Shown: positions 1 through 27,278 of the stretch, one piece after another | Numbering within the stretch: the first letter of the stretch is position 1 | Layout of the letters: each line of letters opens with the position of its first letter | Virus record (IMG/VR): IMGVR_UViG_3300035698_015990 | Coordinates: 1-27,278 of that record | Origin: a virus | Length of the DNA stretch: 27,278 nucleotides | Reading direction: 5' to 3' (one strand) | Program-made: the position numbers and the translations under genes | The notes under the pieces: generated by a model | The model's database searches: none | What the model was told of the DNA's origin: nothing | Seen by the model: the letters and a program-made list of their open reading frames with translations, nothing else

Positions 1-1
1 T

Positions 2-115
2 GTTAGTCCTCAAGATGACCCACCAGAGAGTGAATTAGTTCAAGTTGTAGATAGTTATGAACATCTAATCACGGATGTTGATTGTATTTATCTAATCAAA
101 AACGCTGTAGCGTAA
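2..115 (+). CDS. C-terminal end of probable major capsid protein (partial)
   Basis: An open frame enters from the left edge and ends at TAA 113-115, leaving 37 residues, including SYEHLITDVDCIYLIKNAVA. A short tail of this type, with a tyrosine, valine and aspartate pattern ending in YLIKxAV, is what I would expect at the end of a phage coat protein. Its place directly before connector and tail genes supports that. The identification is inference: the conserved body of the protein lies outside the window. An AGGAG-like site for the next gene follows immediately. Confidence 0.45.
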   Translation, partial: VSPQDDPPESELVQVVDSYEHLITDVDCIYLIKNAVA

Positions 116-125
116 AGGAGATATT

Positions 126-782
126 ATGAGAAATTTATTTATTCTGATACTTCTTTTTGCTCTATGTTCTTTTGGTAAGGTTTACGACAGAAATTTTGGT
201 AGAGATTTAAAACTCCCTACTCAACAACTTCTAGAAAAAATTACTGTAAGCTCACCAGCAACCGCAAGCACAACTTATATTTTAAGTAGCAATGACGGTG
301 ATACAACTGGTGTTCTAACAACAGTATCAACATTTAGTGCAGCGGTAGACGTTGCTAGGGCTCTTATTGTAACTCCCGTTTCCACAACCGCTGACGTTGC
401 GGCTGGGAGCGTGGTTGTCACTGGAACAAATGTTCATGGTGATACAATAACAGAATCCCTAGTAGTTACTGCTAACCAATCAACTGCAACAACTGGAACA
501 AAAGCATTTAAGACCGTTACCTCTGTTGTTTTTCCTATTGAAGATTCACCATATACAGCACAATGGGATCTTGGAATTACTGACAAGCTTGGTCTTGATG
601 GATGCCTAGCCCAAACAGGTGATTTAGCATGGACAACTGCCGATGGTACTTATGAGGGTACTAGAGCAAGCTGTGTTATTGATGTTGATGAAGTTGAGAA
701 AAATGTTTGTGACCCAAGCACCGCCGCTGATGGATCAAAAGATTTTATCTTTTATTTCCTTCAGAATTTTAGATGTAAATAA
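126..782 (+). CDS. Phage structural protein with N-terminal signal peptide
   Basis: This 218-residue protein has a Thr/Ser/Val-rich beta-type body. The segment at about 105-140, with GDTITESLVV followed by TGTKAFKTVTSVVFP and later DKLGL, matches a pattern recurring in head-proximal virion proteins of many phages. The N-terminus (MRNLFILILLFALCSFG) is a typical Sec signal: one charge, a hydrophobic core and a small-residue end. That is odd for a protein expected to assemble into virions in the cytoplasm. The start follows AAAGGAG with good spacing. Two C-terminal cysteines (in NVCDP and FRCK) could form a disulfide if it is exported. The exact role is unknown; decoration or surface protein are options. 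Confidence 0.7.
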   Translation: MRNLFILILLFALCSFGKVYDRNFGRDLKLPTQQLLEKITVSSPATASTTYILSSNDGDTTGVLTTVSTFSAAVDVARALIVTPVSTTADVAAGSVVVTGTNVHGDTITESLVVTANQSTATTGTKAFKTVTSVVFPIEDSPYTAQWDLGITDKLGLDGCLAQTGDLAWTTADGTYEGTRASCVIDVDEVEKNVCDPSTAADGSKDFIFYFLQNFRCK

Positions 783-792
783 GGAGTAATAA

Positions 793-957
793 ATGTACGT
801 AGTAAAAAATAATTTCAAAAACGGCGAAGGTTCTTTTAAAAAAGGTACTGAATATAAAGGCACTGAATTTAAAATGCTTTTAAAAGAAGGTCTTATTGAA
901 GAAGTGAAAGCTGTTAAGAAAAACAATTTTAAAAAAGATGTAGAAGTAAAAAAATAA
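793..957 (+). CDS. Small lysine-rich hypothetical protein (54 aa)
   Basis: The ATG follows TAAGGAG with ideal spacing and opens a 54-codon frame beginning MYVVKNNFKNGEG and ending in lysine-rich VEVKK. It contains a short internal echo, KGTEYKGTEFK. The sequence resembles the small proteins often found between capsid and connector genes, with a KG(T)EY motif like compact SH3-type head-associated proteins, but I cannot name a family. It lies in the same operon as the capsid and connector genes, so a structural or assembly role is likely. Confidence 0.7.
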   Translation: MYVVKNNFKNGEGSFKKGTEYKGTEFKMLLKEGLIEEVKAVKKNNFKKDVEVKK

Positions 958-968
958 AATAAAACCCA

Positions 969-996
969 TGAGGGGGGGGGTTATCCTCCTCCTCAC
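969..996 (+). promoter_or_regulatory. G9 tract in a G:C/G:U hairpin between head genes
   Basis: Nine consecutive G (972-980) face CCTCCTCC (985-992) across a TTAT loop. The stem uses G:C pairs with regular G:U wobbles. No U-run follows, so it is not a standard terminator. It sits just upstream of the GAGG ribosome site for the connector gene at 1009, so it could be an mRNA processing or stabilising hairpin, or could modulate translation. Confidence 0.5.
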
Positions 997-1008
997 CTTG
1001 AGGTATTC

Positions 1009-1476
1009 ATGGCATACGCTGTAATTGCAGATATACAAAGCGAATTTAAAAATCAGACGTTTGATGCAAGTTCCCAAGTTACCGCCACAGAGGTAACGGA
1101 ATTTATAACTCAAACGGATAACCATATAGACTCTGAACTGGGCCAAATATATGAAACTCCAATAACAAACGCAACAGATATTTCAGTATTGAAAACGATT
1201 TGTATTTGGTTTGTAAAGCATAGAGTCGAAGGAATTTTAAAGTTAAAATCAGGCGAGAAGCTTGATAGTGAAGATCAATATAATTTAGAACTAAAGGCAC
1301 AAAAAAGACTAGACAAGATAATTGATAAAAAACTACTTAAAAACTCAACTCGTATAAGCACTAATAACTCAGGCATAGAGGACTTCAATAACGCTAATGA
1401 TGTTAATTCAGAGTTTGATATTACGAGCGGCGGCAACGCTGATAGTAGTTCAATATCTGATAAAGATTTCTGGTAG
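1009..1476 (+). CDS. Head-tail connector / neck-type protein
   Basis: This 155-residue protein opens with MAYAVIADIQSEF, has a helical middle (EFITQTDNHIDSELGQIY, then LKTICIWFVKHRVEGIL) and a polar, disordered Asn/Ser-rich tail. That layout and length fit the helical head-completion/adaptor families that attach beneath the portal (DUF1320/gp36-like or gp6-like). The family choice is inference from pattern and from position between the capsid gene and tail-completion genes. GAGG precedes the ATG with 5 nt spacing. The next gene starts 2 nt after its stop, indicating translational coupling. Confidence 0.6.
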   Translation: MAYAVIADIQSEFKNQTFDASSQVTATEVTEFITQTDNHIDSELGQIYETPITNATDISVLKTICIWFVKHRVEGILKLKSGEKLDSEDQYNLELKAQKRLDKIIDKKLLKNSTRISTNNSGIEDFNNANDVNSEFDITSGGNADSSSISDKDFW

Positions 1477-1478
1477 AC

Positions 1479-2006
1479 ATGGCTGGTGGATTTGTTTCTT
1501 ATTCTATAGATAATGATAAGAGGTTCCAAAGGGCTTTAAATAAATCAGCTAGACTTTTAAACACGTTAAAGGTTCCATTAAAATTAATATCAGCTGATTT
1601 TTATAAAAGCGAGAGAGCTATATTTAATCTTGGAAGTGCTGGGGCTTATCCTGATTTTAAAAACGAGGACTCAAGAGAATCAAAAGAAAGGGCTGTTGGT
1701 TTTACATACCCTCTATTAGTAAGGACTGGGGCGCTTATGCGATCAGTTACAAACCCAAAAGACACAAAAGCAGTCAATATAATAGGAAATTTCAGCATAG
1801 AAATAGGAACGAAAGTTGAATCATCAAAGGGTTATCCCTACGCCGCAGTACACCAATTTGGTTCCAAAAATACAAAAATGAGAAAATTTTTATTCATTGG
1901 TCCTGAATCAACCTTTGCAACGAGCGAGCAAAAAGGTAGACTTAACAGGTGGACTAAAATTTTAGAAACATATGTTTCAAAGAAACTTAGACAGGGGCTA
2001 GCATAA
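1479..2006 (+). CDS. Phage virion morphogenesis / tail completion protein (gpG/HK97 gp10-like)
   Basis: In this 175-residue protein the strongest signals are YPLLVRTGALMRSVT (about residues 78-92) and YAAVHQFGS (about 121-129). These are hallmarks of the phage virion morphogenesis (Phage_tail_S / gp10-like) families that complete the neck or tail end and allow head-tail joining. The basic N-terminal helix and Lys/Arg-rich C-terminal helix fit the family, and the length is usual. It overlaps the next gene by 1 nt (TAATG) and lies between the connector and the terminator-like gene, exactly where this function is encoded in siphoviruses and Mu-like phages. Confidence 0.8.
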   Translation: MAGGFVSYSIDNDKRFQRALNKSARLLNTLKVPLKLISADFYKSERAIFNLGSAGAYPDFKNEDSRESKERAVGFTYPLLVRTGALMRSVTNPKDTKAVNIIGNFSIEIGTKVESSKGYPYAAVHQFGSKNTKMRKFLFIGPESTFATSEQKGRLNRWTKILETYVSKKLRQGLA

Positions 2007-2476
2007 TGGTTGGATGGAATATAGAATTTTTTCTCGATAAGCTTAGAGATTATTTGAAAACTAACTTAAATACTAAAATAGCAGAATTAAATACGCATTA
2101 TGGGGACACTATTTTAAATTCAATCAGTGATAGCGCGTATGTAATGCAGTTTTTAGACGACGTCCCGAACTATGATCCATTCATAGTTATGGGAGCCGTC
2201 GACCCAGTAACAGTGGATAGCAACGGGCCTGATTCGGTTCAACAATACACTATTGACATTCTTATATTCTTTGAGGAGAACGGATCCTCAAATGATTATA
2301 AAAGAGCGTGGAGATACCAGCAAGCGCTCAAAGAGATTCTTCAGGACGGATGGAGAAAAGTTTATCGTCCTGTAAAAATTGAACTTAGTAGTTTAACGCC
2401 CGTAACGGTTGCTCTAAAAATAGAGTCTCAGCAACAACGTGTTGTGGGGGTTAGTCTAGAAGTCAATTTAACTTAA
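2006..2476 (+). CDS. Probable tail terminator / tail completion protein
   Basis: This 156-residue protein starts with an amphipathic helix (FFLDKLRDYLKTNL). A beta-rich body follows, containing YTIDILIFFEENGSSNDYKRAWRY, then a helix (QQALKEIL) and C-terminal strands ending VVGVSLEVNL. This alpha-beta layout, with a long helix packed on a sheet and an aromatic helix, resembles minor tail proteins that cap the tail tube next to the head. I see no diagnostic motif, so the name rests mainly on gene order: after the gp10-like gene, before the tail tube. Start ATG overlaps the previous stop. Confidence 0.55.
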   Translation: MVGWNIEFFLDKLRDYLKTNLNTKIAELNTHYGDTILNSISDSAYVMQFLDDVPNYDPFIVMGAVDPVTVDSNGPDSVQQYTIDILIFFEENGSSNDYKRAWRYQQALKEILQDGWRKVYRPVKIELSSLTPVTVALKIESQQQRVVGVSLEVNLT

Positions 2477-2489
2477 TTGGAGGAAACAC

Positions 2490-3383
2490 ATGTCAGGATT
2501 AACAAAACCAAGGTCAATTTTTGGAATACATGAAGCGACCTTTTATAGAAGAAATAACAGAGTACCCTATGGAATGATTAGAGTTCTAGGTGGATCTGAA
2601 TTAGTAACAACAGGCGAACTAATAAAGCTTGAAGGTGGAAGTTTTAATTACGCATGGGATGTTGAAGACGGAAAGCAGACCGCAGAGCTTACTATTAAAA
2701 GCAGAGAATACCCACCATTTCTTTATGAATTATTTTTAGGAAAAGCTCCGACTGAAGTAACTTCAGCGGTAACTGCTGGAACAATTATTGCCCCTGCAAA
2801 TGTTCTAAATGCATCTGTTATCGACGCATCAACAGGAATTGCAACCGTAACAGTTACTACAGACAAAGAAACTGATCTAAAATTTACAAAATATGTTATA
2901 ATCGCAATATCAGCCAGCACTGTAAATCTCTATGGTTATTCAGATCAAGATTTTAACAGGGGCGTTGATGTAGATTTCCAAGACGACACACTGGAACTTC
3001 TTGCCGCTGATTTATCAATTACATCAGGATCCGCGACAGCAATTGCAAGCTATGGCTTGGATTTAACTGGTGGATCTGGAACTATTGGACTGACTGTTGG
3101 TGATACGGCAGTATTTGAAGTGCTCCCACCGACTACAAGATCTTTTTCAGTAAAAATCGGGGCTCCGAATGATAGGACTCCTGAATTTGGTGCATATTTA
3201 AATGCGGAAGTAAAGGGTGACGATAGAATGTATGTCGTTGATTGTTACAGATGCAGAGCAAGCGGGATGCCTATTTCAATGAGTGAGAAAGCATTTAGTG
3301 AATCAGAAATCAAAGCAGAACTTTTTTATTGTTCTACTAATGGTGGAATTTGTGAAGTAAGAGATGTTTCACCGTCTTCTTAA
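2490..3383 (+). CDS. Major tail tube protein (probable)
   Basis: This 297-residue protein is preceded by a perfect GGAGG and followed by a strong terminator, as expected for a highly expressed tube gene. The N-terminal part (GELIKLEGGSFNYAWDVEDG, then AELTIKSREYPPFLYELFLG) reads as tube-type beta structure. A middle section rich in Thr, Ala and Val (about 85-220) looks like an inserted Ig-like or surface domain. The C-terminal part contains four cysteines (DCYRCR, YCSTNGGIC), unusual for this gene class. Position immediately before the tail chaperones supports the call. No motif is decisive. Confidence 0.65.
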   Translation: MSGLTKPRSIFGIHEATFYRRNNRVPYGMIRVLGGSELVTTGELIKLEGGSFNYAWDVEDGKQTAELTIKSREYPPFLYELFLGKAPTEVTSAVTAGTIIAPANVLNASVIDASTGIATVTVTTDKETDLKFTKYVIIAISASTVNLYGYSDQDFNRGVDVDFQDDTLELLAADLSITSGSATAIASYGLDLTGGSGTIGLTVGDTAVFEVLPPTTRSFSVKIGAPNDRTPEFGAYLNAEVKGDDRMYVVDCYRCRASGMPISMSEKAFSESEIKAELFYCSTNGGICEVRDVSPSS

Positions 3384-3421
3384 TAAATGTGATAGAGTTA
3401 TAAAATTGAATTAAGGTAACT

Positions 3422-3453
3422 AAGGCGGGATAAAACCCGCCTTCTTTTTTATC
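3422..3453 (+). terminator. Rho-independent terminator after tail tube gene
   Basis: An 8-bp perfect stem, AAGGCGGG (3422-3429) with CCCGCCTT (3436-3443), encloses an ATAAAA loop and is followed by a T-rich run (TTCTTTTTTAT). It ends the head-to-tail-tube transcript. The U-run is on the plus strand only, so it probably serves the opposing minus-strand cassette poorly. Confidence 0.9.
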
Positions 3454-3715
3454 TTTTTCTTTTCTGCTCAAAGTATTTGACAATAATTGCAGCGGCTTTT
3501 CCTGCACTGTAATGGCTCACAGCGGCATAGTTTAATGAGGTCTTTAATGTTCTTAGTCTTGCGTCTGGTCTTATGAAAGAGCTTGATTTTATAATACCAT
3601 AAGCGATTGTTACGTGATTGAATGGGACTTTTGTTCTAATAGATATTTTTTTCAGGGTATCTATTTCAACTAATTTTCTACAGTATTCTTTAAAGTTTCT
3701 AAATATTTTTATCAT
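3449..3715 (-). CDS. Small basic protein of unknown function (moron cassette)
   Basis: This 88-residue, strongly basic protein (MIKIFRNFKEYCRKLVE..., ending FEQKRKR) is mostly helical by composition. I do not recognise a family. Its ATG overlaps the stop of the upstream ribbon-helix-helix-like gene by 4 nt (ATGA) and has AAGGAG with good spacing, so the two are co-translated. Both point against the flanking tail genes, the arrangement of a moron or regulatory insert. It might be an effector partner of the upstream DNA-binding protein, a mobilisation accessory protein, or a DNA-binding protein itself. Confidence 0.65.
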   Translation of the reverse strand: MIKIFRNFKEYCRKLVEIDTLKKISIRTKVPFNHVTIAYGIIKSSSFIRPDARLRTLKTSLNYAAVSHYSAGKAAAIIVKYFEQKRKR

Positions 3716-3915
3716 TTTTTTCTCCTTTTTAATTTAAGCTCTTTTATTAAGTCAGTATCATTTTGTTGTCCTGCGGGATTATAACTCAAGCAAGCCTTGC
3801 GAATCCATGCAGATAGTTTATAGCCGTTGACGCTTGCTATTCTTATGAGTTTGTTTTTGTCTTTGATACTCAGTCTTGCTATGATTGTTTTATTCTTTGT
3901 GTCATTTTTCTTCAA
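3712..3915 (-). CDS. Ribbon-helix-helix / MobC-like DNA-binding protein
   Basis: The protein reads TIIARLSIKDKNKLIRIASVNGYKLSAWIRKACL, a short basic strand then two helices, which is the ribbon-helix-helix pattern also seen in MobC-type relaxosome proteins; in 20 residues the core is LSIKDKNKLIRIASVNGYKL. Start choice: an ATG at 3921 lies only one base after GGAGG, whereas the TTG at 3915 has 7 nt spacing, so I prefer TTG, giving 67 residues. It heads a two-gene minus-strand unit with its own promoter facing the tail-gene promoter, suggesting autoregulation or control of the tail operon. Confidence 0.65.
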   Translation of the reverse strand: MKKNDTKNKTIIARLSIKDKNKLIRIASVNGYKLSAWIRKACLSYNPAGQQNDTDLIKELKLKRRKK

Positions 3916-3971
3916 TTGCATCCCTCCAATATCTTTCCATTATCAACCCCTCAAAATGTAATACACTTATT

Positions 3972-3998
3972 ATTATATACAATTGAAATAATATGCAA
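3972..3998 (-). promoter_or_regulatory. Promoter for the minus-strand moron cassette
   Basis: On the minus strand TTGCAT (3998-3993) and a perfect TATAAT (3977-3972) are separated by 15 nt, a little short. It overlaps the rightward promoter below, so the two directions probably compete. Confidence 0.5.
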
Positions 3999-4021
3999 GT
4001 TTTATTATTATTTGTTAAAAT
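3983..4021 (+). promoter_or_regulatory. Promoter for tail chaperone/tape measure operon
   Basis: TTGAAA (3983-3988), 17 nt, TATTAT (4006-4011) is a good sigma70-type promoter. A second reading gives ATGCAA (3993-3998), 17 nt, and the extended -10 TGTTAAAAT (4013-4021). The latter -10 box is identical to the one at 14387-14395. Confidence 0.6.
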
Positions 4022-4042
4022 AAATATAACAGGAGTTAACAC

Positions 4043-4483
4043 ATGTCTAAGAAACTAAGTTCAGTAATACCACCAAAAGCAGAATTTAAATTAAAAGGAA
4101 AGATTTACAAAGTTAAAAATCTAAGTTTAGATGACATTGCATATTTTGAAAAAGAGTATGAAAGTCTTGAAAACTTAATGGCTATCTTTTCAACTGAAGG
4201 TGGTTTTGCAACTAAATTTAAAATAATATACTCTCAGCTAGAAGATAAAAGCGATTTCATCACACAAGAAATTGAGGAAATAAATAGGAATGGAGACAAA
4301 ATTAAAAGAGAAATTTCTGGGCCTGAAATGTTTTGTAGAGCTATTGATTTAGGCAATGTGACAGATCCATTAAATGCTTTTATGGTTGCCTTTGAAAACA
4401 GTATGCCAGAACTTACTAAAGCGCAAGAAGTAGCTGCTAAAAAAAAAGCAATGGCAATGATAAACAAGAAAAAAGCGAATTAG
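4043..4483 (+). CDS. Tail assembly chaperone (lambda gpG-like)
   Basis: This 146-residue protein starts after AGGAG (ACAGGAGTTAACACATG). It is compact: an N-terminal strand region (EFKLKGKIYKVKNLSLDD), a helical middle, and a Lys/Ala-rich C-terminus. Tail assembly chaperones upstream of the tape-measure gene are typically made in two forms by ribosomal frameshifting. The sequence shows exactly that signal at 4441-4447. The unshifted product ends at TAG 4481-4483. The protein should bind the tape measure and recruit tube subunits, and it is absent from the finished virion in characterised relatives. Confidence 0.8.
   Translation: MSKKLSSVIPPKAEFKLKGKIYKVKNLSLDDIAYFEKEYESLENLMAIFSTEGGFATKFKIIYSQLEDKSDFITQEIEEINRNGDKIKREISGPEMFCRAIDLGNVTDPLNAFMVAFENSMPELTKAQEVAAKKKAMAMINKKKAN
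4441..4448 (+). promoter_or_regulatory. Programmed -1 ribosomal frameshift site A AAA AAA G
   Basis: Within a run of nine A (4439-4447), the zero-frame codons read AAA AAA GCA, so A AAA AAA G is a canonical slippery heptamer. A TAA closes the -1 frame just upstream (4438-4440) and that frame is then open to 4755. A second, weaker heptamer, G AAA AAA G, occurs at 4468-4475. Confidence 0.85.
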
Positions 4484-4755
4484 ATTGGGGCTATATTTTT
4501 CATCTACTTGCTTTTCATTACGGATATAAAATAGATGATATTCGTAAAATGACAATTAGGGAGGTTCAGATTTCAACAAATAACATCGCTGAGGAAATAA
4601 AAAATAGTAAGACGTTTGAAGCAAACTTGCATGATAAACCGATAAACTTTCCTAGCGTTGAAGGTGTTGAAGTCGTAGAAAATAGAGAGTTAAGCAAGGA
4701 GCAAAGGGCTGCGATAGATGCAGACAGAGAGAAATTTTTTAGCAAGGGAAAATAA
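4441..4755 (+). CDS. gpT-like extension of the tail chaperone (-1 frameshift product)
   Basis: The -1 frame is open from 4441 to TAA 4753-4755. It encodes about 103 residues that begin with a lysine-rich linker and continue LDWGYIFHLLAFHYGYKIDD, then IRKMTIREV. This is the helical T-domain style seen in gpGT fusions, where it contacts the tape measure. The ATG at 4549 lies inside this domain without a ribosome site, so an independent start there is unlikely. The expected product is a fusion of about 135 chaperone residues plus this domain. The next ATG overlaps its stop by 1 nt. Confidence 0.8.
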   Translation, partial: KKSNGNDKQEKSELDWGYIFHLLAFHYGYKIDDIRKMTIREVQISTNNIAEEIKNSKTFEANLHDKPINFPSVEGVEVVENRELSKEQRAAIDADREKFFSKGK

Positions 4756-6596
4756 TGGGCTCAGATGTAATTATTAAAATTGATGCTAATATGCTAGCTT
4801 TTCAAAAAAAGATGAAAAGCGTACAAGCAAGGGTTAATAAAGTTTCTGCCAATATGAAAAATATTGGTAAAAAAGGTGTTGTTGCTTTTGCTGCATTGAC
4901 CGCTGCGACAGGCGGAGCACTAGCGGCTTTTAGAAGACAAGAGCAAGCTCAGATAAGAACTAACGCAACTTTAAAAGCAACTGGTTTTGCGGCTGGGGTT
5001 ACAGCAAAAGAATTATTTACAATGGCGGCTGGTCTGCAACAAGTTACAACATACGGGGATGAAGCTATAATTGAGGGTCAAAATCTCTTACTTACTTTTA
5101 GAAATATAGGTGAGGACGTTTTCCCAAGAGTTACCGAAACAATGTTAGATATGTCTACCGCTATGGGTACGGACATGAAATCAAGTGCTATACAATTAGG
5201 TAAGGCGCTTAATGATCCAAAAGTAGGTATATCAGCGCTTTCTAGGGTCGGTATAACTTTCACAGATCAACAAAAAGAACAAATAAAAACGATGCAAGAT
5301 ACTGGAAATATAGCTGGTGCACAAAAAATAATTTTGAAAGAATTAGAAATGCAATTCGGTGGAACTGCAAGAGCTGCCGCTGGTGGCACAGGAGCTTTTC
5401 TACAATTAAAAAATACAATTGGTGATCTAGTTGAAGACATTGGAAAGCGTTTAGCACCCGCAGCAATAGCGACATCTAAGAGTATAAAAAAGTTTATTGA
5501 TGAGATTCGTAAAAATAAACCTCTTCTTGATTTTGCAGTAATAGCGCTTAAAATAGCTACTGTCATCGCTGCTGTCGTTGCTGTCATGTTACCATTGGGT
5601 ATAATAATACCACCGATTGTTGCAGCGTTTACAATGTTGGCAGGCGTTGCTGGAACTGTGCTTTTACCTATTATTGGAATTGGATTGGCAATAGCTGGAC
5701 TGCTTGTAATAATGAAAAATCTTTCTGGTGGTTGGGGCGAGCTGTGGTTAAACATAAAAGCAACAACATTCGTAGTTATAGACGCAATGAAAGATGTTTT
5801 AGGAAATTTTGGTAGACTTATAAAAGCAGTTTTCTCTGGTGATCTTGACGGAATAAAGGAAAGCTGGGTCGGTCTTAGAGATGCTTTTTCCTCGCATTTA
5901 GACATAATGGGAAATATAGCAAAAGAAAAAGATGCATTAAAAAAAGCAGATGAACTCGAAACGGAGGAGGTTCATCAAGTAACTAAAAAAGCTTTAAAAG
6001 ATAAACATACCAAAAAAGCTGATACTGATGAACAAAAGAGACAAAAAAAAATAAATAAAGAACTTAAGGCGTGGAACGCTCAAAAGCTTACGGCTGAACA
6101 ACAGCTACAACAGAAAAAAGGCGCAATTATCGCACAGGGCTTTGCTGCTATATCAGCCCTTGCTTCTGAATTTGGAACAAAAGGTTTTATGATAGCCAAG
6201 GCTGCAAATTTAGCACAAGCTTTAATATCTGGATATTTAGCAGTACAGAATGCTTTGGCAAGTGGTCTTTTTCCATATAACATAATTGCAGCCGCAAGTG
6301 TTGGGACTCTCGCAGCGATAAACGTCGCAAAAATAGCATCAGCACAGCCGCCAAAAATGGCTTCTGGTGGTCTTGTAATGCCAACGAGGGGCGGAACAAC
6401 TGCGATAATTGGTGAGGGTGGTAGTCCTGAAGCTGTAATTCCATTAGACGACCCAGAAGCCCAAGAGAAAATCGGCGGTGGAATCGGTGGTGGTGCCCTC
6501 GAAATAGTTCTTTCATTAAAAGATGAGCTCGTTGATTTTGTCGAAGCTGGAATAGTAAAAAATAAAAACTTTAACTTATCTGTGCAGGGGGCGTAA
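4755..6596 (+). CDS. Tail tape measure protein
   Basis: This 613-residue protein sets tail length and is ejected ahead of the DNA. The N-terminal half is helical with repeated Ala/Lys segments (VSANMKNIGKKGVVAFAALT) and the tape-measure-style stretch SSAIQLGKALNDPKVGISAL near residue 140. Hydrophobic segments at about 258-322 (ALKIATVIAAVVAVMLPLGI and following) could insert in the host inner membrane. A charged Lys/Glu coiled region follows (about 395-455). A Gly-rich C-terminal part has SGGLVMPTRGGTTAIIGEGG followed by PEAVIPL, a signature common at the end of tape measures. By the known rule of about 0.15 nm per residue the tail would be roughly 90 nm. Confidence 0.93.
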   Translation: MGSDVIIKIDANMLAFQKKMKSVQARVNKVSANMKNIGKKGVVAFAALTAATGGALAAFRRQEQAQIRTNATLKATGFAAGVTAKELFTMAAGLQQVTTYGDEAIIEGQNLLLTFRNIGEDVFPRVTETMLDMSTAMGTDMKSSAIQLGKALNDPKVGISALSRVGITFTDQQKEQIKTMQDTGNIAGAQKIILKELEMQFGGTARAAAGGTGAFLQLKNTIGDLVEDIGKRLAPAAIATSKSIKKFIDEIRKNKPLLDFAVIALKIATVIAAVVAVMLPLGIIIPPIVAAFTMLAGVAGTVLLPIIGIGLAIAGLLVIMKNLSGGWGELWLNIKATTFVVIDAMKDVLGNFGRLIKAVFSGDLDGIKESWVGLRDAFSSHLDIMGNIAKEKDALKKADELETEEVHQVTKKALKDKHTKKADTDEQKRQKKINKELKAWNAQKLTAEQQLQQKKGAIIAQGFAAISALASEFGTKGFMIAKAANLAQALISGYLAVQNALASGLFPYNIIAAASVGTLAAINVAKIASAQPPKMASGGLVMPTRGGTTAIIGEGGSPEAVIPLDDPEAQEKIGGGIGGGALEIVLSLKDELVDFVEAGIVKNKNFNLSVQGA

Positions 6597-7391
6597 ATGT
6601 CACAAGAGGTAAGATTTTTTGAAAAGAATAAATTAGATATATCAAACCCAGATGTCACATTGACAGCTAGTCAGGGAAATGATTTTGCTGATTTTGTAAG
6701 GAATAGATCAAATAATAGTTCATGGGCAACGGACGGCTCTGTTGATGCGGATAATACAACTTTAGAAATTTACTTTGTTGATGATAGAAATATTGATGAA
6801 ATAATAATGATCTTACATAACTTCAAAGCCTATACAATACAATATTGGAACGGTACAGGATACGTTGATTTTTCAACAGCTATATCTGAAACAGTAAACG
6901 CTGAAGACGTAACAAGATATACTTTTACTTCTGTTGCTACAAGCAAAATAAAACTTACCATTACTGGAACTATAGTTGCTGACGCTGATAAATATTTGGC
7001 TCAATTAATAGCGACAGCAAGCATTGGTGATTTTAATTTATACCCAATAATAAAACCAGAGACAGGTAGAAATAAATCAAAATCTAAAATGCTTTCAGGT
7101 AAACTTGACGTAAGGGAAAGAACGGGAGCTAGAAAAGATAATTTAAAGGTAAAAGTTTCAAGTGATGATGACAGTCTGGAAACAATTGAAGATCTTTTTT
7201 ATTCAAATGAAGGTTTTTTATATTGGCCTTGCGGTGGGGACGAAGACCAATTTAGAAGCGTAAGGATAGGATGGAGGCTAGAGGATATTTACCTTGTCAA
7301 AACTACAAACGAGTATAAACCAGCGTGGTACAAGGGTTTATATCAGTCTGGTTTAATAGTTGACCTTAAGCTAGAAGAAGTAATTGACTAA
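6597..7391 (+). CDS. Distal tail-region structural protein
   Basis: This 264-residue protein is coded directly after the tape measure (TAA then ATG with no gap). Residues about 30-135 form a beta-sandwich-like segment (NSSWATDGSVDADNTTLEIY, FVDDRNIDEIIMIL, YTIQYWNGTGY) that reads like a discoidin/F5-8C-type sugar-binding fold. The C-terminal part (FYSNEGFLYWPCGGDEDQF, IGWRLEDIYLV) resembles tail-tip proteins. Position suggests a distal tail or tail-tip role at the join between tube and hub. The discoidin comparison is inference from pattern; it overlaps the next gene by 1 nt. Confidence 0.6.
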   Translation: MSQEVRFFEKNKLDISNPDVTLTASQGNDFADFVRNRSNNSSWATDGSVDADNTTLEIYFVDDRNIDEIIMILHNFKAYTIQYWNGTGYVDFSTAISETVNAEDVTRYTFTSVATSKIKLTITGTIVADADKYLAQLIATASIGDFNLYPIIKPETGRNKSKSKMLSGKLDVRERTGARKDNLKVKVSSDDDSLETIEDLFYSNEGFLYWPCGGDEDQFRSVRIGWRLEDIYLVKTTNEYKPAWYKGLYQSGLIVDLKLEEVID

Positions 7392-8633
7392 TGCCAAAAC
7401 AACTTTTAGATACAAATTCTATAAAATGCTATATAATGACCTTTAACGATGTTGAAGATTATTCAGGCGAATGGATAGAGGTAACAAAATATGTTAAAAA
7501 CGTCGGCAGTGTTTCCGAGGGAATAGATTCAAGCGATTTACAGCTAGGAGTCTTTTTTAAATTCAAATATTTCAGTTACGCTTGTGAATAGAACTGGGAA
7601 ATTTTCTGATATTGATATCACTACTTCTATTTTTAATTATAAAAGAAGCGATTCAAAATTTAAAATAACTTATGACATTGATGATAATTTTGCTCAATGC
7701 GGCGGGTGCTTTGTTGATGAGGCTATGCTGGGCGAAGAAGTTGATTTATATACGGGTTTAATAAATGATGAATCACTATCAGAAGACGCAAAGGCAGAGA
7801 ATGTCAAATTTAAAGTCTTAGGTTTAGAGTCAATATTTAGTAGAGTGGAGGTTCCATTTTCTTCGCTTTCAATCGGTGATACTATAGCAGAAGCTATATA
7901 TATTGTATTAAATCAAACTTCAATTACTGATTTAATGACCGTAAGTGCTTCAAACATAAATCCAAGTTTAGATCAGGCAATAGATTCTGTTGCAGAGCTT
8001 GAAAACAAAACAGTAAAAAACGCCATAGACGATTTGTTAAACTCCTCAAATTCTGTTTTATGGATAGACGACGGTGTAATTTATGTTGATGAAAGAGAAG
8101 AAAGCACAGATTTAAAAGAAACATTTTACGGTGAGGCTAGCCCTAACGGAGCTGAAAATATAATAAACATTAAGAATTTAAATAATGGACTTCAAAGAAC
8201 TTTTAACTTTATAAATTGGAGCGACACCACGTTAAACGCTAGTGGAGCGGCTTCTATCGCTTTAAGCGGTGTAAGAAAGTTAGATTTTGAAAGTGATCTT
8301 TTTACAAATACTGCTAAGCGACAAAATATATTAGATTCAATTAGGGATGAATTTGAAGACAAAAGACAGGAATTTGAAATAACAACATCTCTAAATTATG
8401 ATACCATAGCCTTAAGACTTTTAGATAAAATAAGTGTAGATTATCCAACAGTTGTTTATCCGACACTTGGTTTTGATTTACCAATATGCAATCAAGCGGT
8501 ATGCGGTTCTGCAATTTTGCCTTTTGGTTTATGGAGTATGAATATTGATAGCACAGAAAGATATAAAATTATAAAAAGAACTTATAATATAAAAACACTA
8601 GAGGCGGTTTTTAAATTAAGAAAGGTTGACTAA
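7391..8633 (+). CDS. Baseplate hub/tail-tip protein gene with a +1 frameshift
   Basis: Frame one (7391-7591) encodes IKCYIMTFNDVEDYSGEW, then ITKYV-like hub sequence. It runs off at a T6 tract (7553-7558) into an unrelated tail and TAG. The continuation lies in the +1 frame, open from 7548 to 8633. Removing one T joins them smoothly as LGVF-LNSNISVTLVNRTG to give about 413 residues. The second frame could start at GTG 7584 but has no ribosome site. The C-terminal ERYKIIKRTYNIKTLEAVFK resembles the end of gp27-like tail hubs. Three readings fit: a sequencing error, a real mutation, or programmed slippage. The hub function is inferred from position and style. Confidence 0.65.
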
Positions 8634-9406
8634 TGGGTAGCAATACAATTCCAGATAGAACCAATGGTCAAACAATAGATCAGACATGGTTTAATGTTTT
8701 GAAATCAGTTTTAAAATTAGATTTTATTTGTAGAAATACAAGCGGAGTCGTAACAGATCTTGCTGGAAGTCTTGGAAGTAGTTCTTACAGGTGGTTAAAA
8801 TCATTTGTTGCAAGTGGCGGAAACTTTTGCGGTGAGCTTTCAGATATTCATACATATAATGGAACTGTGAAAATCCCTCAAGGTTGGATGATAAGAAATG
8901 GGGATCAAATAACAGAAGCAGCCTATGAAGCGCAGACAGACAAGACAACAGGCGATTGGGATAAATATGTTGTGTCAAGTCCATTAGAAAATCTATATAC
9001 TCCAAACAGTGTTGGAAAATATTTAGTTGGAGTAGCTACAACGCCTGAAACAGGAGTCGGAGCAATCGCAGCGGTTGGAATCGCAGGTCATGAAATTGAT
9101 ATAGCTCACACACATGTAGTTTATGACCATAATCATAGAACTTATAGAGTTCAATTAAATTATAGTGGTACTGGTGATAGAATAACAGTTTATAATTCTA
9201 GCGGATCAGAAGTGGTAATGTCAACAGGCGATGTGGACGACGTAGCAATCGGTGGTATTTTCATGACAACTACTTCAGCAAATGTCCAAGACGCAGATAT
9301 GTATACCGGAGTGACGCCGATTACAGCAGCCAGTTCATTATCAGCTACGCAAAGTATTCAGCCAAGATCAATTGAAGCTATACCATTAATTAGAATAATA
9401 AGTTAG
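8633..9406 (+). CDS. Tail fibre / tail-tip protein with HxH motifs
   Basis: The N-terminus (TIPDRTNGQTIDQTWFNVL) matches that of the next gene product, so it is probably a shared virion-attachment domain. Residues 75-100 are collar-like (VKIPQGWMIRNGDQIT). The segment IAHTHVVYDHNHRTY near residue 158 contains HxH pairs, like metal-coordinating fibre tips known from T4 gp37-type proteins. The end, SIQPRSIEAIPLIRII, is a typical fibre terminus. The protein should contact the host receptor. It overlaps the previous gene by 1 nt and is followed by AGGGGA for the next. Confidence 0.75.
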   Translation: MGSNTIPDRTNGQTIDQTWFNVLKSVLKLDFICRNTSGVVTDLAGSLGSSSYRWLKSFVASGGNFCGELSDIHTYNGTVKIPQGWMIRNGDQITEAAYEAQTDKTTGDWDKYVVSSPLENLYTPNSVGKYLVGVATTPETGVGAIAAVGIAGHEIDIAHTHVVYDHNHRTYRVQLNYSGTGDRITVYNSSGSEVVMSTGDVDDVAIGGIFMTTTSANVQDADMYTGVTPITAASSLSATQSIQPRSIEAIPLIRIIS

Positions 9407-9414
9407 GGGACACA

Positions 9415-9855
9415 ATGAGTGTATTTAGCGACATTCCAGTAAGAACAAATGGAAACAGAATTTTAAGTGCATGGTTTAATAACATAAGAACAACCCTTAT
9501 AAGTGTTTTTGGAGCGGGAGCAATTGAAGAAACACAATTCACAATTCCAAACGGATCGACGGGAAGTGTAACGGCTTTAAGTTTTGACGGTTCTTTATAT
9601 CGTGGTGGTATTGTTGATTATATTGTTTATGGTTCTACTGACGATGAAGAATATTCAAGATGTGGAAGAATGTTTTTAGCATACAAAACAACCGCAGGAA
9701 CTTGGGAAATTTCAGACAGCGGCAGCGGTGACGATGGAGTTACTTTTGATATTGATAATTCTGGTCAAGTAACATATGATTCAAATACAATGAGTGGCGC
9801 AAATTATACTAGAAAAATGAGATTTAAAGCCACAACTATTTTAGTGGAGGTTTAA
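9415..9855 (+). CDS. Short tail fibre-like protein sharing an N-terminal anchor
   Basis: This 146-residue protein opens SDIPVRTNGNRILSAWFNNI. This aligns by eye with the N-terminus of the preceding fibre (IPxRTNGxxIxxxWFN), pointing to paralogous attachment domains for the same tail site. The remainder is beta-rich with acidic loops (GSTDDEEYSRCG, SGSGDDGVTFDID) and has no recognised family. A short fibre, tip lid or fibre-attachment subunit are all possible. AGGGGA precedes the ATG. Its stop overlaps the ribosome site region of the following gene, indicating coupling. Confidence 0.6.
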   Translation: MSVFSDIPVRTNGNRILSAWFNNIRTTLISVFGAGAIEETQFTIPNGSTGSVTALSFDGSLYRGGIVDYIVYGSTDDEEYSRCGRMFLAYKTTAGTWEISDSGSGDDGVTFDIDNSGQVTYDSNTMSGANYTRKMRFKATTILVEV

Positions 9856-10800
9856 TTGAAATTATTTATTTATTTATTAGCTTTTCTTAGTTGCTATATT
9901 TGTTTCGGTGCGCATGTTGTAGATACTGAAAGTGTTTTTAAAGCCCCAATGTTAGTCGGAGTCGCAAGCACTGGTAGCACAGCTGATTCTAGCGCCATGA
10001 TAGAAATAAAATCTACGACTAGAGGATTTTTACCACCTAAAATGACATCTACGCAAAGAGATGCTATTTCTTCAGTCGTTGAAGGCGTACAAATACATAA
10101 TACGACAACTAAAATCCCTCAGTATTATAATGGATCTAAATGGACAAACCCGCAAGCTGACATTATAGATGCAATCGGTGAGTTAATTATAGGAAGTGTT
10201 TCAAGTGTAGCAACTACTTTAACCGCTGGCAGCAATGGTCAAGTTTTAACATTAACCACAGGTTCACCAGCATGGGCAACGCCTTCATCTGGAGCGGCTG
10301 TAATTGTTGGAACAATAACTTCATATTCAAATGATAGCGTGCCCGCTGGATATCTTGATTGCGACGGATCAGCCGTTAGCAGAACGACTTATAGCGATTT
10401 GTTCGCAGCTATTAGCACGACTTGGGGTGTTGGGGATGGCTCAACAACTTTTAATTTACCAGACTTAAGAGGCGTGTTCTTAAGGGGTACTGGAACGCAT
10501 GGAACGCTAACAATGGCTGATACAAATGCTTTTGCTGGGCCTTCCGTTGGATCAAGTGAAAATGATAAAGCTCAAGGTCATCAACATATATCTGGGTCTA
10601 TGGGTGGTAATCGTTGGGTTAAAACGAATGTTGCTGGTTCTATAAACGGTCGTGATTGGTACGGTCTAGCAGCAAATTTGACAAATAAAGAAGAAGTGTT
10701 GACAAGTGCTCCAACGACAAATGGAGCATATGGAACGCCTAGGGTTGGTGATGAAACAATCCCAGCCAATTATGGAATAAAATATTTAATAAAATATTAG
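9856..10800 (+). CDS. Tail collar-domain fibre protein with signal peptide
   Basis: This 314-residue protein starts at TTG 9856, preceded by GGAGG. Residues 1-19 (MKLFIYLLAFLSCYICFGA) form a clear Sec signal ending in a cleavable-looking C-F-G-A. About residues 45-95 hold the SSAMIEIKSTTRGFLPPKMT and VQIHNTTTKIPQYYNG motif common in exported fibre-like proteins. About 165-215 is a phage tail-collar domain (VPAGYLDCDGSAVSRTTYSD, then TFNLPDLRGVFLRG). HxH (GHQHISG) and YGIKYLIKY complete a fibre-tip layout. A receptor-binding fibre with an export signal is unusual. It could act on the host surface rather than, or as well as, on the virion. Confidence 0.82.
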   Translation: MKLFIYLLAFLSCYICFGAHVVDTESVFKAPMLVGVASTGSTADSSAMIEIKSTTRGFLPPKMTSTQRDAISSVVEGVQIHNTTTKIPQYYNGSKWTNPQADIIDAIGELIIGSVSSVATTLTAGSNGQVLTLTTGSPAWATPSSGAAVIVGTITSYSNDSVPAGYLDCDGSAVSRTTYSDLFAAISTTWGVGDGSTTFNLPDLRGVFLRGTGTHGTLTMADTNAFAGPSVGSSENDKAQGHQHISGSMGGNRWVKTNVAGSINGRDWYGLAANLTNKEEVLTSAPTTNGAYGTPRVGDETIPANYGIKYLIKY

Positions 10801-10808
10801 GAGAGAAT

Positions 10809-11330
10809 ATGAAATTTTTAATCATAATAATATTATCAACAATAACATCCTATGCTAATCATATTGCATATTCATATAATAAAGATGGTGCTTACGTTGG
10901 CAATGTTAAATGCCAAATAGATCAACTTGACGGTGGATATCTAACACCAGCTAAAGCAACACTGATGAAGCCTCCAAGCGTTTTAATAAACGAGATAGCT
11001 GTTTTCAACGGATCTGAGTGGGAAAAGAAGTTAGATTTTAGGGGTGCTTATTGGTCTAAAATAACAAAAATTAAAACAAGTATAATAGAAATAGGAATAA
11101 GTATTTCGGGAGATTTAACACCATTAGAGCCTACAAATAAATATCATATTTGGGGCGAATCTTCATGGGTTATAGACGAAGCAACAAAAAAAGAAGATGA
11201 GGCGAAAGAACAAGTTAGGGTTGACGCTAAAAATTTATTGAAAGATAAAAAAGGTAAGGTTAAAAATCTTTCCAAGTCTGAATTGGATGACCTAATTGGG
11301 GCTATTTTAATTTTAATAGTAGGAGAATAG
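10809..11330 (+). CDS. Exported tail fibre assembly-like protein
   Basis: This 173-residue protein begins MKFLIIIILSTITSYA, a signal peptide with an SYA-type cleavage site. The body contains KPPSVLINEIAVFNGSEWEK and a later NKYHIWGESSWVIDEATKKE. This resembles the tail-fibre assembly/cap proteins that usually follow fibre genes, whose C-terminal part carries a W-xx-D helix-leading motif. The C-terminal quarter is a charged helical region. Strong AGGAGA site. If it assists the preceding collar protein, both would have to meet in the periplasm, which is consistent since both carry signals. Function is inferred from motif style and gene order. Confidence 0.55.
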   Translation: MKFLIIIILSTITSYANHIAYSYNKDGAYVGNVKCQIDQLDGGYLTPAKATLMKPPSVLINEIAVFNGSEWEKKLDFRGAYWSKITKIKTSIIEIGISISGDLTPLEPTNKYHIWGESSWVIDEATKKEDEAKEQVRVDAKNLLKDKKGKVKNLSKSELDDLIGAILILIVGE

Positions 11331-11331
11331 T

Positions 11332-11625
11332 ATGAAAAAATTATTAGTAATTCTTTTTATCATGGGATTTGTTGTTGGATGCGGTACACCAAAACCAGAA
11401 AAATGCGTAGAGTTTGAAGCAAAAGTTGAGAAGTTTCATTCAATTTTTCTACAAGCAAAAACACTTTCAGACATGGCTTGCGCTATTATAAATCCAAGTG
11501 CTGTAAAATTAACACCCGCAGAGCTTTGCGAAGCTCTAGGAAATGCAACAAGAATAGCTGAAGAAAAATATGAAGAACTTAAAGTAGGTATGATACAAGC
11601 TTGTAAGCTAGTAAACGGAGAATAG
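11332..11625 (+). CDS. Small lipoprotein
   Basis: This 97-residue protein starts with a lipoprotein signal, MKKLLVILFIMGFVVGC, with V-V-G-C as the lipobox and cysteine at about 17. The mature part is helical with several cysteines (KCVEF, MACAII, LCEALG, QACKLV). The family is not recognised. It follows the exported fibre genes and precedes a small membrane protein, so an outer-membrane spanin or a surface-exclusion lipoprotein are both open. AGGAGA precedes the ATG; the following gene starts at TTG one base after its stop. Confidence 0.7.
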   Translation: MKKLLVILFIMGFVVGCGTPKPEKCVEFEAKVEKFHSIFLQAKTLSDMACAIINPSAVKLTPAELCEALGNATRIAEEKYEELKVGMIQACKLVNGE

Positions 11626-11626
11626 T

Positions 11627-11809
11627 TTGTATATTACATTTTTAAAATTTGTTTTATATATTGTTTTTACAACGGTGATAGTTGTTGCGACATTAGATTC
11701 AAAGCTTGAGGCTAAACTGGAAAAAAAAGCAGATGCTAGCATTGTTGTTTTGATTCTTGAAAAGCTTGTAATAATAGAATCAGATATAAAAGAATTATTG
11801 CAAAGATAA
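11627..11809 (+). CDS. Small membrane protein with coiled-coil tail
   Basis: The protein has 60 residues from TTG 11627, with GGAG 6-9 nt upstream. One hydrophobic N-terminal segment (FLKFVLYIVFTTVIVVATLD) is followed by a heptad-like helix (KLEAKLEKKADASIVVLILE). This is the layout of an inner-membrane spanin fragment, a pinholin accessory (XhlA-like) or an antiholin, but it is too short to decide. The next gene is the O-antigen polymerase-like membrane protein. A small inhibitor of the host polymerase, as phage D3 encodes beside its own polymerase, is another possibility. Confidence 0.55.
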   Translation: MYITFLKFVLYIVFTTVIVVATLDSKLEAKLEKKADASIVVLILEKLVIIESDIKELLQR

Positions 11810-11822
11810 TATAATTGTATTA

Positions 11823-11858
11823 CGGTATGCTATGGGATTTAAAAAACATAGCATACTG
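11823..11858 (+). repeat. Inverted repeat enclosing the start codon of the polymerase-like gene
   Basis: GTATGCTATG (11825-11834) and CATAGCATAC (11847-11856) are perfectly complementary across a 12-nt spacer, with one more G:U and one C:G pair outside. The ATG at 11832 lies in the left arm and no ribosome site precedes it. The structure could hide the start in long mRNA or act as an operator. Confidence 0.75.
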
Positions 11859-12968
11859 ATATTCTTTTCACTTTTATTTTTATCAGTATGGAGATATGAG
11901 TTTAGAGGAGTCGTTGATTTTTGGTGGTCTAAATGGACTATAGCGCTTGTTTTTTGTGCGGTCTTAGCATCCTATCATATTTATAAAAAATTCCACATCA
12001 CGATAGCTCTCAGCTTTTTATGGGTGGTTCTAACTGGTCTATATACATTTTCATTTTATGATAATCAATACGCATCTAATGCATTAAGAACACAAATTCT
12101 TTTGAAATATTTTTCAGCATACGCAACATTTTGCTTTATATCTTTATGTTATGCTGCTTTCAAACTTCAAAAATATAGGTCTTCTGTCCTAGCGTCCCTT
12201 GCTTGGTTGTGCCTGTTAAATAGCTTTTATGTTATTGGTCAATGGCTTTGCGGTTTTCATTTCTTAAATCGTGGAGGCTTTTGGGGTAACGGTTCTAATA
12301 ACGCTTGCCTTATTGCTTTTACTTACCCTCTTTTATGGTTGCTACCGATATCGAACAAACATTTAAAAAGATTTTTATTCGTTGCGCCAGTAGTTGCAAT
12401 AATGGTTAGCAAAACATCGGTTCCAGTAGGAACTTTACTTGCAGCTCTTTGCACTTATTTCTTTTTTACTATTAAGAGTCGTAAGAAATATATAATTATG
12501 GCAATACTTGTATCGTCTCTTTTTACCATAGGCCATATTTACGGCAAGTATGCAAGTGAAAATCATGCCTCATTTTTTTATACATCTGGAAGAATTGAAT
12601 TTAATACCATGGTATTAAAAGACTTTATAGAAACTGGAAATCTTTTTATTGGTCAAGGCGTAGGAACTTTTAACGTCTTTGGGCCTTTAATACAGATAAA
12701 AAACAATTATCTAGTTGGATCATGGTTTATATGGAGTCATTCAGATTGGGTGCAATCCGCACATGAAACGGGTTTTATAGGGTTTGCTTTATATTTCATA
12801 ATGTGTATAGCTGTAATTATTTTCGGAATAAAAAGAAAAGAATATGAACTTCTTGCGTGCTTTGTGGCTTATCTTGCATGTGCATTAATGAACTTTCCGA
12901 ATCATTATCCAATTCACGCTTTTTGTGGATTGTCTTTTATAGCATGTCTTACAGTGAGGAAAAAATGA
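11832..12968 (+). CDS. O-antigen polymerase/ligase-like (Wzy/WaaL superfamily) membrane protein
   Basis: This 378-residue polytopic protein has about 9-11 hydrophobic segments (for example IALVFCAVLASYHI, FLWVVLTGLYTF, YIIMAILVSSLFTI). The large loop near residues 252-315 has GRIEFNTMVLKDF, then IGQGVGTF, and SHSDWVQSAHETGFIGF. This is the conserved loop layout of O-antigen polymerases and ligases, with an arginine near the loop start and a histidine followed by a GxxG turn. It would act in the inner membrane on lipid-linked sugar chains. In a phage it is a conversion gene (compare D3 Wzy). No ribosome site; the start lies in an inverted repeat. Its stop overlaps the next ATG (ATGA). Confidence 0.75.
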   Translation: MGFKKHSILIFFSLLFLSVWRYEFRGVVDFWWSKWTIALVFCAVLASYHIYKKFHITIALSFLWVVLTGLYTFSFYDNQYASNALRTQILLKYFSAYATFCFISLCYAAFKLQKYRSSVLASLAWLCLLNSFYVIGQWLCGFHFLNRGGFWGNGSNNACLIAFTYPLLWLLPISNKHLKRFLFVAPVVAIMVSKTSVPVGTLLAALCTYFFFTIKSRKKYIIMAILVSSLFTIGHIYGKYASENHASFFYTSGRIEFNTMVLKDFIETGNLFIGQGVGTFNVFGPLIQIKNNYLVGSWFIWSHSDWVQSAHETGFIGFALYFIMCIAVIIFGIKRKEYELLACFVAYLACALMNFPNHYPIHAFCGLSFIACLTVRKK

Positions 12969-13222
12969 GAATATTTGGGACAATGACAAAACTGGAAAGA
13001 ACAATGATTCAGAGAGTTTTGAATGGATATTTAGGTATATACCAAGCAATCGAATATATTTATCATCAACCAAAAAGTCTAGAGATTTTAGACTATCTTA
13101 TAAGAAATCAGATAGTCGGAGAGCGCTTTGCAATCGTTCTTATAGGTGACTTCAAAGGTGATTTAGATAGCCTTATCACGTGGGCTTTAAAAACAAATAC
13201 TCAAAGACGATTAAAACTTTAA
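12965..13222 (+). CDS. Hypothetical protein coupled to the polymerase-like gene
   Basis: The start is the ATG at 12965, overlapping the upstream stop by 4 nt. The 85-residue product (MRIFGTMTKLERTMIQRVLN...) is soluble and helical, with a central IYHQPKSLEILDYLIRNQIV. I do not recognise it. The upstream in-frame ATG at 12857 lies within the membrane-protein gene and is unlikely. Tight coupling suggests a shared role with the polymerase-like protein, such as modulating polymerisation. Convergent genes begin 24 nt downstream without an evident terminator. Confidence 0.6.
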   Translation: MRIFGTMTKLERTMIQRVLNGYLGIYQAIEYIYHQPKSLEILDYLIRNQIVGERFAIVLIGDFKGDLDSLITWALKTNTQRRLKL

Positions 13223-13246
13223 TCAGCTTGTGACTGTAAGTTGTTG

Positions 13247-13828
13247 TTATCCTTCATATTCGTGCAAACCAAAATAAACATTTATAGTCTTAGCTGTAGC
13301 ACCTATGCAAGCTGCTCTAGCCCATACTTTAGTTCCAGATGCAACCCTAGATGACATTGCGTCACTTATTCCAGAATCATTCTTGTTTGTCCCAGAGATA
13401 TACATAAATTCAGAAAATTCTTCAGCACTTATTAAGGCTGCTAGTCCTGCTGATTCACCACCAGCTATTTGTATTATAAACGGCTCTGTGCTATCTGTTG
13501 TTGTTACTAAAAATCTATGAGAATCAAAATATTTAGAACCTGTATGAACTGGTGTATCTGAAGACCCTAAGACTTGAACCCAATTACCAAAAGTAGAAAT
13601 ACCTGACAATAGTGGAAAAGGTGCGGTTGCCCCACCGACTCTATCAGCAACATGCGTTTCACCAGTTGCCCCGATACCAGCATCACCAAACCATTTTTCC
13701 CTACCATGTAAATGCCTTTCTATTTCATGTACTCTATATGCTAGTGAATTGTGTTCACCTAAAAGCCCGTCTACTTCCTGATTATCAACCTTATTCGCGC
13801 CCTCATGCGTAACGCTGCCTATTGACAT
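13247..13828 (-). CDS. Probable virion structural protein (minus strand)
   Basis: The start is ATG 13828 after AGGTGG (a GTG nine bases earlier overlaps the ribosome site), giving 193 residues. The helical N-terminus is YRVHEIERHLHGREKWFGDA. A beta-rich, Gly/Ser-rich domain follows with GNWVQVLGSSDTPVHTG, HRFLVTTTDSTEPFIIQI and VYFGLHEYEG. The pattern looks like phage structural proteins I have seen in environmental phages, a helix that may trimerise followed by a globular head. It might be a decoration or fibre protein. It overlaps the stop of the upstream exported gene by 1 nt. Confidence 0.6.
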   Translation of the reverse strand: MSIGSVTHEGANKVDNQEVDGLLGEHNSLAYRVHEIERHLHGREKWFGDAGIGATGETHVADRVGGATAPFPLLSGISTFGNWVQVLGSSDTPVHTGSKYFDSHRFLVTTTDSTEPFIIQIAGGESAGLAALISAEEFSEFMYISGTNKNDSGISDAMSSRVASGTKVWARAACIGATAKTINVYFGLHEYEG

Positions 13829-14319
13829 TATTTCCACCTTTTTGTTATTACTGAAGTTTCAACAGTCGCGGCTGTAGATCCAACAGAACTAACTTGAACT
13901 TGAAATTGAACATAGTTTATAAGCCTGTCTAGATCCCAAGAAACAAAAACTTTTTGGTCTGAATCAACATTAAATTCGTAATATTGATCCTCTACTTTTA
14001 CATCTGCGGCGCTTACTGTTTTTATAGGGAAGTTAAATTCATCTGCATGGGCTGTTGAGTGCTTTACTAGCGCTCTTACTCGCATGTTAGCTGAATCGTT
14101 TACAACTAGATTTAAATAATTTCCTATATTTGAAAAACCACTAACAGCAACTTCACTTCCAAGATCTGCCCATGATGCGCTAAAGCTTTGAGATGATCCA
14201 ACTAATGTAATTGCTGAAGGGCCTTCAAGATTTTTTAGTGAAAGAATTTGTGATGCAGTCTTATATTCTGCGCTTAAAGAAAGTGACATAAATAAAATAA
14301 GTGTAAGTAAATGTTTCAT
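13828..14319 (-). CDS. Exported beta-rich phage structural protein
   Basis: The start is ATG 14319 with GGAG 6 nt upstream. The residues before it (from TTG 14331) would overlap that site. The 163-residue product has a signal (MKHLLTLILFMSLSLSAEYK) followed by a beta-domain typical of phage proteins: SFSASWADLGSEV, NIGNYLNLVVNDSANMRVRA, and a C-terminal YVQFQVQVSSVGSTAATVET. In relatives this domain type occurs in virion surface proteins. It is the fourth virion-like protein with a Sec signal in this window. It leads a two-gene minus-strand unit from a promoter at 14346-14373. Confidence 0.65.
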   Translation of the reverse strand: MKHLLTLILFMSLSLSAEYKTASQILSLKNLEGPSAITLVGSSQSFSASWADLGSEVAVSGFSNIGNYLNLVVNDSANMRVRALVKHSTAHADEFNFPIKTVSAADVKVEDQYYEFNVDSDQKVFVSWDLDRLINYVQFQVQVSSVGSTAATVETSVITKRWK

Positions 14320-14345
14320 TATTTTCTCCAAATAGATTTTAGTTT

Positions 14346-14373
14346 ATTTTATCTTATTTTAAATAACTTGCAA
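14346..14373 (-). promoter_or_regulatory. Leftward half of divergent promoter pair (structural minus unit)
   Basis: Reading leftwards, TTGCAA (14373-14368, self-complementary) is followed after 16 nt by TAAAAT (14351-14346). The -35 hexamer is shared with the rightward promoter. Confidence 0.6.
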
Positions 14374-14395
14374 CTTATTTTTCATGTGTTAAAAT
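14368..14395 (+). promoter_or_regulatory. Rightward half of divergent promoter pair (HNH/lysis unit)
   Basis: TTGCAA (14368-14373), 16 nt, TAAAAT (14390-14395) with an extended -10 TG at 14387-14388. The same palindromic -35 serves both directions at equal distance, so one bound protein could control both. Confidence 0.65.
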
Positions 14396-14436
14396 TAAGC
14401 TAAGTTGATATTTAATTTTTTCTTAGGAGTTACAAA

Positions 14437-14664
14437 ATGAAAAAAGCTTATGATGTAAAAGATTTATTAAACAGATTCAAAAATAGTGGGATTGATATCG
14501 CTGAAGAAGCCGTTGGAAACGTATATCAGGACGTTAAAGACTGGGTGAAAGAGTCCGCAGCTCTTTCAGAAAATAGCATTGACGATCTAGCAGTTAATGT
14601 AATTCCACAACTTGACAAAATTGTTTTGCCGCAGATAGACCGTATCAACGGTAAGGTTGGATAG
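14437..14664 (+). CDS. Small acidic helical protein (75 aa), unknown
   Basis: This 75-residue protein begins MKKAYDVKDLLNRFKNSGID and is rich in Asp, Glu, Val and Ile, ending DRINGKVG. TTAGGAGTTACAAAATG gives a good ribosome site. No family is recognised; the amphipathic helices could mediate membrane or protein contact. It is the first gene of a rightward unit ahead of the HNH protein and an overlapping lipoprotein pair. Confidence 0.6.
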   Translation: MKKAYDVKDLLNRFKNSGIDIAEEAVGNVYQDVKDWVKESAALSENSIDDLAVNVIPQLDKIVLPQIDRINGKVG

Positions 14665-14666
14665 CC

Positions 14667-14996
14667 TTGAAAATATGTAGCTCATGTAAAGAGTCTAAAC
14701 CTTTTGAATGTTTTGGTTTTTTAGCTAAATCAGAAGATAAGCTAAGAGGACAATGTAAAGATTGTCGTAAAGAATATCAGCGAAAAAATAAAGATCATAT
14801 ATATAAATATCAGCATTATATTAAAGATAAAAAACCTTGCGCTGTCTGTGGGGACGCTATAAGCGAAGCCCACCATAGAGATTATTCAAAACCTTTCGAT
14901 ATTTTATGGCTCTGTAAAAAACATCACTCACAACTACATAGAGAGAAAAGAAGAAATGTTGTAGACAAGAAGCATAATAGGAGTATGATATTTTAA
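14667..14996 (+). CDS. HNH/Zn-binding endonuclease-like protein
   Basis: This 109-residue protein starts at TTG 14667, two bases after the previous stop. It has two zinc sites: an N-terminal C4-x2-C7 with C30-x2-C33, and a C-terminal C58-x2-C61 pairing with C83-x2-H86. Between them lies AHHRDYSKPFDILWLCKKHH, the beta-beta-metal HNH core, with the catalytic-type His pair near 69-70. It may be a nicking, packaging-linked or recombination nuclease. HNH proteins near terminase genes help packaging, but no terminase lies here, so a mobile or accessory role is equally likely. Confidence 0.8.
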   Translation: MKICSSCKESKPFECFGFLAKSEDKLRGQCKDCRKEYQRKNKDHIYKYQHYIKDKKPCAVCGDAISEAHHRDYSKPFDILWLCKKHHSQLHREKRRNVVDKKHNRSMIF

Positions 14997-15022
14997 ACTC
15001 CTTAAAATTATTTATTTTAAGT

Positions 15023-15373
15023 TTGCTAAAGGGGGCGGGTGAAAACTTTGCCCTCCGCAGCATTTTCTCGTTCAAAAACATAAAAACAGCTCTTTTAATA
15101 TTACTCAAAAACAAAACTATTGAAATGACTTTAGGCAAGCTCTTGGGTAAGACCTTAAAGACAGCTACGGGATTCAAGGCGTGGCTTATTAAAATGATAG
15201 TAACATATGCTTTCGATCAGATAGCAAGGCCAATCATAACTAGATGCCTAGCAAAAGGCGCTTTAGTATATGATAAGGGCAGAGGCAAAATAATAATAAA
15301 GAAAATCATAAAAGCCAAGAAGGAAAATAATGAAACTGATTATAATAATTCTGTTGATAGTCTTAACGAATAG
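15023..15373 (+). CDS. Small basic membrane-associated-like protein, start uncertain
   Basis: The frame is open from TTG 15023 to 15373 (116 residues) without a ribosome site for TTG; ATG 15125 would leave 82 residues but has no site either. The core is FKAWLIKMIVTYAFDQIA, with a Lys/Asn-rich tail KKIIKAKKENNETDYNNS. The amphipathic hydrophobic stretch and basic tail fit a holin-like or membrane-associated protein, without proof. A GC-rich stretch with a short imperfect hairpin lies at 15028-15065. The next lipoprotein gene overlaps it by 44 nt in another frame, as seen in overlapping spanin pairs. Confidence 0.5.
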   Translation: MLKGAGENFALRSIFSFKNIKTALLILLKNKTIEMTLGKLLGKTLKTATGFKAWLIKMIVTYAFDQIARPIITRCLAKGALVYDKGRGKIIIKKIIKAKKENNETDYNNSVDSLNE

Positions 15374-15656
15374 CTGTGCCCCTGTAGTAAGCCCTCAAAT
15401 TCAATGCACGCTTTCCCTGCAATTTAATAAATGTCGTTGTAGTTGTTTTAGCTTCTCAGATGTTAAAAATATAGAACCAAGCACATGTGGAGTTGAATCT
15501 GAAACTAAAGTGTGGGACGAACCTATAAGTTATTGCGATGACTTGAGGGGTTTTCATATAAGTATATGGGCCACTGAAATAAACCCATTCTTGAAAGAAG
15601 TGAAGCGATATTATAATAAGAATAAAAGAAAAGTCAACAAGTTATTAAAAAAATAA
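15330..15656 (+). CDS. Lipoprotein, candidate outer-membrane lysis protein
   Basis: This 108-residue protein starts MKLIIIILLIVLTNSC, so the lipobox is L-T-N-S-C and the acylated cysteine is near residue 16. The mature part is cysteine-rich (KCRCSCFSF) and ends in a Lys/Asn-rich tail (NKNKRKVNKLLKK). AAGGA precedes the ATG. It overlaps the upstream basic-protein gene by 44 nt in the -1 frame, an arrangement shared with Rz/Rz1 spanin pairs. It ends directly against the oppositely oriented proline-rich gene with no intergenic space, leaving no room for a terminator between converging transcripts. Confidence 0.65.
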   Translation: MKLIIIILLIVLTNSCAPVVSPQIQCTLSLQFNKCRCSCFSFSDVKNIEPSTCGVESETKVWDEPISYCDDLRGFHISIWATEINPFLKEVKRYYNKNKRKVNKLLKK

Positions 15657-15860
15657 TCAATCTTTCAACTTGCGAGCACAATGGAAACTACACTGGTAAC
15701 TCTTGGGTGGATGCGGTGGTCGTGGATGCGGTGGTCGTGGTCTAGGTGTTTTCTTCTCCTTATTAATAATACATCCATTTTTAATTGAAAATATAAATAA
15801 TAAAAAAATAAATAAGCATAAGATAAAAAATATGAGTCTAGCTAAATCAATTTCATTCAT
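15657..15860 (-). CDS. Proline-rich membrane protein, spanin-like
   Basis: This 67-residue protein has one N-terminal hydrophobic segment (LARLIFFILCLFIFLLFIFS) and then a proline-rich tail (PRPRPPHPRPPHPP) near residues 38-52. Such a short TM plus proline-rich tail next to an endolysin is what o-spanin (Rz1-type) genes look like. The cysteine region (IKNGC) is a poor lipobox, so it may be a transmembrane rather than acylated version. GGGGG precedes the ATG. It starts 8 nt after the endolysin stop. Its 15-bp tandem repeat at 15707-15736 codes for the PHPRP unit. Confidence 0.6.
   Translation of the reverse strand: MNEIDLARLIFFILCLFIFLLFIFSIKNGCIINKEKKTPRPRPPHPRPPHPPKSYQCSFHCARKLKD
15707..15736 (+). 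repeat. Two tandem 15-bp repeats in the proline-rich gene
   Basis: GTGGATGCGGTGGTC occurs twice in a row (15707-15721 and 15722-15736), then continues as GTGG. They encode the Pro/His/Arg repeats of the tail. They are locally GC-rich compared with the rest of the genome. Confidence 0.85.
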
Positions 15861-15868
15861 AAAACCCC

Positions 15869-16393
15869 CTAAAAAGTAACTCTCTTAAACCAACCTCTTA
15901 AAAACTTTTTCTGAGTTAAGTTATTGTCGCATATTTTTATATATAAATTTCCCTGCATTACATTCAAAGCCTTGAGAATAGTTTCTTCATCAAGCCTATG
16001 ATCTAAAGCTCTTATGGCATCAATTGTTTTTTGCCCGATAACTCCATCTAATTCTAAAAGGTTATCAGTCTTAAGAAGGTTCACAGCCCTTTGAATAAAC
16101 TTTTCAGACATTTTAGTGCCCATGTTTACGCCGATTTCAAAAAGTTCAATTGCGATAGACGGGTAAATTTCAGCAATATCTTCTAAACAAATTTTGTCCC
16201 AATATTCGTTTTTATAAATGAGCTTAGCCATATCCAGAGGCATTTCTAGCATGTTACCAACATATCCGTTTTCGTTCGCAACCGCTTCTGTAATTCCATA
16301 TTTAGTTGCGCCGCCGTTATCGTCTTGGTCGTTTGAATAAAATCCCTCAATCTTCAAAACATCTTTTAGTGCTTTTTCAAATACTGTCATCAT
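15869..16393 (-). CDS. Endolysin, GH108-type muramidase with PG-binding domain
   Basis: This 174-residue protein would cleave peptidoglycan at the end of infection. The N-terminal signature is IEGFYSNDQDDNGGATKYGI, with Glu16 in the position of the catalytic EGG-type glutamate of GH108 lysozymes and the DNGGxTKYGIT block that follows it. The C-terminal half (ELDGVIGQKTIDAI, then KFLRGWFKRV) matches the peptidoglycan-binding domain paired with GH108. No signal peptide is seen, so it would need a holin for release. ATG 16393 or the adjoining ATG 16390 may be used; AGGA lies 3-6 nt upstream. It is at the end of the recombination-gene transcript. Confidence 0.87.
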   Translation of the reverse strand: MMTVFEKALKDVLKIEGFYSNDQDDNGGATKYGITEAVANENGYVGNMLEMPLDMAKLIYKNEYWDKICLEDIAEIYPSIAIELFEIGVNMGTKMSEKFIQRAVNLLKTDNLLELDGVIGQKTIDAIRALDHRLDEETILKALNVMQGNLYIKICDNNLTQKKFLRGWFKRVTF

Positions 16394-16403
16394 CTATCCT
16401 TTC

Positions 16404-16562
16404 CTATGGTATATATCGCTCATACTTTTCTTCATCGTTTATCATTTCTTTGAGAATCGTAACGCCACAATTTTCACAAATAACACCGTCATTTATAAAA
16501 TCAACACAGTCATCGCATACTTTTTTAAGGATCTCTAAATCAATTTTTGGATCTTTTAGCAT
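16404..16562 (-). CDS. Small zinc-ribbon-like protein (52 aa)
   Basis: A small frame from ATG 16562 (GAGGAATT site) to TAG gives 52 residues with C16-x2-C19 and C29-x2-C32, a compact zinc-ribbon layout (VCDDC and CENCG). It is rich in Asp, Glu and Lys around the metal site. It lies 10 nt upstream of the endolysin within the same leftward transcript. Small zinc ribbons in phages often adapt host machinery, but the role here is unknown. Confidence 0.7.
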   Translation of the reverse strand: MLKDPKIDLEILKKVCDDCVDFINDGVICENCGVTILKEMINDEEKYERYIP

Positions 16563-16580
16563 AATTCCTCTTTTATTATT

Positions 16581-16853
16581 TTAACGTAAAATCTTTCTTA
16601 TTTTTCCAGTATGTGAGCAAATCCCTACAGCTTCGTTTTCGTTTATTTGTTCACAAGCCACAAACATATCATCTTCAACAATACTTAAACCTTCAAAAGC
16701 ATATTGGTTGCATGACCAGTTTTTACTTTCTATTATATAAACGTCTTTATGTGACAAGTGATTAGTCCAGAGTTTTGTTATAGAATTAACGTCTCCATCC
16801 TCGTTTTTAATTCTATCACCAATTCTTAATTTAAAAAATGTGCTCAATTTCAT
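16581..16853 (-). CDS. Hypothetical 90-residue protein
   Basis: The start ATG 16853 has GGAGG 5 nt upstream. The protein reads MKLSTFFKLRIGDRIKNEDG, then beta-rich and aromatic stretches (KNWSCNQYAFEGLS) and a basic C-terminus (TGKIRKILR). The opening LRIGDRIKNEDGDVNSI resembles SH3-like beta-barrel openings, but I cannot assign a family. It lies 10 nt after the ATPase stop in the leftward recombination transcript. Confidence 0.6.
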   Translation of the reverse strand: MKLSTFFKLRIGDRIKNEDGDVNSITKLWTNHLSHKDVYIIESKNWSCNQYAFEGLSIVEDDMFVACEQINENEAVGICSHTGKIRKILR

Positions 16854-16863
16854 TCATGCCTCC

Positions 16864-18090
16864 TTAAACAATTTCTCCATTTTCTATATATAAAGCATTC
16901 TCGCTTTTCTTACTAGAAACTCTTTCAACCCAAACTTGCATGTCGCTTTCATTAGCAATCTTTTCAATTTCAAGCATAGAGTCGGCGTCTAATAAACTTC
17001 CATTCATAATCCTAATGATTTTCATTTTGTTATTCGTAGCAATTGCGATAGCCATAGAAATTTTAATTTGTTCAGCCATAGAAATTTGAGAAAATTCAAC
17101 ATTATTATAGCTGATATCACCGTTAAGGAAGTCCAAGCCCGCTATTGGAAACTTTGCATTTTTTATCATTTCGTTTTTTTCTTTTTCGCATGACTCTAGA
17201 ATTTCTTGCTGCTCGCCGATCTGACATTTAGTATTTGCAGCGCTATCCATAAGACTTTGCCTGTTGGCGTTCCTTTCCAAAAGAACCTTATTATCTGAAA
17301 TTTCTACAATTTCTTTTGTAAGATGTTCGGTATCTTTTAACTCATTTTTTACATGCTCTTTTAAACTTTCTATTCTTTTTTCATCACTATTTGCTTTGTC
17401 GATCATATTGTTTATTTGGTCTTGAAACTCATTAACTTTTGCTCGAAGAGAGTCAACATTATTTTTTAATGTTTTAATAATTTCTTTAGTTTCTATAACT
17501 ATATTATTTTCTTCTTGAATTTTATTTCTTTCCAGCTCAACATCTAATAAACTTCTAAGCTCTTTTATTTCTTCAACCTTACCAAGCCCCTCTAGTATAG
17601 CGTTTGAGCGAGTTAATTCTTTCTTTAAAGATTTTCTTTCGTCAAGCGCTGTTAAATACTTTTCCTCAATACTTGTGAAATCTAACTTTGCAATTTGTTT
17701 CAAAAGATTTTTTCTAGCTTTTTTGTCAAGTGAAATAAATCTCATTGGGTCAAAAGAAAGTTCACCGATCAAACCGTCAAGCATTGCTTGCGGATTACTA
17801 GCTTGCATACCGTCTTTATTTTCAACCTTAATATAGTTATTTTTTTCCGTAAAAGTTCTTGTAACAACATAGTCCCCTATGTCTAATTTTATACTCGCCT
17901 CTTCTTCTCCATTCCTTATCGGATTGTCTGGGATTAATTTCTTACCACCTAAAGCATAGGCTATGCAGTCCATTACGGATGTTTTACCCTGCGCGTTTTT
18001 CCCCTCAAGAATAACCATGTTTCCCTTTGGAATAATTTTAACGGCTTTGATTCTTTTAATATTTTCAGCTTCTAATTGTACTATGTGCAT
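16864..18090 (-). CDS. SbcC/Rad50-like coiled-coil ATPase
   Basis: This 408-residue protein has a Walker A P-loop at residues 30-38 (GKNAQGKTS), a D-loop-like LLDADSM near 366, an ABC-type signature region around 337-352 (SMAEQIKISMAIAIA), and a central coiled coil (about 150-320). This is the SMC/Rad50/RecF-like AAA family found next to phage recombinases. The Walker B position reads IIRIMNGSLLD, with Asn where relatives usually have an acidic residue, so hydrolysis may be weakened. It probably handles DNA ends with the adjacent exonuclease and annealase. The exonuclease stop lies 8 nt upstream. Confidence 0.85.
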   Translation of the reverse strand: MHIVQLEAENIKRIKAVKIIPKGNMVILEGKNAQGKTSVMDCIAYALGGKKLIPDNPIRNGEEEASIKLDIGDYVVTRTFTEKNNYIKVENKDGMQASNPQAMLDGLIGELSFDPMRFISLDKKARKNLLKQIAKLDFTSIEEKYLTALDERKSLKKELTRSNAILEGLGKVEEIKELRSLLDVELERNKIQEENNIVIETKEIIKTLKNNVDSLRAKVNEFQDQINNMIDKANSDEKRIESLKEHVKNELKDTEHLTKEIVEISDNKVLLERNANRQSLMDSAANTKCQIGEQQEILESCEKEKNEMIKNAKFPIAGLDFLNGDISYNNVEFSQISMAEQIKISMAIAIATNNKMKIIRIMNGSLLDADSMLEIEKIANESDMQVWVERVSSKKSENALYIENGEIV

Positions 18091-18098
18091 AAATTCTC

Positions 18099-18704
18099 CT
18101 ATTTATTATTTAAATATCTTTCAATCTTTTCAATTTTTTCCACCAGAATTTTAGTTCCAACTTCAAAACCTTTTAAAAGTTTAGCCTGCGCTTTTTCATC
18201 TTTATAAATTCTTCTAACATATAATGCTTTTTTATAATTCGGATTATAGCAAGCAAAATCCCACCATTCACGATTGCAAATAATCATGCTCATATGGATT
18301 TGCCAAATATAACCAGTTGCAATCTTATCATTCAAAACTAAATCAGTGTAAGTTTTATCATCGTTGCATTTAATTTCGATACCGCCATCGTCGCCTATTA
18401 AACCGTCTGGCGAGCACCCTATATAATCATTATGCTCAACGAATCCAACTTGCTTTACTTCCCTACATGTTTCAAGCTCATAAATATTTCTTGCTTCTGG
18501 TTCTAGTTCGTTGCCCCTGTCAGTGTGTTTATTTGAAAAATGTTCTGGATCTGCAACGCTGTAATGTTCAGAAACAAGCTTTGTCGTGTATGTTTCTAAT
18601 CCTTTTCCAGCGGCAGAAATTTCCGTTGCGTGGCTTGCTGTGAGTTTTAAATCTCTCAGGGCGAACCATTCGGGAGTGCATTGTTCTACGTTATGAATTT
18701 TCAT
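18099..18704 (-). CDS. YqaJ-type (lambda Exo-like) recombination exonuclease
   Basis: This 201-residue protein is a PD-(D/E)xK nuclease that would resect DNA ends to give 3' single strands for the annealase. The visible motifs are GNELEPEAR (residues 64-72), GCSPDGLIGDDGGIEIKC (96-113) with Asp100, Glu110 and Lys112 as the metal and catalytic set, and IWQIHMSM (133-140). Glu68 is the upstream helper acidic residue. Length fits the YqaJ family. It overlaps the RecT-like gene by 14 nt and precedes the ATPase in one leftward operon. Confidence 0.9.
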   Translation of the reverse strand: MKIHNVEQCTPEWFALRDLKLTASHATEISAAGKGLETYTTKLVSEHYSVADPEHFSNKHTDRGNELEPEARNIYELETCREVKQVGFVEHNDYIGCSPDGLIGDDGGIEIKCNDDKTYTDLVLNDKIATGYIWQIHMSMIICNREWWDFACYNPNYKKALYVRRIYKDEKAQAKLLKGFEVGTKILVEKIEKIERYLNNK

Positions 18705-19482
18705 TTTTCAAACCTTCTTTCTTAATTGAAACATATTTATTCAAAGCTTTTACATCCTTAAGCGCCACAGAATAATGTTTATATTTTTCCTGAAGTGCTT
18801 CAATTGTTTCGCAAGCATCAATTGCAGCTTTTACTTCTATATCTAAATCAAGCGGGTTTTCTAAATTATAATTTTCATTGTCTTTTTCTTCAATCGTTTC
18901 ATAAATATCTGAGAAATGGAGCTTGCAACCTTTTTTAACAACAGTTTTTAAAGCCATTTCGTCAAACCATTGACGCCATATATAATCAGTTTTTGCAACA
19001 CTTCTATGTTTCTGAATATCTTCAATACTCAATAAAGTTAAAAATTCTCCTCTTTTGTTTTTAACTATAAAATATCCACCGACAACTTCCCCTCGTTGAA
19101 AAGGATTAGTTATTGAATGACTATAAGAAACTTTTCCACTTTCCTTTTTAACATCTTCAAAAATATCTGTTTCATGAACAAGGCTAACGTCAATTTCACT
19201 TTCAGGATAAGCCAAAAGCATTTTATTTTTATAAGCAACATAGTCATAGCTCAAACCTGTTTTTTGGATTGTAATGTGTTGCCCGTCTAAAATTAAACCC
19301 TCGGCGTTGACTTGCTCGAAATACCAAATATATTTCTTGTCTGGTCTACTAGGAACCCAAGGATTTTTAAGTTTTCCGTTTCGATCCTTGTCATGTTGAA
19401 GCTTATCTAAATAAGCAAGGTATTTATTTACATCTGGTTCATTGAATTTTGATAACTCATTTTTAATAATTTTCAAGTCCAT
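18691..19482 (-). CDS. recT: RecT-family single-strand annealing protein
   Basis: This 263-residue protein has the RecT core: GGYFIVKNKRGEFLTLLSI (about residues 136-154), then IQKHRS and the helix WFDEMALKTVVKKGCKLHF (about 172-190), in which MALKTVVK is a strong family mark. An upstream NAEGLILDGQHIT fits the family start. It anneals complementary single strands made by the neighbouring exonuclease. The C-terminal 60 residues are charged and coiled. It overlaps the exonuclease gene by 14 nt and is the first gene of the leftward unit, from a promoter at 19527-19555. Confidence 0.85.
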   Translation of the reverse strand: MDLKIIKNELSKFNEPDVNKYLAYLDKLQHDKDRNGKLKNPWVPSRPDKKYIWYFEQVNAEGLILDGQHITIQKTGLSYDYVAYKNKMLLAYPESEIDVSLVHETDIFEDVKKESGKVSYSHSITNPFQRGEVVGGYFIVKNKRGEFLTLLSIEDIQKHRSVAKTDYIWRQWFDEMALKTVVKKGCKLHFSDIYETIEEKDNENYNLENPLDLDIEVKAAIDACETIEALQEKYKHYSVALKDVKALNKYVSIKKEGLKNENS

Positions 19483-19526
19483 AAAAACTCCTATTAAATT
19501 TTGATTTTAAGTCCCAATTGAAAGCC

Positions 19527-19555
19527 ATTATATTTATTTTGTATTACAAAAGCAA
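19527..19555 (-). promoter_or_regulatory. Promoter of the leftward recombination/lysis unit
   Basis: Reading leftwards TTGCTT (19555-19550), 17 nt, TATAAT (19532-19527) is a near-consensus promoter placed 45 nt before the RecT-like start. Confidence 0.7.
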
Positions 19556-19647
19556 GCTTTATTTTTAGTTATCCATAACATGTTGTAATTACAAAGAGTT
19601 ATATAATTATTATCATTAATAAAGGGCGCATATTATTAAGTTTATTA

Positions 19648-19676
19648 TTGACTTTATTATTAATTTATGGTATTAT
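19648..19676 (+). promoter_or_regulatory. Rightward early promoter
   Basis: TTGACT (19648-19653), 17 nt, TATTAT (19671-19676) with an extended TG directly before the -10 region. It faces away from the leftward promoter and would drive the small early genes and perhaps the replication block. Confidence 0.7.
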
Positions 19677-19708
19677 ATAAATATAGGATGCAAAATGAAA
19701 GGGAAAAT

Positions 19709-19915
19709 ATGAAAGAATTAATTTTAATAAACGGATTGGAAACTGGGAAAAAAGAAATGGTAAAATTAGCATTAATTCATAATGGAAAAATTCTTGATGC
19801 TGAAATCGAAAATAATAATGTTTCTATTGTTGTTGAATTTGATAATGAAAAAAATAGCGACGAGTTTATTATAGAAATAACAGAAAATACAAGATGGGAC
19901 GCAGAATTATTATAA
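19709..19915 (+). CDS. Small early protein (68 aa), unknown
   Basis: I place the start at ATG 19709: AAAGGG lies 5 nt before it, and the upstream ATG at 19667 overlaps the promoter -10 box. The product starts MKELILINGLETGKKEMV and continues beta-alpha, with ILDAEIENNNVSIVVEFD. It is acidic with no recognised family. As the first gene after a strong early promoter it may be a takeover protein. A GGAAGG site for the next gene follows its stop. Confidence 0.6.
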   Translation: MKELILINGLETGKKEMVKLALIHNGKILDAEIENNNVSIVVEFDNEKNSDEFIIEITENTRWDAELL

Positions 19916-19936
19916 TTAATTGGAAGGAAAAAACTA

Positions 19937-20188
19937 ATGAGTGATTTATTAAAAGAAAAACTATTAAACAATATTCTTGAAGACAAAAAAGGGGATGTGA
20001 CCCTAGACATGGCTGGAATTTTAAAAAACACAACTCAAAACATAGTTGCCGCTATTGACGAACTTAATAGAGTCAATGGGAACATGGGCTATTATAATAT
20101 TAAAGACTTAATACATGACCTTATATGTGGGCTCTCTGATGACTTAAAAGTCATAACTGAGCTTGAACATGAACTTGAAAAACTTTAA
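19937..20188 (+). CDS. Small helical early protein (83 aa), unknown
   Basis: The protein begins MSDLLKEKLLNNILEDKKGD, is almost entirely helical and ends ELEHELEKL, suggesting a coiled coil. GGAAGG precedes its ATG. It lies 11 nt before the next small gene in the same rightward unit. Family is unknown. Confidence 0.6.
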   Translation: MSDLLKEKLLNNILEDKKGDVTLDMAGILKNTTQNIVAAIDELNRVNGNMGYYNIKDLIHDLICGLSDDLKVITELEHELEKL

Positions 20189-20199
20189 AGGAGTTAACT

Positions 20200-20511
20200 A
20201 TGAAAAAACTACTAACAAACAAAAGTGCACATAAAACTCTTACTATTCTAAACAATCTATTTGACGAATATAACGAGTCTGGATTTGTGGGGCATAATAA
20301 AATTTTACTTAAGGTGTGGCAAGATTCAGCGATTGAAGGATTAGAATTATTGCAATATCTTGAGACAAAAGAACCGAATAATGCGGCTCTTAATGCTTAT
20401 TTATTGTTCACCAAAAAAATTTTAATAAGGCTTAGTTCTTTAAGACATAATAAAAGAGTTGAGACTTTAAAAGAGCGTTACGAATTTTTGAACAATCAAA
20501 AATTAAATTAA
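20200..20511 (+). CDS. Small helical early protein (103 aa), unknown
   Basis: AAAGGAG precedes the ATG. The product (MKKLLTNKSAHKTLTILNNL...) is an all-helical, Lys/Leu-rich protein with QYLETKEPNNAALNAYLLF, a tetratricopeptide-like turn. No family is recognised. It continues the rightward early unit, with the tiny membrane gene next. Confidence 0.6.
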   Translation: MKKLLTNKSAHKTLTILNNLFDEYNESGFVGHNKILLKVWQDSAIEGLELLQYLETKEPNNAALNAYLLFTKKILIRLSSLRHNKRVETLKERYEFLNNQKLN

Positions 20512-20528
20512 TAAAATAAGAGGTATTT

Positions 20529-20621
20529 ATGGAAAGGCTTGTTCATTTTGTAAAAATGTGTTGTTTAATTGGATTGACAATTTTGATATGGAAGGGAATA
20601 ATTTTATGGATAATATCATAA
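20529..20621 (+). CDS. Tiny membrane peptide (30 aa)
   Basis: ATG 20529 after AGAGGT opens a 30-codon frame, MERLVHFVKMCCLIGLTILI, then WKGIILWIIS, which is one transmembrane helix with two adjacent cysteines. It overlaps the next small gene by 16 nt in another frame. Function unknown; too short for family recognition. Confidence 0.45.
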   Translation: MERLVHFVKMCCLIGLTILIWKGIILWIIS

Positions 20622-20731
20622 AACTAATAAAGGAAAAAGAAGAAGAGAAAAAAAGAGTTACGTTTTTTATTTCTAGTAAAATAATAAAGTTATTGAAAGA
20701 AAAATGCGACAAAGAGGATGTTAGGCAATAA
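20606..20731 (+). CDS. Small basic/acidic protein (41 aa), possible ribbon-helix-helix
   Basis: ATG 20606 opens 41 codons: MDNIIKLIKEKEEEKKRVTF, then FISSKIIKLLKEKCDKEDVR. A short strand (RVTFFIS) followed by a helix could be half of a ribbon-helix-helix DNA-binding fold. A GAAGGG lies about 10 nt before the ATG. It closes the small early unit; a 277-nt regulatory leader follows. Confidence 0.4.
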   Translation: MDNIIKLIKEKEEEKKRVTFFISSKIIKLLKEKCDKEDVRQ

Positions 20732-20770
20732 CAGTTATTGAACTATTGATAAAAAATTTTGTTAAATAGC

Positions 20771-20798
20771 TTGCGTTTAAATAAAGTTAAGATATAAT
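20771..20798 (+). promoter_or_regulatory. Promoter of first promoter-terminator module
   Basis: TTGCGT (20771-20776), 16 nt, perfect TATAAT (20793-20798). The predicted start is near 20805 and the first terminator ends about 60 nt later. Confidence 0.7.
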
Positions 20799-20804
20799 TA
20801 TCAT

Positions 20805-20864
20805 ACCAATTTCAACCGACGTTCTTTTCCAAAAAGCCTTGATATTTCAGGGCTTTCTTTTTTT
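20805..20864 (+). ncRNA. Candidate small terminated RNA or attenuated leader
   Basis: The stretch from the predicted start near 20805 to the U-run contains no start codon with a plausible ribosome site and ends in a strong terminator. It could be a short RNA of about 60 nt, or a leader from which transcription of the replication genes is released by antitermination. Inferred only from signals. Confidence 0.5.
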
Positions 20865-20865
20865 C
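20833..20865 (+). terminator. Intrinsic terminator in replication leader
   Basis: AAAGCCTTGA (20833-20842) pairs with TCAGGGCTTT (20847-20856) around a TATT loop in a 10-bp stem (one G:U), followed by CTTTTTTTCC. It lies about 35 nt downstream of a strong promoter. Confidence 0.9.
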
Positions 20866-20899
20866 CTTGCTCTTTATTTTAAAATAAATTATATTGTTT

Positions 20900-20927
20900 T
20901 TGCTAACGGGAAATTAATATATATACA
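20900..20927 (+). promoter_or_regulatory. Second promoter in replication leader
   Basis: TTGCTA (20900-20905), 16 nt, TATACA (20922-20927). A short AGCC-TTCG-GGCT hairpin (20930-20941) overlaps the expected start, so it is probably part of a read-through transcript from the first promoter. Confidence 0.5.
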
Positions 20928-20943
20928 GTAGCCTTCGGGCTTT

Positions 20944-20997
20944 AAAAGGGTGCCTAAATTCCAATTCCCAATTGCATTGGCACCCTTTTATATTTTT
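20944..20997 (+). terminator. Second terminator/attenuator before the initiator gene
   Basis: AAAAGGGTGCC (20944-20954) pairs with GGCACCCTTTT (20979-20989), an 11-bp stem with a 24-nt loop holding a nested CAATT-CCC-AATTG hairpin. ATATTTTTA follows. It ends one base before the AGGAGGGG ribosome site of the initiator gene, the classic place for an attenuator. Confidence 0.8.
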
Positions 20998-21008
20998 AGG
21001 AGGGGTTT

Positions 21009-21785
21009 TTGAAGTGGTTTAAGCACTTATCAACTGCGGGCGAATCAACGTCAATTAATAACTTAATAGATAGTCATGGATTAAAATATTATGCTCATTA
21101 TTTTTTATTAGTCGAATTATTGGCTGAAAAATATGATGGGCAAAGTGACACGGTTGAACTAAACTTAAATGTAATTGGTCGCAAAGTTAGAATAAAGTTT
21201 ACCAAAAGTTTGACAACTTTCTTACAACTCTTGCCCAACTTCTTCACCATTTCTGTTTCAATTTGTGACAAAACTTGCACGATTAAATATCCTAAGTTGT
21301 TGGAAATAAAAGATAACCACACAAAAAACTTGCAAGCAACTTGCCGAAAAAAAGCAAGCAACTTGCCCCTAGATAAAGATAAAGATAAAGATAAAGATAA
21401 AGATAAAGAAGAAGACAAAAAGAAGAAGCCAGAAAAGGTATTTTCTGATGTCGTTATTTCTTTAACAGAATCTTTTGTTGGCTTGTTAAAAGAAAACGAC
21501 AGTAAAATTAAAATACCGTCTAATCTTGATAAATGGAAACATCAAATGAGATTTTTAATTGAAACCGACAGAAGAACACAAGAAGAGATTTTACAAGTTA
21601 TGAAATCTTGCTTAACAAACTCTTTTTGGAAGAAGAATATTTTATCGGTTCCAAAATTTAGAGCAAAATTCACACAACTAAAATTAAATATGGAGGAAGA
21701 CACGTATGGAAAGCATAAAACATTTAAAACAAGAGCTCTTGAACAACCTAGCATGGACTATTCGAATGAAGAAAATAACACCTGA
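21009..21785 (+). CDS. Phage replication initiator (replisome-organiser-like)
   Basis: The start is TTG 21009 after AGGAGGGG, giving 258 residues. The N-terminal domain (MKWFKHLSTAG, then HGLKYYAHYFLLVELLAE) matches winged-helix replisome organisers of the DUF4373/lambda O-like kind. A charged repeat linker (residues 122-132, Asp/Lys) joins it to a helical C-terminal domain (SNLDKWKHQMRFLI, WKKNILSVPKFRAKFTQL), which would bind helicase or loader. Short DNA repeats inside the gene (21327-21407) resemble origin iterons. It overlaps the loader gene by 80 nt. Function is inferred from fold pattern and gene order. Confidence 0.75.
   Translation: MKWFKHLSTAGESTSINNLIDSHGLKYYAHYFLLVELLAEKYDGQSDTVELNLNVIGRKVRIKFTKSLTTFLQLLPNFFTISVSICDKTCTIKYPKLLEIKDNHTKNLQATCRKKASNLPLDKDKDKDKDKDKEEDKKKKPEKVFSDVVISLTESFVGLLKENDSKIKIPSNLDKWKHQMRFLIETDRRTQEEILQVMKSCLTNSFWKKNILSVPKFRAKFTQLKLNMEEDTYGKHKTFKTRALEQPSMDYSNEENNT
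21327..21367 (+). repeat. Iteron-like repeats inside the initiator gene
   Basis: GCAAGCAACTTGCC occurs at 21332-21345 and 21354-21367, a 22-bp period; each is itself near-palindromic (GCAAG-CAA-CTTGC). A third AACTTGC is at 21327-21333 and a fourth at 21272-21278. Confidence 0.8.
21372..21407 (+). repeat. GATAAA x6 tandem repeat
   Basis: Six perfect copies of GATAAA run from 21372 to 21407 and encode the Asp-Lys linker of the initiator protein. AT-rich short repeats like these can vary in copy number and melt easily. Confidence 0.95.
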
Positions 21786-22626
21786 AGAAGCTGAAAAAAT
21801 TGTTGAAAAACAATTAGGTGTTTTAATAACAGAATATCCATTTTTAAAAGATCAAAAATATAATATTGGAAGAAATATTGATTTCAACCATGTGATAAAA
21901 TCAATAGAAGAAAAATGTAATAATTGTCTTTATGATTCTAATTATGAAAAAAAACAAGAACCATATAGCTCAACGTGTCCAACAAAATTATCAATTATTA
22001 GAGAAAATTTATTTGAAAATAAAAAGAGTTGTTATAAAGAAAACATGTGTTCTTTTATTGCTAGTCTACCATTGAAATATAAATATTGTAATTTTGATAA
22101 CTTCAAGATAAATACTCTAAACGGAAAAACGATTGACGCACTTATTAGATATTCAAAAACATGTTTTCAGGAATCCGACAAAACGGGTTTTATGTTGATG
22201 GGTGGATATGGAACTGGAAAAACACATCTTGCGATATCTGTTTTAAAAAACATTATCAAAAAAACCAATCTAACATCGCATATAATTTCAATTAGCAATC
22301 TGCTGAATGAAATGAAAAAAACATTTAGTGAAAACGAGAATCCCGATAAAGGCTTAATAAGGGCGGCGAACGCTGATGCTCTAGTTGTCTTTGATGATCT
22401 GGGAGCAGAAAAAAGCACAGAATGGGTTATTGAGCAACTTTATTTATTAATAAACAAGAGATATGAAAATGAAACACCAACAATTTTTACAACAAATTTA
22501 AACATTAAAGAACTTGAAAATAAGATTGGTAAAAGAATCGTAAGTAGAATTTATGAAATGTGTAGTATTCATGTTTTACAAGGCTTGGATTATAGGAAAA
22601 GATTAAAAGAAAAAATAAATTCTTAA
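21706..22626 (+). CDS. DnaC-like AAA+ helicase loader
   Basis: This 306-residue protein loads replicative helicase onto the origin. Walker A is GGYGTGKT (166-173), Walker B LVVFDD (226-231, then LGAEKST), sensor I is TTN (262-264), and RIVSRIYEM near 277-285 holds the arginine-finger region. The N-terminal third has cysteines 71, 74, 91, 109 and 115, arranged like a zinc-binding domain. GGAGG lies about 9 nt before the ATG, inside the initiator gene, which it overlaps by 80 nt. It follows the initiator, the usual partner order. Confidence 0.88.
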   Translation: MESIKHLKQELLNNLAWTIRMKKITPEEAEKIVEKQLGVLITEYPFLKDQKYNIGRNIDFNHVIKSIEEKCNNCLYDSNYEKKQEPYSSTCPTKLSIIRENLFENKKSCYKENMCSFIASLPLKYKYCNFDNFKINTLNGKTIDALIRYSKTCFQESDKTGFMLMGGYGTGKTHLAISVLKNIIKKTNLTSHIISISNLLNEMKKTFSENENPDKGLIRAANADALVVFDDLGAEKSTEWVIEQLYLLINKRYENETPTIFTTNLNIKELENKIGKRIVSRIYEMCSIHVLQGLDYRKRLKEKINS

Positions 22627-22647
22627 CGCATATATTGGGGCTGAATA

Positions 22648-23124
22648 ATGAGAATAACAAAAGAAAAACTAAAAGCTTTAAGGCCATGCGAAGATAGGTG
22701 GAAATCTTATCTTAAGCATTACAAAAATTGGAGTGGTAGCTTTGGAGAGTTCTTAAGCTTAAAAGAAATATCAAGCGCAGATAAGATATGGGTTTTTTCA
22801 AAGCTAAAAGAAATCTCAGATGAGAAGAAAAGAAGGTTTGCTTTTTTATGCGCCGATAGAGCTGTTTTTGAAACTGATGTGCAGGAGGTTAAAGACTTCT
22901 TTATGTTAGTTCTTTTCCAGTATGAAGCTGGTTATCTTCAAGAACGTGATAATGATTACAGAGCGGCAGACTGGGCGGCATACAGGGCGGCATACAGGGC
23001 GGCAGACATGGCAGCATGCAGGGCGGCATACGGGGCGGCAGACAGGGCAGCAGACTGGGCGGCAGACGGGGCGGCAGAGCAACTTATACAAATAGATATA
23101 ATTAGATATGTTTTAAATATGTAA
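22648..23124 (+). CDS. Phage protein with alanine-rich tandem repeat tail
   Basis: This 158-residue protein has a non-repeated part (about residues 1-104) containing WKSYLKHYKNWSGSFGEFLS, then EKKRRFAFLCADRAVF. A tail built of four-residue units A-A-(D/Y/C)-(R/W/M/G) (about 106-145) follows. Similar small phage proteins with Ala/Arg/Trp repeats exist, but I know no function. The tail would be a helix with aromatic and charged positions on one face. The coding DNA is a 12-bp tandem repeat much richer in GC than its surroundings. Confidence 0.7.
   Translation: MRITKEKLKALRPCEDRWKSYLKHYKNWSGSFGEFLSLKEISSADKIWVFSKLKEISDEKKRRFAFLCADRAVFETDVQEVKDFFMLVLFQYEAGYLQERDNDYRAADWAAYRAAYRAADMAACRAAYGAADRAADWAADGAAEQLIQIDIIRYVLNM
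22963..23078 (+). repeat. 12-bp tandem repeat, about 9.7 copies
   Basis: The unit is GCGGCA followed by TACAGG, GACTGG or close variants. It runs nine full times (22963-23070) plus a partial one. It encodes the Ala-Ala-x-x units of the preceding gene and leaves the reverse strand open by composition, not because of genes there. Confidence 0.95.
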
Positions 23125-23142
23125 GACAATATCGGAGGATAA

Positions 23143-23226
23143 ATGAACATGAAAATAATAAGAGTTTTATTTATTACGGGATTTATTTTGATGCTTGCGC
23201 TAGCTTTTTTGTCAACATTTGTTTAG
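23143..23226 (+). CDS. Tiny transmembrane peptide (27 aa)
   Basis: ATG 23143 after CGGAGG opens MNMKIIRVLFITGFILMLAL, then AFLSTFV and TAG. It is one hydrophobic helix with a basic start. Good ribosome site; no family can be named from so short a peptide. Confidence 0.55.
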   Translation: MNMKIIRVLFITGFILMLALAFLSTFV

Positions 23227-23236
23227 GGGTGAAAGA

Positions 23237-23335
23237 TTGAGTGAAATAAAATTATATATATTTGTTGTAATTATTTCTTTTATAATTTCTTTTACAATTA
23301 CAATGTTGTTTGATATTTTTGTTCATAAAATTTAA
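23237..23335 (+). CDS. Tiny transmembrane peptide (32 aa)
   Basis: TTG 23237 after GGGGTGAAAGA opens MSEIKLYIFVVIISFIISFT, then ITMLFDIFVHKI. It is a single membrane helix, next to a similar peptide. Two in a row suggests a membrane-acting accessory pair. Confidence 0.5.
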   Translation: MSEIKLYIFVVIISFIISFTITMLFDIFVHKI

Positions 23336-23349
23336 AAAGGGGGTTCCAC

Positions 23350-23544
23350 GTGAAACGAAAAGGACATTTTGAGGTATTTAAAGACAGGGGCGGAAAATTC
23401 AGGGCAAGGCTAGTATCAAGCAATGGGAGAATTATAGCTACAACAGAAGGTTATTCAAAAAAAGAAAGTGCATTTAATGCCATTAATATTATATGTTTGA
23501 GTTATGGATATAGCGAAAGGGATTTAACGAAAGGAAAATTATGA
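23350..23544 (+). CDS. DUF1508 (YegP-like) small protein
   Basis: The GTG start at 23350 follows AAAGGGGG. The 64-residue protein reads FEVFKDRGGKFRARLVSSNG, then ATTEGYSKKESAFNAI, the compact beta-alpha DUF1508 pattern seen as single or double copies in bacteria. Its function is unknown; YegP-like proteins have been linked to nucleic-acid or stress roles without a defined reaction. It overlaps the next ATG by 4 nt (ATGA). Confidence 0.85.
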   Translation: MKRKGHFEVFKDRGGKFRARLVSSNGRIIATTEGYSKKESAFNAINIICLSYGYSERDLTKGKL

Positions 23545-24014
23545 TTAAGATTAAAAAGAGTAGTTGTGCTGATACAAGAACATGCGATTGGTCTAAGGTA
23601 ACAAAAGAAGAATTGTTAAAGAACTCTGAAATGCACATTAAGGATGTTATCGAGGGCTTGAGTTATTTTTCAGTATTAATGCAAGTAACATCTATGTTGC
23701 ATGACCATACAAAAATTGAGGGTATAGATCAGTTTCATTCTGACTTTAAAACAGGATTTAGGGAAACTACATGGTGGGAAATGCATCAAAAAGAAGAACG
23801 CCACCACTTCAATCAAAATCATCTTATCCAAGACGATGTAAATTTAATAGACATCATTGAACAAATAGTCGACGGTGTAATGGCGGGCATGGCTAGGAGC
23901 GGCTCCTATGATAAAAACTACGTTAAACTTCCAGATGGATTGCTGCAAAAAGCTTATGACAATACTGTCGATTTATTGCTTAAGAACGTAGAAGTTGAAA
24001 AAGATAAGGTGTAG
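23541..24014 (+). CDS. DUF5662-like phage protein with HD-type motifs
   Basis: This 157-residue protein contains HDHTKIEGIDQFH near 54-66, WWEMHQKEERHHF near 77-89 and DDVNLIDIIEQIVDG near 97-112. These are paired His/Asp motifs like those of metal-dependent phosphohydrolases and of DUF5662-type phage proteins. The family guess is mine by pattern. It might act on nucleotides or cap-like substrates. Its start overlaps the upstream stop. Confidence 0.5.
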   Translation: MIKIKKSSCADTRTCDWSKVTKEELLKNSEMHIKDVIEGLSYFSVLMQVTSMLHDHTKIEGIDQFHSDFKTGFRETTWWEMHQKEERHHFNQNHLIQDDVNLIDIIEQIVDGVMAGMARSGSYDKNYVKLPDGLLQKAYDNTVDLLLKNVEVEKDKV

Positions 24015-24032
24015 GTATGATAGAGGTGATAA

Positions 24033-24491
24033 ATGAGCAAAAAAGGTGATATCCAATTAGTAATCGAAGACCTTAAGAATCTTAAACGTAAAGGCATTGA
24101 AGTTGTAAGCGCCCTTGATGATTTAATTCTTAAGGCAAGCAAGGCAAGATATAAGCGTGAAAAAAATCAGGTTCTAAGGCTATATCAGGTAAGCGTTGGG
24201 GACGAAAATATTTGCTCTATCATTTCAAAAAACATTAAGCTTGCAAAATATATAGCTTTTACAAAAAGCAATCATTATGGAAACGAATGGGTTGACCTTA
24301 GATTGAAATGGATGAAAGGCGCTGATATATCTGGTTTACAAGAGGGCGTTTTTGAAGACTGTATTGAAGGAGTGAGAAGAAAATTTTTTGATTCTCAGGG
24401 TGATGGATGCAGCGAGTTATGTAAAGATTATGAGGAATGCTGCAAAATTTTAGGCGAGGGGGCCGAAAGTGACAGTAGACCAAGAGATTGA
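24033..24491 (+). CDS. Hypothetical 152-residue protein
   Basis: GAGGTG precedes the ATG. The helical N-terminus is IQLVIEDLKNLKRKGIEVVS. The middle part has CSIISKNIKLAKYIAFTKSN, and the tail is cysteine-rich (CSELCKDYEECCKIL). No family is recognised. The gene overlaps the zinc-ribbon gene by 23 nt. Confidence 0.55.
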   Translation: MSKKGDIQLVIEDLKNLKRKGIEVVSALDDLILKASKARYKREKNQVLRLYQVSVGDENICSIISKNIKLAKYIAFTKSNHYGNEWVDLRLKWMKGADISGLQEGVFEDCIEGVRRKFFDSQGDGCSELCKDYEECCKILGEGAESDSRPRD

Positions 24492-24705
24492 TATTGAAAA
24501 GAAAAAACGTAGAGATCAAGTTAGGGCTAGAAAGGCAAGAACAAAAAAGTCTATAGTCAAATTTCATTATTGCTCTAACTGTGGAAAGAGATATGGTGAT
24601 CTTAGAATCTTAGTTTGTAAGAATGAAGAATGCTTGCCTGTTTTATGGCAGGGTACTGGATTTAATAGGGCTAGACCTATTCTTATTAAAAAATGTGCAT
24701 TATGA
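24469..24705 (+). CDS. Zinc-ribbon protein
   Basis: The start is GTG 24469, inside the previous gene, giving 78 residues. A basic N-terminus (KKKRRDQVRARKARTKKSIV) suggests nucleic-acid contact. Two CxxC-type sites, CSNCG near 35-39 and CKNEEC near 50-55, form a zinc ribbon. It lies just before a convergent minus-strand regulator and may be a transcription or translation factor of the phage. Confidence 0.65.
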   Translation: MTVDQEIDIEKKKRRDQVRARKARTKKSIVKFHYCSNCGKRYGDLRILVCKNEECLPVLWQGTGFNRARPILIKKCAL

Positions 24706-24708
24706 GAC

Positions 24709-24864
24709 TTAAACCTTTTTCCCAATTTGAGATTCGATATATTTTTCAATTGCTTTTTCAACAATATCATTTATTTGTATATCATATCTCTTGCATATAT
24801 CTTTAAGGCGTTCAATTTTTTCAGGGTCTAATTGAAATTTGTATTCAGTTTTATTTTTTTCCAT
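24709..24864 (-). CDS. Ribbon-helix-helix-like regulator, probably leaderless
   Basis: The frame from ATG 24864 gives 51 residues: EYKFQLDPEKIERLKDICK, then INDIVEKAIEKYI. A short strand followed by two helices is the ribbon-helix-helix layout. There is no ribosome site, but an extended -10 (TGATATAAT) ends about 7 nt before the ATG, so transcription may begin at the start codon. It lies alone on this strand, next to a divergent promoter. Confidence 0.65.
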   Translation of the reverse strand: MEKNKTEYKFQLDPEKIERLKDICKRYDIQINDIVEKAIEKYIESQIGKKV

Positions 24865-24870
24865 AAATTA

Positions 24871-24879
24871 ATTATATCA
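24871..24879 (-). promoter_or_regulatory. Extended -10 promoter of the RHH-like gene
   Basis: TGATATAAT on the minus strand (24879-24871) carries TG-N-TATAAT. No good -35 is visible. Confidence 0.55.
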
Positions 24880-24897
24880 TAAAAATTTGTTAATTGT

Positions 24898-24925
24898 TTG
24901 ATTTTTAGTTTTCAAGTGATACAAT
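24898..24925 (+). promoter_or_regulatory. Promoter for the accessory lipoprotein unit
   Basis: TTGATT (24898-24903), 16 nt, TACAAT (24920-24925) with an extended TG, about 30 nt before the next ATG. Confidence 0.6.
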
Positions 24926-24954
24926 ATTATTAATTCCTTTTGGGGGTGCAATCA

Positions 24955-25125
24955 ATGAACGAGGTTGAACTGCTAAAAAACATAAAAGCAATAATGAAAG
25001 ATCTTATTGATGTTCAATTCATTGGGCATGATGTAAACAACGAGGCTTTAATTTTTAGGGTCGTAGTCAAGGAAGAAAAAATAGTTGACCTTGTAAATAG
25101 CTTTAGGAGGGTTCCAAGTGAGTAA
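24955..25125 (+). CDS. Small hypothetical protein (56 aa)
   Basis: The start is ATG 24955 with GGGGGTG upstream; the preceding in-frame TTG at 24940 lies in that site. The product starts MNEVELLKNIKAIMKDLIDV and ends in NSFRRVPSE. It overlaps the lipoprotein gene by 8 nt. No family recognised. Confidence 0.55.
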   Translation: MNEVELLKNIKAIMKDLIDVQFIGHDVNNEALIFRVVVKEEKIVDLVNSFRRVPSE

Positions 25126-25498
25126 ATTTATTTTAATTATCTTTTTGATAATACCTAGTTTTTTTGGATGCGCAACATTCAAGGCAAAGATCTGCGAAAG
25201 ATCAAGAAGCGCGTCTATGTTAATGGCAAATGCACTTAATAAGCGCTGGGAATGTAATTATGAAAAAGTTTATTCTTTTGTTTTTGCCCCTGCTAAAAAA
25301 TTCGTATGCGCTGCGCCATATGAAAACGACAAAGGAATTCTTGCAACTTTAGGGTGTAAAGCATTTATGACTGTCGCGGCTCATTATGGCGCTAAAGCTA
25401 TGGAGCAAAAATTTGAATGTAATTATGACTTGGTCAAGAAAGACTTAAATCAGTTTGGGAATGTATGCGCTGTTGTTACCATAGTTGTCCCATATTAA
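25118..25498 (+). CDS. Cysteine-rich lipoprotein
   Basis: The start is GTG 25118. The signal MSKFILIIFLIIPSFFGC ends in F-F-G-C, a lipobox with acylated cysteine near residue 18. The mature 108 residues hold several more cysteines (KICERS, WECNYEKV, KFVCAAPY, LGCKAF, FECNYD, NVCAVV), so disulfides in the periplasm are likely. It repeats a CNYxxV motif twice (CNYEKV, CNYDLV). Phage lipoproteins are known to block receptor access (for example T5 Llp), so surface exclusion is a possibility, not shown here. Confidence 0.7.
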   Translation: MSKFILIIFLIIPSFFGCATFKAKICERSRSASMLMANALNKRWECNYEKVYSFVFAPAKKFVCAAPYENDKGILATLGCKAFMTVAAHYGAKAMEQKFECNYDLVKKDLNQFGNVCAVVTIVVPY

Positions 25499-25502
25499 AT
25501 TG

Positions 25503-25530
25503 TTTACAAAAAGATTTAGATGTTTATAAT
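25503..25530 (+). promoter_or_regulatory. Promoter of the peptidase-like gene
   Basis: TTTACA (25503-25508), 16 nt, TATAAT (25525-25530). In the leader, GTCGGC is repeated at 25556-25561 and 25568-25573. Confidence 0.7.
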
Positions 25531-25593
25531 TAATTATTATGAATCGTTTCTCTGGGTCGGCAATTATGTCGGCCTAATTTTTCAGGGTGTAGC

Positions 25594-26169
25594 ATGTTGA
25601 AAAATCTATGGAAAAAGTTTTTAACTAAATTCGGCGACATATATATTGCGACTACTCCACCGAAAATAATGGACGATGAAATTTCTAAGATTAAAAAAAT
25701 AGCTAGGGCTGGGGATATCGTCCTAAGGGGTTATGATAATAAATATTTAGACAGTGCTTTCATTTGTGGCGAGTTAACGCATAGCGGTTTTGTTGTGTTT
25801 GAAAACAAGGTCATTCATGCAGTGGCAGAAGGGGTTTGCGGAATATCCGTTGGTAATTTTTTTAGCTCAACAGATATCGCTGTTGTTCTTAGACCTAATT
25901 ATGTAAAAAAATCATTGACAGATCTAGCAATTTTCAAGGCGCTTAGTCTTCTGGGAAACAGCTATGATTTTAGTTTCAAATTGAATCACAAAGACAAAAA
26001 GAAAAACAATGAATATTATTGTCATGAGTTAACTGCAACGTGTCTAAATGCTGGTGGTGTTGAGACTACACCTACTGTTAAAAGAATTTTGTTCGTAAAT
26101 AAAAAAGTTTATTTTGCAAAAGATTTTTTTGATAAATGCACAATTGTTTATAATAGTCGCATAAAATGA
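25594..26169 (+). CDS. Permuted NlpC/P60-like (YiiX-type) cysteine peptidase
   Basis: This 191-residue protein has RAGDIVLRGY (38-47), then GELTHSGFVVF (59-69) with His63, VIHAVAEGV (73-81), GNSYDFSFKL (121-130), and EYYCHELTAT (140-149) with Cys143. This is the circularly permuted papain-like order (His before Cys) of the YiiX/YebB group. Such enzymes act on peptides, amides or lipids. There is no signal peptide, so it would work in the cytoplasm. It has a strong promoter and overlaps the next HNH gene by 4 nt (ATGA). Catalysis is inferred from motifs. Confidence 0.75.
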   Translation: MLKNLWKKFLTKFGDIYIATTPPKIMDDEISKIKKIARAGDIVLRGYDNKYLDSAFICGELTHSGFVVFENKVIHAVAEGVCGISVGNFFSSTDIAVVLRPNYVKKSLTDLAIFKALSLLGNSYDFSFKLNHKDKKKNNEYYCHELTATCLNAGGVETTPTVKRILFVNKKVYFAKDFFDKCTIVYNSRIK

Positions 26170-26408
26170 AGTGTCAAAAATGTGGCGCAACTTCAGGACT
26201 TCAAAGGCACCACCTTTTCCCAAATAGTAAATTGAATAGAAAGTTATATGGAAAGTTAATAGACGACGAAAAAAATATTATGATATTATGTTATGGCTGT
26301 CATATAGTTCCAAAAGAAAAGTTACCGAGGTTTACAGAAAAACAATTTTGTGATGCAATGTGTATAGAGCCGAGGAGCAAGGTTCTTAAGTTCAAGAAAT
26401 TTATATAA
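26166..26408 (+). CDS. HNH-type zinc-binding protein
   Basis: This 80-residue protein has Cys3-x2-Cys6, LQRHHLFP with His15-His16, and CYGCH at 42-46, the compact zinc-stabilised HNH layout. ATG overlaps the peptidase stop. It could be a nicking nuclease or DNA-binding accessory protein. It converges with and overlaps the minus-strand gene end by 8 nt. Confidence 0.75.
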   Translation: MKCQKCGATSGLQRHHLFPNSKLNRKLYGKLIDDEKNIMILCYGCHIVPKEKLPRFTEKQFCDAMCIEPRSKVLKFKKFI

Positions 26409-26580
26409 TTAAATTTTTGTTTACATATAGCTCTATTTTTGATGGGTCTTTCATTAGGTCTAGGATTCTATAGCTCGCAATATCTGCGTCATAATGAGTG
26501 TTGATAAGTTTTTCATCAGTTAGTTCATAGAGAACTGTGCGAATAATATTCAGAAATAGATTTTCAGTTTCTTTTTTCAT
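26401..26580 (-). CDS. Small hypothetical protein (59 aa)
   Basis: The start is ATG 26580 with AAGGGGC upstream; upstream residues from 26625 belong to the promoter region. The product (MKKETENLFLNIIRTVLYEL...) is helical. It has its own good promoter (TTTACA-16-TATAAT). Its end overlaps the HNH gene end by 8 nt. Confidence 0.55.
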   Translation of the reverse strand: MKKETENLFLNIIRTVLYELTDEKLINTHYDADIASYRILDLMKDPSKIELYVNKNLII

Positions 26581-26593
26581 AAGCCCCTTTATT

Positions 26594-26621
26594 ATTATAT
26601 CTAAATATTTCTTGATGTAAA
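26594..26621 (-). promoter_or_regulatory. Promoter of the small minus-strand gene
   Basis: Reading leftwards TTTACA (26621-26616), 16 nt, TATAAT (26599-26594), the same design as the peptidase promoter. Confidence 0.7.
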
Positions 26622-26670
26622 ACAAAAAATTTGTAATACTTATTCAAGTTAAATGTTTAAGGAGTTTTAT

Positions 26671-26985
26671 ATGAAATATAAAGATGGAGATGTTTACATG
26701 TCTCGCCATTCTAGCGATAATGATATTATTATCGTAAAGTCTCAAACAAATTGTTTTGTTACTGTTGAAAATGTTTTTACAAGCGGATCTTATATAAACA
26801 GAAATACAAACAGACTGAGCAAAATATATATAGAAAAACATTACAAAAAATCAAGCAAAACAGTAATAGAATTTATACACGACATAATGATAAAAAACAA
26901 AAAAAACATACGAGCATTTGAAAGGTATAACAGGATTTTGAGAAAAGAAATTTCCAAAATTGTAGATGAGGAAAAGAATGGATAA
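26671..26985 (+). CDS. Hypothetical protein (104 aa)
   Basis: AAGGAG lies 6 nt before ATG 26671 (an earlier in-frame ATG at 26653 overlaps it). The product starts MKYKDGDVYMSRHSSDNDII, is beta-rich in its first half and basic and helical in its second (KKSSKTVIEFIHDIMIKNKK). No family recognised. Confidence 0.6.
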   Translation: MKYKDGDVYMSRHSSDNDIIIVKSQTNCFVTVENVFTSGSYINRNTNRLSKIYIEKHYKKSSKTVIEFIHDIMIKNKKNIRAFERYNRILRKEISKIVDEEKNG

Positions 26986-27034
26986 AATAGACTTAAGTGT
27001 AATGGTTAGAGGATGGAATAAAAATGGAAGATGA
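26978..27034 (+). CDS. Very short reading frame (18 aa), doubtful
   Basis: GAGG precedes ATG 26978 and the frame, MDKIDLSVMVRGWNKNGR, ends after 18 codons, overlapping the HNH gene start. It may be a translated leader or chance. Confidence 0.2.
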   Translation: MDKIDLSVMVRGWNKNGR

Positions 27035-27278
27035 AAAATGGCTTCCAATAGATAACTACAAAGGGAAGTATTCAATTTCAAATCATGGTAACATTAAAAG
27101 GCATCATAACATAAAAGGTCAAATAACAAGACATGGTGAGTTTTTAAGTAAAAGAATGGGTGGATACAAGAAAAAATATGTTAGATGCCAATTAACAAAA
27201 GAAAAGAAGCAAAAAGATTTTTACGTTCATAGGCTAGTAGCTCAACATTTTATTGGAGAGTGTCCAAAAGGCCATGAA
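27024..27278 (+). CDS. NUMOD4/HNH homing-type endonuclease (cut off by window end)
   Basis: The frame from ATG 27024 (AGAGGATGG site) runs open to the window end (85 residues). The opening EKWLPIDNYKGKYSISNHG, then KRMGGYKKKYVRCQLT and VHRLVAQHFIGECPKGHE match the NUMOD4 plus HNH start of phage homing-type endonucleases, where YxISNxG and VHRLVAxxF are characteristic. The nuclease core lies mostly outside the window. Such genes are usually mobile and inserted between phage genes. Confidence 0.85.
   Translation, partial: MEDEKWLPIDNYKGKYSISNHGNIKRHHNIKGQITRHGEFLSKRMGGYKKKYVRCQLTKEKKQKDFYVHRLVAQHFIGECPKGHE

Follow-up and report, generated by a model that had tools for sequence, protein, structure and literature searches.

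Initiator gene and genomic context

The window, by which we mean the whole stretch of DNA that was analyzed (27,278 nucleotides), comes from an uncultivated phage and forms a record of 27.3 kb. The gene annotated as encoding its initiator (replisome organizer) occupies 21009–21785 on the plus strand, starts with TTG downstream of an AGGAGG sequence, has a GC content of 31%, and encodes a product of 258 amino acids. The protein was divided into an N-terminal winged-helix domain (aa 1 to ~105), a linker (aa ~106–145), and a DnaD/replisome-organizer-like C-terminal part. In profile searches, the C-terminal half matched phrog_4880 (replisome organizer, E 5.6e-23) and phrog_2514 (DnaD-like helicase loader, E 8.7e-22), by which the C-terminal domain qualifies as DnaD-like or replisome organizer, and the "O-like" profile phrog_391 matched at aa 105–239 only; no Pfam match to the protein was found at E ≤ 0.1. 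An AlphaFold2 model of the N-domain, built from a 31-row alignment, gave a winged helix (mean pLDDT 83.6) with helices at residues 53–60 and 65–77 and strands at 82–86 and 89–93. When this model was used in a fold search, winged helices of many families tied, with no decisive match.

A DnaC-like helicase loader (AAA+ ATPase; phrog_50, E 3.3e-52; IstB-like PF01695, E 7e-14) is encoded at 21706–22626 on the same strand, and the true start of its gene may be an ATG near 21766. RecT and YqaJ genes lie near the initiator/loader pair. A close search with the loader gene as the query gave no relatives. Two terminator-like hairpins (20834–20870 and 20943–20990, the second being AAAAGGGTGCC...GGCACCCTTTT) were noted in the gap that precedes the initiator gene, and a 12-/36-bp tandem repeat of 10 copies (22957–23078), within the ORF at 22648–23124, encodes an Ala-rich (D/Y)RAA-type repeat. 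GC skew was also seen in the window and tracks gene orientation.

Array B and the adjoining AT-rich tract

Within the initiator gene, array B (21328–21371, plus strand) consists of four 11-bp units, ACTTGCAAGCA / ACTTGCCGAAA / AAAAGCAAGCA / ACTTGCCCCTA, with the palindromic core CTTGCAAG. In the window it is degenerate, comprising one full unit and three half-units. We propose that these units are initiator-binding iterons; binding is inferred, with no binding data. An initial annotation of this DNA had reported a repeat with a 22-bp period, and exact copies of GCAAGCAACTTGCC were indeed located at 21332–21345 and 21354–21367, 22 bp apart. For this and later tests, nulls were generated by synonymous recoding, with each protein and its codon usage held constant. 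Identity at lag 22 over 21327–21370 was 16/22, compared with 8.9 ± 1.8 in the null (p < 5e-5), and when the protein was recoded synonymously 400 times, the exact 14-nt repeat within 60 nt was equalled 3 times. Although the repeats are real, 22 bp was rejected as the basic unit: 11 bp is the rule in the family, 22 bp represents two 11-bp units, and the array begins half a unit earlier than annotated, at 21328. Taken alone, array B of the window was not significant in the lag-11 test (p = 0.23), because units 2–4 are half-sites.

The same annotation had listed two further AACTTGC copies and a GATAAA array, and both were recovered. AACTTGC occurs at 21272, 21327, 21338, and 21360, and six copies of GATAAA fill 21372–21407 directly after array B; as annotated, all of these repeats lie inside the coding sequence of the probable initiator (21009–21785). 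The GATAAA copies form the beginning of an AT-rich, purine-rich tract (21372–21440, plus strand) that is proposed to be the unwinding element. Its AT excess over the prediction from protein and codon usage reached a z of only +0.9; a gene at 31% GC leaves little room. Elsewhere in the window, AACTTG is repeated 3.5 times at 13891–13911, in another gene region.

Conservation of the layout in relatives

Relatives were collected by N-domain alignment scans (48 viral and 4 bacterial relatives) and by one IMG/VR scan, which gave 370 relatives. In the first relative (L002/L013), whose N-domain is 35% identical, three tandem ACTTGCAAGCG-type units followed by GATAAA occupy the same place. Scanning IMG/VR with CTTGCAAGCRACTTGCAA at the DNA level alone returned six contigs; in five, four of which are distinct, the match falls in initiator-like genes. 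Hits in an exonuclease-like gene (L007) and a tail-fibre-like gene (L011) were taken as chance. Tandem 11-bp units were present at the corresponding position of the gene in relatives at 21–42% identity, and inspection of the DNA placed them in most relatives at one codon position, directly after the winged-helix domain. The linker between the protein domains, which had been put forward as the natural place for the repeats, was borne out in this way, and the absence of conserved iterons from relatives, named in advance as grounds for refutation, was not what was found. By eye, units were weak or absent in several relatives (L047, L049, and L064).

The core varies by phage: besides TTGCAA, we observed TTGGAA/TTCCAA, TCCGGA (several units in L053), CTTTAAAG (L059), GCGCGC (L033), TCAGGA (L029), GTAC (L035), and, in cultured Vibrio and E. 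coli phages, TCATGA. The cultured-phage members of the Lin1244/Lin1753-like group carry 11-bp TCATGA or TCCGGA units and adjoin DnaB, loader, or P-like genes; mEp515 (L065), on E. coli K-12, is among the cultured phages with this layout. Peptides encoded at the units differ (NLQ, KSGQ, KARK, and HDSVM), whereas the DNA layout is constant. Tandem repeats do arise by slippage, yet functionless repeats left by recent replication slippage or tandem duplication are scarcely credible here, as the comparative data already contradict this: the units sit at the same codon in relatives at 21–42% identity, their cores change coherently, and CTTGCAAG is still kept in a phage of 55% GC (L027).

The AT-rich version of the tract is not universal. 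In L004, a DnaD-like initiator related to that of the window in the C-domain only, ~20 DK repeats (2800–2920) are coded as GACAAG and not GATAAA, so that what persists is the purine tract or DK peptide, and not the AT-richness. Among bacterial genomes, one class gave matches in 3 of 274, too few to use. Inspection of translations, without a formal test, suggested that C-terminal domains look unrelated between relatives. By analogy with RepA_N plasmids, this would fit a cassette of N-domain and origin with exchangeable helicase-recruiting ends.

Family-wide statistics

When 36 genes were aligned at the linker, identity at lags 11 and 22 rose at 0 to +30 (array B) and at −160 to −70 (array A, described below). 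Among ~75 non-redundant initiators, lags 11, 22, and 33 reached p ≤ 0.05 in 27/75, 23/75, and 12/75 genes, and other lags in 2–6/75; for 67 other genes of the same loci, used as a control, the corresponding counts at lags 11, 22, and 33 were 0/67, 1/67, and 0/67. Two sets that had no part in finding the pattern agreed with it. In 36 new viral genes, lag 11 was significant (p ≤ 0.05) in 16, lag 22 in 11, and lag 33 in 9, with other lags in 0–5; in 19 cultured-phage genes, lag 11 was found in 9/19 and lag 10 in 10/19 as well. The phages are mutually related, and the lag counts are not independent trials. What relatedness cannot explain is the coherent change of the core between phages. Unit 2 matched unit 1 of its own gene at 6.3 of 11 positions and the units of other phages at 4.1 of 11 (p < 5e-5), and for the 21 genes without a TTGCAA core the values were 5.4 and 3.4. 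Own-unit matches exceed other-phage matches, indicating that the units of one phage change together; the same test at lags 8–20 except 11 gave nothing.

Comparison of synonymous change across relatives, proposed in the initial annotation as a check, revealed codon-level conservation at array B and at 21291–21308 and almost nowhere else. Codon identity was in excess in two stretches, CCT AAn TTA TTG (A/G)AA ATA and, in array B, AAA AAC TTG CAA Gnn ACT TGC AAG; across the rest of the domain, apart from single columns, the excess mostly stayed close to zero. In 18 of 36 genes, the hexamer read in frame at the first unit is perfectly palindromic, compared with 1.5% in the background. AT content over the 60 nt that follow array B was higher than expected from peptide and codon usage in 29 of 35 genes (mean z +1.33), the excess peaking at +40 to +80 from the anchor.

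These data bear on whether the pattern might be a protein feature, namely a conserved linker peptide (NLQATCK) followed by a low-complexity DK/EK/EV repeat. The peptide does look conserved between the window, L013, and L027. However, 11 is not a multiple of 3, so neighboring units are read out of frame with one another, which rules out a repeat in the protein; the two copies of the 14-mer are read as (L)QATC(R) and ASNLP, respectively. Protein-preserving synonymous nulls failed to yield lag 11, peptides differ while the DNA layout stays, and codons are conserved beyond usage. The protein-repeat explanation was rejected on the basis of the frame and the synonymous nulls, and a protein feature of any kind remains very improbable. 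We infer instead that the linker peptide (NLQATC..., then DKDK...) owes its sequence mostly to the DNA that it must carry.

A second array in the coding sequence of the DNA-binding domain

The candidate origin had initially been delimited to 21272–21407, which takes in array B, but a second 11-bp array lies further upstream, outside these limits. This array A (about 21153–21278, plus strand) comprises ~10 phased 11-bp units, in register, and codes for the HTH helix, recognition helix, and wing. The clearest units in the window are AAAGTT at 21183, 21194, and 21205 and AACTT/AACTC/AACTT at 21215, 21226, and 21237, and array A of the window alone was significant at lag 11 (p = 0.0026). Family-wide, lags 11 and 22 were in excess at −174 to −60 nt from the anchor, a region that, on the AlphaFold2 model, encodes residues ~48 to 86 (HTH, likely recognition helix, and first wing strand). 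In the own-versus-other test over the same region, own matches at the center were 5.0–5.5 and other matches 3.1–3.3, and the signal stopped before −54. Similarity between arrays A and B within one phage was only weak (p 0.009–0.1, depending on the choice of k-mer). Array A is not universal either: the Lin1244-type group (TCATGA core), to which mEp515 belongs, has array B without array A.

Array A encodes helices, and the period of an α-helix is 10.8 nt; phased GAA/GGAAA is also present in some relatives (L030 and L034). An ~11-nt periodicity from amphipathic helices, or intrinsic curvature from phased A-tracts, could on these grounds account for array A without binding sites. We consider this unlikely, given that the nulls keep the protein, that the control genes gave 0/67, that the own-versus-other difference was significant (p < 5e-5), and that units match literally over many copies, as in L038 (CAATCTCTGCA CAATCTCCGAC TAATCTCTGTA ...). 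Curvature as a partial role of array A is not excluded. Taken together, the comparisons demonstrate DNA-level constraint on the putative 11-bp sites of both arrays.

A more tentative possibility, which we do not favor beyond a working hypothesis, is that array A is part of an array read by the same helix and wing that it encodes, reader and site being one sequence. Were this so, a change of specificity would have to occur in bases that protein and sites share, altering both, and such changes would have taken place repeatedly in the family, as the array B cores TTGCAA, TCCGGA, TTGGAA, and CTTTAAAG and a matching turnover of array A would imply.

The codon-conserved motif CCTAAGTTGTTGGAAATA (21291–21308, plus strand; encoding PKLLEI) lies between the two arrays. 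Observed versus expected codon identity was 0.73 versus 0.28 for CCT, 0.48 versus 0.18 for TTG, 0.94 versus 0.53 for (A/G)AA, and 0.65 versus 0.34 for ATA, and CCTAAnTTATTGnAAATA, at these positions and in relatives, is codon-conserved even in GC-rich phages. No function was assigned to this CCTAA motif, and a resemblance to an IHF site is no more than a guess. In some relatives, such as L021, CCTAAnTTATTGnAAATA sits in the inverted repeat ATCCCTAA...TTTAGGGAT.

Interpretation as a probable intragenic replication origin

Tandem direct repeats in the linker region of the initiator and, at the level of the family, an adjoining AT-rich tract satisfy the sequence criteria for an intragenic iteron origin. 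We consider it highly probable that this stretch is the core of a phage replication origin inside its own initiator gene, although binding and origin activity are inferred and the evidence is confined to sequence. The evidence is strong for an iteron origin within the gene, one that would work in the manner of lambda ori/O and the RepA_N plasmid origins (pSK41). In the proposed mechanism, the N-domain would bind successive 11-bp units on both arrays as a cooperative complex, one unit per helical turn placing all subunits on one face of the DNA; the complex would then wrap or strain the DNA, the A-rich tract adjoining array B would open, and the DnaD-like C-terminal part, together with the DnaC-like loader, would bring in the host replicative helicase. 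Binding, opening, and loading are all inferred by analogy with lambda (PMC7466680) and pSK41 (PMC5703833).

The units might alternatively be an autoregulatory operator or another protein-binding array (autorepression, silencing, partition, or packaging), with the origin elsewhere. Repressors also use such repeats and origin activity has not been shown, but the mid-gene position, the tie to the initiator N-domain across relatives, and the adjoining tract of AT excess all speak for the origin; the same plan is the origin in lambda O (PMC7466680) and pSK41 rep (PMC5703833), and a tandem-repeat scan of the window found no further array resembling iterons close to a replication gene. An operator in place of an origin is consequently given little weight.

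Origins inside initiator genes are already known from lambda O and pSK41. Lambda iterons are four in number and ~18 bp each. The comparison with lambda made in the initial annotation is valid as far as layout goes, the iterons and the AT-rich tract both lying in the linker that joins the DNA-binding domain to the C-terminal one. It fails for iteron length and for protein family; the lambda O profile (Phage_rep_O, PF04492) had no hit to the window protein or the relatives searched. In lambda and lambdoid phages, iterons and an AT-rich tract lie in the middle of gene O, beside the loader gene, and no array within the code for the lambda DNA-binding domain is mentioned (PMC7466680). RepA_N initiators (pSK41 and pTZ2162 RepA; PLE RepA) bind direct repeats with inverted sub-repeats through a winged-helix N-domain; in pSK41, four Rep boxes occupy the center of rep, with the linker encoded by the origin DNA, and the C-terminal domain of RepA_N plasmid initiators is host-specific (PMC5703833, PMC7145576). 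The N-domain model aligned to 4pql, 4pt7, and 5kbj, which are N-domains of staphylococcal RepA_N initiators (Z 7.1–7.3, rmsd 2.9–3.1, 86–90 residues), with these scores mixed among unrelated winged helices; this model-based likeness is suggestive only, and the RepA_N profile PF06970 did not match the window protein or 10 relatives at E ≤ 0.1. The window differs from RepA_N systems in its 11-bp units with a palindromic core, in a second array running through the code for the DNA-binding domain, and in belonging to a phage and not a plasmid.

Relatives above the cut-off for the Lin1244/Lin1753-like N-terminal profile (DUF4373, PF14297) included L053 (E 6.4e-6) and L014 (E 8.4e-6), others falling just below; the window protein had no match at E ≤ 0.1, and its N-domain is 42% identical to L061 (alignment A2). 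We found no described origin for Lin1244_N/DUF4373 phage proteins, and no paper on DUF4373 or Lin1244 in phages, in a literature search from which subscription journals were largely missing. Within that coverage, the 11-bp palindromic-core iteron rule for Lin1244_N/DUF4373-related phage initiators, the coherent diversification of iterons, and the second array in DNA encoding DNA-reading elements all appear to be new. The putative origin layout is common to dozens of distantly related phages, and the repeat sequence differs from phage to phage. Out-of-frame 11-bp units after a winged-helix domain, followed by an AT-rich tract, provide a rule by which origins can be predicted from sequence across a large family of phage initiators, which numbers hundreds of members in IMG/VR. 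Dozens of natural initiator–iteron pairs with different cores also form a data set for change of initiator specificity, and the cultured phages with this layout, including mEp515 on E. coli K-12, make the predictions directly testable.

Initiator-like proteins with a different N-terminal sequence (L005, minus strand, 11291–11308; L010/L012) have tandem TGCAAGCA-type units of ~10–11 bp in the middle of the gene, from which the layout may extend beyond this initiator family. In the Lin1244-type group (L169–L248 and L065–L083), a strong signal at lags 10, 20, and 25 follows the 11-bp units at nt ~390–430 of the initiator gene and was assigned by eye to a 5-bp GATTA tract (AGATTAGATTAGATAAG) that is likewise out of frame.
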